From: an uncultured Coriobacteriaceae bacterium
GTDB taxonomy: Bacteria > Actinomycetota > Coriobacteriia > Coriobacteriales > Atopobiaceae
NCBI GenBank assembly: GCA_902791035.1
Contig: CADAUA010000007.1
Location: 1 to 64,000, forward strand
Reading direction: 5' to 3'
DNA length: 64,000 nt
The notes under the pieces were generated by a model. The model was not told the DNA's origin, ran no database searches, and saw only the letters and a list, made by a program, of their open reading frames with translations. The position numbers were made by a program, and so were the translations under genes. Shown in pieces: positions 1-64,000 of this stretch; positions within the stretch are counted from its first letter, which is position 1; each line of letters begins with the position of its first letter.

Positions 1-24
1 GGCGGCAAGGCCGTGGGAGGGTAG
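1..24 (+). CDS. Possible 3' end of an upstream gene (last seven codons)
   Basis: Frame 1 reads GGKAVGG followed by TAG at 22-24, and a strong terminator follows 40 bases later on the same strand. This is what the tail of an upstream gene would look like. Seven codons are too few to name a product, and chance cannot be excluded. Confidence 0.3.
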   Translation, partial: GGKAVGG

Positions 25-63
25 GGCGCCGCTGACCACCGAGGGGCGGTCCCGTTTCCGCAG

Positions 64-106
64 GGGAGGGCCCCGCAGCGAGACGCTGCGGGGCCCTCCT
101 TTTTTG
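64..106 (+). terminator. Rho-independent terminator
   Basis: A 16-bp GC-rich stem (65-80 with 84-99) closes on the three-base loop AGA and is followed directly by a run of six T (100-105). It would end transcription coming from the left edge and isolates the regulator gene that follows. Confidence 0.9.
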
Positions 107-439
107 TGTTCGATATATGAGGATGGTGCCTGGCTGCGTGCGATCGCAGCCTGGTCGCGCCGGTGCCCGACGGGTGCCCGACTACATCAGTAAACAAGTT
201 TTCGACACTTTGGTCGAGATGTGTGTATAGCGGGCGACAGTAGAGCTATGCAGGGACTTGATAGGGAATATTACAAATACATTACGCGCTGTATCCTCAA
301 TTTTGCAGCAAACTGACAGGAATGTCCCTAAGAAACTGCAGGCAGCACTCATATTGACGCTCCTTATTAGCACATAATTTGATATTTTGACGTTAGATGG
401 GGCAATCAATGCGAGTGCTGTTTGCGAAGAGGGGCTGCG
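107..439 (+). promoter_or_regulatory. AT-rich leader upstream of the SARP-like regulator
   Basis: These 330 bases contain no convincing gene and are far richer in A/T than the rest of the window from about 190 on. GGTGCCCGAC is repeated directly at 162-171 and 173-182. TTGACG occurs at 354-359 and again at 387-392, but neither has a good -10 box at the right distance. It probably carries the promoter of the next gene, and the base composition hints at recent acquisition. Confidence 0.35.
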
Positions 440-3334
440 ATGGGTGAGCAATGGGACGGCCGGTCAGGCGTACGTAATGGCGGGGGCGTAGTAGCTGCCT
501 CGTTTCCATTGACTACGTTCTTGTCTGGGGATGGAAGTGGCCTGCTGGCGGTTCTGGGCGAACCTGGAATGGGAAAGTCCGCCTTTCTTGGCAGGATCGC
601 TGACGCCGGAAGGTCCCAAGGGTTGGAGGTCTTTCAGACGGAGCTCGGCGGGATGGAGGCCGTGGAGGCAGGCGGGGCCCTAACAAGAATAGTCTCGAAC
701 GCCAACAGGGCTCGACGGACGTCTGAGGTATTGGTCTGCATAGACGATGTGCCCGCAAGCGATGAAGTATCTGGCCGGAAGATGGCCCAGGCCATAAAGA
801 AGATGCTCTCCGCGGGATGCAGGGTCGTGCTGACCATGCTGCCGGAGTGCAGGACCGTACTCGAGCTGCTCCCTGCGGTAACGGTGCTCGAGGGCTCGGA
901 TCTCCTCGTACGCGAGGGTGGAAGGGATTCGACCCCCGGTGCCATCTATGCGCTCAGAAGACTTCAGGGACTTGGGCTGGATGGCAAGGGCAAATCCCTC
1001 ATGGCACAACAGGACGCCCTGCGCTTCGTTGTTGCCGGGGCGCTTCGTGGCGGCCTGATGGACGAAGAAGAGCGAATCCGGCTGGCAATGGTTCTTCTTG
1101 GAGAAGGCGACGAGGCGCGCCTCGTGCGCGTCTTGGGTAGGTGTGATGGCGAGCTCGTGTGGGACATATCTATGGATGCGCCCTTCTTTGGCGTGGACCC
1201 TGGCTCGGGCAGGTTCCGCTGCGTGGCTCTTGAGGCGCCTTCGGACGTCGCAACGTGCTTCTCGATTCTGAGGGACGTATCCCAAGGCTACCCGGACGTC
1301 TGCGTGGCGTGCGCGAGAGAGCTTGGAGAGAGCGGGGACTATCCCCGTATGGCCATGCTGTGCGAGATGCTCGGCGATGATCCGAGGATGTTGAGGTTGG
1401 CTCAGAGGTGGGGGGCACAGCTGCTCGACCTCGGCCGCTCGGGAATGGTGCGCAGGGCCTTTGAGACCTTGGGGCAAGGGGGGTTGGGACAAGACGAGGC
1501 GAGTCTAGCCGCCGCGGTACGGGCAGTCTCCGAGCGAGGGTGCACCTCGGAATGGACGGAGCTATCGCAGGGTGTGATCTCCGGAGGGCGTGACGGGGGA
1601 GACGAGGCGTCTGGACTGCTGATCGCGGTGAGGTTTGCGCTGTCGAGGCGCGTGAGCCCACCTCAGCGCGAGAGTACGAGGATCCTGGATGCAAGGCTGG
1701 GCCTCCACCTGAAGGTCGTTGACCTGCTCCTTGCAGGTGATACCGGGACAGCGTTCGAGCTTCTTGCCGCCCGGCTTCCTGCTCCTGACAGCCAGGGAGC
1801 GTCCAACAGCCTGCTGCGTTTGGACATGGAGGCAGTGCGACTCGCAGAGGGGGAGAGACCGGTTGACCTGCCCTCGGTGATAGATGCAGCGTGCGACACG
1901 CTGCAGTCGCCCGAATACGCAGGTCTGGAGACGTACCCGCGGCTCCTGCGTGCCTGGCGTGAGGCGGTGGTGGGCGACGATGCGGGGAGCGACGTGGACA
2001 CGCTCATAACGCGAACAGAGCGTCTCCGCGAGGGGGTCGCGCATGCATGCGCCCTTCTCATCGGGACGGTTCGGGACCTGAGGGAAGGTTCGTATTCTCG
2101 TGCGACGGTTCGCGCCAGCTTCGCACGCGAGGCCTTCTGCTCCCTGGACCTCATGTACATGGGGGATGTGACCTGTATCCTCCTCATGGCCGCGCGGGCG
2201 GCGTTGGACGAGCGAGAAGGTGCCCTCTCTGAGCTGGGATGGAAGTGGTCGAACGACGATACGGCCGGCGTGGCAAAGCTCCTGGCCCGGGCCATAGACG
2301 GGAGACGCGATGCGGATTCGGCGTATCCCACGTGCCTACCTGAGGAGGCTCCTCGAGGGCTGAGGTGGCTCTTGTTGGTTCTGAGCGACTGTGACCATGC
2401 GTTTGCCTCGAGGTTGCGGTCGGGGATGCCGCGCCACTGGGGAGTCGCCATCTCGGGCATACGTGACCGCCTGGACGTGGAGCGTGGCCCCTTGCAGGAG
2501 GGCCGGGAGGACTTGTCCATGGCCGCGGCATGCCCCATGAGGGTCAGTCTCCTGGGGGACTTCTCGGTGGAGGTCCGCGGGAGGCTGGTGCCCGAGAAGG
2601 TCCTAGAGAAGCGGCGCGCGAAGTCGGTCCTGGTCTATCTGCTCCTGATGCGGTACCGCAGGGCCAAGCGCTATCAGATCGTCGACCAGGTGTTTCCGGA
2701 GTGCGACTACGAAACGGGGCGCAGGCGGGTCTACCAGGCCACGAACGTCATTCGGGATGCCACGGCGGCGGTCGTCCATGGCCTCGACCCCCTGCTGACC
2801 GTGCGAGAGGACCAGTCGCTGGCCGTGCGTCCAGAAGTGGTCTCGTGTGACGTCGACGAGTTCCTGAGCCTCGCGAGGAGGCTCGTGGATGCGGTGGACG
2901 ACGGCACGGCGGTGGCGCTCGCGCGTCGGGTGGAGGAGATCTACCAGGGCGACCTCTTCATCCCCCCAAAGGATGCGACGGGCTACGTGGCAGACATGAG
3001 GGAGCGTCTGCGTACGCTCTATGCGGACGCCATGGTGTCGGGTGCGGAGGCGGCCCTGAGGGAGGGCCAGGCGCGCACGGCCTCGAGGTTCGCCGAGAAC
3101 GCCATGCTCATAGACGAGCTGCGCGAGGACGCGGTGATCGTCCTCATACGGGCCCTCAGGGAGTGCGGGCGCACGACCGAGGCGGAGCGCCGCTACCAGC
3201 GCTATACGCGCAAGCTCGTGCAGACCTCCAGGCGTCCGCCCTCCAAGCGGGTGCGGCTTGCCGCGTTGGGTTCGGTGGGCGGGCCCATGGGACATGCGAG
3301 CCCGTCGTCGGGGCAGGGGGATGCGGGAACGTGA
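440..3334 (+). CDS. SARP/BTAD-type transcriptional regulator with N-terminal P-loop domain
   Basis: This 964-residue protein starts with a nucleotide-binding domain: Walker A GEPGMGKSA near residue 40 and a Walker-B-like LVCIDDVP near 100. A long helical middle follows with no recognisable catalytic motif. From about residue 700 it has an OmpR-like winged helix (MRVSLLGDFSVEVRGR) followed by a bacterial transcriptional activator (BTAD) domain up to about 950. The family is known for STAND-type ATPase regulators that bind DNA; the target here is unknown. ATG 440 is preferred to the in-frame TTG at 422 because AGAGGGG sits six bases upstream of the ATG. It stands alone between a terminator and secA, so control of its own promoter or of distant genes is equally possible. 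Confidence 0.8.
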   Translation: MGEQWDGRSGVRNGGGVVAASFPLTTFLSGDGSGLLAVLGEPGMGKSAFLGRIADAGRSQGLEVFQTELGGMEAVEAGGALTRIVSNANRARRTSEVLVCIDDVPASDEVSGRKMAQAIKKMLSAGCRVVLTMLPECRTVLELLPAVTVLEGSDLLVREGGRDSTPGAIYALRRLQGLGLDGKGKSLMAQQDALRFVVAGALRGGLMDEEERIRLAMVLLGEGDEARLVRVLGRCDGELVWDISMDAPFFGVDPGSGRFRCVALEAPSDVATCFSILRDVSQGYPDVCVACARELGESGDYPRMAMLCEMLGDDPRMLRLAQRWGAQLLDLGRSGMVRRAFETLGQGGLGQDEASLAAAVRAVSERGCTSEWTELSQGVISGGRDGGDEASGLLIAVRFALSRRVSPPQRESTRILDARLGLHLKVVDLLLAGDTGTAFELLAARLPAPDSQGASNSLLRLDMEAVRLAEGERPVDLPSVIDAACDTLQSPEYAGLETYPRLLRAWREAVVGDDAGSDVDTLITRTERLREGVAHACALLIGTVRDLREGSYSRATVRASFAREAFCSLDLMYMGDVTCILLMAARAALDEREGALSELGWKWSNDDTAGVAKLLARAIDGRRDADSAYPTCLPEEAPRGLRWLLLVLSDCDHAFASRLRSGMPRHWGVAISGIRDRLDVERGPLQEGREDLSMAAACPMRVSLLGDFSVEVRGRLVPEKVLEKRRAKSVLVYLLLMRYRRAKRYQIVDQVFPECDYETGRRRVYQATNVIRDATAAVVHGLDPLLTVREDQSLAVRPEVVSCDVDEFLSLARRLVDAVDDGTAVALARRVEEIYQGDLFIPPKDATGYVADMRERLRTLYADAMVSGAEAALREGQARTASRFAENAMLIDELREDAVIVLIRALRECGRTTEAERRYQRYTRKLVQTSRRPPSKRVRLAALGSVGGPMGHASPSSGQGDAGT

Positions 3335-3478
3335 GCCGGCGGCACCCCGATGCAGCGCGCTGGCGGTGCGCTTTTGGTGTGACATGCGCGCGATGGCCGC
3401 GCGGGGTGTGGGCACTGGGTAAAGTGGGGGAGACAACCTGTGCGGCGCAACTGCCCTTATCATAATAAGAGGAACTAA

Positions 3479-6280
<2,802 letters not shown>

Positions 6281-6282
6281 CC

Positions 6283-7413
6283 ATGGCAGACGAGAAGAGC
6301 CCCACAAGCGTCGACGCCGCCGCGCTCGACGCGCTCGAGGTGCGCCTGGGCCAGGTGGAGGGCTACCTCCACGTAGACGAGAAGCGCGGTGTCGTGGCGG
6401 AGCTGGAGCGCCAGAGCGTTGCCCCCGGCTTCTGGGACGATGCCGATGCCGCCCGCGCCACCATGGCGAGGCTTGCCGCCGCCAAGGACGACGTGGATGG
6501 CCTTGCGCACGCCCGCGCACGACTGGAGGACGCCCGCACGGCCCTGGAGCTTGGCCAGGAGATGGGGGACGACGACCTTCTCGCCGAGGCGGCCTCCACG
6601 GCGGCCCAGGTGGAGCATGACCTGGGGGAGCTCGAGCTCTCCAGCTGGTTCACGGACGACCTGGACCACGGCGATGCCATCGTGACCATCACCCCCGGCC
6701 AGGGCGGCCTGGAAGCCCAGGACTGGTGCGAGATGCTCTTCCGCATGTACCTGCGCTACTGCGACCGACGGGGTTGGGGCGTCACCGTGAACGACGCCCC
6801 GGTGGGCGAGGTCATCGGCCTCGACCGGGCCACCTTCACCGTGACGGGCCACAACGCCTATGGCATGCTCCGTGCCGAGCAGGGCGTGCACCGCCTGGTG
6901 CGCATCAGCCCCACGGACGCCCAGAAGCGCCGCCAGACCACCTTTGCGGGCGTGGAGGTGCTGCCCGTGCTTCCGGACGACATCGAGGTGGACATCGACC
7001 CCAAGGACCTGCGCATCGACGTCTACCACTCCACCGGCCATGGCGGCCAGGGCGTGAACACCACCGACTCGGCCGTGCGCATAACCCACCTGCCCACGGG
7101 CACGGTGGTGACCTGCCAGAACGAGCGCTCCCAGCTGCAGAACAAGGCCTTTGCCATGAAGATCCTGCGCTCGCGCCTCTACGAGCAGGAGAAGGCCAAG
7201 CGCGACGCCGAGATCGAGAAGCTCCGCGGCCCCAAGACCGACATCGGCTTTGGCAACCAGATCCGCAGCTACGTCCTCTACCCCTATCAGCTGGTAAAGG
7301 ACCTGCGCACCGGCGTGGAGACGGGCAACGTGGAGTCCGTGCTCGACCAAGGGGACCTAGACAAGTTCGTGTTTGCCTACCATCGCTGGGTGGTGGGCGA
7401 GGCCGCGGAATGA
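6283..7413 (+). CDS. prfB: Peptide chain release factor 2
   Basis: RF2 ends translation at UGA and UAA. The 376-residue protein has the catalytic GGQ at 254-256 in a normal context (GHGGQGVNTTDS). The stop-codon-reading tripeptide, normally Ser-Pro-Phe, reads Ser-Pro-Thr at 209-211 (RISPTDAQKRRQT); RF1 has Thr at the equivalent place in its PxT motif. The programmed +1 frameshift seen in many prfB genes is absent: the stretch aligned to the E. coli frameshift site (GYLHVDEK) is read straight through in one frame. The ATG lies two bases after the secA stop. The stop TGA overlaps the next start as ATGA, indicating translational coupling. Confidence 0.96.
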   Translation: MADEKSPTSVDAAALDALEVRLGQVEGYLHVDEKRGVVAELERQSVAPGFWDDADAARATMARLAAAKDDVDGLAHARARLEDARTALELGQEMGDDDLLAEAASTAAQVEHDLGELELSSWFTDDLDHGDAIVTITPGQGGLEAQDWCEMLFRMYLRYCDRRGWGVTVNDAPVGEVIGLDRATFTVTGHNAYGMLRAEQGVHRLVRISPTDAQKRRQTTFAGVEVLPVLPDDIEVDIDPKDLRIDVYHSTGHGGQGVNTTDSAVRITHLPTGTVVTCQNERSQLQNKAFAMKILRSRLYEQEKAKRDAEIEKLRGPKTDIGFGNQIRSYVLYPYQLVKDLRTGVETGNVESVLDQGDLDKFVFAYHRWVVGEAAE

Positions 7414-8285
7414 CGCGGCACTCCTGGCGCAGCCTCGCCCGAAGCGTCGTCCTCATCGTGGCGGGCACGCTCGTGTACGCGGTGGGCGTGGACGCCTTCG
7501 AGATTCCCGTGGGCATAGCCGCCGGCGGCGTGACGGGTCTGGCCACGGTCCTGGCCGAGGTCGCCTCCTGGTATGGGGCGACCCTGCCCGTGGGCTTGCA
7601 GACCATCGTGATGAACGCGCTTCTCCTCCTGCTCGCCGTGCGGACCGGCTCGCGCCGCTACCTGGCCAACGTCGCCTTCGGGGCGGTTTGCTGCGGCGTC
7701 TTTACGGACCTCCTGGCACCCTACGTGCCTGCGCTGGGCGGGGGCGACCTCGTCATCTGCACGCTCTGGGGAGGCGTGGTCACGGGCGTGGGGCTGGGAC
7801 TGGTCTTTCGTGCCGGGGGCAACACCGGCGGTACCGACATCCTAGCTGAGTTCCTGGCCAGGCGCACGGGCATGGGCGTGGGAACGGCGGTCATCCTGCT
7901 CGACGGCCTTATCGTGGCCGCATCGGCGCCGGTCTTCAGCGTGGAGGTTGCCCTCTATGCGGGCGCCGCCACCTATCTCTCGGGTAAGGTGATCGACGCG
8001 GTGGTGGATGGCCCGCGCTCGCAGCGCGCCGCCTACATCATCAGCGACCAGCACGACCTCATCGCAAACAAGGTCATGTACGACCTGGACCGAGGCTGCA
8101 CGGAGCTGCAGGCGCGCGGCGTGTGGAGCGGCAACGACCGGCCCGTCCTCTTCGTGGTGCTGGGTCGCGGCGAGACCGCGGCGCTCAAGCGTGTGGTGGC
8201 CGAGTGCGATCCCGATGCCATCGTGATCATCAGCGAGGTCTACGAGGCCTTTGGCGAGGGGTTCAAGCAGATAGACCCGCGCTAG
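7410..8285 (+). CDS. YitT-family (DUF161/DUF2179) membrane protein
   Basis: This 291-residue protein has five or six hydrophobic segments in its first 200 residues, including the family stretch AAGGVTGLATVLAE and the glycine-rich FRAGGNTGGTDILAE. A soluble DUF2179 domain follows (AAYIISDQHDLIANKVMYDLDRG and a conserved VYEAFGEGF end). The family is widespread and annotated only as a membrane protein of unknown, possibly transport, function. The start overlaps the prfB stop by four bases, so it belongs to the secA-prfB transcription unit. Family assignment is firm; function is not. Confidence 0.88.
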   Translation: MTRHSWRSLARSVVLIVAGTLVYAVGVDAFEIPVGIAAGGVTGLATVLAEVASWYGATLPVGLQTIVMNALLLLLAVRTGSRRYLANVAFGAVCCGVFTDLLAPYVPALGGGDLVICTLWGGVVTGVGLGLVFRAGGNTGGTDILAEFLARRTGMGVGTAVILLDGLIVAASAPVFSVEVALYAGAATYLSGKVIDAVVDGPRSQRAAYIISDQHDLIANKVMYDLDRGCTELQARGVWSGNDRPVLFVVLGRGETAALKRVVAECDPDAIVIISEVYEAFGEGFKQIDPR

Positions 8286-8312
8286 CGGGGTCGAGGTGGC
8301 CATGGCGCGCCG

Positions 8313-8419
8313 GTTGCACCGCCTGGCCGGGGATTCCGCGCTGACTGCACCAACCGGTCGACCATCTCGCGTCATCTGCACCAATTACGGCCCCGGAAAG
8401 CCCCCGCTTTGGTGCAGTC
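8313..8419. repeat. Inverted and direct TGCACC boxes upstream of ftsE
   Basis: GACTGCACCAA at 8343-8353 is matched by its exact reverse complement TTGGTGCAGTC at 8409-8419. A third copy, CTGCACCAA, lies between them at 8376-8384, and a shorter TTGCACC lies near 8314. They occupy the 320-base gap between the YitT gene and ftsE, which holds no gene. An operator or transcript hairpin is possible; no named motif matches. Confidence 0.5.
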
Positions 8420-8555
8420 GGCGTGCTATCCGCGCGGGTGCTACGCGAGCGGTGCAGCCGCGCGAACGCGCAACGCCCCCTCAAGCCAGCTTTAACCCAT
8501 GTGGGGAGCCTACGCTCTTTGGCAGCCGAGCGCGTGGCACGGCGCGTGCCCTTGG

Positions 8556-8561
8556 TAGAAT
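8556..8561 (+). promoter_or_regulatory. Putative -10 box for ftsEX
   Basis: TAGAAT lies 44 bases before the ftsE start. The same hexamer appears before the DUF1275, NUDIX and MBOAT genes in this window, which suggests it is a usual -10 sequence here. I see no clear -35 box. Confidence 0.35.
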
Positions 8562-8604
8562 GGCGTACGCATTTGTAACCCCGATGCAAAGAGAGGGAGC
8601 TCAC

Positions 8605-9600
8605 GTGGCCAACCATTTTCGTAGCCCGGAGCGAGAGGGGTCGGACGACGCGACTCGTGTGGAGGACGTCACCCAGCAGGCGGAGGTCACGGACGTGACG
8701 GGCACCATGCCCAACCTGCCCGCGATCGACGCCCAGGAGGACGCGGCGGAGGGCACAGCGGCCGGAGAGCCGCTCGAGGCCGTGCAGGCGGTCACCGCCG
8801 ACGACGCCACCGCACCTGTCGTGGGCCAGGAGGGATACAGGAGCGTGTACCAGTCCCTGGAGGGACAGGACTCGCCCAAGGTGTCCCGCACCGGTACGCC
8901 GACCATCTCGTTCCAAAACGTCACACTCATCTACCCGGCCCAACCCGACAAGCCCGCCCTGCAGGACGTCTCGATCGACATCTACCCAGGCGAGTTCGTC
9001 TTTATCGTCGGCCACTCCGGCTCCGGCAAGTCGTCCTTCCTGCGGCTGATCACGCGCGAGCTGCGCGCCACCAGCGGCAAGGTGCTCGTGGCCGGCCAGG
9101 ACCTGACCTCCATGAGGAACAAGAAGGTCCCCTACCTGCGGCGCCAGATCGGCACCGTGTACCAGGACTTCAAGCTCCTGCCCGACAAGACCGTCTACGA
9201 GAACGTGGCCTTCGCGCTGGAGTGCATCGGCAAGCCGCGCGCGGTCGTCCGCGAGCAGGTGCCCGAGGTGCTGCGCCTGGTGGGCCTGGCCGAGAAGATG
9301 GACAACTACCCCGACCAGCTCTCAGGCGGCGAGCAGCAGCGCGTGTCCGTGGCCCGCGCAATGGTCAACCGTCCGCCGTTGCTGATCTGCGACGAGCCCA
9401 CGGGCAACCTGGACCCGGCCATCAGCCTGGGAATCATGAAGCTGCTCGACCGAATCAACCGCGTCGGCACCACCGTGGTCATGGCCACCCACGACCGCGA
9501 GATGGTGGACTCCATGCGCAAGCGCGTGGTGGCCCTCGAGGCCGGCCACGTGGTCCGCGACCAGGAGAGGGGAGGCTACGGCTACTATGGTGCCCTCTAA
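8605..9600 (+). CDS. ftsE: Cell division ATP-binding protein FtsE with acidic N-terminal extension
   Basis: FtsE is the ATPase of the FtsEX complex that controls peptidoglycan hydrolases at the division site. Of its 331 residues, about 100 to 331 form a typical ABC domain: Walker A GHSGSGKSS at 136-144, signature LSGGEQQRVSVARA, Walker B LLICDEPTGNLDP and the H-loop ATHD. The first ~97 residues are an acidic, Ala/Asp/Glu/Thr-rich stretch of low complexity that ordinary FtsE proteins (about 220-230 residues) lack. GTG 8605 is chosen because AGAGGGAG at 8592-8599 stands five bases upstream; starts further up would make the extension longer still. It overlaps ftsX by 14 bases. Confidence 0.95.
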   Translation: MANHFRSPEREGSDDATRVEDVTQQAEVTDVTGTMPNLPAIDAQEDAAEGTAAGEPLEAVQAVTADDATAPVVGQEGYRSVYQSLEGQDSPKVSRTGTPTISFQNVTLIYPAQPDKPALQDVSIDIYPGEFVFIVGHSGSGKSSFLRLITRELRATSGKVLVAGQDLTSMRNKKVPYLRRQIGTVYQDFKLLPDKTVYENVAFALECIGKPRAVVREQVPEVLRLVGLAEKMDNYPDQLSGGEQQRVSVARAMVNRPPLLICDEPTGNLDPAISLGIMKLLDRINRVGTTVVMATHDREMVDSMRKRVVALEAGHVVRDQERGGYGYYGAL

Positions 9601-10513
9601 CCTTGGGTATTCGCTCCGCGAGGCGGGGCATCACTTCAAGAGGAACTTCTCCACGGTGCTGGGTGCCGTGGTCACCATCTTCCTCTCGCTCTTCATCATC
9701 GGCCTCTTCGTGCTCGCCTCCGTGGTGCTCGACAACGTGGTGGGCAGCGTGGAGGATCGCGTGACCATCCAGGCCTTCCTGTCCGACGATGCCGACCAGT
9801 CGGCCGTGGACGCGCTCCAGGCCAAGGTCGAGGGCTGGGACAACGTCGAGTCCGTGACCTACAAGAGCAAGGAGGAGGCCCTCGAGGAGTACAAGAACAC
9901 GATGAGCAACCGCAACGCGTCGGACGCGGTGGCGGCGCTCGACGGCCAGAACCCCATCCCTGCCTCGCTGGTGATCAAGCTGAGCGACCCGCAGCAGGTG
10001 GAGTCCACGGCCACCAAGCTCGCCGCGGACTCCGACTTTGCGGGCGTGTGCGACGATCCCGACAACCCGACCGCCAGCGTCCAGTACGGGCGCGAGACGG
10101 TGGAGCGGCTCTTCAGCGTGACGGGCTACCTGCGCATCGCCGCGATGGTGCTCGTGGTCCTGCTCGTCTTCGTGGCCTTCGTCTTCATCAACAACACGAT
10201 TCGCCTGGCTATCACCGCCCGGCGTCGCGAGATCGCCATCATGCGCCTGGTGGGTGCGAGCAACGGCTTCATCCGTGGGCCCTTCGTCACGGAGGGCGTG
10301 CTGGAGGCGCTCATCGGTTCCGCCCTGGCCATCGCGGCCCTGGCTGCATCGAGCAACGCCCTGCTGCCCAGGCTGGAGAACACCCTGCCCTTCCTGGCCT
10401 TCGTGATCCCGCAGCAGGCCTACCTCATGACCTACGGGGCCCTGCTGGTGATCGGCGTGGTGATTGGCCTCTTTGGCTCGGCGCTCGCCATGAGGCGCTA
10501 CCTCAAGGTGTAG
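9587..10513 (+). CDS. ftsX: Cell division protein FtsX
   Basis: FtsX is the membrane partner of FtsE and transmits its ATPase cycle to cell-wall hydrolases outside the cell. The 308-residue protein has a first membrane helix near 22-44, an extracellular domain of about 120 residues (the FtsX_ECD region with MSNRNASDAVAALDG), then three more helices near 175, 230 and 275, which is the family topology. The start lies inside the end of ftsE, so expression is coupled. A strong terminator follows, ending this transcription unit. Confidence 0.96.
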   Translation: MVPSNLGYSLREAGHHFKRNFSTVLGAVVTIFLSLFIIGLFVLASVVLDNVVGSVEDRVTIQAFLSDDADQSAVDALQAKVEGWDNVESVTYKSKEEALEEYKNTMSNRNASDAVAALDGQNPIPASLVIKLSDPQQVESTATKLAADSDFAGVCDDPDNPTASVQYGRETVERLFSVTGYLRIAAMVLVVLLVFVAFVFINNTIRLAITARRREIAIMRLVGASNGFIRGPFVTEGVLEALIGSALAIAALAASSNALLPRLENTLPFLAFVIPQQAYLMTYGALLVIGVVIGLFGSALAMRRYLKV

Positions 10514-10539
10514 CCACGAGTGCACAGACTGGTATCGTT

Positions 10540-10570
10540 GGGGGCGGCGTGCAAGCGTCGCCCCCGTTTT
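10540..10570 (+). terminator. Rho-independent terminator after ftsX
   Basis: A ten-base-pair stem (10540-10549 with 10556-10565) with a six-base loop is followed by GTTTT. It closes the secA-to-ftsX region. Confidence 0.85.
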
Positions 10571-10584
10571 GTGTGGGGCTAGGC

Positions 10585-10615
10585 CGTGCCAAGAGTGTCT
10601 GACACCTTTGGCACG
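10585..10615. repeat. Dispersed 31-bp palindrome, GTGCC-type copy 1
   Basis: CGTGCCAAGAGTGTC, a central T, then GACACCTTTGGCACG. Two of the 15 pairs are mismatched. It belongs to an intergenic family whose inner GTGTC/GACAC is fixed while the outer arms vary together. This copy lies between the ftsX terminator and rnr. Confidence 0.75.
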
Positions 10616-10628
10616 CGGAGGGAGGGCC

Positions 10629-12692
10629 ATGGGCAGGAAGCGACCGCATCACGGTAACACGCGGCGGGGGAGCGGGAAGGGCGCAAAGCGGCGTCCGGCC
10701 ACCCTGGTCGGTACCCTGCTGGTACACAGCCCCGGCGTGGCCGAGGTCGAGACCCCGGAGGGTACCTTCCCGGTGGCCCGTCGTGGCCTGCGTGAGGCCA
10801 TGAACGGCGACACGGTGCAGGTGAGCGTGGCGGAGGCGCACGGCCCGGGCCGTGGTCGCGGCGGACGCGGTGCCGGTGCGCCCGGCTCGGGCCTGGTGGC
10901 CTACGTGCAGGGCGTCCTTGTCCGCGCGGTGGAGACCTTCGTGGGGCGATTCGACGTGGCGGGTCCGCTGGGCGTGGTCGCCCCGCTGGACGCCCGCCTG
11001 GGCCACGACTTCTTCGTGCTGCCAGAGGACACGAGCGCCGCGCAGCTGGGCGTGGCCGCGGGCGACGTGGTCCGAGCGCGCATCACGGAGTACCCCACGC
11101 GCAACAGCGGGGCCGTCTGCACCATAGAGCGCCGCCTGGGCACCACCGACGAGCTGGATCTGAACGTCGAGGCAGTCATCGCGTCCCATGGCCTGGCCAC
11201 GGAGTTCCCTCCCTCGGCCCTGGCGCAGGCGGAGGGGATCCGGGCGGACGTGCAGGGGGCGCTGGACGCGGACGCCTCCCGCCAGGACCTGCGCGACCTC
11301 GTGTGCGTGACCATCGACCCCACGGATGCCCGAGACTTCGACGACGCGGTGGGGGCCCGGCGCCTGGGCGACGGGGGCTTCGAGGTCTGGGTGCACATCG
11401 CGGACGTGACCCACTACGTGGGCTGGGAGACCCCCATAGACAACGAGGCCAAGAGGCGGACCTGCAGCGTCTACCTGGTGGACCGCGTGCTCCCCATGCT
11501 GCCGGAGCGCCTGTGCAACGACGTGTGCTCGCTCGTGCCCGGCGAGGACCGCCTGGCCATGAGCGTGCGGATGCGGCTGGACGCCCGTGGGCGGGTGACA
11601 AGTGCCAAGGCGATGACAAGCGCCATCCGCTCCAGCGCTCGGCTGACCTACGACCAGGTGTTGGACTTCCTGGAGGGCCGCGCGCCCGTGGGCTCGTTGC
11701 CGGTGGAGGCCGAGCGCGAGGCCGCGGTGACGGAGGCGCTGGGCGTGCTCGACCAGGTGCGCGACCTGCGCCAGCGCGTGCGACGTGCGCGGGGTGCCAT
11801 CGACTTCGAGACGGTGGAGACCCGCATGGTGCTCGACGAGGCGGGGCATCCCACCGGTGTGCAGGTGCGGCAGAAGACGCGGGCCACCAGCCTGGTGGAG
11901 GAGGCCATGCTCCTGGCCAACGAGTGCGTGGCCGACATGCTGGCCCAGCGCGAGGTGGCCACGGCCTACCGCGTGCACGAGAGCCCCGCGCCGGAGGACC
12001 TGCACCAGACCCTGCTACCCCTCAAGGAGCTGGGGCTCCTCGAGGGCGACCTGCAAGAGCGGCTGGTGGCGGGCGAGCCCGGTGCCATCCAGGAGGTGCT
12101 GGCGGCGGCGCGAGGCACGCGGGGAGAGGTGCTTGCGAGCTCGCTCCTCCTCCGGGCCCAGAAGCGCGCCGTCTACCGGCCCCACAACGAGGGGCACTAC
12201 GCGCTGGGGGCGAGGGCCTACTGCCACTTCACCTCGCCGATCCGCCGCTACCCGGACGACCTTGTTCACCGTGCGCTCAAGGAGCTCCTGGCGGGACGGG
12301 CGGACGGTCCCATGATGCGTCGCATGGAGGCGGTGCTGCCGCAGCTGTGCAGCACCTGCTCGCGCATGGAGCACACGGCCGACGCGGCTGCACGCGACTC
12401 GCAGGAGGTCAAGATGGCCGAGTGGTATGCGGGGCGCGTGGGCGAGCGTGCGGTGGGCACGGTGACGGGTTGCGAGCGGTTCGGACTATTCGTGACCTTG
12501 GACGAGACCTATGCGGAGGGTCTGGTGCCCGTGCGGGCGCTGGGAGCCGAGTGGTTTGCCTATGACGAGGCGCGTATGACGCTCACGGGCGAGGAGTCGG
12601 GCGAGGCGTATGGCCTGGGCCGGCGCGTGGTGGTGGAGGTGACGGGTGCCGACCCAGCTCGCGGACGGATAGATTTCGCGCTCGTGCGGTAG
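10629..12692 (+). CDS. rnr: Ribonuclease R (RNase II/R family)
   Basis: RNase R is a 3'-5' exoribonuclease that degrades structured RNA and, together with SmpB-tmRNA, the mRNAs released from stalled ribosomes. The 687-residue protein has an N-terminal OB/cold-shock part (ATLVGTLLVHSPGVAEVETPEG), the RNB catalytic domain with the Mg-binding aspartates in DPTDARDFDDA near 229-239, the motif HFTSPIRRYPDDLVHRA, and a C-terminal S1 domain. It is somewhat shorter than the E. coli enzyme. ATG 10629 follows the strong site GGAGGGAGGG. Finding it close to smpB and ssrA fits the known partnership. Confidence 0.95.
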   Translation: MGRKRPHHGNTRRGSGKGAKRRPATLVGTLLVHSPGVAEVETPEGTFPVARRGLREAMNGDTVQVSVAEAHGPGRGRGGRGAGAPGSGLVAYVQGVLVRAVETFVGRFDVAGPLGVVAPLDARLGHDFFVLPEDTSAAQLGVAAGDVVRARITEYPTRNSGAVCTIERRLGTTDELDLNVEAVIASHGLATEFPPSALAQAEGIRADVQGALDADASRQDLRDLVCVTIDPTDARDFDDAVGARRLGDGGFEVWVHIADVTHYVGWETPIDNEAKRRTCSVYLVDRVLPMLPERLCNDVCSLVPGEDRLAMSVRMRLDARGRVTSAKAMTSAIRSSARLTYDQVLDFLEGRAPVGSLPVEAEREAAVTEALGVLDQVRDLRQRVRRARGAIDFETVETRMVLDEAGHPTGVQVRQKTRATSLVEEAMLLANECVADMLAQREVATAYRVHESPAPEDLHQTLLPLKELGLLEGDLQERLVAGEPGAIQEVLAAARGTRGEVLASSLLLRAQKRAVYRPHNEGHYALGARAYCHFTSPIRRYPDDLVHRALKELLAGRADGPMMRRMEAVLPQLCSTCSRMEHTADAAARDSQEVKMAEWYAGRVGERAVGTVTGCERFGLFVTLDETYAEGLVPVRALGAEWFAYDEARMTLTGEESGEAYGLGRRVVVEVTGADPARGRIDFALVR

Positions 12693-12767
12693 GCGTGGGG
12701 CGGCACATTTTGTAAACTTTAGAGTAAGATACTCATAAACAAACAATATGGTCCATTGAGGTGCCGT

Positions 12768-14207
12768 ATGTTCGTGGGTCGTGAGCACGAGCTTTCCGAA
12801 CTTGAGCAGCTGTACGAACGGGATGGCTTCCAGATGGTCGTCATCTATGGCCGTCGGCGTGTTGGCAAGACGACACTGGTCTCGCGGTTCTGTGAGTCCA
12901 GGCCGCACCTTTCGTTTACCGCGCGCCAGCAGAGCGATGCCCTCAACCTGAGGGACTTCTCGCAAAGGGTCTATGAGTACTTTGGCCTGCCGGCCAGCAC
13001 GGGGGCCTTCGCCACTTGGGAGGATGCCTTCACGTTCATCGCACGGGGAGCTGGCAGCCAACGCCTCGTGGTTGCCTTTGACGAATTTCCCTACGCCGCG
13101 GCCCGCTGCGAGTCTCTGATGTCGACCCTGCAGGTCGTCATAGACCATGACCTTAGCCGAACCAACGTGTTCCTGATCCTCACGGGGTCCAACCAGGGCT
13201 TCATGCGCGAGAAGGTCCTGGGCCAGGGAGACGAGGCGCCAGGGCCTGGCGAGGAGAACCCGCTCTTTGGACGGCGCACCGCCCAGATCAACCTCATGCC
13301 GTTCGGGTACCGTGACGCTGCCCGCATGCTGCCGGGGGTCGCACCGAAGGATCAGGTGACGTACTACGCCTGCCTAGGGGGCACGCCGTACTATCTGAGC
13401 ATGGTAGATGCGTCGCTTGGCGTGGAGCGGAACCTCGAGAGGCTCTTCTTCATAAAGGAGGGGCTTCTTTACGAGGAACCATTGATGCTAATGAGGCAGG
13501 AGCTGCGGGAGCCCTCCACGTACCTCTCCATCCTGGGCGCCATTGCCTCGGGAGCCAATCGGCCGCAACCGATAGCGGATCGGATCGGGGAGGAACGTGC
13601 ACTCGTGGGGAAGTACCTCGCTACGCTCAGGTCCATGGGCCTCGTAACGAAGGCCGCGCCATATGGGGAGAACGCCGCACGCTCCCGCAAGGGAATCTAT
13701 GAGATATCCGACCCGTGCTTCTCGTTTTGGTTTAGCTTCGTGGAGCCGAACACTGAGGCCGTGGAGCTGGATGTGGGCGAACTCGCGGCAAGGGAGATCC
13801 TGGGCAGCCAGGTGCTTGCCACCCACGTGGGGCATTGGTTCGAGAGGATCTGTTTGGAATGGGTGGTCCACCAGGCCAAGGCGGGAGAGCTGCCCTTCGT
13901 CCCGATTCGCTTTGGCCGCTGGTGGGGAAGCGACCCTGGGGCGCGCGAGCGGGCAGACGTGGATGTGGTGGCGGGCAACCCAGCGAGGAAGGCGCTGCTC
14001 GTGGGGGAGTGCAAGTGGCGTGGGGAATTCGATGTCTCCGAGGCCGCGGAGAAGCTCGTGGCCCGAGCGCCGCTGGTTGCCGAGGCGAATGAGGTGTGGT
14101 ATGCGCTCTTCTCGCGCCAGGTGCTGGCTGGCGTGACGGCTGAGCGGCTGCGTGCGGATGCCCATTGGCGTCTCGTGGACGCGGAGGAGCTTTACGCAGG
14201 GGAATGA
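12768..14207 (+). CDS. AAA-type ATPase with DUF234-like nuclease-fold C terminus
   Basis: This 479-residue protein opens with FVGREHELSELEQLY and Walker A GRRRVGKTT at about 28-36, with Walker B LVVAFDEFPY near 100. The end (VDVVAGNPARKALLVGECKW, about 396-415) matches the DUF234 region, which resembles a PD-(D/E)xK nuclease fold with D, E and K in the right order. Such archaeal-type ATPases are common, patchily distributed and of unclear function; some are viewed as defence- or mobility-related. ATG 12768 follows GAGGTG, and the upstream 60 bases are AT-rich. Codon choice looks less biased than in its neighbours. It interrupts the rnr-smpB neighbourhood, which suggests acquisition. Confidence 0.8.
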   Translation: MFVGREHELSELEQLYERDGFQMVVIYGRRRVGKTTLVSRFCESRPHLSFTARQQSDALNLRDFSQRVYEYFGLPASTGAFATWEDAFTFIARGAGSQRLVVAFDEFPYAAARCESLMSTLQVVIDHDLSRTNVFLILTGSNQGFMREKVLGQGDEAPGPGEENPLFGRRTAQINLMPFGYRDAARMLPGVAPKDQVTYYACLGGTPYYLSMVDASLGVERNLERLFFIKEGLLYEEPLMLMRQELREPSTYLSILGAIASGANRPQPIADRIGEERALVGKYLATLRSMGLVTKAAPYGENAARSRKGIYEISDPCFSFWFSFVEPNTEAVELDVGELAAREILGSQVLATHVGHWFERICLEWVVHQAKAGELPFVPIRFGRWWGSDPGARERADVDVVAGNPARKALLVGECKWRGEFDVSEAAEKLVARAPLVAEANEVWYALFSRQVLAGVTAERLRADAHWRLVDAEELYAGE

Positions 14208-14208
14208 T

Positions 14209-14258
14209 CCGCGGGCGCAAGGGCCAGCGGCTGGGGCCCGCTGGCTTTGGGCCCGCGG
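14209..14258. repeat. Nested GC-rich hairpin between ATPase gene and TPR gene
   Basis: Outer arms CCGCGGGC (14209-14216) and GCCCGCGG (14251-14258) enclose inner arms GCCAGCGG (14223-14230) and CCGCTGGC (14238-14245), all perfectly complementary. No T-run follows, so it is not a standard terminator, though it could stop or stabilise the ATPase transcript. Confidence 0.7.
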
Positions 14259-14371
14259 GTGGCTAGGCGTGCGGCATAATGGGAACACTAGGGTACCGGG
14301 CCCGTTGGGTCGCACGACCCGCCCGTCCTTGTCAACGTCGCATCGCGGCCCCGCGCCGCTGGAGGACCCAC

Positions 14372-15298
14372 ATGGATCGCATGGACGACCTTAACAGCAC
14401 GAACACCACCCTCTCCGACGAGCTCGACCGTGCGGAGGGCTACCTAATGCAGGGGGAGGACGAGGCCGCCCACGACCTTTTGGCCCACCTGGCGGAGGAC
14501 GTGGAGCAGTACGTGGATGCCAACTGCCCCACCACCGACGACGTCCAGTACTTCGCCTTCCCCACCATGTTCGAGCGGCTGGCCTACCGCCGCGTGGAGG
14601 ACGACCCGCGCGAGCTCGTGCGGGTGGGGGAGCCCTTCGGTCGGGTGTATGCGGACCTGGCACTGGCCTGCGTACGGCTGGAGGATTACGAGGCTGCCAT
14701 CGAGGCGCTCAAGATGGCCGTGCGCTGGAACCCCATGGACTGCGCGAGCAGGCTCAACCTGGCCGAGCTCTTCCTGCACACCGGCGACGCCCAGGAGTAC
14801 CTGGCCCTCACCTACAGCGTCTTTGACCGGGCGAGCCGCGCGGAGGACCTGGCGCGCGCCTTCCTCAACTTCTCGGGCTACTTCGAGGCCAACGGCCAGC
14901 AGCGCGAGACTGCGGCCGCGCTCAGGGCGGCGCGGCGGCTGGGCGTGGACGACACCTCGCTCGCAGCGGCGTTCGACCAGGCGGCAGGCACCGACCACGA
15001 CCCCGACTCCGTGACGGACGACGAGTGCCAGGAGCTCCTGGCGGCCCAGGGCCTGCCAGACGGTGCCAACGCGGAGATCGCCATCTGCCTGCTCATGTGC
15101 GCGACCGACGCCGCGGCGGCTGGCAATCGCGCTGCGGCCACAAACCTGACCATCCGCGCACGCGACCTGGTGGGCGATGCCGCCTGCAAGGCCCTGCTGC
15201 AGCTGATCCACGAGACCGACTCCGAGGACGCGGCGCCAGCGGCAGCAGGGGCGACCGAAACCCCTGCTGCCACGGACGGGGAGGCGCAGGATGCCTAA
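14372..15298 (+). CDS. Tetratricopeptide-repeat protein, function unknown
   Basis: The 308-residue protein is acidic and almost wholly helical. TPR-like units are visible around YADLALACVRLEDYEAAIEALKMAVRWNP and the following segments, and the tail is rich in Ala, Glu and Thr. There is no signal peptide or membrane helix, so it should be cytoplasmic. ATG 14372 follows GGAGG by six bases. CATAAT at 14275-14280 is a possible -10 box. The gene overlaps smpB by eight bases, so the two are made together; a link to ribosome rescue is inference from position only. Confidence 0.75.
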   Translation: MDRMDDLNSTNTTLSDELDRAEGYLMQGEDEAAHDLLAHLAEDVEQYVDANCPTTDDVQYFAFPTMFERLAYRRVEDDPRELVRVGEPFGRVYADLALACVRLEDYEAAIEALKMAVRWNPMDCASRLNLAELFLHTGDAQEYLALTYSVFDRASRAEDLARAFLNFSGYFEANGQQRETAAALRAARRLGVDDTSLAAAFDQAAGTDHDPDSVTDDECQELLAAQGLPDGANAEIAICLLMCATDAAAAGNRAAATNLTIRARDLVGDAACKALLQLIHETDSEDAAPAAAGATETPAATDGEAQDA

Positions 15299-15767
15299 GC
15301 CCGCCAAGCCCGCGATCAAGGTGATCGCGCGCAACAAGGCCGCGCGACACAACTACTTCATCGACGAGACCTACGAGGCCGGCATCGAGCTCACGGGCGC
15401 CGAGGTCAAGAGCCTGCGCGACCGTGCCGCCAACCTCAGCGACTCCTACTGCCAGATCCGTGGCGGCCAGACCTGGCTCTATGGCCTGCACATCCATCCC
15501 TACCAATACGGCAGCGTGTGGAACGTGGATCCGGACCGCAAGCGGCGCCTGCTCCTCCATCGCCAGCAGATAGACTCGCTTGACGGCAAGCTCCGCGCCA
15601 AGGGCATGGCGCTCGTGCCGCTGGAGCTCTACTTCGACGAGCACAACCGCGTGAAGGTGCAGATAGGCCTTGCCCGCGGCAAGAAGCTCTACGACAAGCG
15701 CGACGACATATCGCGGCGCGACCAGGACCGCGAGATCCAGCGCGCCCTCAAGGAGCGCAGCCGATAG
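15291..15767 (+). CDS. smpB: SsrA-binding protein SmpB
   Basis: SmpB binds tmRNA and places it in the empty A site of stalled ribosomes. The 158-residue protein has the expected RNKAARHNYFIDETYEAGIELTGAEVKSLR start, the conserved segment around the Y(Q)YGSVWN loop, and a basic C-terminal tail (KRDDISRRDQDREIQRALKER) that enters the mRNA channel. Length is typical. The start lies inside the end of the TPR gene. Its RNA partner ssrA lies 1.8 kb downstream on the same strand. Confidence 0.97.
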   Translation: MPKPAKPAIKVIARNKAARHNYFIDETYEAGIELTGAEVKSLRDRAANLSDSYCQIRGGQTWLYGLHIHPYQYGSVWNVDPDRKRRLLLHRQQIDSLDGKLRAKGMALVPLELYFDEHNRVKVQIGLARGKKLYDKRDDISRRDQDREIQRALKERSR

Positions 15768-15859
15768 AAGTGCCACCGCCGGCGTACCCTTACGGTGCGG
15801 CCGGCTCCCGGTGCGGTAAGCTCTTGTTTGCTGGTACGGCATCGTCGAGAGGGGTCCCC

Positions 15860-16363
15860 ATGGACAAGTCCGCGCTCTACAAGTTCTCCTCCGGTCTGTA
15901 CGTGGTCTCGGCGGCGACGCCGGACGACAAGGGCGCCTGCCTGATAAACACGGGCCTGCAGCTCACGAGCTCGCCCCTGCAGGTCGAGGTCGTGGTGAAC
16001 AAGCAGAACCACACCGAGGGCGTGATCGAGAAGGCCGGCCACTTCGCCTTGGCGCCGGTGGACGAGACGGCCGACATGATCTTCGTGGGGCGCTATGGCT
16101 TCCGCACCTCGGCCAGCTACGACAAGTTCGACGGCATTGCCAGTGCCACGACCGTGCTGGGCGACCCCTATCCCACCGAGCACGTGGCGGCGGTGCTGGC
16201 CTGCGAGGTCGTGCAGACGCTCGACGTGGGCACGCACGTGATCTTCGTGGGCGAGGTCAAGGACGCCGAGGTCCTGAGCTCCGAGCCACCCATGACCTAC
16301 GCCTACTACCACGGCACCCTCAAGGGCAAGACCCCGCCCAAGGCCTCGTCGTTCGTGGCCTAG
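15860..16363 (+). CDS. Flavin reductase-like FMN-binding protein
   Basis: This 167-residue protein belongs to the split-barrel flavin reductase family: it begins with ALYKFSSGLYVVSAATPDDKGACLINTGLQLTSSP and contains the typical hydrophobic strands and VGEVKDAEVL. Family members bind FMN and move electrons between NAD(P)H, flavin and acceptors such as rubredoxin or oxygen. The start follows GAGAGGGG. It lies 105 bases before a small rubredoxin-like gene, a pairing seen in anaerobes for oxygen or peroxide detoxification; that role is inferred from the pairing. Confidence 0.88.
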   Translation: MDKSALYKFSSGLYVVSAATPDDKGACLINTGLQLTSSPLQVEVVVNKQNHTEGVIEKAGHFALAPVDETADMIFVGRYGFRTSASYDKFDGIASATTVLGDPYPTEHVAAVLACEVVQTLDVGTHVIFVGEVKDAEVLSSEPPMTYAYYHGTLKGKTPPKASSFVA

Positions 16364-16468
16364 CACCTGGCCCGTTCGCCGGCACTGCGACTACTGCGAT
16401 CACGATTGGGTATCCTGTTGCCAGGCGCCCGCAGGGGGTGCCGCAACCAGACACAAAGGAGAGGCATC

Positions 16469-16615
16469 ATGGCTGAGGACGAGAAGAAGACCTACACGTT
16501 CCGCTGCACCGTCTGCGGCTACGAGGTGACCGTGGACACCCCCGAGCTGCCCGAGGACTACGTCTGCCCCGTGTGCGGCGTGGGCCCCGACATGTTCGAG
16601 CTCGTGGAGGAGTAG
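16469..16615 (+). CDS. Small rubredoxin-like iron protein (rubrerythrin-type)
   Basis: A 48-residue protein with CTVCGY and CPVCG, the two Cys pairs that hold one iron. Only 16 residues separate the pairs, compared with about 29 in ordinary rubredoxins, which is the spacing class of the rubredoxin domain at the end of rubrerythrins. The end [12 protein letters not shown] also resembles a rubrerythrin tail. It should be a cytoplasmic one-electron carrier, probably working with the flavin reductase upstream. The site AAAGGAGAGG before ATG 16469 is excellent. Confidence 0.9.
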
Positions 16616-16641
16616 CCGCTGCGGCTGCGCATCGCGCGTGA

Positions 16642-16690
16642 GGGGCGGGCTGGCTCGGGTGATTCCGGGCTGGCCCGCCCTTGTCTGTGT
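16642..16690 (+). terminator. Probable terminator after rubredoxin-like gene
   Basis: GGGCGGGC (16643-16650) pairs with GCCCGCCC (16673-16680), and the stem continues inward through two wobble pairs and further GC pairs. TTGTCTGTGT follows, a weak T-rich tail. Confidence 0.55.
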
Positions 16691-16698
16691 GTAGGTAC

Positions 16699-16704
16699 TA
16701 GAAT
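16699..16704 (+). promoter_or_regulatory. Putative -10 box of the DUF1275 gene
   Basis: TAGAAT lies about 60 bases before the chosen GTG start and just after the previous terminator. No clear -35 element is visible. Confidence 0.35.
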
Positions 16705-16762
16705 CGATGTCGGCGAGCGGTGCGGTTTGCGCCGCCAACGGCTTCGACGAAGGGACAAGAGC

Positions 16763-17443
16763 GTGCAGCGCGCCAAGCAGACGAGCGAGTCCATAGAGCT
16801 CGCGGTGTTCCTCACCCTCTCGGGTGGTCTCATGGACGCCTACTCCTACCTGGGGCGCGGCGGCGTGTTTGCCAACGCGCAGACCGGCAACATGCTGCTC
16901 CTGGGCGTGAACCTGGCGGCAGGGGACCTCGGTCGTGCGGCGCACTACGCGGTGCCGGTGATCTTCTTTGCCGTGGGCATCGCGGCGGCGCACAGCGTGA
17001 AGATCCTCTGCAGGACGCGGCGCCTGCACTGGCGGCAGCTGGTCCTGGTGGCGGAGGTCGCGACCCTGATGGCGGTGGCGTGCATGCCGCAGGAGTGGAA
17101 CCTCCTGGCAAACAGCCTGACCTCGCTCGCCTGTGGCATGCAGGTGCAGAGCTTCCGCAAGCTGCACGGGCACGGCTTTGCGACCACCATGTGCATTGGC
17201 AACCTGCGAAGCGGGACCCAGGAGCTCGTGAGCTGGTTCCACACCCGCGACCGGGACCGGCTGGAGGCGGCGGCGCTCTACTTTGGGGTGATCGTCTGCT
17301 TCGTGCTGGGGGCGGTCTTGGGCAGCAGGCTCCTGCCGGTGCTGGCGGAGCGGACGATCCTCGTGAGCTCGGGGCTTCTGGTCGTGGCGTTCGCCATCCT
17401 CTTTCAGGACCGGGAACGGCGCGAAGGCCGGGGGACAGCGTAG
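16763..17443 (+). CDS. DUF1275 (YoaK-family) membrane protein
   Basis: This 226-residue protein has six hydrophobic segments and the family signatures GGLMDAYSYLGRGGVFANAQTGNMLLL near the start and a second half carrying SFRKLHGHGFATTMCIGNLRS. DUF1275 proteins are inner-membrane proteins of unknown function. GTG 16763 is preferred because AAGGGAC sits about seven bases before it; an upstream TTG at 16727 lacks a site. It is transcribed toward ssrA. Confidence 0.85.
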   Translation: MQRAKQTSESIELAVFLTLSGGLMDAYSYLGRGGVFANAQTGNMLLLGVNLAAGDLGRAAHYAVPVIFFAVGIAAAHSVKILCRTRRLHWRQLVLVAEVATLMAVACMPQEWNLLANSLTSLACGMQVQSFRKLHGHGFATTMCIGNLRSGTQELVSWFHTRDRDRLEAAALYFGVIVCFVLGAVLGSRLLPVLAERTILVSSGLLVVAFAILFQDRERREGRGTA

Positions 17444-17481
17444 CGTGGGGTGGTCTGCCGACTGGGACGGCACGATTTGGG

Positions 17482-17487
17482 TATACT
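17482..17487 (+). promoter_or_regulatory. Putative -10 box upstream of ssrA
   Basis: TATACT is a good -10 match, about 85 bases before the mature tmRNA end, which would leave a 5' leader to be trimmed. A perfect TTGACA at 17530-17535 is closer but has no -10 box at 17 bases. Either could belong to the ssrA promoter. Confidence 0.35.
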
Positions 17488-17571
17488 TCCCCTGTCGCAT
17501 GACGTCAGCTCGACGCCCGCGCACGTTACTTGACACTTCGCATGGTGGCAGCAGCCCCATTTCCATCTCGT

Positions 17572-17940
17572 GGGGGTGACTGGTTTCGACAGGGTGGGTC
17601 TGAGATGGGCAGCAGGTCGTGGTCTCCTCGCCACGTTAAACAGGGGTACCGTCAAATTGAATTGACGACAACTCTTCTTACGAGCCTCTGGCTCTCGCTG
17701 CTTAGTCTTAACTAACCAGCGCGTCAAACCGGGGATCTCCCTCGTTCCCGGGGCGGCGTCATTCTAGGGGGATGCGCGTGCGGACGTGGCCGGTATGCCG
17801 CGCGCAAAGGCTGAACCGGCTGGGGCGGCAAACGTGGGTTGCCGGATGTGCGTCGCCCGAGACCTAACCGGCAACTAAGCCTGTAGACACCTGTCAGGGA
17901 TCTGCTTTGGACCGGAGTTCGATTCTCCGCACCTCCACCA
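17572..17940 (+). ncRNA. ssrA: Transfer-messenger RNA (tmRNA)
   Basis: The 5' end GGGGGTGACTGGTTTCGAC and the 3' end (T-loop GGAGTTCGATTCTCC, then GCACCTCCACCA) are the conserved tRNA-like ends; GGGGGTG pairs with CACCTCC with one wobble, and CCA is encoded. The tag frame runs from GAC 17664 to TAG 17703-17705 and encodes DDNSSYEPLALAA, ending in the LAA signal recognised by Clp proteases. The resume codon is inferred to be GAC (Asp) because the upstream in-frame triplet pair is TGA-ATT. The length of 369 bases is normal for a one-piece tmRNA. SmpB and RNase R are encoded upstream. Confidence 0.97.
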
Positions 17941-17951
17941 TGCCTGGTCTG

Positions 17952-17987
17952 GCCCCGGCCCGCCGCGCGCGGACCGGGGCTTTTCTT
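17952..17987 (+). terminator. Rho-independent terminator of ssrA
   Basis: GCCCCGGCCCGC pairs with GCGGACCGGGGC with a single mismatch, followed by TTTTCTTT. It begins 11 bases after the encoded CCA. Confidence 0.85.
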
Positions 17988-18017
17988 TGCCGCGCGAGTC
18001 CGGGTCGATTTCACCGG

Positions 18018-18055
18018 GGTCTGTCCTTCTGTCATCGAGGTCTGTCCTTCTGTCA
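18018..18055. repeat. Tandem 17-bp repeat, 21-bp period
   Basis: GGTCTGTCCTTCTGTCA occurs twice, at 18018-18034 and 18039-18055. Near copies in the opposite orientation (TGGCAGAAGGYCAGACC) lie at 18542-18558 and 18599-18615, so the hairpin cluster between them is flanked by inverted repeats. Confidence 0.8.
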
Positions 18056-18261
18056 GCGCCGGCCGCCGGGATAAGGGACACAAGTTGCGAAGCAGGGACG
18101 ACCACATGCCGGCTACCTGCGGATATTCCGTTCTCGATACAAGATCGTGGCGTGGTGACCCAACATCTGCCCGCCAATTGGGGCAACAGCGGCGGGCCGA
18201 CATCGCGGTTGGCGTACTGAGGGCCAGCTATGGGCATGGCCCGCGTGTTGCCGTCGGTCCG

Positions 18262-18530
18262 GGACGTAGGTAACGAGAAGCTGGGGAGTTACCCACAGCT
18301 TGATCCGTAGGCAAGACCGCGTTTGGCTGCGATTCCGGCACCCGTCGCGGTATTGCCTACGTGCGGAGCCGTGGGCAATACGCTGACGCGAGGTTACCTA
18401 CGGCGGGAGCCGCAGGTAACTCGTCTCCGTAGTGTTACCCACGGCTGGTAATGGGTGCAACATGGCTCTGGCTCGCTGCACCAGCCACCATCGCCATGTT
18501 GCCTGCGGCCGCAGATGCGGGCAATTCCTG
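18262..18530. repeat. Cluster of five or six related inverted repeats
   Basis: Within 270 bases lie GTAGGTAAC/GTTACCCAC (18266-18296), a palindrome 18350-18381 with arms GTATTGCCTACG and CGTGGGCAATAC, another at 18393-18420 with arms GTTACCTACGGC and GCCGCAGGTAAC, and looser ones at 18433-18462 and 18497-18526. CGTAGGCAA at 18306 also pairs perfectly with TTGCCTACG at 18353, giving alternative folds. The inner YACGG/CCGYR is shared while outer bases vary together. There is no coding potential here; the 750 bases between tmRNA and the GH3 gene hold only repeats. Confidence 0.75.
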
Positions 18531-18541
18531 GCCTGTCGGTG

Positions 18542-18615
18542 TGGCAGAAGGCCAGACCCTGGTGACGAGACCCTGGTGACGGCAGGAACAGACCATGGTG
18601 GCAGAAGGTCAGACC
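18542..18615. repeat. Inverted copies of the 17-bp repeat
   Basis: TGGCAGAAGGCCAGACC (18542-18558), GACGGCAGGAACAGACC (18578-18594) and TGGCAGAAGGTCAGACC (18599-18615) are near reverse complements of the repeat at 18018, 15 of 17 bases for the last. CCCTGGTGACGAGA separates the first two. They end 77 bases before the convergent GH3 gene. Confidence 0.7.
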
Positions 18616-18691
18616 CCACCGTGGACGCCGCCATGGGAAGGGCCCGCAGGCGGGGAACCTGCGGGCCCGGGGAGGGGGGTCGTGCCTTGAC

Positions 18692-21600
18692 CTAAGCCTC
18701 GTGCTTGGCCTTGCGAGAGGCGCGCCTGGCGGATCTGCGGTCGCGCTTGGCCTGCTTCTTCGCGGCCTTCCGGGCCTTGCGGTCCTCGAAGGAGGTGTCG
18801 GGCTTGGTGTGGCGACGGTGCACGTAGAGGCCCCAGCCCAGGGCGAGAAGCCCGACGATGCCTGCGGAGCCGCCGTTCACGGCCCCACGCCAGGTGGCGG
18901 TGCCGGTGGAGACCGCCGCACCCGGGGCGATGCCGTTCATGGCGTTGGAGTTGGCCACCATGTAGCACACGCGGTGGACCGCCTGGCGCATGACGCCCTT
19001 GGCCGTGGGGGAGTCGTAGTCGCTGCCCTTGTCGATGAAGCCGGCGAGCCAGAGGTCGCAACCAGCACGCAGGGCCAGGTCGTGGCCGGTGGCGGAGGCG
19101 ACGGAGAGGTCGGAGACCACAGCGCCGTCAAAGCCCCACTCGTCGCGCAGAACGCCGGTGAGCAGCTGGTAGTGGCAGGCGCCGGTCACGCCGCCAAAGC
19201 CGCTCTGCGAGGCCATGACACCGGTGCCGGAGCAGATGACCTTCTCCTGCATGGCACCCTGGGCGTCAAGGTAACGCACGGTGGAGCGGGCCTCCTCGAG
19301 GGCAATCTGGAAGGGGCGCAGGTAGATCTCGCGCACTGCCTGCTCACCGGCCCAGGTGGTCAGGTTCTCGCCGCGGTTGGTTTCCTGGTCGTTGAGGGCA
19401 AAGTGCTTGAGGTAGCTGAAGACGCCCATGTCACCCGCGCCGCTGATGGCAGCCGCGGCCAGCTTGCCGGAGAGAAGCGCGTCCTCCGAGTAGTACTCGT
19501 ACACGCGACCGCCAAAGGGGCAGCGGTGGATGTTCACTGCCGGGGCGTACCAGCCGCTGAAGCCCAGGTGCAGGGACTCCTCGCCGATGGCCTCGCCCAT
19601 GGCACGCATGAGGTCGCAGTTCCAGCTGGAGGCCAGGAGGTTCACGGATGCCCAGCTGGAGGCGCCGGAGGCACCTACACCACCCCAGCCCATGGCTCCA
19701 TCGCGGTCCTTGGTGGCGGGCTTGGCGATGCTGCGCAGACCGGAGGTCTGGTAGTTGGCCATGTAGATGAGGTTGGTGATGTCGTCCTTCTCGGCATCCC
19801 AGTCTATCTGGTCGAGGAGCTCGTCCCACTGCGGGTCGTCAAAGGGCACGCCGCGCAGACCGGCCAAGGTGAGGCCGTTTGCAGCGCCGGACGCGGGCGC
19901 CTCGGTCGCGAAGACCTTGGAGCCCTCGACGTTGCCCAGGTAGGAGTCTGTGGTGGGGTCATAGCCCTCGAACCAGGCGCGCTCGTCCTTGGCCGCCTGC
20001 GGTGCGGCCTTGGTGCGGCCCTCGGGGGCCACGGGCTGGGTTCCGGCCCAGTCGGCGCGGGAGAGGTTGGTCACCGAGGGGTCCGCCATGTAGGCGTTAA
20101 GGGCGTCGAACTCGTTGTGCGCCGCGTGGAGGCCAGCGGCGCGCTTGGGGTCGTCGGTGGCCTCGCCGCGCCCGTCAAGCGCGCACTGGGCAGCTCGGTC
20201 GCGGCTCACGGGGTCTGCGCCCTCGAACCAGTGGTCCTCGTCCACGGTCGCGACCTGGCTGGCCAGCACGGTGTGGGCGTCGGAGCGCAGGTCGATCGCG
20301 TAGTCGCCGGCCTCGAGGAGCCAGGCGCCGGTGGTGCCGTCGGAGTTCTGGTGGCTGGTGTCCCAGGAGGCCATGTCGTCCACGGCCCAGGCCAGGTCCA
20401 CGTCCTGGGAGGCACCGGGGGCCAGAAGGTCCGTCTTGGCGAAGGCAACGAGGTTGGTCGCGGGCTTCTCCACGCCTGCCGTGCGGTCGTAGTCGGTGTA
20501 GGGGGAGGTGTAGTAGGCCTGTACCACCTCCTTGCCCTCCACGGAGCCTGTGTTGGTCACGCGGACCGTCATGGACACGCGATCGGTATCGGCACGGAAG
20601 TTGGTGACCTGCTGGTCAAAGCTGGTGTAGGAGAGCCCGTGTCCAAAGGGGAAGGCAACAGCGGCGTCGTAGTCGAAGCCGGGGTCCACGGCGGCAGCCG
20701 TCTCGTAGTAGCGATAGCCTAGGTAAACGCCCTCCTGGTACTCCACGAAGGAGAGCGGGCTGCCCTTGTACTCCAGGTCGGAGAACTTGAAGTCGCCAAA
20801 GTTCTGGTAGGCCGGGTCAGCCGTGAAGTCGAGCGTCCAGGTGTCCGTCAGGCGGCCGGAGGGGTTGACGGCACCGGAGAGGACCTTGCCCAGCGAGGAG
20901 AAGCCGCGGGTGCCGGCCGTGCCCATCCACACGATGGCATCGGCCGCGGTGTCGCCCGAGGTCAGCGGGCCCACCTCCACGGGGTTGGCGGTGTTGAGGA
21001 CCACGACCACAGCCTTGCAGGACTTCTTGGCCGCAGCGAGCATGGCCTTCTCGCCCTCGGTGAGGGCCAGGTAGTGGGGCGTGCCGTCGTCGTAGCCGGC
21101 CATGCGCTTGTCCAGGCCCTCGGAGCCGTTGCGGGCGATAAAGACCACGGCCGTGGAGTCGGCCACGTCGAGGCCTTCGTAGACGGAGGTGTCGTAGGAG
21201 TAGATCTTCTCGGCCTCCACGGAGTCGGTGGTGCCTCCCATGCCGGACTGGCCGGATCCCAGGGCAGGTGCGTCTGCGGCAGCGTCGGGGAAGGTGGCCT
21301 CGGCAGCCTTCATGGCGTCGGGCACGGCGGGGTTCACGGACAGGTGGGCGGCGAGGCCCGCCTCGGGGGTCACCTGGGTGTCGTCGGTGCTTGCGGCGGC
21401 GCCCGTGCCGGAGTAGACGGGGTTGAGGTAGCCGTAGCCGTAGGGGCTCACGGACGCACCCTCGCCCAGGGGCAGGACGCCATCGTTTGCCAGAAGGACG
21501 ATGCCCTCGTCGCAGGCCTGCTCGGAAACGACATCGCTCGCGGCCTTGGCGTCAGCGAGGGAGGCGGTGGCGGCGGGGACGTAGGTGGTGTCCCAGCCCT

Positions 21601-21757
21601 CGGTGCCGGCCGCGGGCGTGACCTCGGTCGCACCCGCGCCCACGAGGCCGTTTGCCATAGGGCCGAACATGCTTGCCGCGACGTTGGCCACGCCCACGAC
21701 CGCGCCGCCCACGATGCTTCCGCCGATAAGGAACCTGCGCCTGGTGATGTCCTTCAT
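18692..21757 (-). CDS. Membrane-anchored GH3 glycoside hydrolase, permuted domain order (GH3-1)
   Basis: The 1021-residue protein begins with a twin-arginine signal (TRRRFLIGG, then a long hydrophobic stretch) and ends with a membrane helix near 970 and a very basic tail, so the catalytic part should lie outside the cell. Domains run in permuted order: the alpha/beta GH3 C-domain first (CDEGIVLLANDGVLPL), then an FnIII-like part (VRVTNTGSVEGKEVV), and only from about 640 the barrel with KHFALNDQET and the presumed nucleophile in VVSDLS near 883. Permuted GH3 beta-glucosidases are known from rumen bacteria; substrate cannot be read here. GGGGAG precedes ATG 21757. It lies downstream of, and in line with, the RR1-HK1 pair. 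Confidence 0.88.
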   Translation of the reverse strand: MKDITRRRFLIGGSIVGGAVVGVANVAASMFGPMANGLVGAGATEVTPAAGTEGWDTTYVPAATASLADAKAASDVVSEQACDEGIVLLANDGVLPLGEGASVSPYGYGYLNPVYSGTGAAASTDDTQVTPEAGLAAHLSVNPAVPDAMKAAEATFPDAAADAPALGSGQSGMGGTTDSVEAEKIYSYDTSVYEGLDVADSTAVVFIARNGSEGLDKRMAGYDDGTPHYLALTEGEKAMLAAAKKSCKAVVVVLNTANPVEVGPLTSGDTAADAIVWMGTAGTRGFSSLGKVLSGAVNPSGRLTDTWTLDFTADPAYQNFGDFKFSDLEYKGSPLSFVEYQEGVYLGYRYYETAAAVDPGFDYDAAVAFPFGHGLSYTSFDQQVTNFRADTDRVSMTVRVTNTGSVEGKEVVQAYYTSPYTDYDRTAGVEKPATNLVAFAKTDLLAPGASQDVDLAWAVDDMASWDTSHQNSDGTTGAWLLEAGDYAIDLRSDAHTVLASQVATVDEDHWFEGADPVSRDRAAQCALDGRGEATDDPKRAAGLHAAHNEFDALNAYMADPSVTNLSRADWAGTQPVAPEGRTKAAPQAAKDERAWFEGYDPTTDSYLGNVEGSKVFATEAPASGAANGLTLAGLRGVPFDDPQWDELLDQIDWDAEKDDITNLIYMANYQTSGLRSIAKPATKDRDGAMGWGGVGASGASSWASVNLLASSWNCDLMRAMGEAIGEESLHLGFSGWYAPAVNIHRCPFGGRVYEYYSEDALLSGKLAAAAISGAGDMGVFSYLKHFALNDQETNRGENLTTWAGEQAVREIYLRPFQIALEEARSTVRYLDAQGAMQEKVICSGTGVMASQSGFGGVTGACHYQLLTGVLRDEWGFDGAVVSDLSVASATGHDLALRAGCDLWLAGFIDKGSDYDSPTAKGVMRQAVHRVCYMVANSNAMNGIAPGAAVSTGTATWRGAVNGGSAGIVGLLALGWGLYVHRRHTKPDTSFEDRKARKAAKKQAKRDRRSARRASRKAKHEA

Positions 21758-21862
21758 TATGTCTCCCCTTCGTTTTGGGCCGCTCACGCGACCGTCCGGG
21801 CTTTAGCCCGCCCCTTGTTGGCCACGAAGATAGGGGTCGCGAGGGGGTGCGGGGAGGGGGCA

Positions 21863-21935
21863 TTGCACGAATGCCGGGCTGTGTTTGCACGAATGAGGCG
21901 ACTGGGCGGAAGTGCACGTTTGTGAGGCACAAACG
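21863..21935. promoter_or_regulatory. Direct repeats and palindrome upstream of GH3-1
   Basis: TTGCACGAATG occurs at 21863-21873 and 21885-21895, 22 bases apart, with the variant GTGCACGTTTG at 21912. The last overlaps a perfect eight-base inverted repeat, CGTTTGTG/CACAAACG, at 21917-21935. The position between the kinase gene and GH3-1, and a spacing of about two helix turns, fit a binding site for a dimeric regulator such as RR1. Confidence 0.5.
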
Positions 21936-21953
21936 GTCGCGCGAGACCCACTA

Positions 21954-23348
21954 CTACGCGGCCCCAGGGACGAGGACGACGTGCAGCGTGTAGACGCCGT
22001 CGGCCACGGCCCCGTGCAGGCGCCCGCCGTAGCGGTCCACGAGCCTGACCAGGGCCACCGACGCGCCTGCGCCTCCGGGTGTTCTGGGCAGCTCGCCCGC
22101 CAGCGGCAGGTCTTCCGCGCAGAAGCACTGGCCGTCCAAGGCGACTGTGGGACCGTGGCGCGCCGCCGTGACAGAGACCGTGCGGAGCTCTGGATCCGGA
22201 GTCGTCGCCGCTACGCCTGCCAGACAGTCCAGCACGGCCGACCAGAGCTCGCGCGCATCGTGCTCGCCCATGAAGCGGAAGGCCGCCCCGTCGACCATGG
22301 CCGTGAGCGTCACGCCCTTGGAGCGGAGCTCAGCGCCCTTGTCGGTGAGAAGTGCGTCCAATGCGGGATCGCCCGACTGCACGAGGGAGTCGTAGGAGGC
22401 GATGGCCTCGCTGAGCTTCTGCGCGTCCGCGGGGCGCGCGAGCGGCGCCTCGGACGCCTCGTCCGTGGCGGGCGATTCCCCAAGGGCCCGCTCCGCCTGC
22501 CTGTGGAGGGCGTCGTGGAAGATGCGGTTGACCCTGCGCAGGCCGTCCGCCTCCAGATCGTGATGGCGGGCCTGGGCGTCGCGCTGCTCGCGTGCGGTGG
22601 CCAGGTCGGAGCTCAGCTGGTCTGCGCGGGAGAGGATGACGAGCAGCACCAGCCCCAGCGTAGTGCAGAGCACGTCGTAGATGCGGCAGGCGAGCGCGGG
22701 CAGGCCTGCGCCCATGCGCTCGGCGAAGGCGAGGTTGAGCGCGATGCACATCACAAGGAGGCTGGCGCATAGCAGGGTGCGGCCCATGGAGGCGTGGATC
22801 TTGCGGGAGTCGACCACGAACCCGCGGCCGACCTCCCACCAGAGGAGCAGGTAGACCCCCGTGTAGACAAGGGCATAGCAGAGCCAGAAGGATACCTGCG
22901 AACGTGTGGGGGAGCCGCCCGCGTATGCGGCTACGGCCAGGAGCGCGAGCTGGAGCAGGCCGGACGCGACGTGCTGGGTGCCGTAGCCCGCGGCTGCCAG
23001 CACGAGCGCCTCCAGCTTGCTGGCACGCGCACAGGCCATGAGCGCGGCCCACGACGCGAGCGCCTGGACCCCGTAGTAGCCCATGGAGAGGATGAGGGTG
23101 GTCCCGTCGATGTCGGCCTCGGGCTCCGTGGAGCCCGAGGTGGCGGCGGCCGCGCGAGAGAGGAGGCTCTCCGCCGGGATCGCGCTCAGGATGACAAGTG
23201 CGAGCGCGAGGCCGGTCGCAGCCATGACTGCCAGGTAGGCCACCCGTCCGTGAGGCCGCCACGAGGCGTGCTGGGTTACGGCCAGGGTTGCCGCCGCAAG
23301 CTCGAGCGGAAAGCCGAGGCCTATGAGCAGTCTCAGGAGCCCCTCCAT
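21954..23348 (-). CDS. GHKL-type sensor kinase, degenerate N-box (HK1)
   Basis: About 464 residues: six or so membrane helices in the first 215, a linker helix, and an AgrC/ComD-like kinase core. The candidate phospho-accepting histidine is in RIFHDALHRQ. Where such kinases have the N-box (LLDNAIEA, as in HK3 of this window) HK1 reads VLDCLAGVAA, so the Mg-ATP asparagine is missing, while the distal segment ASVALVRLVDRYGG keeps its shape. ATG 23348 is used; a GTG at 23357 overlapping the regulator stop is equally possible, since GGAGG lies 12 bases before the ATG and 3 before the GTG. It is coupled to RR1 upstream. Confidence 0.85.
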   Translation of the reverse strand: MEGLLRLLIGLGFPLELAAATLAVTQHASWRPHGRVAYLAVMAATGLALALVILSAIPAESLLSRAAAATSGSTEPEADIDGTTLILSMGYYGVQALASWAALMACARASKLEALVLAAAGYGTQHVASGLLQLALLAVAAYAGGSPTRSQVSFWLCYALVYTGVYLLLWWEVGRGFVVDSRKIHASMGRTLLCASLLVMCIALNLAFAERMGAGLPALACRIYDVLCTTLGLVLLVILSRADQLSSDLATAREQRDAQARHHDLEADGLRRVNRIFHDALHRQAERALGESPATDEASEAPLARPADAQKLSEAIASYDSLVQSGDPALDALLTDKGAELRSKGVTLTAMVDGAAFRFMGEHDARELWSAVLDCLAGVAATTPDPELRTVSVTAARHGPTVALDGQCFCAEDLPLAGELPRTPGGAGASVALVRLVDRYGGRLHGAVADGVYTLHVVLVPGAA

Positions 23349-23353
23349 GCGGC

Positions 23354-24097
23354 TCACTCGCCTCCGTAGTGCTCGGCCAGTGCCGCGGCCACGTCTGTCT
23401 TGCGCGCGAGCGATACCTGGAGCTCGTCGCCGTTCTCCAGGGTGACGGTGCTGCCGGCAAACTGGCTCACGGCCTCAAGGTTCACGAGGGCGTAGCGATT
23501 GACCGCCACGAAGGGGGCCATCGCCAGCCGCTGGGACACGTCCTTGAGGGAGCCCCAGGTCTCGAGGTCGCCGTCTGCCAGGTGATAGATCAGGCGATGC
23601 CTGTTCACCTCCACGTAGAGGATGTCGCATGAGGAGACGTAGCGGGTCTGACCGTCGGCGTCGATGGTCAGGCGGACGTCCTTGTTTGCATGGGCGGCTG
23701 CCACGTGGTCCTGGGCCCGACGCATGGCCAGGACAAACTGCGGGTACTGGACCGGCTTGAGAAGGTAGCCCAGGGCCTCCACGTCGTAGCCCAGCGAGGC
23801 CAGGCGGGCCACGCGGGTGGTAAAGATCAGGGCCACGCGGCTGCCGGCGGTGCGGATGCGGCCCGCCAGCCGCATGCCGTTGTCTCCGGGCATCTCGATG
23901 TCCAGGAAGAGCAGGTCGAAGGTCTGGTCGAGGTCTCCGGCATGGGCTGTCAGGAGGGCGTCGCCCGAGGCGAAGCGCGTGACGGAGCAGGCTGCTGCCT
24001 CGGAGCCGGGGGAGGCTGGCGAGAAGTAGCGCGCGAGCAGCCCCTCCAGCTGCGCGGCATCTGCCTCCGTATCGTCCACGATGGCTATCCTGAGCAC
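23354..24097 (-). CDS. LytTR-family response regulator (RR1)
   Basis: The 247-residue protein has a receiver domain (LRIAIVDDTEAD start, phosphorylatable Asp in LLFLDIEMPGDNG) and a C-terminal LytTR DNA-binding domain (VEVNRHRLIYHLADGDLETWGSL and PFVAVNRYALVNLEAVSQF). LytTR proteins bind paired direct repeats about 21 bases apart. GTG 24097 is chosen because GGGGAGG lies five bases before it; an upstream ATG pair at 24130 has no such site. It is the first gene of an RR1-HK1-GH3-1 series on the minus strand, which suggests it controls the glycosidase. Confidence 0.92.
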   Translation of the reverse strand: MLRIAIVDDTEADAAQLEGLLARYFSPASPGSEAAACSVTRFASGDALLTAHAGDLDQTFDLLFLDIEMPGDNGMRLAGRIRTAGSRVALIFTTRVARLASLGYDVEALGYLLKPVQYPQFVLAMRRAQDHVAAAHANKDVRLTIDADGQTRYVSSCDILYVEVNRHRLIYHLADGDLETWGSLKDVSQRLAMAPFVAVNRYALVNLEAVSQFAGSTVTLENGDELQVSLARKTDVAAALAEHYGGE

Positions 24098-24246
24098 GCC
24101 CGCCTCCCCAAACGTCGCGGCTTCCATCATACCAGCGGAAAACCGTCCGGTGGCTCCTCTGGGCGGGATGCGCGCGGGTGCTAGCGGCCCCGACGGCCAC
24201 GAGTCGGGCCGATGCGGCTGTGTCGCGCCGGGGCGGGCTGGTGGGG

Positions 24247-24252
24247 TATCCT
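24247..24252 (+). promoter_or_regulatory. Putative -10 box of the patatin gene
   Basis: TATCCT lies 33 bases before the start codon in the divergent gap between RR1 and the lipase gene. No good -35 element is visible. Confidence 0.3.
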
Positions 24253-24281
24253 AGGGCTCTCGAAGACGGCAGGAGGGGGTC

Positions 24282-25172
24282 ATGATGGCGGCGGCAGACA
24301 ACGCGCTGGTGCTCGAGGGCGGCGGCTTTCGCGGGATGTTTACGGCGGGCGTGCTCGACGTCCTGCAGGAGCAAGGCATCTACGACTTTGGCAGCGTGTG
24401 GGGCGTGAGCGCGGGCGCCCTGGCCGCCGTGAGCTATAAGAGCCACCAGATTGGTCGTACCATGCGCGTGATGCTGGCCTTCCGTGACGACCGGCGCTTC
24501 ATGAGCCTGTGGTCGCTGGCCACCACGGGCAACCTGGCCGGCGTGGACTTTATGTACGACCAGGTGCAGAACTACCTTGACCCCGGTGACGATGCGGCCT
24601 TCAATGCCGAGCCCATGCAGATGATAGCCGTGGCCACGAGCGTGACCTTTGGCACTGCCGTGTATCAGCACGTGGCGCACATGCCCGAGGACGTGCGCAT
24701 GATCGCCGCCTCCGCCTCGATGCCCCTCGTGTCGCGCATCGTGGACGTGAACGGCCTGCGCCTCCTGGACGGCGGCACAGCGGATTCCATCCCGGTGGAC
24801 GCGGCCCTGGGCCTGGTGGATGTGGATGCCGACGGCGTGACCCCGGCCAAACGGGCCCTCGTGGTGCTCACCCAGGACGCTACCTACCGCAAGAGCGGGG
24901 CAAACGAGCGTGCGGCTGCCCTCTCGCCCCGCTATGCGGAGTTCCCCTACTATGTGCAGGCGCTCCGCAGCCGTGCCGGGCGCTACAACGCCTGCCGCGC
25001 CCACGTACGGGAGCTCGAGGCGGAGGGACGGGTGCTCTGCCTGCTGCCGCCCGAGCCGGTGGACGTGGGAACCTCGGGCGCCAGCGGCGAGAAGCTCCTC
25101 ACGCTCTACCTCCAGGGCCGAACGGCGGCCACGGAGCGTCTGGCCGACATCCAGGCCTTCCTAGCGCAATAG
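24282..25172 (+). CDS. Patatin-like phospholipase
   Basis: A 296-residue acyl hydrolase of the patatin family: the oxyanion region LEGGGFRGMFTAGVLD opens the protein, the nucleophile elbow is GVSAGAL (G-x-S-x-G) near residue 46, and the catalytic aspartate is in LLDGGTADSIPVD near 165, so the Ser-Asp dyad is complete. There is no signal peptide, so it should act in the cytoplasm or be exported by an unknown route. AGGAGGGGG precedes two adjacent ATGs (24282 and 24285). It ends opposite the phosphofructokinase gene over a shared terminator. Confidence 0.93.
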   Translation: MMAAADNALVLEGGGFRGMFTAGVLDVLQEQGIYDFGSVWGVSAGALAAVSYKSHQIGRTMRVMLAFRDDRRFMSLWSLATTGNLAGVDFMYDQVQNYLDPGDDAAFNAEPMQMIAVATSVTFGTAVYQHVAHMPEDVRMIAASASMPLVSRIVDVNGLRLLDGGTADSIPVDAALGLVDVDADGVTPAKRALVVLTQDATYRKSGANERAAALSPRYAEFPYYVQALRSRAGRYNACRAHVRELEAEGRVLCLLPPEPVDVGTSGASGEKLLTLYLQGRTAATERLADIQAFLAQ

Positions 25173-25174
25173 AA

Positions 25175-25215
25175 GGGGGCGTGCCAAAAGCGTCTGACAC
25201 TTCCGGCACGCCCCC
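25175..25215. terminator. Bidirectional hairpin terminator between convergent genes
   Basis: GGGGGCGTGCC (25175-25185) pairs perfectly with GGCACGCCCCC (25205-25215). Inside it lies a GTGCC-type copy of the dispersed palindrome (25181-25209: GTGCCAAAAGCGTC, T, GACACTTCCGGCAC). It serves both the patatin gene and the phosphofructokinase gene. No long T-run is present on either side. Confidence 0.65.
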
Positions 25216-25232
25216 GGCACGCTGGCGGGTTC

Positions 25233-26162
25233 TTAGAGCTCGGTCACGACCACGCGCTCCACGAGCGAGTCCACGAGGTCGCGCGGGGCGGCCTGGGTGC
25301 CCGACTGCATGACGTTCGCGGCACCGGTGGCCATGGCCAGGCGCAGGGTGTCGGCAAGACCCATGCCCTCGCTCTGGGCGTAGGCCAGCGCTGCCACCAC
25401 GGAGTCGCCGGCGCCCACGGTGGAGCCTACCGGGACCTTAACGGGACTGGCCTTGTATGCGGCCTCGCGGGTCACGTACACGGCACCCGCCCCGCCCATG
25501 GAGACCATCACGCGCTCGAGGCCCTTGTCGATGAGCTCGCGTGCGGCCTCGGCCACCTTGGCGTCGGTGTCCAGCGTGCGGCCCAGCATGTCGCCGAGCT
25601 CGATCTCGTTGGGCTTGATCAGGTCGGGGGCCGCCTTGATGCCCTCCACGAGCTTCTCGCCGTCGGCGTCCAGGTACACCGTGACGCCCATGGCCTTGAG
25701 GGAGCTCACCCAGGTGCGATAGGTGTCGGAGCGGGCGCCACGAGGGAGCGAGCCGGAGAGCACCACGATGTCGCTCTCTGTCACGCGGGCCATCAGGATG
25801 CCCAGCATCTGGCGCAGGTGCTCGTCGGTGACCTCGGGGCCAGGCTCGTTTATGTCGGTGTTCTCGTGCTTGACGGGGTCCTTGATCTTGAGGTTGGCAC
25901 GGGTCTCGCCGGGCACCTCGAAGACCTCGCACTCGATGCCCTGCTCGTCCAGCATGCGCTTGATGGTGCGGCCGGTGTTTCCGGCCAGGAGGGCGTAGGC
26001 CACGGTCTGGCCGCCCAGCTCGTGGATCACCTTGGAGACGTTGATGCCCTTGCCGCCCGGGTCCACGCGCAGCTCGCTGATGCGGTTCACGCGGTCGAGG
26101 GTGAGGTTCTCAACCACGGCGGTCTTGTCGAGCGCCGGGTTGAGCGTGACGGTGTAGATCAT
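25233..26162 (-). CDS. 1-phosphofructokinase (PfkB family)
   Basis: The 309-residue sugar kinase starts MIYTVTLNPALDKT, has GGKGINVSKVI near 38-48 and the ATP/catalytic motif VGAGDSVVAALAYA near 250, with the catalytic Asp in GAGDS. These are marks of FruK/LacC-type kinases, which phosphorylate fructose-1-phosphate or tagatose-6-phosphate. No PTS transporter or FruR regulator is adjacent, so the exact substrate is open; fructose-1-phosphate is most likely. AAGGA lies six bases before ATG 26162. A dispersed palindrome lies just upstream. Confidence 0.88.
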   Translation of the reverse strand: MIYTVTLNPALDKTAVVENLTLDRVNRISELRVDPGGKGINVSKVIHELGGQTVAYALLAGNTGRTIKRMLDEQGIECEVFEVPGETRANLKIKDPVKHENTDINEPGPEVTDEHLRQMLGILMARVTESDIVVLSGSLPRGARSDTYRTWVSSLKAMGVTVYLDADGEKLVEGIKAAPDLIKPNEIELGDMLGRTLDTDAKVAEAARELIDKGLERVMVSMGGAGAVYVTREAAYKASPVKVPVGSTVGAGDSVVAALAYAQSEGMGLADTLRLAMATGAANVMQSGTQAAPRDLVDSLVERVVVTEL

Positions 26163-26184
26163 GGCGCATCCTTTCGGCTGTTCG

Positions 26185-26214
26185 CGCGCCAAAGGTGTCA
26201 GACACTATTGGCAC
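26185..26214. repeat. Dispersed palindrome, GTGCC-type copy 3, upstream of the phosphofructokinase gene
   Basis: CGCGCCAAAGGTGTC, central A, GACACTATTGGCAC. It begins 23 bases before the phosphofructokinase start, so it overlaps the transcript leader or promoter of that gene. Confidence 0.75.
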
Positions 26215-26324
26215 GGCTGGCTGGGCTTGTCCGTGGACTCATTCTACCCGCGGCCTGGTGGTTGTCACATGGCAAGAAGGCCGCTGGTCGAAACGGCGGG
26301 GCAAAAGTGCCCAAGGGCCCTGCC

Positions 26325-27611
26325 TCAGGCGGCCGGTGCGGGGAGAAGGACGTCAAGCTTGGCGCTGTCGTCCCCCAGGTCGGTGGTCAGGGAGCCGCCG
26401 TAGCGCTCGGCCACCAGACGGGCCGCGCGCAGGCCCTCCGCGCCCCAATGCGCGGCCGCGGTACTGCCGGCGGGCACGGCCTCCACATGGAGGGATGTCA
26501 TGCCCAGGGCCTGCTTGAGCACGAGCGTGACGCTGCCGCCATCCAGACCCGCGGCCGCCACCTCCATCGCGCAAGCTAGTGTCGTTCCCACCAGGGCATA
26601 CACGTCGGCGGCTGGCAGGAAGTCGAGCGTGTGGCCGTCCGCGATGCAGGTGAGGGCCATGCCGCGTTGGTGGCAGAGGAGGCTCTTCTCGCTGAGCACG
26701 GCGTCCAGCGTGGGGTTGCCCGTGCGCACGGTGGTGTCGTACACGCTGATCTGGCGGACCACGTCGGCGAGCGCCTCGCCGTCCACCGAGCCCTCTGCCA
26801 CGAGGCTCCTCGCCACGGCGTGGCGGATGACGTGCACGCGCGCGTTCACGGCGTCCATGGTGGCTTGGGCGGTCTGGTACTGGCGGACGGACTGGTCTAT
26901 GACGTCCTGCATGGTGGCCACGCTCTCGCGCAGGCGTCGGTTGTAGAGGAGCTCGAACTCGCCATAGAGGAGCACCACGCAGATGGTCAGGTGCCCCAGG
27001 GAGAGTATGGCCAGGTAGCGATGGGGGATCTCGTCATAGACGTTTAGATCGCCTATGGTCAGGTCAAAGAAGATGTTGAAGAGGATGGCCAGCACGATCA
27101 CGGCCATGGCGCGCCAGTCGTCGATTTGCAGGAGGCCGCGAGCGGTCAGGTCGCGCAGGAAGAGCCGGTAGCTCAGGCCATACACGATCGTGCCCGCCAC
27201 GCAGAGGAGGACCACCATGGGCACCACGTCGCCGTTGCCTCCCGGCACAAGCCCCAGCACATGCGCCGTGCGGTCAAGCGAGAAGACCAGGTTCTGCAGG
27301 TTGTAGGCCGAGGAGGCGCAGAAGGCGGCCGTGAGCAGCGGTGCGCCGTAGGCCCACCACACGGCTCCCGTGGCAAGGGCCAGAATGGCAAGGAAGCCGG
27401 CGCTGGCCACGAAGAAGCTGCGGTTGTCGCTGAGCGGTGGGTGCAGCGAGAAGCCCGCGAGGATCGCGGCCGCCACGCAGGTCGCCAGCGCCGCTGCCAG
27501 CAGGGCCACGCGCCAGCGGAACCCCTCGCGTTGTGGGAGCCTGCGGGTAAAGAGCCAGCACCCCAGCGTCATGAGAACCGCGGTCAGGACGATCTGCACA
27601 CCCTCGAACAC
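26325..27611 (-). CDS. GHKL-type sensor kinase, degenerate N-box (HK2)
   Basis: The 428-residue protein has about six membrane helices (residues 1-220) and an AgrC-like kinase core with a candidate histidine in ARVHVIRHAVARS. The N-box position reads TLACAMEVAAAG, lacking the asparagine that coordinates Mg-ATP, as in HK1. The last part, EGLRAARLVAERYGGSL, keeps the fold. GTG 27611 is chosen because AGGGTGG lies six bases upstream and the hydrophobic region starts right after. It follows RR2 by 14 bases and is surely cotranscribed. It may be a sensor without kinase activity, or work through another ATP site arrangement. Confidence 0.85.
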   Translation of the reverse strand: MFEGVQIVLTAVLMTLGCWLFTRRLPQREGFRWRVALLAAALATCVAAAILAGFSLHPPLSDNRSFFVASAGFLAILALATGAVWWAYGAPLLTAAFCASSAYNLQNLVFSLDRTAHVLGLVPGGNGDVVPMVVLLCVAGTIVYGLSYRLFLRDLTARGLLQIDDWRAMAVIVLAILFNIFFDLTIGDLNVYDEIPHRYLAILSLGHLTICVVLLYGEFELLYNRRLRESVATMQDVIDQSVRQYQTAQATMDAVNARVHVIRHAVARSLVAEGSVDGEALADVVRQISVYDTTVRTGNPTLDAVLSEKSLLCHQRGMALTCIADGHTLDFLPAADVYALVGTTLACAMEVAAAGLDGGSVTLVLKQALGMTSLHVEAVPAGSTAAAHWGAEGLRAARLVAERYGGSLTTDLGDDSAKLDVLLPAPAA

Positions 27612-27625
27612 GGCTGGCCACCCTA

Positions 27626-28336
27626 CTACACGCTTGCGCCCACGTAGCGGCCGATGGCCTCGAGCGCGGTCTGCTTGCGTGACCGGGAAAAGAAGACCTC
27701 GTCGCCCGTGTCCATCGTGAGCGAGTCGCGGCCCACGCGGCGGATGGAGCCTATGTTTACCAGCGCGTTGTTCGACACACGCGCGAACCGCTCGGGGGAG
27801 AGGGCCTGCTCGAGCGACTTGAGCGTCACGCGCGAGCGGAGCTCCTCGCCGCCCACCATGTGGAAGACGGCCTCGTGATCCACGATGTCCACGTAGGACA
27901 CGTCGTGCTCGTCCACCAGGTGGGTGCCGTCCGAGGTGGCCACGGCCACGACCTTCTCGGCGTTGCGACGCACCACGCGCAGGGCGCGGTTCATGCGAAG
28001 GCAGAAGTCCTGGTAGCCCACCGGCTTGACCATGAAGTCCAGGGCGTCCACCTCGTAGCCCTTCACTGCGTACTGGGCCAGGTTGGTCACGAAGATGATG
28101 GGGGTCTGCGAGTCGTAGCCGCGCAGGAGGGCCGCCGTCTCCATGCCGTTGATGCCCGGCAGGTCGATGTCGAGAAACACCAGGTCGTAGTGGGTCTCGG
28201 CACCCACGAAGTCGAAGGACGACCGCTCCCAAGCGAGGTCCAACTCCACATTGTGGCTGGTGGCGTAGCGCTCCACCAGCTCGCGCAGGGCAGCCTCCTC
28301 GGCGGGGTCGTCCTCTATGGACAAGAGCCTGTACAT
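27626..28336 (-). CDS. LytTR-family response regulator (RR2)
   Basis: This 236-residue regulator has a receiver domain (MYRLLSIEDDPAEE, phosphorylatable Asp in LVFLDIDLPGING) and a LytTR domain (YVDIVDHEAVFHMVGGEELRSRVTLKSLEQ, then FARVSNNALVNIGSIRRVGRDSLTM). ATG 28336 follows GGGAGGACGC. It is transcribed away from GH3-2, whose start lies 200 bases away on the other strand, so the shared gap is the natural place for its target site. Confidence 0.92.
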   Translation of the reverse strand: MYRLLSIEDDPAEEAALRELVERYATSHNVELDLAWERSSFDFVGAETHYDLVFLDIDLPGINGMETAALLRGYDSQTPIIFVTNLAQYAVKGYEVDALDFMVKPVGYQDFCLRMNRALRVVRRNAEKVVAVATSDGTHLVDEHDVSYVDIVDHEAVFHMVGGEELRSRVTLKSLEQALSPERFARVSNNALVNIGSIRRVGRDSLTMDTGDEVFFSRSRKQTALEAIGRYVGASV

Positions 28337-28536
28337 GCGTCCTCCCTCTCCCATGCACATATTACACGGGTCGTGCGCCGACGCGCGAACGTGCCGGTTG
28401 CCGCCCACGGACGGCGGGTGGCGGCAGGTTTTCGACGGGTTGGTCGCAGGCTGCCTGCGCCGACCGGGAGCGCGGCATGATGCAAGCCAGAGACGGACCC
28501 CAAATGGGATGGGGGCATAAGGAAGGGAGAAGCACG

Positions 28537-31038
28537 ATGAAAGCACGCATGACACGCAGGAGCTTCCTGGGCGGGACCGCTGCGTCGGCCGTGCTGGCCG
28601 GGCTCGTGGGCTGCGGCGGGCAGGGTACGGCGGGCGGCGGCCAGGCTGCCGAGCCCGAGGCGACGCTGCCCAGCGCCGACCAGTACCCGATCGACCCGGA
28701 CGCCGAGGGCACCGAGGCCAAGTGGGCCTCCGAGGAGACCCGCGACAGCTGGACCCGCGTGACCAACCCCGACGGCGGCGCCGAGCTGGGCGTCATGAGC
28801 ATGGACAAGGTCATCCAGGTGGACGGCCTGGCCTTCAAGGACTCCAACGGCAATGGCAAGCTGGACCTCTACGAGGACTGGCGCCAGAGCGACGAGGACC
28901 GCGCCGCGGCCTTGGCCTCCGAGCTCACGGCCGAGGAGATCCTGCCCCTCATGTTCCATGACGGCTTCATGAGTGCCGCAGCCCCGCTGGACGACGCCGT
29001 GGTGGCCAAGCTCCAGGAGGGCCTGCGCGCCGGCGTCTCGCGCGCCAACACGTCGCTCGACACCTACGCGACAGACATCGCCTTCGTGAACGCCGTCGAG
29101 GAGTGGTGCGAGGAGAACGACTCCCACGGCATCCCCTACATGAACTCCACGGATCCCTACCAGCTCTACGACATCCCCGACCCCCACTGCCAGTCGGCCG
29201 CCTTCGATCGCGAGCTCTGGCACAAGTCGGGCCACTACATCGGCCGTGCCTGGCGTGCCTCGGGCTTCCGAGTGGACCTTGGGCCCCAGGTGGACATCGG
29301 CACGAACATCATCTGGACGCGCCTGGGCGGCTCCATGTGCGAGGATCCCGCCACCAACCGCGACCAGGCCATCGAGTACGCGGGCGGCATGCAGTCCACG
29401 TGGGGCGACGACATGTCCGACGACCAGGGCTGGGGCAAGGACTCCGTGGCCTGCATGTTCAAGCACTACGTGGGCCCGGGTGCCGCCGAGGGTGGCCGCA
29501 ACGACCACATGGACGGTGGCAAGTACGACGTCTTCCCTGGCGACAACTTCAAGGCCCACCTGATTCCCTTCCTGGACGGCGGCCTGCACCTCAACTCCAA
29601 GACCGGCCAGATGGCCTCCGTCATGCCCAACTACGGCATCGCCTACTCCGAGGATGGCTCGCTTGGCCCGCTCTATGGCGGCGCCTACAACAAGCGCAAC
29701 ATCGGCATCCTGCGCAACGCCGGCTGGGACGGCATGGTGTGCACGGACTGGCAGATCCTGCGTGCCACGGACTTTGGCGACCGCGCCTTCGGCGTGCAGG
29801 ACATGACCGAGGCCGAGCGCTTCGAAACCTTGGTCGACGCCACGGTGGACCAGGTGGGCGGCGACTGGGCGCCCGACGTGGCCAAGGAGGGCTACGAGCT
29901 CCTCAAGAAGGACCTGGGCGAGGACGCCGCTCTGGAGCGCGTGCGCGAGTCCGCCCGCCGCATCTTCACGGTCATGAACCACGTGCAGCTCTTCGACCAG
30001 CCCTACTCCGACCGCAGCTACGCCAAGGAGGTCCTGAGCGACCAGGCGGCCCTGGACTTCGGTCAGGAGGCCTCCGACAAGTGCATCGTCATGCTCAAGA
30101 ACGCGGGCAACGTGATCGCCAAGGGCGGCATCCAGGGCAAGCCCAAGTGCTACATCCCGCAGAAGCTCTCCGGCGGCAGCGGGTTCTTCGACACCACGCC
30201 CGCGACCTTCTCGCTCGCGGTCGACGAGGAGGCGGCATCCAAGGTCTTCGACGTCCTGACCGATACGGTGGGCGAGCCCACGGGCACCGCACAGCCCATG
30301 CCCGGCCCCATGGGCGGCGGCGCGGCCAGCTCCGACCCGGTCTACCAGGCAAGCGACGCCGTCATGCCCTCCGACGAGGAGCTGGCGTCCTGCGAGTACG
30401 CCGTGTTCGTGATCGGCTCGCCCGACACGGGTGCTGGAACCGGTGGCGGCATGTTCGGTGGCGACGTGCCCGAGGACCAGAAGTACCTGCCCATCTCCCT
30501 CCAGTACCGTCCCTACACCGCAGACACCGCCCGCGACCCCTCGCTTGCCGGCGACATGGTGGACGGCGTCAAGGAGAACCGCAGCTACAAGGGCAAGACT
30601 GTGACCGCGAGCAACGAGGGCGACCTAGACGGGCTCATCGCCCTGCGCGAGAAGATGCCCGACGCCAAGATCATCCTCATCGTGGAGGCGTCCAACAACG
30701 CCCAGTGCTTCCACGAAATCGAACCCTACGCCGACGTGATCCTGTGGAGCTGGGCAACCGCGGGCCGCAACTTCGGCAAGGCCTACGGCCGCATCCTCTC
30801 CGGCGAGGTCGAGCCGAGCGGACTTCTGCCCTGCCAGATGCCGGCCAGCATGGAGGCCGTGGAGGCGCAGCTCGAGGACGTGCCGCGCGACGTGGACTGC
30901 TACACGGACTCCGAGGGCAACACCTACGACTTCTGCTTCGGCCTCAACTGGTCCGGCGTGATCGACGACGAGCGCACCGCCACGTACAAGGTGGCCCCGC
31001 TCTCCGAGCCCGAGACCGAGGTCAAGCCCGGCGAGTAG
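28537..31038 (+). CDS. Tat-exported lipoprotein GH3 glycoside hydrolase (GH3-2)
   Basis: The 833-residue protein has a twin-arginine signal (TRRSFLGG) and lipobox LVGC with Cys26, so it is probably exported folded and tethered to the outer face of the membrane. Unlike the other three GH3 proteins here it has the usual order: barrel first, with FKHYVGPG near 310 and nucleophile Asp404 in MVCTDW, then the alpha/beta domain (residues about 500-780). It ends without an FnIII domain. The substrate is unknown. GGAAGGGAGA precedes ATG 28537. It diverges from RR2-HK2. Confidence 0.9.
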   Translation: MKARMTRRSFLGGTAASAVLAGLVGCGGQGTAGGGQAAEPEATLPSADQYPIDPDAEGTEAKWASEETRDSWTRVTNPDGGAELGVMSMDKVIQVDGLAFKDSNGNGKLDLYEDWRQSDEDRAAALASELTAEEILPLMFHDGFMSAAAPLDDAVVAKLQEGLRAGVSRANTSLDTYATDIAFVNAVEEWCEENDSHGIPYMNSTDPYQLYDIPDPHCQSAAFDRELWHKSGHYIGRAWRASGFRVDLGPQVDIGTNIIWTRLGGSMCEDPATNRDQAIEYAGGMQSTWGDDMSDDQGWGKDSVACMFKHYVGPGAAEGGRNDHMDGGKYDVFPGDNFKAHLIPFLDGGLHLNSKTGQMASVMPNYGIAYSEDGSLGPLYGGAYNKRNIGILRNAGWDGMVCTDWQILRATDFGDRAFGVQDMTEAERFETLVDATVDQVGGDWAPDVAKEGYELLKKDLGEDAALERVRESARRIFTVMNHVQLFDQPYSDRSYAKEVLSDQAALDFGQEASDKCIVMLKNAGNVIAKGGIQGKPKCYIPQKLSGGSGFFDTTPATFSLAVDEEAASKVFDVLTDTVGEPTGTAQPMPGPMGGGAASSDPVYQASDAVMPSDEELASCEYAVFVIGSPDTGAGTGGGMFGGDVPEDQKYLPISLQYRPYTADTARDPSLAGDMVDGVKENRSYKGKTVTASNEGDLDGLIALREKMPDAKIILIVEASNNAQCFHEIEPYADVILWSWATAGRNFGKAYGRILSGEVEPSGLLPCQMPASMEAVEAQLEDVPRDVDCYTDSEGNTYDFCFGLNWSGVIDDERTATYKVAPLSEPETEVKPGE

Positions 31039-31067
31039 TGCCTGGCGGCAACAACCACATGCACCTC

Positions 31068-31110
31068 GGGCGGACGGCCCACTCCCTCCCTTCCCAAGGG
31101 CCGTCCGCCC
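31068..31110 (+). terminator. Terminator-like hairpin after GH3-2
   Basis: GGGCGGACGGCCC (31068-31080) pairs perfectly with GGGCCGTCCGCCC (31098-31110). Only AGCTCCTTCCC follows, so a factor-independent stop is uncertain. Confidence 0.5.
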
Positions 31111-31130
31111 AGCTCCTTCCCAAGCGGCGA

Positions 31131-31161
31131 TGTCACAATAGTGTCAGACACTTCTGTGACA
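31131..31161. repeat. Dispersed palindrome, TGTCAC-type copy 1
   Basis: TGTCACAATAGTGTC, central A, GACACTTCTGTGACA. The outer arms read TGTCAC/GTGACA instead of GTGCC/GGCAC, but the inner GTGTC-GACAC is the same. It lies between GH3-2 and rplM. Confidence 0.75.
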
Positions 31162-31296
31162 TCGCCGCTCTTGTGGTCTCGGCCTGTCCGGACCCGACTG
31201 CCCTGGGGCCGAGCCGGCATTGCGCGCCGCCCGCCCCACCGCTTTTGTGGGGGTTGTGTGCGGGAAATTCGCGGGGGCGATGCGAACTTGTCGCTG

Positions 31297-31302
31297 TATA
31301 CT
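31297..31302 (+). promoter_or_regulatory. Putative -10 box of the rplM operon
   Basis: TATACT preceded directly by TG lies 103 bases before the rplM start, leaving a leader of about 95 bases. That leader is less GC-rich than the genes. No good -35 box is visible. Confidence 0.4.
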
Positions 31303-31404
31303 CTTAAGGCTTTTCCACAGAGCCCCGTAACCTCTGAAAAGAAAAGTTCCGCCGCGGTCTGTCCAGAGGCCAAGGCATTCGCATGTGTTTGTAGGAGGAG
31401 TCAA

Positions 31405-31845
31405 GTGAACAAGTCGACTCATTACGCCAAGCCCGGCGAGGTCGAGCGCAAGTGGGTGCTCATCGACGCTGACGGCGCCACACTCGGTCGTCTGGCCACC
31501 ACGGCTGCCATGATCCTTCGTGGCAAGAACAAGCCCCAGTTCACCCCCAACACCGACACGGGTGACTTCGTGGTCATCATCAACGCCGACAAGGTCGTCC
31601 TCACCGGCAACAAGGCCGACGAGAAGTCCTACTGGCGCTACACCGGCTACCTGGGTGGCCTGAAGACCACCTCCTTCAAGGAGGCCATGGCCAAGAAGCC
31701 CGAGTGGGTCGTCGAGCACGCCGTCAAGGGCATGCTCCCCCACACCACCCTGGGTCGCAAGCAGGGCATGAAGCTCAAGGTCTACGCTGGCCCCGAGCAC
31801 CCGCACGCCGCCCAGAACCCCGTTCAGATCGATTGGAGGGCCTAA
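31405..31845 (+). CDS. rplM: 50S ribosomal protein L13
   Basis: The 146-residue uL13 protein: [31 protein letters not shown], then [12 protein letters not shown] and [14 protein letters not shown], all family hallmarks. The start is GTG 31405 with GGAGGAG six bases upstream. Codon use is strongly biased toward C-ending codons, as expected for a highly expressed gene. It is followed after three bases by rpsI, the standard pair. Confidence 0.98.
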
Positions 31846-31848
31846 CCG

Positions 31849-32244
<396 letters not shown>

Positions 32245-32305
32245 TCCTTGTTGTCTGGCGCCTGCCTCACGCAAGGCGCATATGCTGCGGAGATATGCGA
32301 TATCA

Positions 32306-32336
32306 GGGTCCGTCGCGTCAGCGGCGGGCCCTTTTT
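32306..32336 (+). terminator. Rho-independent terminator after rpsI
   Basis: An 11-bp stem (32306-32316 with 32321-32331, two G-T pairs) with loop GTCA is followed by TTTTT. Confidence 0.85.
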
Positions 32337-32427
32337 ATGTACCATGGGTGGGTGCGAGCCGCGCCCATGCGCGGCCATCGCCACCACGCGATCCAAAGAC
32401 GCAGCTCAGACGGAGAGGGGACGCGGC

Positions 32428-33765
32428 ATGAGGTACTTCGGCACGGACGGCTTCCGAGGCAAGGCCAACGAGGGCCTTACCGTTGACCACGCCTTCAAGA
32501 TCGGGCGCTTCGTGGGCTGGTACTACGGTGCGCGCCAGGGCCGCAAGGCCCGCGTGATCATAGGCAAGGACACCCGCCGCTCCAGCTACATGTTCGAGTC
32601 GGCCCTCGTGGCGGGTCTCGTGGCCTCCGGCGCCGACGCCTACATGCTGCACGTGATCCCCACGCCGGGCGTGAGCTACGAGGTGGTGGACGGCGACTTT
32701 GACTGCGGCGTCATGATCACCGCCTCCCACAACCCCTTTACGGACAACGGCATCAAGCTCGTGAACCACGAGGGCTACAAGATGGACGAGGACGTCCTCG
32801 AGCAGGTGGAGGACTACATAGACGGCAAGCTGGAGGTCCCCCTGGCCACGGGCGACGCCATCGGCTGCACCGTGGACTACATGCAGGGCCGCAACCGCTA
32901 CATCGCGAGCCTGATCGCCAGCTGCGGCTTCAGCCTGCAGGGCATCCGCATAGGCCTCGACTGCGCCAACGGCGCGGCCTCCAGCGTGGCCCGCCCGGTC
33001 TTCGACGCCCTGGGCGCCGAGACCCACGTGATCAACGCCGCCCCCAACGGCTTCAACATCAACGTGGACTGCGGCTCCACCCACCTGGACCAGCTCCAGC
33101 GCTTCGTGGTGCAGAACGGCCTGGACGTGGGCTTTGCCTACGACGGCGATGCCGACCGCTGCCTTGCCGTGGACGAGCGCGGCCACGTGGTGGACGGCGA
33201 CCTGATCCTCTACATCTGCGGCTGCTACCTGAACAAGTACGGCCGCCTGGCCAAGCACACCGTGGTCCCCACCGTGATGAGCAACTTCGGCTTCTTCAAG
33301 GCGCTGGAGGCCGCGGGGCTGCGCTATGAGCAGACTGCCGTGGGCGACAAGAACGTCTACGCCTGCATGCGCGAGAACGACTACTCCCTGGGTGGCGAGC
33401 AGTCCGGCCACATCATCTTCGGCGAGCTGGAGAAGACCGGCGACGGCATCATGACCAGCCTGCGCATCATGGAGGTGCTGCGCTCGGAGCGCGAGAAGCT
33501 CTCCGAGCTCACGCGCCCGGTCAAGCTCTACCCCCAGCAGCTCGTTAACGTCCGCGTGGCAAACAAGACCGCTGCCATGGAGGCGCCCGAGGTCAAGGCG
33601 GCCGTGGCTGAGGCCGGCAAGTTCCTGGAGGGCAACGGCCGCGTGCTCGTGCGCGCGAGCGGCACGGAGCCCCTGGTGCGCGTGCTGGCCGAGGCGCCCG
33701 AGGAGAACCTCTGCCAGAAGGCCAACGCCATCGTGCTCGCGGCCCTCGAGCCCTTCAAGGAGTAG
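32428..33765 (+). CDS. glmM: Phosphoglucosamine mutase
   Basis: GlmM converts glucosamine-6-phosphate to glucosamine-1-phosphate for cell-wall UDP-GlcNAc. The 445-residue protein has the phosphoserine loop ITASHNP with Ser100, the metal-binding loop YDGDADRC, the sugar loop GGEQSGH and the phosphate loop VRASGTEPLVRV. The start ATG 32428 follows GGAGAGGGG. The product of glmS, the next gene, is its substrate. Confidence 0.97.
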   Translation: MRYFGTDGFRGKANEGLTVDHAFKIGRFVGWYYGARQGRKARVIIGKDTRRSSYMFESALVAGLVASGADAYMLHVIPTPGVSYEVVDGDFDCGVMITASHNPFTDNGIKLVNHEGYKMDEDVLEQVEDYIDGKLEVPLATGDAIGCTVDYMQGRNRYIASLIASCGFSLQGIRIGLDCANGAASSVARPVFDALGAETHVINAAPNGFNINVDCGSTHLDQLQRFVVQNGLDVGFAYDGDADRCLAVDERGHVVDGDLILYICGCYLNKYGRLAKHTVVPTVMSNFGFFKALEAAGLRYEQTAVGDKNVYACMRENDYSLGGEQSGHIIFGELEKTGDGIMTSLRIMEVLRSEREKLSELTRPVKLYPQQLVNVRVANKTAAMEAPEVKAAVAEAGKFLEGNGRVLVRASGTEPLVRVLAEAPEENLCQKANAIVLAALEPFKE

Positions 33766-33767
33766 CC

Positions 33768-33813
33768 TGTCACAGAAGCGTCTGTCACAGAAGTGTCAGT
33801 CACTTTTGTGACA
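33768..33813. repeat. Dispersed palindrome with duplicated left half, between glmM and glmS
   Basis: TGTCACAGAAGCGTC (33768-33782) is followed at once by TGTCACAGAAGTGTC (33783-33797), a central A, and the single right half GTCACTTTTGTGACA (33799-33813). The two left halves could compete for the one right half. It starts two bases after the glmM stop and ends 52 bases before glmS. Confidence 0.75.
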
Positions 33814-33865
33814 TTACGAATTTGATGCAAGGGTGTCGCGTCCTTGCAACGGTCAGGAGGTCAAC

Positions 33866-35713
33866 ATGTGCGGAATCGTGGGATTTACCGGTAAGGACCA
33901 GGCCGTACCCTTCCTGCTGCAGGGCCTGCAGGCGCTGGAGTACCGTGGCTACGACTCGGCAGGCGTGGAGGTCCTCTCGCCTGACGGCGAGCTCCACGGC
34001 GTCAAGTGCTCCGGCCGCGTGGCCACGCTGGCCGAGCGCTGCCGTACCGCAAACCTGGTGGGCACCACGGGCATAGCTCACACCCGCTGGGCCACCCACG
34101 GCGCCCCCACCGACCGCAATGCCCATCCCCACCTGGACTGCTCGGGCCGCATCGCCATCGTGCACAACGGCATCATCGAGAACTTCCAGGAGCTGCGCGC
34201 CTACCTGGCCCGCACCGGCCACACCCTCGCGTCCGACACCGACTCCGAGTGCATAGCGCACCTGGTAGAGGACGCCTGGGCCGGCCCCGCCAAGGGTGAC
34301 CTGGTGGAGGCCGTCCGCAACGCCTGCCAGCGGCTCCAGGGCTCCTGGGGCCTGGCCGTGGTGTGCGCGGACGCGCCCGGCGAGGTCGTGGTGGCACGCA
34401 AGGGCTCGCCTCTGGTGGTTGCCTCCACGCCCGACGGCGCCTATGCCGCCTCCGACGTGACCCCGCTCGCCCCCGTGACCTCGCACGTGATCACCCTGGA
34501 CGACGACCAGTACGCCCGCCTCCTGCCCGATGGCTCCGTGACGGTCTACGACGCCGACGGCGCGGTGGTGGATCACCCCGGCACGCTCGACATCGACTGG
34601 GACGCCTCCGCGGCCACCTTGGGCGGCTACCCCGACTTCATGGCCAAGGAGATCGCCGAGCAGCCCGAGGCCATCGAGCGCCTGCTCAAGAACCGCTTGG
34701 GCGAGCACGGCATCGAGCTCGACGAGCTCTCCATGACGGATGCCGACCTCGCGGCCATCGACCGCATCTACATGGTGGCCTGCGGCACCTCCTACCACGT
34801 GGGGCTTATCGCCCGCGCCATCGTCGAGGAGTGGGCCAAGGTCCCGGTGGTGTGCGAGTTCGCCTCCGAGCTCAACTACAAGGAGCCCTTGGTGACCCCC
34901 CACACGCTCTGCGTGATCATCACCCAGTCCGGCGAGACGGCAGACACCCTCACCGCCGCCCGCCGCATGCGGGGCATGGGCTGCAAGGTCTTTGCCATCA
35001 CGAACGTCCTTGGCTCCACGGCCGCGCGCGAGAGCGACGGTACCATGTACGTGCAGGCGGGCCCGGAGATCTGCGTGTGCTCCACCAAGGCCTACACTGC
35101 CCAGATGGTGGCCGCCGTCCTCCTGGCCCTGCGCCTGGCCTACGCCAACGGCAGCATGCGGCTCGAGGAGGTCCAGCAGCACTACCGCAACCTCTGCACC
35201 CTGCCCGACCTCATCCGCGAGGTGCTCAAGCGCTCCTGGCAGGACCAGCAGGCGGCCAAGCTCTTCCGCAACGCTCAGTCCTCGCTCTTCCTGGGCCGCG
35301 GGGTCAACTCCACGACGGCCGCCGAGGGCGCCCTCAAGCTCAAGGAGATAAGCTACCTCCACGCCGAGGCCTACGCCGCGGGCGAGATGAAGCACGGCCC
35401 CATCGCCCTGCTCGAGCCGGGCTTCCCGGTGGTGGCCATCGTGCCGGCGGATCACGTGCACGACAAGACCGTGAGCAACATCCAGGAGGTCATCGCGCGC
35501 GGCGCCACCTGCATCGCAGTGGCGACCGACGGCGACGAGGAGGTGGCCAAGCTCTGCCAGAACGTCCTCTGGATCCCGGAGGTGCCGGAGGAGGACTTCG
35601 TGCCCATCGTGGCAATCGTGCACCTGCAGACGCTGGCCCGCTACGTTGCGCGCTCCCGCGGCTGCGACGTGGACAAGCCCCGCAACCTGGCCAAGTCCGT
35701 TACGGTGGAGTAG
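33866..35713 (+). CDS. glmS: Glutamine-fructose-6-phosphate aminotransferase
   Basis: GlmS makes glucosamine-6-phosphate from fructose-6-phosphate and glutamine. The 615-residue protein begins MCGIVGFTG, so Cys2 is the glutaminase nucleophile, followed by RGYDSAG and HTRWATHG; the isomerase half has two SIS domains with CGTSYHVGL, TQSGETADT and a C-terminal KPRNLAKSVTVE. AGGAGGTC lies upstream of ATG 33866. No glmS ribozyme is expected in this group and none is apparent in the 100-base gap, which instead holds the dispersed palindrome. Confidence 0.98.
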   Translation: MCGIVGFTGKDQAVPFLLQGLQALEYRGYDSAGVEVLSPDGELHGVKCSGRVATLAERCRTANLVGTTGIAHTRWATHGAPTDRNAHPHLDCSGRIAIVHNGIIENFQELRAYLARTGHTLASDTDSECIAHLVEDAWAGPAKGDLVEAVRNACQRLQGSWGLAVVCADAPGEVVVARKGSPLVVASTPDGAYAASDVTPLAPVTSHVITLDDDQYARLLPDGSVTVYDADGAVVDHPGTLDIDWDASAATLGGYPDFMAKEIAEQPEAIERLLKNRLGEHGIELDELSMTDADLAAIDRIYMVACGTSYHVGLIARAIVEEWAKVPVVCEFASELNYKEPLVTPHTLCVIITQSGETADTLTAARRMRGMGCKVFAITNVLGSTAARESDGTMYVQAGPEICVCSTKAYTAQMVAAVLLALRLAYANGSMRLEEVQQHYRNLCTLPDLIREVLKRSWQDQQAAKLFRNAQSSLFLGRGVNSTTAAEGALKLKEISYLHAEAYAAGEMKHGPIALLEPGFPVVAIVPADHVHDKTVSNIQEVIARGATCIAVATDGDEEVAKLCQNVLWIPEVPEEDFVPIVAIVHLQTLARYVARSRGCDVDKPRNLAKSVTVE

Positions 35714-35724
35714 GGACAAGGGCC

Positions 35725-36306
35725 ATGGCGCTTGCCGGCATAGGGGTCGACATGCTGGAGATAGCCCGCATGCGGCGGGCCATGGAGCGCACCCCGCGCT
35801 TCGTGCGGAGGGTCTTCACCCCGGAGGAGCGGGCCTATTGCGAGGCCCACGCCCATCCCGCCGAGCACTACGCCGCCCGCTTTGCCGCGCGCGAGGCCGT
35901 GCTCAAGGCCCTGGGCACGGGCTTCTCGCAGGGCGTGGGGCTCTCTGACGTGAGCGTGCGCAACGACGCCTCCGGCCGACCGCTGGCGGTCCTGCGGGGC
36001 CGGGCGGCCCAGCTGGCACGCGAGCAGGGGGTGCGCGAGATCGCCCTCTCGCTCTCCACCACCCACGAGGTGGCCGTGGCCAACGCCGTGGCCGTGACCG
36101 ACGACGTGCGCCCCCAGCGCGACGAGGGCGACGCGCAGGCCCGCGAGCTGGCGCGGTCCTTCCGCGAGGCTCGTGGCCTCATAGACGAGCTGGAGCGCGT
36201 GGAGGCGGGCCAGGGCCAGCTGCCGCTCGCACAGGCTGGCGTGGCGGACGAACTTCAGGACGACAAGGACGCGGGCCCCGCCGGGGCAGCGTCGGGTGAG
36301 GAGTGA
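35725..36306 (+). CDS. acpS: Holo-[acyl-carrier-protein] synthase with C-terminal extension
   Basis: AcpS attaches 4'-phosphopantetheine to acyl carrier protein. The first 120 residues are the complete enzyme: GIGVDMLEIARM with the Mg-binding Asp9, and RFAAREAVLKALGTGF with the second acidic ligand. The protein then continues for about 70 residues (QARELARSFREARGLIDELERVEAG..., ending DAGPAGAASGEE), a charged, probably helical then disordered tail that ordinary AcpS proteins of about 120 residues lack. AAGGG lies before ATG 35725. It follows glmS by 11 bases and runs into nnr. Confidence 0.93.
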   Translation: MALAGIGVDMLEIARMRRAMERTPRFVRRVFTPEERAYCEAHAHPAEHYAARFAAREAVLKALGTGFSQGVGLSDVSVRNDASGRPLAVLRGRAAQLAREQGVREIALSLSTTHEVAVANAVAVTDDVRPQRDEGDAQARELARSFREARGLIDELERVEAGQGQLPLAQAGVADELQDDKDAGPAGAASGEE

Positions 36307-36313
36307 TGCGGGC

Positions 36314-37927
36314 ATGCAGCCTGTACTGAACGTGGAGGACGTCAAGCGCGTGGAGGTGGCCCTCACGCGCGTGGGCATATCGGTCTCCGAGCTCATGCAC
36401 CGCGCCGGCATAGCCGTGGCGCAGGAGACGCTCGAGATGGGCGACGTGTCCAACGTCGTGGTGCTCGCCGGCATGGGCAACAACGGCGGCGATGGCTGGG
36501 TGGCGGCCGAGGCCCTGCGCTCGCGCGGCCTCAACGTCAAGGTCGTGACCCCCATAGACCCCGACCAGATCTCCGGCGACCTGGCGCGCCAGGTGGCCCA
36601 GAGCGCCCTGCGCGCGGGCGTGTCCATGCTGGTGGGCCCCTCGCGCGACGAGCTGGAGGCCCTTCTTGCCACGACCGACGTGGTGATAGACGCCATGCTG
36701 GGCACGGGCTTCCACGGCGACGTGCGCCCGCCCTTCGACATCTGGATCGACTGCCTTAACGCGTCCGGCGCGCCCGTGGTGTCCGTGGACGTGCCGAGCG
36801 GCCTCTCCGCCCAGACGGGCCACGCGGGCTCGAGCTGCGTCCAGGCCGACATGACGGTCACCATGATCGCGGTCAAGCCCGGCCTCCTCTCCGACGAGGG
36901 CCGCGACATGTGCGGCTCCATCGTGTGCGAGCCCCTGGCCGAGCAGACCGACCGCCTGGTGGTGGATGCTGACCCCGTGGCTTGGCGGACCGACCTGGAG
37001 GACTACACGGCCGTCATGCTGCCGCCCACCTTGGCGGTAGACAAGTACGCGCGCGGCTCCGTGCTCGTGGTGGGCGGATCGTCGCGCTACCCGGGCGCCG
37101 CCATCATGGCGGCCCGCGCGGCCGCCCGTGCCGGAGCCGGCTACGTGACCCTGGCCGTGCCCGCGGCCGTCGTGCCCGTGGTGCAGGCCCACATGATGGA
37201 GATCCCCGTGGTGGGCCTCCCGTGCGACTCGGAGGGCGTCTTTACGAACGAGGCCCGTGTGATGGCCCAGAAGCTGGCTGCCAAGAACTCGGCCACCCTG
37301 GTGGGGCCGGGCATGGGGGTCACCTCGGGGAGCGTGTCTGTCGTGTCGGGCCTTCTCTCGGAGGACGTGCCCCTGGTGGTGGACGCCGACGGCCTCAACT
37401 GCCTGGCGCGCCTGACCTCGGGGCGGCTCTACGAGTTCCCGGAGCTCCTCCGCCGCGACAAGCCCCTCGTGCTCACGCCGCACCGCCGCGAGCTCGCGCG
37501 GCTGGTCAACCGCTCGGACAACCCGCCCGACTCCCTGGTGGACCAGCTGGAGTCGGCCCGCAAGGTCATCTGGGAGGTCGGCGGCTCCGAGCTCTGCATC
37601 GTGACCAAGGGCACGGCCACGGGCTGCGTGGGCGTGGACCAGGCCGTCCTGCCCAAGCCGGGGCCGGCGGCACTGGCCACCGCGGGCTCGGGCGACGTGC
37701 TGGCCGGCCTCATGGTCTCGCAGCTGGCCCAGAAGGTCGGCAAGGTCGATGACCTGCCCATGCTCTGTGCCCTGGCCTGCGAGATCCACGGCTACGCTGG
37801 CGCGTTGGCGGCAGAGCGCTACGGCTCGCGCGGCGTGATGGCGGGCGACGTGATCGAGGTGCTGGGCATCGCCACCGATGCGGTGGAGGAGCTCGCCGCT
37901 GGCCAGGTGGAGGACGACGAGGAGTAG
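36314..37927 (+). CDS. nnr: Bifunctional NAD(P)H-hydrate epimerase / ADP-dependent dehydratase
   Basis: This 537-residue protein repairs hydrated NAD(P)H. The N-terminal YjeF_N epimerase domain (ELMHRAGIAVAQE, VVLAGMGNNGGDGWVAAEAL, VIDAMLGTG) is joined to the ribokinase-like dehydratase domain (SVLVVGGSSRYPGAAIMAARAAARAGAGYV, ATAGSGDVLAGLM). Both active regions look intact. ATG 36314 is used; an in-frame GTG at 36296 overlapping acpS lacks a ribosome binding site. The order acpS-nnr-alr is conserved in actinobacteria. Confidence 0.95.
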   Translation: MQPVLNVEDVKRVEVALTRVGISVSELMHRAGIAVAQETLEMGDVSNVVVLAGMGNNGGDGWVAAEALRSRGLNVKVVTPIDPDQISGDLARQVAQSALRAGVSMLVGPSRDELEALLATTDVVIDAMLGTGFHGDVRPPFDIWIDCLNASGAPVVSVDVPSGLSAQTGHAGSSCVQADMTVTMIAVKPGLLSDEGRDMCGSIVCEPLAEQTDRLVVDADPVAWRTDLEDYTAVMLPPTLAVDKYARGSVLVVGGSSRYPGAAIMAARAAARAGAGYVTLAVPAAVVPVVQAHMMEIPVVGLPCDSEGVFTNEARVMAQKLAAKNSATLVGPGMGVTSGSVSVVSGLLSEDVPLVVDADGLNCLARLTSGRLYEFPELLRRDKPLVLTPHRRELARLVNRSDNPPDSLVDQLESARKVIWEVGGSELCIVTKGTATGCVGVDQAVLPKPGPAALATAGSGDVLAGLMVSQLAQKVGKVDDLPMLCALACEIHGYAGALAAERYGSRGVMAGDVIEVLGIATDAVEELAAGQVEDDEE

Positions 37928-38029
37928 GCGCGGGACGAGCGCGGCTCGGGACGGATGGCCTTGTTCGCCTATGTGCAGGATCGCGCGTGCAAGGCGCTTT
38001 GGAGGAACGGCTCTATGGAGGGGACCCGA

Positions 38030-39190
38030 ATGAGCGGGGTGCAGTGTCCGGACAACAGGTGGTCGTGGGTCGAGATAGACCTCTCTGCCCTCAGACGGAA
38101 CGCCAGGGCGTTCCGCGAGCAGATCAACCGCGGTACGCAGATGATGGCCGTGATCAAGTCCGACGCCTATGGGCATGGGGCCGTGGCCTGCGCCAAGGTG
38201 CTCCACTCGGCGGGTTTCTCGCAGTTCGCGGTGGCCACGGTCGACGAGGGCGTGGCCCTGCGCAAGGCCGGGATAGACTGGCCCATCCTGATCCTCTCCG
38301 AGCCGCCCGCAACGGCCGTGCCCACGCTCGTGGAATACGACATCATGCCCTCCGTGTACACGGTGGACTTCGCCCTGGCGCTAGGCGAGGCCGCCGCGGC
38401 GGCGGGCAAGGTGGCCAAGTACCACCTGGCGCTCGACACCGGCATGACGCGCATCGGCGTGCGCCGCGAGGACGTGGTGGACGTGCGCCGCGCCATCGAC
38501 TTCCACCGGGGGCTCGAGTGCGCGGGCACCTTCACCCACTTCGCCACGGCGGACGAGCCGGGCGACTGGGACTTCGAACTGCAGCGGAGCCGCTTCGACG
38601 AGGCCGTGGCCGCCCTGCGCGGGGCCGGCCTGGAGACGGGCCTCGTGCACTGCGACAACACCCCCGGCACCATCCTCCACAAGGACTGCCAGTACGACAT
38701 GTGCCGCGTGGGCATAGGCCTCTACGGCCTGCAGCCCGCCGAGTCCACGGCGCCGCGGATCAGCCTGGAGCCCGTGATGAGCGTGCGCGGCCGCGTGACG
38801 CGCGTGGTGTACCCGCAGGTGGGCGACGGCGTGGGCTACGGCCTCACGTGGCGGGTCCCGCGCCGGGGCGTCCAGGTGGCCACCGTGCCCATCGGCTATG
38901 CGGACGGCCTCTCGCGCGCCCTCTCCAACCGCATGGACGTGATCGTGGCCGGTCGGCGCTGCCGCCAGGTGGGCCGGATCTGCATGGACCAGTTCATGTT
39001 TGCCAACGACGTGAACGAGGCCAAGGTGTACAAGCCCGTCGGTCCCATCGAGTACGGCGACCTGGTGACCGTGATGGGCCGCGACGGCGACGAGGAGATC
39101 ACGGCCGACGAGCTGGCGGGCCTTCTCGACACGATCAACTACGAGGTCGTGTGCGACTTTGGCCTGAGGCTCCAGCGGGTCTACGTCTGA
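38030..39190 (+). CDS. alr: Alanine racemase
   Basis: Alr makes D-alanine for peptidoglycan. The 386-residue protein has the PLP lysine Lys43 in AVIKSDAYGHG, DTGMTRIGVR in the barrel, and the C-terminal domain with the second catalytic Tyr in GDGVGYGLTW. ATG 38030 with GGAGGGG upstream is chosen; ATG 38015, also with a GGAGG nine bases before it, would add five residues. The TGA stop overlaps the ATG of the longer form of the next gene by one base. Confidence 0.96.
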   Translation: MSGVQCPDNRWSWVEIDLSALRRNARAFREQINRGTQMMAVIKSDAYGHGAVACAKVLHSAGFSQFAVATVDEGVALRKAGIDWPILILSEPPATAVPTLVEYDIMPSVYTVDFALALGEAAAAAGKVAKYHLALDTGMTRIGVRREDVVDVRRAIDFHRGLECAGTFTHFATADEPGDWDFELQRSRFDEAVAALRGAGLETGLVHCDNTPGTILHKDCQYDMCRVGIGLYGLQPAESTAPRISLEPVMSVRGRVTRVVYPQVGDGVGYGLTWRVPRRGVQVATVPIGYADGLSRALSNRMDVIVAGRRCRQVGRICMDQFMFANDVNEAKVYKPVGPIEYGDLVTVMGRDGDEEITADELAGLLDTINYEVVCDFGLRLQRVYV

Positions 39191-39243
39191 TGGCGGCCCG
39201 ACGCGCCCGCGAGCGCGCCTCGCTCCTTGATGCGGAGGGCAAG

Positions 39244-39855
39244 ATGGGTGTGATGCAGATACCGGGGCACGACCACCAGCGGCCGCGCGAGGTGACCCTG
39301 CGGGAGATCCAGGACGTGCTGGGCAACTGCCAGCGGTGCGTCCTGGGGCAGACGAGGACGCACATCGTGTTTGGCGTGGGAAACCCGAGGGCACGCGTGA
39401 TGTTCATCGGCGAGGGACCCGGGCGCAACGAGGACCTGCAGGGCGAGCCCTTCGTGGGTGCTGCGGGACACAAGCTGGACTCGCTCCTGTCGCTCGCGGG
39501 CCTCACGCGCGAGGAGATCTACATCGCGAACGTGGTCAAGTGCCGTCCGCCCGGAAACCGCAACCCCCGCCCGGAGGAGATCCAGGCCTGCTCGCCCTTC
39601 CTGCGTGAGCAGATCCGCAGTATCTGGCCCGACGTGCTAGTGTGCCTGGGCAACTTCGCCTCGCAGTTCGTGCTGCGCACGGACGCCGGGGTCACGTCGC
39701 TGCGGGGGCGCCTGCACCAGACGGGGCACTTCGTGGTGTGTCCCACCTTCCACCCGGCGGCCTGCATCTACCACCAGGAGTGGCAGCCCCTGCTGGAGAG
39801 CGACCTGCGCATGGTGGGGGAGTGGCTGCGCACCCACCCCGAGGCCGAGAAGTAG
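39244..39855 (+). CDS. Type-4 (4Fe-4S) uracil-DNA glycosylase
   Basis: The enzyme removes uracil from DNA. Four cysteines in the family pattern hold a 4Fe-4S cluster: CQRC at 29-32, then the pair in KCRPPGNR and IQACSPF sixteen residues apart. The motifs GEGPGRNEDLQGEPFVGAAG and the C-terminal TFHPAACIY are typical. ATG 39244 (203 residues) is preferred because GGAGG lies five bases before it; ATG 39190, which overlaps the alr stop, gives 221 residues and has no site. It is an extra gene within the usual alr-tsaE order. Confidence 0.92.
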   Translation: MGVMQIPGHDHQRPREVTLREIQDVLGNCQRCVLGQTRTHIVFGVGNPRARVMFIGEGPGRNEDLQGEPFVGAAGHKLDSLLSLAGLTREEIYIANVVKCRPPGNRNPRPEEIQACSPFLREQIRSIWPDVLVCLGNFASQFVLRTDAGVTSLRGRLHQTGHFVVCPTFHPAACIYHQEWQPLLESDLRMVGEWLRTHPEAEK

Positions 39856-39859
39856 CGTG

Positions 39860-39907
39860 TGTCACAGAAGTGTCGGTGTCACAGAAGTGTCAGTCACTTT
39901 TGTGACA
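39860..39907. repeat. Dispersed palindrome with duplicated left half, upstream of tsaE
   Basis: TGTCACAGAAGTGTC occurs at 39860-39874 and again, two bases later, at 39877-39891. A central A and the right half GTCACTTTTGTGACA (39893-39907) complete the palindrome. The layout matches the copy before glmS almost base for base. It ends 23 bases before tsaE. Confidence 0.75.
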
Positions 39908-39930
39908 TTGCATAATTGATGGAGGTCGAG

Positions 39931-40413
39931 ATGATCGTCACGCGGTCGGCGGACCAGACCATCGCGGTGGGGCGCCAGCTGGGCGGCCTTCTCCGTGCGG
40001 GCGATGTGCTGGTGCTCACGGGAGACCTGGGTGCCGGCAAGACCCAGCTCACCAAGGGCATAGCCCAGGGCATGGGCGTGGCCGACGACGTGACCAGCCC
40101 CACCTTTACCATCGAGATGGTCTACGAGGGCACCGAGCTCCCCCTCTACCACTTCGACCTCTACCGGCTGGACGACCCCGACCAGCTGGAGGACACGGGG
40201 CTCTTCGACGTGCTGGGCGCGGACGGCGTCTGCGTGATCGAGTGGGGCGAGCAGTTCGCGGACCAGATAGGTCCCGAGCGGCTGGATGTCTTCGTGACCC
40301 GCCTGGACGACGAGGCTGCCCCCGGCCAGGAGCCCCCGCGCCAGGTGCGCCTGGTGGCCCACGATGTGCGGGGCCAGGAGCTTGCCGCCGCGCTGGAGGC
40401 TGTGGCGGGCTAG
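39931..40413 (+). CDS. tsaE: tRNA threonylcarbamoyladenosine biosynthesis ATPase TsaE
   Basis: TsaE is the ATPase that powers turnover of the TsaB-TsaD complex making t6A37 in tRNAs that read ANN codons. The 160-residue protein has Walker A GDLGAGKTQ near 31, the SPTFTIEMVYEG segment, HFDLYRL and the conserved W in IEWGEQF. GGAGGT lies four bases before ATG 39931. In actinobacteria tsaB follows directly; here 10.8 kb of other DNA separates it from the tsaB-rimI-tsaD gene. Confidence 0.96.
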   Translation: MIVTRSADQTIAVGRQLGGLLRAGDVLVLTGDLGAGKTQLTKGIAQGMGVADDVTSPTFTIEMVYEGTELPLYHFDLYRLDDPDQLEDTGLFDVLGADGVCVIEWGEQFADQIGPERLDVFVTRLDDEAAPGQEPPRQVRLVAHDVRGQELAAALEAVAG

Positions 40414-40432
40414 GTGAGACGCGACCGGTGGG

Positions 40433-40571
40433 GGTGGTCCCCCGCGGGGGACTACCTAACGTCGTTATCCCCCGGAATCCGGTCGAACCACCCGGACATC
40501 AAGGGTAGGTGGTCCCCTGAGAAGGACCACCCTCGGGTCCCGGTGGGGGTGGTCCCCCGGGGAGGACTACC
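40433..40571. repeat. 115-bp hairpin repeat, left array (array A)
   Basis: Three 24-base hairpins with arms GGTGGTCC and GGACTACC (or GGACCACC) start at 40433, 40508 and 40548. The steps of 75 and 40 bases equal those of the longer array at 50.55-51.04 kb, and the spacers (TCGTTATCCCC...GGACATCAAGGG and CTCGGGTCCCGG) match too. It begins 20 bases after tsaE. The rest of the 338-base gap up to the kinase gene holds a CCCCCGGGGG palindrome near 40611 and a likely promoter. Confidence 0.9.
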
Positions 40572-40664
40572 TTCGGCCTCCGTGGAAAGCGTACAAAGCG
40601 CCCCCGGGGGACCGTCCTTGTCAGAATCCTTCGCGTCTCGGTGCTCCGTGCGCAATCGGGTCGA

Positions 40665-40673
40665 TGCTATGAT
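40665..40673 (+). promoter_or_regulatory. Extended -10 promoter element before HK3
   Basis: TGCTATGAT fits the extended -10 form TGnTATNNT and lies 79 bases before the HK3 start in a locally AT-rich stretch. A similar TGCTATAGT stands at 53863. Confidence 0.45.
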
Positions 40674-40751
40674 TTTGTCTCGGCATGAATTCTGGGGGAT
40701 TTGGGATATAAGCATGGCCGTATGCGTACCCATTAATTTGGGGAGAAGGGC

Positions 40752-42119
40752 ATGACGGAGGTTCTGCACGAGCTCCTCTATGACGTCATCGGCGTCTACA
40801 ACATGGCCTACGCAGCCGTGCTGGTGGCCTTCCTCTCGCGACTCGGCGTGGCGGCCGCTGACCGCGCGGCCCGGCTGTCCACGTTCGTCCGCCGCTACCT
40901 GGTGGCCCTGGGCTTGGTCTGGGCCCTGGGCATCCTGACCGACGCGATCTTCCCCAATTCCATCGCCTGGACCATTCTGCCCGCCGTGGCTTGCGCCTGC
41001 GTCTTTCGCGACCTGCCCCTGCCGCTGAGGGTGGCGCGCACCTCTCTTGCCATGTGTTCCTGGATGTACTCGCTGGCCATCGCCGAGGCCACCACGCACG
41101 CCTTTGGCGGTGGCATCGTGGTCGCGGGGCTCGTCTCCCTTGTCTACGTCCTGGGCATGCTGGCCATCGTAATGGGCTTCGAGCGTCAGGAGTCGCTCGA
41201 CGAGGGCACGGTCAACATGACCTCCGTCATCCCGGTGCTCGTGGTGTGCGCCTCCGGTCTGGCGGCGCGTGCCATCCTGATCCTCCGGTCCGACTTTGGG
41301 GTGTCGCCCTACTCGGTAAGCACCCTGGAGAGCCTGCTTACCTGCTTCAACGGGCAGATCGCCGAGCTCGTGGTCTGGTGGGCCATCCTGCGGCAGCTCC
41401 GCGAGGTGGCGGAGCGCGACCGGCTGGTGGCCGAGCGGCGGGTCATGGCAAGCCGCATGGAGGCCATGGAGGCCTACCGCGCAAACGCAGACAGCCTCCA
41501 CAAGCTGCGTCACGAGGTCAAGAACCAGTACGCCTACATCCGGATGCTCCTGGAGCGCGGCGACTACCAGAAGGCCCAGGAGTTCTTCGGCCAGATGTCC
41601 ATGAGCGCCAACCCCACCTTCAGTCGCGTGAACTCGGGCAACCAGCTGGTGGACGACATCGTGAACCTGGAGCTGGACAAGGCGCGCAACGCTGGGGTGA
41701 CCGTGAACTCCCGCATCGCCGTGCCGGCAGCGCTTCCCGTGGAGGAAATCGACCTCTGCTCCCTCCTCATGAACATGCTGGACAACGCCATCGAGGCCTG
41801 TGCCGATGACGGCCCCAAGGAGCCGGGCAAGAGGGGCACGGACCCCAAGGACGCTGAACCCAAGGACACGGGTGACAAGACCATCGACCTGCGCATGGTC
41901 CTCGACCAGGGGGCGCTTGTCGTTGTGGTGGCCAATCCCGCGGCCCAGGCGCCCGACGTGGCCGCCGACGGCCGTCTGCGCACCACCAAGGGCGACGAGG
42001 ACCTGCACGGCTACGGCACCTCGGTCATCCGGTCCGTGGCCGAGAAGTACCACGGCCTCACGGACTTCTCGTTTGCGGACGGCGTCTTTACGGCCAAGGC
42101 CATGCTGGTGGTGAGCTAG
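40752..42119 (+). CDS. GHKL-type sensor histidine kinase (HK3)
   Basis: The 455-residue AgrC-like kinase has six membrane helices in its first 205 residues, a phospho-accepting His in KLRHEVKNQYAYIR near 255, an intact N-box MLDNAIEA and a G-box region GYGTSVIRSVAEKYHG. Unlike HK1 and HK2 all kinase motifs are present. The stretch between N-box and G-box carries an extra charged loop (DDGPKEPGKRGTDPKDAEPKDTGDK). GGGGAGAAGG lies before ATG 40752. It is followed by RR3 and two GH3 genes. Confidence 0.93.
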   Translation: MTEVLHELLYDVIGVYNMAYAAVLVAFLSRLGVAAADRAARLSTFVRRYLVALGLVWALGILTDAIFPNSIAWTILPAVACACVFRDLPLPLRVARTSLAMCSWMYSLAIAEATTHAFGGGIVVAGLVSLVYVLGMLAIVMGFERQESLDEGTVNMTSVIPVLVVCASGLAARAILILRSDFGVSPYSVSTLESLLTCFNGQIAELVVWWAILRQLREVAERDRLVAERRVMASRMEAMEAYRANADSLHKLRHEVKNQYAYIRMLLERGDYQKAQEFFGQMSMSANPTFSRVNSGNQLVDDIVNLELDKARNAGVTVNSRIAVPAALPVEEIDLCSLLMNMLDNAIEACADDGPKEPGKRGTDPKDAEPKDTGDKTIDLRMVLDQGALVVVVANPAAQAPDVAADGRLRTTKGDEDLHGYGTSVIRSVAEKYHGLTDFSFADGVFTAKAMLVVS

Positions 42120-42334
42120 GCGGGAGCGCTGGGCGTGTGCGGTGTCGGTGAACGGCGCGAACGTCCGCCGCCAAGACGTGGCCGCTCGCGGCGATTGTTT
42201 CGGTGTTCATGACAAGAAGGGCGCCATACGTGCGCAGGGCCCTTCTTCCCGCCGACCGTTTGCCGACGGGCGCTGGTATGCTTGCCTGCAGGGATGCGCC
42301 GTGGCCCCGCTGGCCGCGGCAGGGGGAGAATGTC

Positions 42335-43069
42335 ATGCTTCGCTTCAACGTAGCCGTGTGCGATGACGAGCGCTTTGCCGCGGACGCCATAACGGACGCC
42401 GCGCAGGCGGCCTTCGCGCGTGCCGGCGCGCACGCGGAGGTGGAGACCTTCACCAGCATGGATGCCCTGGCCCGTCGCCTGGCCACGGCCGGCTTCGACC
42501 TCATCTTCCTGGACATAGAGATGCCCGGCATGGACGGGATCCGCTTTGGCCAGGCCCTGCGCGACCTGGGTGTGGGAACGGACATCATGTTCGTGTCCAA
42601 CAGCGACGACCGGGTGTTCGAGTCCTTGTCGGTGCGGCCGGCGGCCTTTGTGCGCAAGAGCCACTTCAACGAGGACATGGCCGCGGCGGTGGCGCGCTTC
42701 GTCAAGTCGCGGCGCAAGGCCAGCGCCTCGCGTGTGGTCACGATGAAGATTGGCCACTCCATGGCCACCTACGCGGTGGACGACATTCGCTATGTGGAGG
42801 CCAGGGGCCGCGACAAGATCGTCCACTTGGTGGGCGGGCGCACGGAGCGGGTGACCACCACCCTGGACGAGCTCACCGAGAAGCTGGAGCCCTTTGGCTT
42901 CTGCCGCTGCCACAAGGGCTTTCTGGTCAACTTTGCCCACGTGACGCAGATTGGGCCGGACGGTTTCAAGATGGGGGAGGAGACCATCCCCATAGGCCGG
43001 TCGCGTGCCTTTGACGTCAAGGTGGCCTACCTGGACTACCTGCAGGACAAGAACGTCTCCATGCTCTAG
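42335..43069 (+). CDS. LytTR-family response regulator (RR3)
   Basis: The 244-residue regulator begins LRFNVAVCDDERFAADA, has its phosphorylatable Asp in LIFLDIEMPGMDG, and a LytTR domain from about 145 (YAVDDIRYVEARGRDKIVHLVGG, then FCRCHKGFLVNFAHVTQI). ATG 42335 follows GGGGGAG. It lies 215 bases after HK3, a longer gap than for the other two pairs. The two GH3 genes downstream are the obvious candidates for control; a pair of LytTR-like half sites lies 116 bases after its stop. Confidence 0.93.
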   Translation: MLRFNVAVCDDERFAADAITDAAQAAFARAGAHAEVETFTSMDALARRLATAGFDLIFLDIEMPGMDGIRFGQALRDLGVGTDIMFVSNSDDRVFESLSVRPAAFVRKSHFNEDMAAAVARFVKSRRKASASRVVTMKIGHSMATYAVDDIRYVEARGRDKIVHLVGGRTERVTTTLDELTEKLEPFGFCRCHKGFLVNFAHVTQIGPDGFKMGEETIPIGRSRAFDVKVAYLDYLQDKNVSML

Positions 43070-43082
43070 GGGGAAGAGGCCC

Positions 43083-43186
43083 GGGCACCAGGGGGTATTC
43101 CCCTAGTGTCCGAAATCGGGCGGAGGGGAGTACCCCCTGGTGCCCGCCCCCTGGTGCCCGCCCCCTGGTGCCCGCCCCCTGGTGCC
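43083..43186. repeat. Long hairpin followed by 14-bp tandem repeats
   Basis: A 22-base arm starting GGGCACCAGGGGG (43083-43104) pairs with the arm 43124-43145 with one G-T pair; the loop contains a further CCGA/TCGG. The right arm leads into four copies of a 14-base unit (NRCCCCCTGGTGCC) at 43131, 43145, 43159 and 43173, so several copies could pair with the single left arm. It starts 14 bases after RR3. Confidence 0.85.
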
Positions 43187-43216
43187 GCCGTTCGCGACGC
43201 AAAGTCCGCCGTTCGT
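43185..43216 (+). promoter_or_regulatory. Candidate LytTR binding site upstream of GH3-3
   Basis: CCGCCGTTCG is repeated exactly at 43185-43194 and 43206-43215. The 21-base period and the CNGTTNR core are those known for LytTR (AgrA-type) direct repeats. It lies about 200 bases before the GH3-3 start and directly after the RR3 gene. The rest of this 347-base gap contains no gene. Confidence 0.5.
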
Positions 43217-43416
43217 TACATTCCCGCGCTTTGTGCGACGCACGTCCGGCGTTGGTGGCCGCGACGCCAAAGCTGGCTGAAAGCCCCCGTATCTTATGCC
43301 TCAAGGAATCGCCCCATGCGATCCCTCCCTTCCCATTGCCCGGTCCTTCGGGGCCGGGCTTTGCGGGACAGGGCTGGATGTGGGGCTGCGAAGCAGATGT
43401 GGGGAAGGGGAACCAA

Positions 43417-46400
43417 ATGAGCAAGTTCATGACCAGGCGCAGCTTCCTGGGCAGCACGGCCGGCGCGGCCGTGCTTGCAGGCCTCGCCAACGTGCTGGCA
43501 GGTTGCGGTGGCCAGACCGCCACGACCGACGGTGGTGCCACCTCGGCCGACCCCGGCGACGTGGAGTACTTCAAGAGCGACTACGAGTACACCCAGGAGG
43601 GCGAGGAGAAGCTCTCCGCCGACCAGCACGAGCTCTATGCCAACATCGTGCGCGAGGGCACCGTCCTTCTCAAGAACGAGAACGCGGCACTCCCGCTGGC
43701 TCCTGCCGACGGCAAGGTCATGGTCTTCGGCAACGCCGCGCCGCAGTACATCAAGGCCATGGACGAGGCCTGGAAGGGCGCCGGCTTCGACTTCGACGAC
43801 GCCTGCTGGAAGTTCTACTCCGACGGCCTGAAGAACGGCCACTCCAACGTGACCAACGTGGCCGTCAACGAGAACCCCTGGGCTGACGTCCAGGCTGCGG
43901 GCGTGCTCGACGGCGCCTCTGGCGTGGCCATCGTCACCCTGGGCCGTCGCGGCCGCGAGGCTTCCGACAACGAGTACGGCCGCCGCATCTATGGCGACTA
44001 CCTGGCCCTCTCCCAGGAGGAGAAGGACATGCTCAACGGCGTGGCCGAGCTTCGCCGCGCGGGTGCCTTCTCCAAGATGGTCGTCCTCTTCACCCTGTCC
44101 AACACTCCCAGCTGGGAGGATGGCCCCTGGTCCGACGCCGTGGACGCCGTGGTGTGGGCCGGCTCCTACGACGACCCCTACTTCTCCATGCACCAGCGTG
44201 ACTACTCCGTGGACCCGCTGGTGGAGGTGCTCTCCGGCAAGGTCAACCCCTCCGGCAAGCTGCCCGACACCATCTATAAGGACAACCACCTCAACCCCGT
44301 GATGGCCAACTTCGGCGTGATCGACGCCGACCTCTCCCGCCTGTCCGACGGCAAGTCCGACGAGGTCCAGCGCGTGATCGACAAGTGGAAGCCCACCAAC
44401 GACAAGGGCTCCCACTGGCGCCGCAACTACGTGTACGCCGAGGGCATCTACGTGGGCTCCCGCTACTATGAGACCCGCTACGAGGACAAGGTCCTGGGCC
44501 AGGGCAACGCCGGCGACTTCGACTACAGCGCCTACGTGGCCTATCCCTTCTCCTACGGTCTGTCCTACACCACCTTCGACTACCAGGGCGTGAGCGTCTC
44601 CGAGGCCGACGACGGCTTTGACGTCAAGGTGACCGTGGCCAACACCGGCTCCGTGGAGGGCAAGGACGCCGTCACCGTCTACCTCCAGAAGCCCTACACC
44701 GACTACGACCGCGAGAACGGCGTCGAGGTGGCCTCCGTCCAGCTCGTGGGCTACGAGAAGACCGACCTCATCGCCCCCGGCGCCTCCCAGGACGTGACCG
44801 TGCACGTCAAGAAGTCCGAGCTCGCCAACTACGATCCCAACAAGGCCCAGACCTACATCCTCGAGGCTGGCGACTACCTCTTTACCGTGGCCAACGGCAC
44901 GCACGAGGCCGTGAACAACTTCCTGGCCTCCAAGGGCAAGACCGCGGCCGACGGCATGACCGCCGAGGGCAACGCCGAGGCTGTTGCCACCTGGACCTGC
45001 GCCGAGACGGACGACAAGACCTTCGCCAAGTCCGAGGCGACCGGCGCCGAGGTCAAGAACCTCTTCGATGACGTCGACCCCAACAAGAACGCCACCATGA
45101 AGGAGCTCAACTCCATCACCTGGCTGAGCCGCTCCGACTGGACTGGCACCTTCCCCACCGAGCCCATCCACCTCGCCTACACCGACGAGGTCGCCGACAT
45201 GGCCAAGCCCGTCCAGTACGCGGCCGGCTCCGGTGACGCCTCCTCCGTGCCCGCACACGAGTTTGGTAAGTCCTCCGACCTGCAGCTGGTCGACCTGCGC
45301 GGCAAGGACTACGACGACGCCGACTGGGAGACCCTGCTCTCCGAGCTCTCCTACGAGGACATGGTGAGCCTTGTCTGCGACAACCAGCAGGCCTTCGAGG
45401 GCATCGGCAAGCCCCGCACCTCCAACAAGGACGGCTCGAACGGCTGCGCCCAGGTGTTCGCCAGCTCCGGCATCCAGGGCATCCCCTATCCTATGACTGC
45501 ATGGCGCGCCGCCACCTACAACAAGGACCTCAACGCCCAGGTGGGCGCCATGATCGGCGAGAACGAGCTCCATGCCGCCACCCCCGAGGACAAGCCCCTG
45601 GGCCTCTACGGCTTCTCCTGCAACATCCACCGTGCGCCTTACTCCGGCCGCAACTACGAGTACTACTCCGAGGATCCCTACCTCTCCGGCGCGGCCATCG
45701 CGGCTGAGGTCGGCGCCTTCGTGGCCAAGGGCGGCGTCACCTACATGAAGCACTTTGCCGCCAACGACCAGGAGACCTTCCGTCACGGCGTGCCCTCCTG
45801 GTCCAACGAGCAGGCCCTGCGCGAGATCTACCTCAAGCCCTACGCCATGGCCATGACCGACGGCCACGCCAACGGCGTCATGTCCGGCTTCAACCGCCTG
45901 GGCATGTGGTGGACCGGCGCCAGCCCCGCCCTCATCCAGGAGTTCGCCGAGGGCGAGCAGGGCTACCGCGGCATCACCCTCACGGACGCCTTCGAGACCG
46001 ACTTCATGAACACCATCGACGGCCTTCTCAACGGCACCCATGCCTGGCTTAACGGCACTGGCTACGTGAACACCGATGCCGTCCTGCTCCAGGACGACTA
46101 CAAGTCCGACCCCGTCATGCAGGACGCCCTGTGGGGTGCCGCGCACCGCATCCTCTACGTCAACGCCAACACCCTGGCCATGAACGGCCTCTACCACGGC
46201 TACAAGTTCGGCCAGGCTGCCTCCGACGAGCCCGCTAAGGAGGTCATGGTCGCGGGCGAGGGCCTCTCCGACTCCGGCACGGGCTTCCTGGCTACTAGGA
46301 TGGTCACCAACTTCTACGCGGACAAGACCTATGCGATTGACTTCTCCGTCCTGGCCGGCGCCGCCCACTCCGAGGGCACCTGGGACTACAGCGATGACAA

Positions 46401-47274
46401 GGGCCTGACGATGACCTCCGGTGACGGCAGCGACCTTGGCTTCGAGTTTGCCGACGGCGTGTACACCTGGAAGGCCCAGGCAGTGAGCCAGTTCCTGGGT
46501 CCGCAGGAGGGCAAGGGCGGCATCTCCCAGTACGAGTTCGTGAACGCCCTCAACGAGGCCACGGGCGAGGACTACCAGGTGCCCGACCAGCCCAGCTACA
46601 CCGTCAAGTACTCCGCCGGCAACGATGCAGTCTCCGGCACGGACCCGGCCGAGCAGACCGTGGTCACCGGCGACAAGTTCACCCTGCCCGAGTGCCCCTA
46701 CGAGGGCAAGTTCCAGACCTTCGACGGCTGGAGCGTCAACGGCGCCGTGAAGCAGGCCAGTGACGAGGTCGAGGTCAAGGGCTATACGGACTTCGACGTG
46801 GTGGCCACCTGGTCCGATACGATTCTTGTGACGGCCGAGACCCAGGACACCTATAAGTACTCCTTCAAGCAGGATGCCGGCGTCCCCATGATCCTGCGCT
46901 GCAAGGGCACGGTGGAGCTGGTCAAGATCAACGGCCTTCTCTCCACCGGCACTTGGGAGGTCTCGGGCGCGGGCTCTGCGGCCACGCTCACCATCAAGAA
47001 CGAGGCGGGCCAGCCCGTGGGCGCCAAGATCGAGGGCGACCAGATTGCCTACGTGCAGGACGGCATGTACTACGACTGGGGCCAGCCTGACCTCGGCTAC
47101 GGCTCTGGCTACTTCTACACCACCTACACGCACCGCATCCCGGTGCAGGACTTCCTGGATGCCTACAACCAGACCTTTGGCACCAGCTACACCTCGCTGG
47201 AGGTCTCTGGCGGCAGCGCCACCTTCGCCGAGCAGAAGGACCCGAGCTTCGTGCCCTCCGCCCTGCCCTGGTAA
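43417..47274 (+). CDS. Very large Tat-exported lipoprotein GH3 hydrolase, permuted, with extra C-terminal domains (GH3-3)
   Basis: The 1285-residue protein has a twin-arginine signal (TRRSFLGS) and lipobox LAGC with Cys30. Order: alpha/beta GH3 domain (residues about 70-330; EGTVLLKNENAALPL), FnIII-like (about 390-480; VTVANTGSVEGKDAV), linker, then the barrel (about 630-930; MKHFAANDQET, presumed nucleophile Asp857 in ITLTDAFE). A 350-residue tail adds beta-rich regions, including an InlB-like B-repeat (YTVKYSAGNDAVSGTDPAEQ ... FDGWSV) that in other proteins mediates surface contacts. Codon use is extremely biased to C-ending codons, as in ribosomal genes. The substrate is unknown. Confidence 0.9.
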   Translation: MSKFMTRRSFLGSTAGAAVLAGLANVLAGCGGQTATTDGGATSADPGDVEYFKSDYEYTQEGEEKLSADQHELYANIVREGTVLLKNENAALPLAPADGKVMVFGNAAPQYIKAMDEAWKGAGFDFDDACWKFYSDGLKNGHSNVTNVAVNENPWADVQAAGVLDGASGVAIVTLGRRGREASDNEYGRRIYGDYLALSQEEKDMLNGVAELRRAGAFSKMVVLFTLSNTPSWEDGPWSDAVDAVVWAGSYDDPYFSMHQRDYSVDPLVEVLSGKVNPSGKLPDTIYKDNHLNPVMANFGVIDADLSRLSDGKSDEVQRVIDKWKPTNDKGSHWRRNYVYAEGIYVGSRYYETRYEDKVLGQGNAGDFDYSAYVAYPFSYGLSYTTFDYQGVSVSEADDGFDVKVTVANTGSVEGKDAVTVYLQKPYTDYDRENGVEVASVQLVGYEKTDLIAPGASQDVTVHVKKSELANYDPNKAQTYILEAGDYLFTVANGTHEAVNNFLASKGKTAADGMTAEGNAEAVATWTCAETDDKTFAKSEATGAEVKNLFDDVDPNKNATMKELNSITWLSRSDWTGTFPTEPIHLAYTDEVADMAKPVQYAAGSGDASSVPAHEFGKSSDLQLVDLRGKDYDDADWETLLSELSYEDMVSLVCDNQQAFEGIGKPRTSNKDGSNGCAQVFASSGIQGIPYPMTAWRAATYNKDLNAQVGAMIGENELHAATPEDKPLGLYGFSCNIHRAPYSGRNYEYYSEDPYLSGAAIAAEVGAFVAKGGVTYMKHFAANDQETFRHGVPSWSNEQALREIYLKPYAMAMTDGHANGVMSGFNRLGMWWTGASPALIQEFAEGEQGYRGITLTDAFETDFMNTIDGLLNGTHAWLNGTGYVNTDAVLLQDDYKSDPVMQDALWGAAHRILYVNANTLAMNGLYHGYKFGQAASDEPAKEVMVAGEGLSDSGTGFLATRMVTNFYADKTYAIDFSVLAGAAHSEGTWDYSDDKGLTMTSGDGSDLGFEFADGVYTWKAQAVSQFLGPQEGKGGISQYEFVNALNEATGEDYQVPDQPSYTVKYSAGNDAVSGTDPAEQTVVTGDKFTLPECPYEGKFQTFDGWSVNGAVKQASDEVEVKGYTDFDVVATWSDTILVTAETQDTYKYSFKQDAGVPMILRCKGTVELVKINGLLSTGTWEVSGAGSAATLTIKNEAGQPVGAKIEGDQIAYVQDGMYYDWGQPDLGYGSGYFYTTYTHRIPVQDFLDAYNQTFGTSYTSLEVSGGSATFAEQKDPSFVPSALPW

Positions 47275-47396
47275 GCACTGCACGGCATAAGGGCCTGGCT
47301 TGCATGGCTATGAGCCAGGCGCACGAGGTTTGACGCGGGCGGCGGTGCCCGGAGGCATCCGGTGCCGCCGCCCTTACCCTTGGAAGGAATCCCAAG

Positions 47397-50300
47397 ATGG
47401 CAGACAAGAACAAGCGCGACGCGCACGCCAAGGGCGCCGGCGCCAAGCCCGCCCGCAAACCGGGCGTCGTGGGCATCGTGATACGCCTGGCCGTGGCCGT
47501 GGCCTGCGTGGCCCTGATCGCGGCCGCAAACGTGATCCTGCCCGAGTACAAGCAGGTCATCGACTCCTACTTCGGCTACAAGCAGGGCTGGTCCACCGAC
47601 GGCCTCAACTCCGACGGCCTGGACCTGGAGTTCAACAAGTCCGACTACTCCCGCGAGGAGATCGGCGCCGCTGAGGAGGCGCTGGACGAGCAGATAGCCG
47701 GCGAGGGCTTCGTCCTTCTCAAGAACGAGGGCGCCCTGCCCCTGCCGCAGGGCACCACCCTCTCCTTCGTGAGCGGCAACTCCCGCTCCCTGGGCTCTGC
47801 CGGCGCGGGCGTGGTGGAGGCGGCCCTGGGCGGCTCCGGCGACACCGCAGACGCCCTGACCCCGGCCATGGAGGCCTATGGCCTCAACGTCAACTCCACC
47901 CTGCTGGACTTCTATCGCACCGGCAAGGGCAAGGACTACGTGATGGGCCCGGGCTCCGTGAGCTACGGCGACGACGAGGACTTCTCCATCAACGAGTGCC
48001 CCCTCTCCGAGCTCCAGAGCGCCGGCGTGCTGGACTCCATGCAGGGAACCACGCCCGTCTTCGTGATGAAGCGCGTGGCTGGTGAGGGTCGCGACATGCC
48101 CCGCTCCATGTACAACCACGCCGCCAGCGACGAGGACAAGGCCCGCTCCTACCTGGAGCCCGACTCCACCGAGCTGGAGATCCTCCAGTACCTCAACGAC
48201 AACTTCGACAACACCGTCCTTGTCGTGAACTCCAACGCCGCCGTGGAGCTGGATTGGCTGGCCCAGTTCCCCAACATCAAGTCCGTAATCGTGGTCCCCA
48301 GCACGGGCACCTACGGCATGAACTCCCTGGCGGGCATCCTCACGGGCGCCGTCAATCCCTCCGGCCGCACCGTCGACACCTACGTTGCCGATGCCTCGGC
48401 CAGCCCTGCCGCCCAGAACTTTGGCGACTACCAGTACCTTGACGCCTCCGGCAACATGACCAAGTACAACTACGTGAGCTACGAGGAGGGCATCTATGTG
48501 GGCTATCGCTACTACGAGACCCGCTACGAGGATGCCGTCCTGGGCCAGGGCAACGCCGGGGACTTCGACTACGACACGGCCGTGTGCTATCCCTTTGGCT
48601 ACGGCCTCTCCTACACCAGCTTCGACTGGACGGACTTCTCGACTGCCTGGTCGGGCAAGGAGTGCACGGCTACGGTGACCGTGACCAATACCGGCTCCGT
48701 TGCCGGCAAGGACGTGGTGGAGCTCTACGCCCAGAGCCCCTACACGGACTACGACCGCGCCAACGGCGTGGAGAAGCCCGCGGTGCAGCTGGTGGGCTTT
48801 GCCAAGACCAAGCTGCTGGAGCCCGGCGAGAGCCAGACTGTGAGCATCCAGTTCGACGAGCAGGCCCTGGCCGCCTATGACTCCCAGGGTGCGGGCACCT
48901 GGATCCTCGACGCCGGCACCTATTACCTCACGGCCGCCCACGACTCCCACGACGCGGCCAAGAACGTGCTTGCCGCCAAGGGCGCGGCGGTGGAGGGCAA
49001 CGCCTCCCGCGTGGCCACCTATGTGCCGACCAACGCCGACGTGGACACTACCACCTACGCTAAGGACTCCCTCACCGGCGAGAAGGTGGCCAACCGCCTG
49101 GACTCTGCCCGCGGCGACGCCACCTACCTCACCCGCGCGGACTGGACCGGCACCTTCCCCACCCACGACGGCGAGGTGACCAGCCAGGTGTCCACCTGGG
49201 GCAACGAGATCAACGGCGAGGACGGCGTGTCCTACACCTACGGCAAGGTGGCCTCCGACGAGCTTATCGCCCAGCTCGACAGCACCGACTCCGGCAACCC
49301 CGACCTCAAGAGCTGGGACGGCGAGATGGTCTACGGCGCGGACAACGGCCTCTCCATTGCCGACCTGCGCGGCGCCGACTACGACGACCCCCTGTGGGAC
49401 AAGCTGCTTGACCAGCTGACCGCCGAGGACTACGACCTGTCCATCTCGCATGCCGGCTACGGCAGCCAGTACCTGGCCTCCGTGGGCAAGCCCTTCGGCA
49501 TGGACGCGGACTCCACCTCCGGCTGGAGCTGGGGCGGCACGGGCATGAAGTACTGCAACCCCATGACAGTGGCCCAAACCTGGAACGTCGAGCTTGCCCA
49601 CCAGCTGGGCGTCATGATCGGCAACGAGTCCATCCTGGGCGGCGCCACGGGCTGGTACGCTCCCGCGACGAACATCCACCGCACCCCCTACAGCGGCCGC
49701 AACGGCGAGTACTTCTCCGAGGACGGCTTCCTGGCCGGCAGCATGGCGTCGAACGAGGTGGTGGGTGCCGCCGAGAAGGGCGTGTACACCTTCGTCAAGC
49801 ACTTCGCCTTCAACGACCAGGAGAACCACCGCGGCGACCGTACCGGCCAGTTCTCCATGGCAACGTGGCTCAACGAGCAGTCCGCCCGCGAGATCTACCT
49901 CAAGCCCTTCGAGATGTGCATGAAGGCGGGCGACGTAGAGCTGGCTTACATAAAGAAGGACGCCGACGGCAACCTCCAGAACGCCACCACCAAGGTGCGC
50001 ACCTGCCAGGGCCTCATGACCTCCTTCAACCGCATTGGCGCCACCTGGGCGGGCGGAAGCTACCCGCTCATGACTGAGCTGGTGCGCGGCGAGTGGGGCT
50101 TCGACGGCTGGATTCTCACCGACAACGCGGACACGGGCGTCTTCATGAACGGCGGCCAGATGATCGAGGCTGGGGCGGACTCCAAGCTGACCACCCAGGA
50201 CCCCACGGCCACCTGGAAGTTCGACTCCACCAACCCCACCGACTACTACTACGGACGTCAGGCCATGCACCACCTGCTCTACACCATGAGCATGTCGCAC

Positions 50301-50471
50301 GTGATGAACGGCTCCATGCCTGGCAGCCGCTACGTGAGCGGTGACGAGCAGGTGCAGACCTACGACCTCATCCACTGGGGCATCACCGGCGTGGGCGTGG
50401 CGGGACTCGCGGTCTGCGGGATCTTTGCCTGGCGCGCGCACAGCAAGCGCAAGGCCCTGGCTGGCAAGTAG
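47397..50471 (+). CDS. Membrane-anchored GH3 glycoside hydrolase, permuted domain order (GH3-4)
   Basis: The 1024-residue protein has an N-terminal membrane helix (GIVIRLAVAVACVALIAAAN) without lipobox or twin arginine and a second helix near 995-1015 followed by KRKALAGK, so both ends are anchored and the enzyme sits outside. Alpha/beta domain first (EGFVLLKNEGALPLP), FnIII-like (VTVTNTGSVAGKDVV), then the barrel from about 660 (VKHFAFNDQENH, presumed nucleophile Asp909 in ILTDNADTG). It is closest in layout to GH3-1. GGAAGG precedes ATG 47397. It lies 122 bases after GH3-3 in the same direction and ends at a strong terminator. Confidence 0.9.
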   Translation: MADKNKRDAHAKGAGAKPARKPGVVGIVIRLAVAVACVALIAAANVILPEYKQVIDSYFGYKQGWSTDGLNSDGLDLEFNKSDYSREEIGAAEEALDEQIAGEGFVLLKNEGALPLPQGTTLSFVSGNSRSLGSAGAGVVEAALGGSGDTADALTPAMEAYGLNVNSTLLDFYRTGKGKDYVMGPGSVSYGDDEDFSINECPLSELQSAGVLDSMQGTTPVFVMKRVAGEGRDMPRSMYNHAASDEDKARSYLEPDSTELEILQYLNDNFDNTVLVVNSNAAVELDWLAQFPNIKSVIVVPSTGTYGMNSLAGILTGAVNPSGRTVDTYVADASASPAAQNFGDYQYLDASGNMTKYNYVSYEEGIYVGYRYYETRYEDAVLGQGNAGDFDYDTAVCYPFGYGLSYTSFDWTDFSTAWSGKECTATVTVTNTGSVAGKDVVELYAQSPYTDYDRANGVEKPAVQLVGFAKTKLLEPGESQTVSIQFDEQALAAYDSQGAGTWILDAGTYYLTAAHDSHDAAKNVLAAKGAAVEGNASRVATYVPTNADVDTTTYAKDSLTGEKVANRLDSARGDATYLTRADWTGTFPTHDGEVTSQVSTWGNEINGEDGVSYTYGKVASDELIAQLDSTDSGNPDLKSWDGEMVYGADNGLSIADLRGADYDDPLWDKLLDQLTAEDYDLSISHAGYGSQYLASVGKPFGMDADSTSGWSWGGTGMKYCNPMTVAQTWNVELAHQLGVMIGNESILGGATGWYAPATNIHRTPYSGRNGEYFSEDGFLAGSMASNEVVGAAEKGVYTFVKHFAFNDQENHRGDRTGQFSMATWLNEQSAREIYLKPFEMCMKAGDVELAYIKKDADGNLQNATTKVRTCQGLMTSFNRIGATWAGGSYPLMTELVRGEWGFDGWILTDNADTGVFMNGGQMIEAGADSKLTTQDPTATWKFDSTNPTDYYYGRQAMHHLLYTMSMSHVMNGSMPGSRYVSGDEQVQTYDLIHWGITGVGVAGLAVCGIFAWRAHSKRKALAGK

Positions 50472-50502
50472 ACAAGGCGCAGGACCGAGGCAAGTGTCTG
50501 TC

Positions 50503-50535
50503 GGGGGTGGCCCTTCGGGGGCCACCCCTTGTTTT
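50503..50535 (+). terminator. Rho-independent terminator after GH3-4
   Basis: GGGGTGGCCC (50504-50513) pairs perfectly with GGGCCACCCC (50519-50528) across a TTCGG loop, followed by TTGTTTT. Confidence 0.9.
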
Positions 50536-50553
50536 GGTGGGAGTTTCGGTGGA

Positions 50554-51038
50554 GGTAACCCTTCGGGGAGGACTACCTAACATCGTTATCCCACGGGGTT
50601 CAGGTGGAATCCCCGGACATCAAGGGTGGGTGGTCCCCTGTGGAGGACTACCCTCGGGTCCCGGTAGTGGTAGTCCCCTAAGGAGGACTACCTAACATCG
50701 TTAGCTCCGAGAATCCGGGTGGAATCCCCAGATAACAATAGTGGGTGGTCCTGTGAGAAGGACTACCCTCGGGTCCCGGTAGTGGTGGTCCTGTGAGAAG
50801 GACTACCTATCGTCGTTATCTCCGAGAATCCGGGTGAGACCCCCGGACATCAAGGGTGGGTGGTCCCCTGTGGAGGACTACCCTCGGGTCCCGGTAGGGG
50901 TGGTCCCTTGAGAAGGACTACCTATCGTCGTTATCCCCGAGAATCCGGGTGGAATCCCCAGACATCAAGGGTGGGTGGTCCCCCGTGGAGGACTACCCTC
51001 GGGTCCCGGTAGGGGGTGATCCTGTGAGAAGGACTACC
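50554..51038. repeat. 115-bp hairpin repeat, right array (array B)
   Basis: Nine 24-base hairpins, each close to GGTGGTCC...GGACTACC, start at 50554, 50629, 50669, 50744, 50784, 50859, 50899, 50974 and 51015. Steps alternate 75 and 40 (last 41), giving a 115-base unit repeated four times. The 51-base spacer (TCGTTATCCCCGAGAATCCGGG...) contains a further TCCGGG/CCCGGA stem, and the 16-base spacer reads CTCGGGTCCCGGTAG. Spacers are conserved between units, so this is not a CRISPR array. No coding potential; same orientation as array A. Confidence 0.95.
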
Positions 51039-51113
51039 TATCGTCGTTACATTTCCCGACCATGACGGTCCTGTCTTCTGGTACTGGCCCGGGTCACGTC
51101 TCCCTCCAAGCGC

Positions 51114-51119
51114 TACACT
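51114..51119 (+). promoter_or_regulatory. Putative -10 box of the tsaB-rimI-tsaD gene
   Basis: TACACT lies 68 bases before the start, after the repeat array. No clear -35 element. With the array upstream, this gene would need its own promoter rather than reading through from tsaE. Confidence 0.3.
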
Positions 51120-51186
51120 GGGGAGCCGTTGTGTTCCCAACTGCCGGCCGCGGCGTGCGCGGTTGACGGATTGCGAGTGATGCCCC

Positions 51187-53697
51187 ATGGCCCAGAGCCA
51201 GACGGCGGCGGTTTGCGCCACCACCCCCCGGATCGTCCTTGCCCTCGACACCTCCACCGACATGCTGGCCTGCGCCGTCGGGCGCGTGAGCCCGGATGCC
51301 CAGAAGCCCGTCGAGCTTCTCGCCACGCGCGACCACATGTGCCGGCGCCGCGCCAACGTCGAGCTTGTGGGTACCTGCAAGGAGGCGCTGGCGGACGCCG
51401 ACCTGACCATGGCCGACGTGGACCAGGTGCTGGTGGGCCGCGGTCCCGGCTCCTTTACGGGCGTGCGCATAGGCGTGGCCACGGCCAAGGGCCTCTCCTG
51501 CGGGCTGGCCCGCCCCCTCTACGGCGTGTCGGCCCTCGATGCGACGGCCTGGGAGGCCTGGGTGGCTGGCGTGCGCGGGCTTCTCGCGGTGGCCATGGAC
51601 GCCATGCGGGGCGAGGTCTATCCCGGAATCTATGAGCTGACGGACGCGGGCGCGCGTCGCACCTTCGAGTCCGAGACCGTGACAAAGACCGATGCCTGCG
51701 TGGAGGCGTGGTCCGCGCGTGCGGACAAGGACGACCTCCTCCTCACGGGCAACGGGCTGGTAAAGTACCGGACGCGCTTCGAGGCCGCGGGTTTTGCACG
51801 CTACGTGGACGAGGGCCTGTGGTATCCCAGCGGTCAGGGGCTCCTGCTCGCGTTTGCGCAGGTGTCTGGTGCCGTGACGGATGGCCGTGCGGACGACCCG
51901 GCTCTCTCTGGCGACCCCGCCCTGGTCCTTCCCATCTACACGCGCCTTTCGGACGCCGAGGAGAACGAGCGCAAACGGCTGGGACTCGCGCAGCCGGCCA
52001 GCGTGGAGGTCACGGGCGTGGACGACGCCCTGGCCGACCGTCACCTGCAGCTCCGTCCCATGAGCGTGAACGACCTGGACGCGGTGGCAGCGCTGGAGGC
52101 CGCGGCCTACGAGGGCTCGGCGCATACCCCCTGGAGCAGGAACGCCTTCTATGAGGAGCTCAGCCAGCCGGGCCGCAGCTGGTGGGTGGCTCACGATATG
52201 GGCCAGATCGTGGGCTTCTCGGGCGGTCTGCTTGCGGGTGGCGACTTCGAGATCGAGGAGGTCGTGGTCACGGAGGCGCGCAGACGCCAGGGGATCGGCG
52301 CCCGGCTGGTCACCCGAGTGGCCTACGATGGCCAGACCTTCGGTGCCCAGACGGCGTCGCTCGAGGTCGACGAGGGCAACGCGCCGGCTCGCGCCCTCTA
52401 CGAGCGGCTGGGCTTCGCGCAGGAGGGACGGCGGCCGTCCTACTACGGACGCGGGCACGACGCCCTTATCCTCCGGGCCCGCCTGCCCCTGGTGGCGGAC
52501 GTGGAGGCTGTGGGCGCGCGCCCCGAGCCTGCGGCGTCCATACGTCCTTGGCCCATCGTGCCGGGGGAGAGAAGCGCGGAGGTCAAGGCGGCTCTTGCGG
52601 CCGCGGGCGACCTGATCCTGGCAATCGAGTCCTCCTGCGACGAGACGGCCATGGCTGTGATCGACTCGCACGGCGCGGTGTGCTCGTCCGTGGTGGCCAC
52701 GAGCATCGACTTCCACGCACGCTTTGGCGGCGTGGTGCCCGAGATCGCCTCCCGCAAGCACGTGGAGGCCATCGTGGGTGTGTACGAGGAGGCCATGGCC
52801 AAGGCCGGCGAGCACTTTGGGTGCGATACCCTGGCCCCTGCCGACCTCGCGGCCGTGGGCGTCACGGCCGGTCCCGGCCTTGTGGGCGCCCTTGTGGTGG
52901 GCGTGGCCTTTGCCAAGGGGCTCTGCGCCTCCTGCGACCTGCCGCTCGTGCCGGTACACCACTTGGAGGGCCACCTCATGGCCAACCTCTTCGAGACGCC
53001 GGACCTCACGCCGCCCTTCGTGGCAAGCCTCGTCTCCGGCGGCAACACCATGCTCGCGCTCGTGCGCGACTGGGGCGACTACCAGGTGCTGGGGACTACC
53101 ATCGACGATGCGGTGGGCGAGGCCTTCGACAAGGTGGCCAAGGCCCTAGGGCTGGGGTATCCCGGTGGTCCCGTCATCAGCCGGCTGGCGGCCAAGGGCA
53201 ACCCCAAGGCCATCCACTTCCCCCGTGCCATGATGCACAGCGGCGACTATTCCTTCTCGCTCTCTGGCCTCAAGACGGCCGTGATCACCTATATAGAGGG
53301 CGAGAACCGCGCGGGCAGGCCCATCAACCTGCCGGACTTGGCGGCGAGCTTCGAGGCGGCGGTCATAGACGTGCAGGTGGCCAAGGCTGCGCGCGCTGTG
53401 GAGGAGTGCGGGGTGGACGACTTCTGCGTGGGGGGCGGTGTGGCGGCAAACCCGCAGCTTCGCGAAGCCTACCGCAAGGAGTTCGGCCGCAGGGGGGTGC
53501 GTGTGACGGTGCCACCCATGGCGGTGTGTGGCGACAACGCGGCCATGATCGGCGTGGTGGCCCTGCGGAGCTTCCGGGCGGGGCTGGTGAGCGACCTCAC
53601 GCTGGACGCGGCGCCCAACGCACCACTTGGCACCTGGGCCTGCCCGGGCACGCCTGTGGTGTCTGGCGACTGGCCGGCCAAGCGCGGCAACAGGTAG
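51187..53697 (+). CDS. TsaB-RimI-TsaD triple fusion (t6A synthesis and ribosomal protein acetylation)
   Basis: One 836-residue frame holds three proteins that are usually separate. Residues 1-255 are TsaB (IVLALDTSTDMLACAVG, GRGPGSFTGVRIGVATAKGL). Residues about 278-440 are a GNAT acetyltransferase like RimI (LRPMSVNDLDAVAALE, EARRRQGIGARLV, NAPARALYERLGF). Residues from about 473 are TsaD (ILAIESSCDETAMAVID, metal-binding HHLEGH near 592, GGVAANPQLREAY). TsaB and TsaD together transfer threonylcarbamoyl to tRNA A37, so the fusion fixes their ratio. All key motifs look intact and no internal stop or shift is seen. No strong ribosome binding site precedes ATG 51187. Confidence 0.93.
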   Translation: MAQSQTAAVCATTPRIVLALDTSTDMLACAVGRVSPDAQKPVELLATRDHMCRRRANVELVGTCKEALADADLTMADVDQVLVGRGPGSFTGVRIGVATAKGLSCGLARPLYGVSALDATAWEAWVAGVRGLLAVAMDAMRGEVYPGIYELTDAGARRTFESETVTKTDACVEAWSARADKDDLLLTGNGLVKYRTRFEAAGFARYVDEGLWYPSGQGLLLAFAQVSGAVTDGRADDPALSGDPALVLPIYTRLSDAEENERKRLGLAQPASVEVTGVDDALADRHLQLRPMSVNDLDAVAALEAAAYEGSAHTPWSRNAFYEELSQPGRSWWVAHDMGQIVGFSGGLLAGGDFEIEEVVVTEARRRQGIGARLVTRVAYDGQTFGAQTASLEVDEGNAPARALYERLGFAQEGRRPSYYGRGHDALILRARLPLVADVEAVGARPEPAASIRPWPIVPGERSAEVKAALAAAGDLILAIESSCDETAMAVIDSHGAVCSSVVATSIDFHARFGGVVPEIASRKHVEAIVGVYEEAMAKAGEHFGCDTLAPADLAAVGVTAGPGLVGALVVGVAFAKGLCASCDLPLVPVHHLEGHLMANLFETPDLTPPFVASLVSGGNTMLALVRDWGDYQVLGTTIDDAVGEAFDKVAKALGLGYPGGPVISRLAAKGNPKAIHFPRAMMHSGDYSFSLSGLKTAVITYIEGENRAGRPINLPDLAASFEAAVIDVQVAKAARAVEECGVDDFCVGGGVAANPQLREAYRKEFGRRGVRVTVPPMAVCGDNAAMIGVVALRSFRAGLVSDLTLDAAPNAPLGTWACPGTPVVSGDWPAKRGNR

Positions 53698-53710
53698 CAT
53701 TCCGGCGCGT

Positions 53711-53790
53711 GTCGTCCCGACGGCCTCCGTCCCAAAGGCCCCTCACCCAAAGGTGTCTCACCCAAAGGGATCCGATTCCCTTGGGACGAC
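53711..53790. repeat. Dispersed palindrome, TCCC-type with three left halves
   Basis: Left-half copies CGTCCCAAAGG (53728), TCACCCAAAGGTGTC (53743-53757) and TCACCCAAAGGGATC (53758-53772) precede one right half, GATTCCCTTGGGACG (53774-53788). An outer pair GTCGTCCC/GGGACGAC (53711-53718 and 53783-53790) overlaps it. The layout is that of the glmS and tsaE copies with different arm bases. It may act as terminator of the tsaBD fusion gene. Confidence 0.65.
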
Positions 53791-53862
53791 GTGTGACAGA
53801 ATCTTGCTGTTGAGAATCGCGAACAAATTTTCGATTTTCTCGGTACACGGACAGATGTTCTG

Positions 53863-53871
53863 TGCTATAGT
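53863..53871 (+). promoter_or_regulatory. Extended -10 promoter with overlapping inverted repeat
   Basis: TGCTATAGT is a good extended -10 element. Just upstream and overlapping it, ACAGA-TGT-TCTGT (53851-53863) is a perfect five-base inverted repeat that a repressor could use. A transcript from here would have a leader of about 170 bases before the next gene, with palindromes TCCTCCG/CGGAGGA, CAGACGTCTG and CCGCG/CGCGG; I recognise no known riboswitch. Confidence 0.5.
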
Positions 53872-54048
53872 CTCCACAAGGCGAACGAGAGTTCCTCCGG
53901 TGGCCCCCAATGGTACGGAGGATCGGGCGGCAGGGTCCGCACTGGTTCGTCTTGGATTTCAGACGTCTGGGATTTCCGTTCTTGTCAGAGAGCTTGCCTT
54001 GAGGCCGCGGGAGCGCGGTCTAGGCACCGTCTACCTTTGGGGGCTGCT

Positions 54049-54888
54049 ATGGGGTACCAGGAGAGCATGATCAGCGTCGCGTGTCTGGCCGAGGCCGTGG
54101 GCGTCCGAGAGGCGATCGAGGAGTACGGAGAGAAGTACTACGTCAACTACTACGGTACCGAGCGGGCAACCAAGGACATCTACCTCGGAACCCCGTGGTA
54201 TGCGGAGGATGAGCCCATGCCGGGTGCGTATCCGGACTACCGTGCTGGCTCGCTGTTCGTAGTCCTGGGCGGGCAGAGGAGTCCCCTGCAGAACGCCCCT
54301 GGCATGATCTGGATAGACGGCATCATCGGTCTGCGCGACGTCCCCTTCCGCAACTTCTTCGAGAACGTGGGCGAGGGGGAGATAAGTGCCGCAGTCGCCG
54401 GTGGATGTCACGGTGCGGTCACACGTGCCCGTCGGAGGATGTCCGACGTGTTCGAGGAGCATCTGGAGCTGGATCGCATGCTGCGGGAGGAGAGCGGTGC
54501 CCGGACCATCGTCACGCCTCCGATGCTCGAGCCGTCCCTCGAGGAGCCTGCGCCCGAGATGCCCTTCTGCGACGACTTCGAGTGGAACGAGGAGGATGAG
54601 CGCCAGTGGCGCGAGCAGCAGGAGCGCTGGGAGGAGCAGGAGAAGAAGCGCCGTGAGGAGCGGGAGAGGATGAGCGCGATCACTCCGGCAGACGTGGAGC
54701 AGAGGGTGCGCGAGATGCTGGACAATGGTGGAGAGAGCGTGCGCGTTCGCGAGGTGGCGACGTCGCTCGGCCTTACCGAGGGGATGGCCCGCTCCCGCAT
54801 GGAGAAGCTCGTGAGCGCCGGATCGCTTGTAAAGCGGCGGCTGGATCGGGGGAGGGTGGCATACGCGCTTGCACAGCGCGATGTGTAG
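54049..54888 (+). CDS. Unknown protein with coiled coil and C-terminal winged helix
   Basis: The 279-residue protein is not recognised. Residues 1-115 are mixed (AIEEYGEKYYVNYYGTERATKDIYLG; GSLFVVLGGQRSPLQNAPGMIWIDGIIGL). Residues about 170-210 are an extremely charged helix rich in Glu, Arg and Gln, probably a coiled coil. The last 65 residues (VEQRVREMLDNGGESVRVREVATSLGLTEGMARSRMEKLVSAG) look like a winged helix, so it may be a DNA-binding regulator. ATG 54049 is preceded by GGGGG; ATG 54067 is an alternative. It lies 65 bases before the transporter genes and may control them. Confidence 0.7.
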   Translation: MGYQESMISVACLAEAVGVREAIEEYGEKYYVNYYGTERATKDIYLGTPWYAEDEPMPGAYPDYRAGSLFVVLGGQRSPLQNAPGMIWIDGIIGLRDVPFRNFFENVGEGEISAAVAGGCHGAVTRARRRMSDVFEEHLELDRMLREESGARTIVTPPMLEPSLEEPAPEMPFCDDFEWNEEDERQWREQQERWEEQEKKRREERERMSAITPADVEQRVREMLDNGGESVRVREVATSLGLTEGMARSRMEKLVSAGSLVKRRLDRGRVAYALAQRDV

Positions 54889-54953
54889 AATGGGCAATGC
54901 CTGATATTGGAAGGCGCCGGCGGGAAGCTGGCGCATGACAGGAAGGTAAAGCA

Positions 54954-56066
54954 ATGGCAGACAAGCGCACGTACAGCCGTCGTGAGGTCCTTGCGATAAT
55001 GGCGGGCCTGGGGCTCACGGGCTTCCTGGGTGCCTGTGGTGGATCGGAGCAGGCCCAGGACCAAGGCTCCGAGCAGGCTCAGGGCGATCAGGCTGTTGGA
55101 ACCGATGCCAACGAGGCCCAGGTCGAGGACGTGAACGTTCGCGTGGCAGCCCTCAAGGGCCCTACGGCCATTGGCCTGGTGCAGATGATGGATACCACGT
55201 CGGGCATTCCCGCGGAAGGCGCATCCGAGGCGCCCACGGAGGTGGCGGAGGGATCGGGCATCACCTACAGCTACTCCATCTCCGGGGCACCCGACGAGGT
55301 GCTGCCGCTCGTGATCTCCGGAGACGTGGATATCGCGCTCGTGCCCTCCAACGCGGCGGCCGTCCTCTACAACAAGACCAAGGGTGGCGTGAGGGTGATC
55401 GACGTAAACACCCTGGGCGTGCTCTCGGTGGTCACCGGCGATGCCTCCATCCAGGCCTTCGAGGACCTGGCCGGCCGTACGGTCTACATGAGCGGCCAGG
55501 GCGCGAGCCCCGAGTACACGCTCAACTACCTGCTCGAGCAGGCGGGGATCAAGGACCAGGTGAGCGTGGAGTGGAAGAGCGAGCACACAGAGGTGGCCTC
55601 GGTCTTGGCGACGGACCCCACGGCGGTGGGTGTCCTGCCGGAGCCCTTTACCACGGCCACCCTGGCTCAGAACGAGTCCCTCTCGGCTCCGATCGTGCTT
55701 GCGGATGTATGGGACAAGTACGCGGGTGCCACAGGCAGCAAGTACGTGATGGGAGTCACGGTAGCTCGGACGGAGTTCGTGGACGAGCATCCCGCAGCGC
55801 TCGAGGACTTCCTGGCTCGCCATGCGGAGTCGGTGCAGTACACGGCCGATGACGTGGACGGCGCGGCGGCCTTGGTGGTCGAGGCTGGCATCGTGGCCAA
55901 GGAGCCCATCGCCAAGAAGGCCATCCCCAAGTGCAACGTGGTCTGCCTTACGGGCGAGGAGATGAAGGACGCCCTTTCCGGCTACCTCCAGGTGCTCTTC
56001 GATGCGGACGCAAGCTCTGTGGGCGGGGCGCTTCCCGAGGACGACTTCTACTACCTTGGCGCGTAG
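54954..56066 (+). CDS. ABC transporter substrate-binding lipoprotein (NMT1/SsuA-like)
   Basis: The 370-residue lipoprotein has a signal with SRREVLAIMAG and lipobox LGAC (Cys28), then a Gln/Asp/Ala-rich linker. The binding domain shows VRVAALKGPTAIGLVQMM, AGAPDEV-like SGAPDEVLPLVISGDVDIALVPSNAAAVLYN and SGQGASPEYTLNYLLEQ, typical of the NMT1/SsuA-type solute-binding family. Members bind small molecules such as pyrimidines, sulfonates or nitrate; the substrate cannot be read here. GGAAGG precedes the ATG. It is followed by the permease-ATPase fusion. Confidence 0.9.
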   Translation: MADKRTYSRREVLAIMAGLGLTGFLGACGGSEQAQDQGSEQAQGDQAVGTDANEAQVEDVNVRVAALKGPTAIGLVQMMDTTSGIPAEGASEAPTEVAEGSGITYSYSISGAPDEVLPLVISGDVDIALVPSNAAAVLYNKTKGGVRVIDVNTLGVLSVVTGDASIQAFEDLAGRTVYMSGQGASPEYTLNYLLEQAGIKDQVSVEWKSEHTEVASVLATDPTAVGVLPEPFTTATLAQNESLSAPIVLADVWDKYAGATGSKYVMGVTVARTEFVDEHPAALEDFLARHAESVQYTADDVDGAAALVVEAGIVAKEPIAKKAIPKCNVVCLTGEEMKDALSGYLQVLFDADASSVGGALPEDDFYYLGA

Positions 56067-56103
56067 GCTGAGCAGGTTCCCTACGAAGGGACCGTCGAAT
56101 GTC

Positions 56104-57489
56104 ATGGGGACGCTCGCGACCGCCGCACTTTGGGTGGTGGTCTGGCAGGTCGCGAGCGTCATCGTGGGGAACCAGATCCTTCTGGCCAGTCCGTGGGAGA
56201 CGCTCGCGAGACTGGTCGTGCTGGTGGGAGATCCCACGTTCTGGGCCACGGTGGCACAGTCGTTCTGCCGCATCGCGCTCGGCTTCTCGCTTGGGTTTGT
56301 CGCGGCGGCCGTCTTGGGTACTGTGGCGGCTAGGCACGGATGGGCTGCTAGGCTGGTGGGCCCTCTCCTGTCATTTCTCAAGAGCGTGCCCCTCGTCTGC
56401 ATCATCGTCCTCCTGCTCATCTGGGTCGGGTCCAGGAGGGTGTCTGCCATCGCGGTCTTTCTCGTGGTATTCCCAGCGGTGTACTTCAGCGTCGTGGAGG
56501 GGCTTCGCGAGGCCGATCCGGCCGTCGGCCAGATGCTCAAGGTGTTTGGCGTGGGCGGAGTACGGAGCTTCCTGGCCCACGGCTGGCCCTCGCTCGTGCC
56601 CTTCCTGGAAGCCACCTGCAGGAACGTCTGCGGCATGGCGTGGAAGGCCGGCGTGGCTGCCGAGGTGATAGGCAGTCCCAAGGGAACTATCGGGTGGAAC
56701 GTCTACCAGGCGAAGCTCCTGCTCGAGACTGCGGACCTCTTTGCCTGGACGCTCGTGGTGGTGTTCGTGTCGTGGGCCTGCGAGAAGGCCTTCCTGGCAT
56801 TGCTTGGGACGAGCTCGCGTTGGGCAATGCGTCTGTCTCTTGCGAGGCCGGCGAGTGGGAGGGCCGGAACCTCCTGTGAGGCGGAAGGGGCGATGCTCAA
56901 AGACATATCGATCGGTCATGGGGAGAGTCCCGTTGCCGAGGGGCTTACGGTGGAGCTGCGTGCCGGGGAGCGGGTCGTGCTCACGGATCCATCGGGTGCA
57001 GGCAAGACCACGTTGCTGCAAACACTCGAGGGGCTTCTGCCTCCCCTAGGAGGAGGGGCCAACTTGCCCAGACGCATCTCGGCGGTGTTCCAGGAGTCGC
57101 GGCTTATCGAGGGCATGTCTGCCGAGGAGAACGTTCTGCTCGTGGCGGGCGGCACTCTCGAATCGGACGGGGCCCGAAGCCTGCTTGCGGAGCTGCTGCC
57201 CCAGGAAGCGCTGGGCAGACCGGTGGCCGAGCTCTCGGGCGGCCAGCGGAGGCGGGTGGAGCTCGTACGTGCGATGGCGCGTCCATCGGGCATCGTGCTC
57301 CTCGATGAGCCATTTGCCTCCCTGGACGAGGAGAGCCATCGCCTGGCGGCAGACTTCGTGGTGCGGCACCTCGCGGGACGTACGCTCCTGGTCGCCTCCC
57401 ATCTGCCTGGGGACGCAGCCCTTCTTGGTGCGCGGGAGGCTCGGATCGGTACGGAGGGAACGAGCGTCCCTTTGGCGATGCGAGACTAG
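56104..57489 (+). CDS. ABC importer permease fused to its ATPase
   Basis: The first ~255 residues are a BPD_transp_1 permease with five or six helices and an EAA-like loop (EGLREADPAVGQMLKVFGVGG). After a short basic linker comes an ABC ATPase of only about 195 residues: Walker A TDPSGAGKTT (Asp for the usual Gly), signature ELSGGQRRRVELVRA, Walker B IVLLDEPFASLD and switch His in ASHLPGD. Normally these are two proteins. ATG 56104 is uncertain; TTG 56056, overlapping the binding-protein gene, would add 16 basic residues. The stop shares CTAG with the stop of the converging gene. Confidence 0.88.
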   Translation: MGTLATAALWVVVWQVASVIVGNQILLASPWETLARLVVLVGDPTFWATVAQSFCRIALGFSLGFVAAAVLGTVAARHGWAARLVGPLLSFLKSVPLVCIIVLLLIWVGSRRVSAIAVFLVVFPAVYFSVVEGLREADPAVGQMLKVFGVGGVRSFLAHGWPSLVPFLEATCRNVCGMAWKAGVAAEVIGSPKGTIGWNVYQAKLLLETADLFAWTLVVVFVSWACEKAFLALLGTSSRWAMRLSLARPASGRAGTSCEAEGAMLKDISIGHGESPVAEGLTVELRAGERVVLTDPSGAGKTTLLQTLEGLLPPLGGGANLPRRISAVFQESRLIEGMSAEENVLLVAGGTLESDGARSLLAELLPQEALGRPVAELSGGQRRRVELVRAMARPSGIVLLDEPFASLDEESHRLAADFVVRHLAGRTLLVASHLPGDAALLGAREARIGTEGTSVPLAMRD

Positions 57490-57743
57490 TCGTCGAAGAT
57501 CGCGTTGGAGTAGGCGGTCTTGGCGCTTATCCCGGGGATGCTCCCGATCTTGCCCACCATGGCGCTGATCGTGTCCTGCGGGGCGTCCACGGCAATGCTG
57601 ATGATGGCTATGCCGCGCTGCCGGTAGGGGATGCCCATGCGGCCCACGATGTAGGGAGCGTACTCATGGAGCAGGCTGTTGAGCGTGGGGGTGGAGTCGG
57701 GGTCCTCCACTATGATGCCTACGACGGCGACTCGGCTTCTCAT
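57486..57743 (-). CDS. TM1266-type ACT-domain regulator (iron-only hydrogenase system)
   Basis: The 85-residue protein (MRSRVAVVGIIVEDPDSTPTLNSLLHEY, IVGRMGIPYRQRGIAIISI, VDAPQDTISAMVGKIG) matches the small TM1266 family, annotated as a putative regulator of the [FeFe]-hydrogenase system and related to ACT/NikR ligand-binding folds. It is usually found with hydE, hydF or hydG; none is here, so this copy is an orphan in the window. GGAGG lies five bases before ATG 57743. Its stop overlaps the stop of the converging transporter gene by three bases within CTAG. Confidence 0.88.
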   Translation of the reverse strand: MRSRVAVVGIIVEDPDSTPTLNSLLHEYAPYIVGRMGIPYRQRGIAIISIAVDAPQDTISAMVGKIGSIPGISAKTAYSNAIFDD

Positions 57744-57791
57744 TGGTGCCTCCCAAATGGTCGTGCTCGGCCCGGACGGGTCGTCGGAAAC

Positions 57792-57797
57792 TAGAAT
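57792..57797 (+). promoter_or_regulatory. Putative -10 box of the NUDIX gene
   Basis: TAGAAT, in the context CTAGAATAGG, lies 55 bases before the NUDIX start. The same decamer-like context (ATAGAATAGG) stands before the MBOAT gene at 58530. Confidence 0.4.
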
Positions 57798-57851
57798 AGG
57801 CCACGTAGCGGCGGTGGTGCCAAGCTGTCCGCATTAAAGGAAGGGATGCAT

Positions 57852-58478
57852 ATGCCATCGAGGGAACCAGGTATGAGGGACAAGCACGGGCTGACGGAGG
57901 AGGAGTTCCTGGAGCAGTACACGCCCAAGGCCTACCCGCACCCGTCGCTCACCGCCGACATATGCGTCTTTCGCAAGAGTGGGCCCACGGGCCTGCAGCT
58001 CCTGCTGGTGCAGCGGGGCGGGCATCCCTACCTTGGGTACTGGGCAACGCCCGGAGGCTTCGTACAGCCCGACGAGACGGCCGACCACGCCGCGGCACGT
58101 GAGCTCGAGGAGGAGACAGGTGCCTTCGGTCTGGCGCTCGAGCCCCTGGCGCTCTACAGCACGCCGGGACGGGATCCGAGAGGCTGGACCGTGTCCTACT
58201 CCTTCGTGGCGCTCGACGCCGAGGGCGTCACGGTGCGAGCCGGGGACGATGCAGCCAAGGCTGCATGGTTCGATGTGTCTGCGACCGAGTCGGAGGGGCG
58301 TCTTCGCCTGGACCTCACCTGTGGCAGGGACTCGCTCTCCACGACCTTCTCGGTCGTAAATCAGGCGGTTACGGCCATGCCCCGCGCGGCGGATGTGGTG
58401 GGTGACGGCCTGGCGTTCGACCATGCGGACATCGTCGCCGATGCCTGGCTGCGCCTTCGCCATGCCGATCTCCTATAG
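57852..58478 (+). CDS. NUDIX hydrolase (ADP-ribose pyrophosphatase-like)
   Basis: The 208-residue protein carries an intact NUDIX box, GGFVQPDETADHAAARELEEETG, near 75-97, after YPHPSLTADICVF and a beta strand LLLVQRGGHPYLGYWATPG. Such enzymes cleave nucleoside diphosphates linked to other groups; ADP-ribose is common for proteins of this layout. The C-terminal 50 residues are not a recognisable DNA-binding domain, so an NrtR-type regulator is unlikely. ATG 57852 is chosen because GGAAGGG lies six bases before it; ATG 57846 abuts the site. Confidence 0.88.
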   Translation: MPSREPGMRDKHGLTEEEFLEQYTPKAYPHPSLTADICVFRKSGPTGLQLLLVQRGGHPYLGYWATPGGFVQPDETADHAAARELEEETGAFGLALEPLALYSTPGRDPRGWTVSYSFVALDAEGVTVRAGDDAAKAAWFDVSATESEGRLRLDLTCGRDSLSTTFSVVNQAVTAMPRAADVVGDGLAFDHADIVADAWLRLRHADLL

Positions 58479-58530
58479 AGCGGTTTCGTCCCGCAACGCT
58501 TGGTGCTGAGTGCTTTGTCTGCGCATCACA

Positions 58531-58536
58531 TAGAAT
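58531..58536 (+). promoter_or_regulatory. Putative -10 box of the acyltransferase pair
   Basis: TAGAAT lies 44 bases before the MBOAT start, after the NUDIX stop. TTGTCT ten bases further up is too close to be a standard -35. Confidence 0.35.
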
Positions 58537-58579
58537 AGGAACCTGTCAGCTTTCGCTCGGATTCAGATGGGCTCGCCAA

Positions 58580-60001
58580 ATGGTCTTCTCAAGCCTGGTT
58601 TTTCTCCTGGCATTCCTGCCGCTCAACCTGTTTGTGTACTCGCTCGTGCCCAAGGAGTGGCGCAACCAGGTGCTCCTGGCCTTTTCCCTGGTGTTCTACG
58701 CCTGGGGCGGCGTGGAGTTCCTGCTGGTGCTCTTGGCCGACTGCCTGGTCAGCTGGTTCTTTGCCCTTCTCATCCAAGGCCAGGAGGACGCAGCGCGTCG
58801 GCGTGCCCTGCTCGTATGCTCCTTGGTTCTTATGCTCGGGCTGCTCGGGGTCTTCAAGTACACGGGCTTCTTCCTCGGAAACATCAAGGCGGTCCTTGGC
58901 GTGCCAGAGGTGGTGCCCAGCTTCGTTCTGCCCATCGGCATCTCGTTCTACACGTTCCAGCTCGTCTCTTATGTGGTGGACGTCTACCGTCGGGATGTCC
59001 CGGCACAGCCCAAGTTCTGGAAGCTCCTGCTCTACGCGAGCCTCTTCCACCAGTGCATAGCGGGCCCGATCGTGCGCTACGAGACCGTTGCGAACGAGAT
59101 CGACAGGCGCAAGTTCACACCGGCGGGCATGTTTGCCGGCATCAGGCGATTCTCGGTGGGACTGGCAAAGAAGGCCGTGCTTGCCAACGCCTGTGCCTCC
59201 GTGGCGGACGGGCTCCTTCCCTCAGGGGCGGATGCCCTCATGGCCCAGCCAGGTGCGAGCATTTGGCTGGGAATGGCCTGCTACATGCTCCAGATCTATC
59301 TCGACTTCTCGGCATACTCGGACATGGCCATTGGTCTGGGTCGGATGGTGGGGTTCCATTACCTCGAGAACTTCAACTACCCCTACTTGGCCACCTCGGT
59401 GCAGGACTTCTGGCGTCGCTGGCACATCTCCCTTTCGACCTTCTTCCGCGATTACGTGTACATTCCGCTGGGTGGTAGCCGCTGCTCGCGGGGTCGCTAC
59501 GTCTTCAACCTCTTCGTCGTGTGGTCTCTTACGGGCTTCTGGCATGGTGCGAGCTGGAACTTCATTCTCTGGGGCCTCTACTTCTTCGTGTTCCTGTTGC
59601 TGGAGCGCTTCGTGATCCGGGGCCGCATGCCCAAGTGGCTCGGGCACGTCTATGCACTCGTGGTCGTCTACTTCGGGTGGGTGCTCTTCCGCTTTACCGA
59701 CTCCTCCGAGCTCTTGGCCGCCCTGGCGACGATGCTTGGCATGGGCAAGTCGGGAATGCTCGGGATGCAGGCGCAGACCGCCCTCGTGAGCAATGTCTTC
59801 CTCATCGCCCTCAGCGTGGTTGCCTGCACCGACCTTGGAAAGCGCCTTCGTGGATGGGCCTTTGGGGCTGCGGCGGACAGCAACGCGATGCTGCGGCTGG
59901 TGGAGGTCGTGGAGGTGGCGCTGCCCGTGCTCCTCGTGCTCGTGTCCATCGTCGCCTTGGTGGGCAACTCGTACAACCCGTTCCTGTACTTCCGGTTCTG
60001 A
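58580..60001 (+). CDS. MBOAT-family membrane O-acyltransferase (AlgI-like)
   Basis: The 473-residue protein has about ten membrane helices, the MBOAT invariant His322 in TGFWHGASWNFILWG, and upstream motifs SAYSDMAIGLGRMVGFHYLENFNYPY and VQDFWRRWHISLSTFFRDYVYIPLGG that define the AlgI/PatA/DltB group. These proteins carry acyl groups across the membrane for O-acylation of cell-surface polymers. The next gene encodes a DHHW partner, the usual arrangement for an acetylation system. The polymer, whether wall polysaccharide, teichoic-type polymer or peptidoglycan, is not shown. Confidence 0.94.
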   Translation: MVFSSLVFLLAFLPLNLFVYSLVPKEWRNQVLLAFSLVFYAWGGVEFLLVLLADCLVSWFFALLIQGQEDAARRRALLVCSLVLMLGLLGVFKYTGFFLGNIKAVLGVPEVVPSFVLPIGISFYTFQLVSYVVDVYRRDVPAQPKFWKLLLYASLFHQCIAGPIVRYETVANEIDRRKFTPAGMFAGIRRFSVGLAKKAVLANACASVADGLLPSGADALMAQPGASIWLGMACYMLQIYLDFSAYSDMAIGLGRMVGFHYLENFNYPYLATSVQDFWRRWHISLSTFFRDYVYIPLGGSRCSRGRYVFNLFVVWSLTGFWHGASWNFILWGLYFFVFLLLERFVIRGRMPKWLGHVYALVVVYFGWVLFRFTDSSELLAALATMLGMGKSGMLGMQAQTALVSNVFLIALSVVACTDLGKRLRGWAFGAAADSNAMLRLVEVVEVALPVLLVLVSIVALVGNSYNPFLYFRF

Positions 60002-60013
60002 TAGGGGTAGCGC

Positions 60014-61573
60014 ATGGCTACGTTTGACAAGGACACCAATCAGGCGCGCCGCAGGCCGACCCAGCGTGGAGGCATGCCGCGCTCTGGGGCGGCATCGGGA
60101 GCTGGCCGAGGCGCCGCTCGGCCCGATAGGTCCTCTGTGCACGAGAGCAGGACGGGTGGGTTCTCTGCCGCGAAGCCAGCAGGGGAGCCTCGTCGCCCCC
60201 ATGTGGGGGCAGCTCCTGCGGCCCTGCCGGGTGACCTGCCGCATCAAGCCACCGCTCTCAATCGCGATGCGGCCCGCAGCATGGTCCACACCTGGCATGC
60301 GAGCGACCATGCCTTCCGGGCCCTGCTTGCCGTGGGCTTCGTGGTGGGGTGCCTTTGGTTCCTGCGGCCCACTACCTCCGAGCTAGAGAAGCGAACCCTC
60401 ACGACCTTCCCGGAGTTCTCGTGGGCGAGCCTCGCGGACGGATCGTTTACGAGCCAGGTGGGACTCTGGTACTCGGACACATTTCCCTTCCGTGACCAGC
60501 TGATGGCGGCAAACCGCGTGCTCAAGGCGGGCTATGGCATCCAGACCTCCACGCAGATGGTGGGCGAGCAGGTACAGGCTGACGACATCCCGGAGGAGGG
60601 ATCCGAGCCCGAGGAGCCCACGGCCCGTGAGGTGGCCACCCTCCCTGACAACTACACCGCGGACGACATCCAAGCCGACATCCAGGGTCAGGTCATGCAG
60701 GGCCTGTATGTGAAGGACGGGGCTGCCTACAGTGCCTATGGCTTCAGCCAGGACAATGCGGAGGCGTATGCGGCCGCCATCAACGGTGCCCAGGAGAAGC
60801 TCGGGGATGACCACGAGGTGTTCTCGATCCTCATCCCCAACAACTCCGGTGCCCTTCTCTCCGACGATGAGCTCGCGGCTATGGGTGGCTCCGACCAAGG
60901 CCAGGCCATCAGCTACATCTATAGCCTCATGGATCCCAGGGTCAAGGCCGTCGCCACCTACGATACGCTGCGCGAGCACAACGACGAGTACATCTACTTC
61001 CGCACCGACCACCACTGGACCGCGCTGGGTGCCTACTACGTGTATCGCAACTGGTGCGATTCCAAGGGCGTGACGCCCCACGAGCTCGACCAGTTCGAGG
61101 AGCTCGACCTTCCGGGCTTCCTCGGGAGCTTCTACAGCGAGCTCCAGCTCGACAGCATGAAGGCCAATCCGGATACGGTGGAGGCCTATATCCCCATGGG
61201 CACCAACGACATGGTGTTCACCGACACGGATGGCAAGGACTGGGACTGGCACGTGATCCAGGACATCAGGGACTGGGCCAGCTCGTCCTACTACCTGACC
61301 TTCATTGGCGGTGACCGGCCTTGGTCGCACATCCACAACCCGCAGATGGACGACGGATCGTCGTGCGTGGTCGTCAAGGAGTCGTACGGCAACTGCTTCG
61401 TGCCCTGGCTGGTGGACCATTACGAGGACGTGTATGTGATTGACTTCCGCTATGCGACGGTCGATGTCGTGGACTACATGCAGGAGAACGACATTCAGGA
61501 CCTCATCGTGATCAACAACATCACGATCGCGACGGGCGGCAGCGTACCGGCTAAGATTGCATCCATCCTGTAG
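60014..61573 (+). CDS. DHHW-family (AlgX/AlgJ-like) extracytoplasmic acyltransferase partner
   Basis: The 519-residue protein has a long basic, Ala/Pro/Gly-rich cytoplasmic N terminus (about 95 residues), one membrane helix (ALLAVGFVVGCLWFL), and an extracellular SGNH-like domain with the family signature TDHHW at 331-335 and a second region VVKESYGNCFVPW that supplies the serine. It starts 12 bases after the MBOAT stop, so the pair is cotranscribed and should act together: MBOAT exports the acyl group, this protein transfers it. The disordered N terminus is longer than usual. Confidence 0.9.
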   Translation: MATFDKDTNQARRRPTQRGGMPRSGAASGAGRGAARPDRSSVHESRTGGFSAAKPAGEPRRPHVGAAPAALPGDLPHQATALNRDAARSMVHTWHASDHAFRALLAVGFVVGCLWFLRPTTSELEKRTLTTFPEFSWASLADGSFTSQVGLWYSDTFPFRDQLMAANRVLKAGYGIQTSTQMVGEQVQADDIPEEGSEPEEPTAREVATLPDNYTADDIQADIQGQVMQGLYVKDGAAYSAYGFSQDNAEAYAAAINGAQEKLGDDHEVFSILIPNNSGALLSDDELAAMGGSDQGQAISYIYSLMDPRVKAVATYDTLREHNDEYIYFRTDHHWTALGAYYVYRNWCDSKGVTPHELDQFEELDLPGFLGSFYSELQLDSMKANPDTVEAYIPMGTNDMVFTDTDGKDWDWHVIQDIRDWASSSYYLTFIGGDRPWSHIHNPQMDDGSSCVVVKESYGNCFVPWLVDHYEDVYVIDFRYATVDVVDYMQENDIQDLIVINNITIATGGSVPAKIASIL

Positions 61574-61601
61574 GCCAGGGCAGGAGTATGAGGAGGTACC
61601 C

Positions 61602-63527
61602 ATGAGGGACGGCTTCGTTAAGGTGGCGGCGGCCTCGCCGCAGGTCCGCGTGGCGGACGTTGGCGCCAATGTGGACGCATGCGAGGCCTGTGTGCGCGAT
61701 GCCGCGGACAAGGGCGCGCGGGTGGTGGTGCTCCCCGAGCTTGCGGTGACGGGTTATACCTGCGAGGACCTCTTCTGGCAGTCTGCGCTGCTCGACGCAG
61801 CCGAGAGGGGCGTGGCCACACTGGCGGAGCGTCTCGGGGAGCTCGACGCGCTTGTGCTCGTAGGTGCGCCGGTGCGCGCCAACGGCAAGCTCTACAACTG
61901 CGCCGTCGCCCTCGCCGGGGGAGAGGTGCTTGCCATCATCCCCAAGCGCCACATCCCCAACTACAACGAGTTTTACGAGGCACGGCACTTCGCTCCGGGT
62001 CCCGAGGACGTGACCTTCATGGACTTTGCCGGCCAGTACGACGTGCCCTTTGGCATGCGGCAGCTGCTGCGTTGCGAGGACATGCCCGAGCTCGTGGTGG
62101 CGGCGGAGGTCTGCGAGGACCTCTGGGTGCCCAACCCGCCCTCCATCGCCCATGCCCAGGCGGGGGCCACGCTGGTGTGCAACCTCTCGGCCTCCAACGC
62201 CATCGTGGGCAAGGCCGCCTACCGGCGCGACCTCGTGCGTGGCCAGAGCGCCCGCCTGGTGTGCGCCTACGTCTACTGCAGCGCCGGTTGGGGCGAGTCC
62301 ACGCAGGACCTCGTCTTCTCCGCGCACGACATGGTGGCCGAGAACGGGAGCCTCCTGGCGGAGGGCAGGCCCTTTGGCGAGGCGTGTGCCATGAGCGAGG
62401 TGGACGTGAGGATGCTCCAGTCGGAGCGTCTGCGCCTCTCCACGTACGAGACCGCCCCTGCTCCCGAGTCCGCGGGCTATGCCGTCACGACCTTCCACCT
62501 GGCCCCGCAGGACACCGAGCTCACGCGCTACGTGGACCCGCACCCCTTCGTGCCCTCCGACCCCGCCCAGCGCGCGGCCCGTTGCGAGGACGTCTTCAAC
62601 ATCCAGGCCTATGGTCTCGCCAAGCGCCTCTCCCACATCCATGCCAAGGGTGCCGTGGTTGGCGTCTCGGGCGGGCTCGACTCCACGCTGGCCCTTCTCG
62701 TCATGGCACGTGCCTTCGACATCGTGGGCATCCCGCGCTCGGGCATCACGGCCGTTACCATGCCGGGCTTCGGAACCACCGACCGCACGCACGACAACGC
62801 CCGCCTGCTCTCCGAGGCCCTGGGCGCGACGCTCGTGGAGATCCCCATTGCCGCGGCGGTCCGGCAGCACTTCGCGGACATCGGCCACGACGAGTCCGTG
62901 CATGACGTGACCTACGAGAACTGCCAGGCGCGCGAGCGCACGCAGATCCTGATGGATGTGGCAAACCAACAGGGCGGCATCGTGGTGGGCACGGGCGACC
63001 TCTCCGAACTGGCCCTGGGCTGGTGCACCTACAACGCGGATCACATGTCCATGTACGGCGTGAACGCGGGCGTGCCCAAGACCCTGGTCCGCCATCTGGT
63101 GTGCTACGTGGCCGATACCTGTGGGAACGACAAGCTCTCCGCCGTGCTTCTTGATGTGCTGGACACCCCGGTCTCGCCGGAGCTACTGCCCGCCACGGGC
63201 GACGGCAAGATCTCCCAGAAGACCGAGGACCTGGTGGGTCCCTACGAGCTGCACGACTTCTTCCTCTACCAGGTGCTGCGCCGCGGGTTCGCGCCGCGCA
63301 AGGTCTACCGGCTTGCATGCTACGCGTTGGGCGACAAGTACGACGAAGAGACGATCCTCCGCTGGCTCCGCACCTTCTACCGGCGGTTCTTCTCGCAGCA
63401 GTTCAAGCGTTCCTGCCTGCCCGACGGCCCCAAGGTGGGTTCGGCTGCCGTGAGCCCGCGTGGCGACCTCCGCATGCCGTCTGACGCCTGCGTTGCGCTC
63501 TGGTCGGCCGAGCTGGAGGACCTGTAA
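61602..63527 (+). CDS. nadE: Glutamine-dependent NAD+ synthetase
   Basis: NadE makes NAD from deamido-NAD, ATP and glutamine. The 641-residue two-domain form has an N-terminal nitrilase-like glutaminase with Glu46 (LPELAVTGY), Lys115 (PKRHIPNYNEFYE) and Cys171 (AEVCEDLW), and a C-terminal synthetase with the P-loop GVSGGLDSTLALLV, the segment GTGDLSELALGWCTYNADHMS, and KISQKTEDLVGPYELHDF. Length and order match the actinobacterial enzyme. AGGAGG precedes ATG 61602. It converges on the amidohydrolase gene. Confidence 0.97.
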   Translation: MRDGFVKVAAASPQVRVADVGANVDACEACVRDAADKGARVVVLPELAVTGYTCEDLFWQSALLDAAERGVATLAERLGELDALVLVGAPVRANGKLYNCAVALAGGEVLAIIPKRHIPNYNEFYEARHFAPGPEDVTFMDFAGQYDVPFGMRQLLRCEDMPELVVAAEVCEDLWVPNPPSIAHAQAGATLVCNLSASNAIVGKAAYRRDLVRGQSARLVCAYVYCSAGWGESTQDLVFSAHDMVAENGSLLAEGRPFGEACAMSEVDVRMLQSERLRLSTYETAPAPESAGYAVTTFHLAPQDTELTRYVDPHPFVPSDPAQRAARCEDVFNIQAYGLAKRLSHIHAKGAVVGVSGGLDSTLALLVMARAFDIVGIPRSGITAVTMPGFGTTDRTHDNARLLSEALGATLVEIPIAAAVRQHFADIGHDESVHDVTYENCQARERTQILMDVANQQGGIVVGTGDLSELALGWCTYNADHMSMYGVNAGVPKTLVRHLVCYVADTCGNDKLSAVLLDVLDTPVSPELLPATGDGKISQKTEDLVGPYELHDFFLYQVLRRGFAPRKVYRLACYALGDKYDEETILRWLRTFYRRFFSQQFKRSCLPDGPKVGSAAVSPRGDLRMPSDACVALWSAELEDL

Positions 63528-63540
63528 CCACCAGCGATGC

Positions 63541-63590
63541 CCTGCCAAGAGCGTCAGGCCAAGGGCACGGCGTGCCCTTGGCTTTTGGCG
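63541..63590. terminator. Bidirectional terminator hairpin within a dispersed palindrome
   Basis: GCCAAGGGCAC (63558-63568) pairs perfectly with GTGCCCTTGGC (63572-63582), followed by TTTT on the plus strand. It is nested in a copy of the dispersed palindrome: left half CCTGCCAAGAGCGTC at 63541-63555 and arm GCTTTTGGC at 63581-63589. It lies between the converging nadE and amidohydrolase genes. Confidence 0.7.
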
Positions 63591-63607
63591 CGGGGCATCT
63601 GGCACGG

Positions 63608-64000
63608 CTACGCCAGCATGGCCAGACGCTCGTACACATCCACGCCCTTGAGGAGGACCTTCTCGTCGAAGTCGAAGTGGTCTGAGTGCAGGGGCGCGGG
63701 GGTGCCCGTGCCCAGCAAAAGGAAGACGCCCGGCAGGTACTGCTGGTACCAGGCGAAGTCCTCGGAGATCATGAGGGGCTCCTCGAGCTCGGTCAGCTCC
63801 GGGAGCACGCTCGCCGCCAGCGCATAGAGCGCGACATCGTTGCTCACGGGCGGAAAGCCGTACGAGTACTCCACCTCTGCTGTGCAGCCTTGCGCAGCCG
63901 CGTCGCGCTCGGCCAACTGGTGGATCTCCCGTTGCAGGCGGTCGCGCGCAGCCACCGAGTAGGTGCGGAGCGACCCGTTGACCTGCGCCAGGTCCGCCAC
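63608..64000 (-). CDS. M20-family amidohydrolase/peptidase, C-terminal part
   Basis: The visible 130 residues are the end of an M20D-type metal-dependent amidohydrolase. EVEYSYGFPPVSND and the metal-ligand segment SEDFAWYQQYLPGVFLLLGTG followed by LHSDHFDFDE are characteristic of the catalytic domain's last third. Enzymes of this group cleave N-acyl amino acids, hippurate-like amides or N-acetyl-diaminopimelate; the substrate needs the missing N-terminal part. The gene continues beyond the right edge, and its start is not in the window. Confidence 0.88.
   Translation of the reverse strand: MADLAQVNGSLRTYSVAARDRLQREIHQLAERDAAAQGCTAEVEYSYGFPPVSNDVALYALAASVLPELTELEEPLMISEDFAWYQQYLPGVFLLLGTGTPAPLHSDHFDFDEKVLLKGVDVYERLAMLA

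Follow-up and report, generated by a model that had tools for sequence, protein, structure and literature searches.

The window analysed here (the whole 64,000-nt stretch from an uncultured Coriobacteriaceae bacterium) carries at positions 50554–51038 a regular succession of nine palindromes, which raises the question of whether these are parts of a structured RNA, sites read on the DNA by a protein, or a selfish repeat of no use to the cell. The first-pass annotation of this region had described nine hairpins at alternating steps of 75 and 40 bp, and this layout stood with one exception: the nine palindromes, each of 24 nt, are separated in turn by spacers of 51 and 16 nt, the final short spacer being 17 nt, so that a step of 41 bp occurs once, at the end of the array (Table 1). 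Using Tandem Repeats Finder, the array was called with a period of 115, 4.2 copies, 86% matches and a score of 692. This score is far above that of any other tandem repeat in the window, and the array is therefore not considered to be a product of chance. It was also possible to agree that the region lacks a coding frame, no plausible one being found there. At the right foot of the palindromes GTAG is present in all nine, and at the left foot GTGG in most. The end of the array is separated from the next start codon by a gap of ~140 bp.

Table 1. Coordinates of the main array, of neighbouring features in the window and of the RAYT-like genes of the genome.
Feature	Position	Strand	Remark
Second family array in window, H1-51-H2-16-H1	40433..40571	+	19 bp past tsaE stop codon
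GH3 beta-glucosidase-like gene	47397..50471	+	Upstream of main array
Intrinsic-terminator-like hairpin and T-run of the upstream GH3 gene	50503..50535	+	Main array lies beyond terminator
Palindrome 1 (H1)	50554..50577	+	GGTAACCCTTCGGGGAGGACTACC; left half degenerate: GGTAACCCTTCGGGG
Long spacer, 51 nt	50578..50628	+	Edges TAACATCGTTATC and ACATCAAGGGTG
Palindrome 2 (H2)	50629..50652	+	
Short spacer, 16 nt	50653..50668	+	CTCGGGTCCCGGTAGT
Palindrome 3 (H1)	50669..50692	+	
Long spacer, 51 nt	50693..50743	+	
Palindrome 4 (H2)	50744..50767	+	
Palindrome 5 (H1)	50784..50807	+	
Long spacer, 51 nt	50808..50858	+	Sole main-array spacer with complete TCCGGG/CCCGGA
Palindrome 6 (H2)	50859..50882	+	
Palindrome 7 (H1)	50899..50922	+	
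Long spacer, 51 nt	50923..50973	+	
Palindrome 8 (H2)	50974..50997	+	
Palindrome 9 (H1)	51015..51038	+	Followed by truncated edge TATCGTCGTTA, ending at 51049
tsaB-rimI-tsaD fusion gene	51187..53697	+	Downstream of main array
RAYT-like genes L041–L045	G000 C31:5525, C23:20896, C17:32611, C4:86083, C1:438491		

A lack of further copies had been named in the first-pass annotation as a ground for rejecting it, but a genome-wide search located such copies. In the 2.69-Mb genome there are approximately ten arrays, a count obtained by searching with DNA sequence and with a covariance model of the palindrome-16-palindrome arrangement, and they are spread over five contigs (C5:192.1k; C6:116.6k, 123.5k, 125.1k, 131.0k and 184.0k; C7:40.4k and 50.5k; C8:84.1–85.0k; C15:44.5–44.9k). 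All of those found are intergenic, with the biggest having 14 sites across ~0.9 kb, and together the family arrays yielded a catalogue of 67 palindromes. The unit of the family consists of H1 (24 nt), a long spacer, H2 (24 nt) and a short spacer (15–17 nt), with a palindrome consensus of GGTRGNCC-N8-GGNCYACC in which GT(A/G)G occurs at both feet in 55 of the 67. The spacer edges are conserved as well, and in the class with 51-nt spacers they are TAWCNNYGTTAT after H1 and ACATCAARRGTG before H2. A genome pattern search gave 70 matches, ~50 of them inside arrays, against 20 for a reversed-pattern control; in this search the matches outside arrays equal the control background, with no excess of copies there. 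Contig C6 makes up 7.5% of the genome yet holds five of the ten arrays (binomial ~4e-4 against random scatter), and this clustering suggests that the family spread locally.

The two-palindrome pattern is absent from 139 other genomes of the bacterial family, and searches of plasmids and phages gave no match to the repeat. The single covariance-model match among the relatives (G035) was rejected, as it lies inside apparently coding, transporter-like sequence. Matches to an exact two-palindrome pattern elsewhere, in 60 genome-contig and seven viral-contig stretches, are scattered with one per contig and were read as chance. The Planctomycetota assembly VGZJ01 (L074–L133) has several two-palindrome matches near contig ends, perhaps belonging to another repeat family.

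Comparison of the arrays with each other gave identities between arrays of 0.67–0.75 for the palindromes and 0.45 for the middle of the spacer (shuffled 0.28). For long spacers, gapped identity over the five multi-unit 51-nt arrays is 0.57–0.82 within an array and 0.50–0.64 between arrays (shuffled 0.49), and the arrays with longer spacers show 0.33–0.55 to the 51-nt class. These identities of palindromes and spacers indicate that each array has been homogenised and that the palindrome has been kept across arrays. The long spacer of the array at 40433–40571 has 80% identity to those of the main array, which places the two arrays of the window above the 0.50–0.64 of the other pairs.

The first-pass annotation had implied a structured RNA, with a TCCGGG/CCCGGA stem of its own in the 51-nt spacer. 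Neither part of this found support: only one of the four units has the stem in full, and the long spacers (n = 12) fold like shuffled sequences (z −1.8 to +1.6). The arms of the palindrome were tested for compensatory changes and none were found, an outcome that the first-pass annotation had itself named as counting against its reading, with all five measures of covariation in 28 two-palindrome sequences falling within or near the shuffle range. Across the 67 palindromes, T-A pairs occur 30 times at position 6, where 29.5 are expected under independence, and A-A and T-T mismatches occur there 21 times. Variation at position 4 is between purines on one strand and between pyrimidines on the other; this preserves GT(A/G)G at both feet and is not explained by pairing. 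The strand of the arrays with respect to their flanking genes is mixed. Taken together, the lack of covariation, the pattern at position 4, the unstructured spacers and the mixed strand favour a motif that would be read at the DNA level, and we favour a palindrome conserved as a putative sequence motif over one conserved for its structure in RNA.

The distances between palindrome centres fall into classes of 39–41, 52–53, 74–76, 85, 95–96, 107 and 116–117 bp. Measured from 75 bp, the long classes lie at 0, 0.95, 1.95, 3.05 and 3.95 turns of 10.5 bp (P = 0.0005 with the period fixed at 10.5; P = 0.0025 with the period free over 10.2–11.2). When the palindrome centres of the ten arrays were scanned over periods of 8–16 bp, the mean resultant peaked at 10.50 bp (0.79), and with shared class offsets randomised P was 0.0007 for a fixed 10.5 bp and 0.18 for any period of 8–16 bp, all of these values applying to a phasing that was noticed post hoc and to approximately seven independent spacing classes. 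Helical phasing of the palindromes is likely, short of proof. A search of open-access papers found no report of 10.5-bp phasing in REPs.

The reading that we prefer, at a probability of roughly 0.6, is that of a genome-private family of REP/BIME-like arrays, with palindromes acting at the DNA level, near-whole-turn spacing and a putative role as a cooperative platform. A protein would read the palindrome at the DNA level, either as duplex or as an extruded or single-stranded hairpin; tandem duplication would make the arrays grow, spread would be mostly to nearby sites, and spacing would be held near whole helical turns. Near-whole-turn spacing would place neighbouring sites on the same side of the helix, which is what a cooperative binding platform would be expected to show. 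The leading candidate for the spread would be a RAYT-type HUH enzyme that has been lost or that works in trans. That the arrays are dedicated DNA platforms, with spacers selected in turns of 10.5 bp and a putative protein assembling along the array, is a tentative proposal; if true, it would concern a lineage in which no such element has been described before.

It may instead be that the arrays are selfish or relic REP/BIME sequences of a REPIN-like kind which have lost their transposase, with slippage and gene conversion maintaining them, no cellular function, and a regularity of spacing inherited from the founding unit. The family is private to one genome, intergenic only and homogenised within arrays, all of which would suit such an origin, and the presence in this genome of five different RAYT-like Y1_Tnp genes, each with palindromic repeats of its own at the ends, shows that it hosts such systems. 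We nevertheless regard this origin as unlikely, given that palindromes are conserved between arrays though the spacers have diverged to near random, that long-spacer lengths are separated by close to whole turns of the helix and that copies are no commoner than background outside the arrays. The GGTRGNCC palindrome was not found at the flanks of the five Y1_Tnp genes; other repeats are present there, and for this reason each of the five was rejected as the mover of the arrays. A cognate RAYT may sit in an assembly gap or be already lost.

Several other repeats were observed in the same genome. Those of the TGTCACAGAAGTG type at window positions 33767–33803 and 39848–39891 match the terminal repeats of the RAYT-like gene on C17 (L043). 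Upstream of the first GH3 gene, at 43133–43186 of the window, is a perfect 14-bp tandem repeat of CCCCCTGGTGCCCG in 3.9 copies. On contig C6 a gene resembling REase_MTES_1575, below the Pfam cut-off (C6:123887–125011; L031), is located between two minus-strand family arrays, and a ~20-bp tandem repeat (CTCGTTCTCTTTGTCCCA) adjoins array C6b (L031 570–700).

A transcribed array, with hairpins serving as sRNA precursor, mRNA stabiliser or terminator, is an improbable explanation. The whole main array does fold very stably, with z of −3.7 and −2.9 for the two strands, arrays are placed beyond genes, and a C15 intergenic copy resembles an intrinsic terminator, as does the hairpin that follows the GH3 gene. 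However, in addition to the missing arm covariation and the unstructured spacers, the orientation of the arrays relative to flanking genes varies, the main array lies beyond the GH3 terminator, and no intrinsic terminator was found inside it and no sigma-70-like promoter in its region. No Rfam match exceeded any family's threshold. The case teaches that palindromes without covariation should not be classed as RNA structures. An array of operators through which an ordinary regulator controls the genes nearby is highly improbable, for although a dyad site recurs in fixed phase immediately before the tsaB promoter region, neighbouring genes are unrelated from array to array, several arrays lie downstream of genes and the biggest runs to 14 sites over ~0.9 kb.

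The genes around the two arrays of the window were also compared with those of relatives. Judged by its gene content and by the tsaB-rimI-tsaD fusion, the genome is probably that of a member of the Coriobacteriia. Here tsaE (39916–40413) and tsaBD (51187–53697) are 10.8 kb apart; in 17 of 24 relatives they are neighbours, with tsaE just upstream of tsaB. This adjacency, together with the 80% spacer identity that makes the window arrays sisters, had suggested an array split by cargo. The arrays were rejected as cause of the 10-kb insertion, as the gene block is present in array-free relatives: in G089, G097, G090 and G112 (genus label g33) tsaBD is directly preceded by the same kinase-LytTR-GH3-GH3 block, and in G084 tsaE and tsaBD have a GH3 remnant between them. 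Because all five are without the repeat, the gene block is older than the arrays. No array was found in the GH3-tsaB gap of G090 and G097 or in the prsA-DUF523 gap of G056 and G084, which are empty sites. In the relative G036, the prsA-DUF523 gap (L187 ~2440–2560, reverse strand) has a different palindromic repeat, of the TATCGCACGATAC type.

Most known BIME-like arrays are from Proteobacteria, and what they do is disputed. A search of the open-access literature found no description of the present repeat family. The first-pass annotation had excluded any resemblance to REP/BIME, and this exclusion has to be withdrawn, REP/BIME being the closest known kind. With the BIME-2 and REP sequences of E. 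coli and relatives the arrays share short extragenic palindromes, tandem units and two alternating spacer types (PMC2817692, PMC8266576, PMC3733652), as well as the GT(A/G)G motif, reported as the head motif of REPs (PMC2817692), and several repeat families per genome. At 24 nt and with all arrays intergenic, the palindromes fall within the 20–50 nt of extragenic REP palindromes. DNA gyrase binding has been reported for BIME-2 (PMC2817692, PMC8266576). Differences are also evident. In REP/BIME the GTRG is an unpaired 5' tag at one foot, whereas here it is paired within the stem at both feet (55/67), and an unpaired GTRG at most 5 nt upstream of the palindrome was found for only 6 of 67. The alternating palindrome orientation of REP/BIME is not seen in the main array, a weak test given the near-symmetry of the palindromes; dispersed single or paired copies give way here to arrays alone; no cognate RAYT is flanked by the same repeat; and the apparent 10.5-bp phasing sets the arrays apart. 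Since unpaired GTAG, alternating orientation and a RAYT with the repeat are all missing, a canonical REP origin is unproved.

Other known systems show partial likenesses. As in TIRYTs (Di Nocera 2013, PMC3733652), this genome has Y1_Tnp genes with their own palindromic terminal repeats, but the terminal repeats of its RAYT-like genes are never the GGTRGNCC palindrome. REPINs likewise have two palindromes around a spacer replicating as a unit, in contrast to copies confined here to arrays and to a single genome. With CRISPR the arrays have in common regular repeats and spacers of constant length, and differ from it in palindromic repeats at two alternating spacings and in near-identical spacers within an array; the homogenised spacers uphold the original statement that this is not a CRISPR. 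A private, array-confined family with spacers that diverge in sequence but apparently stay on a helical grid makes it possible to test from sequence whether such arrays are binding platforms or only selfish repeats. On present evidence the family works like BIME, yet it is not classed as a member.
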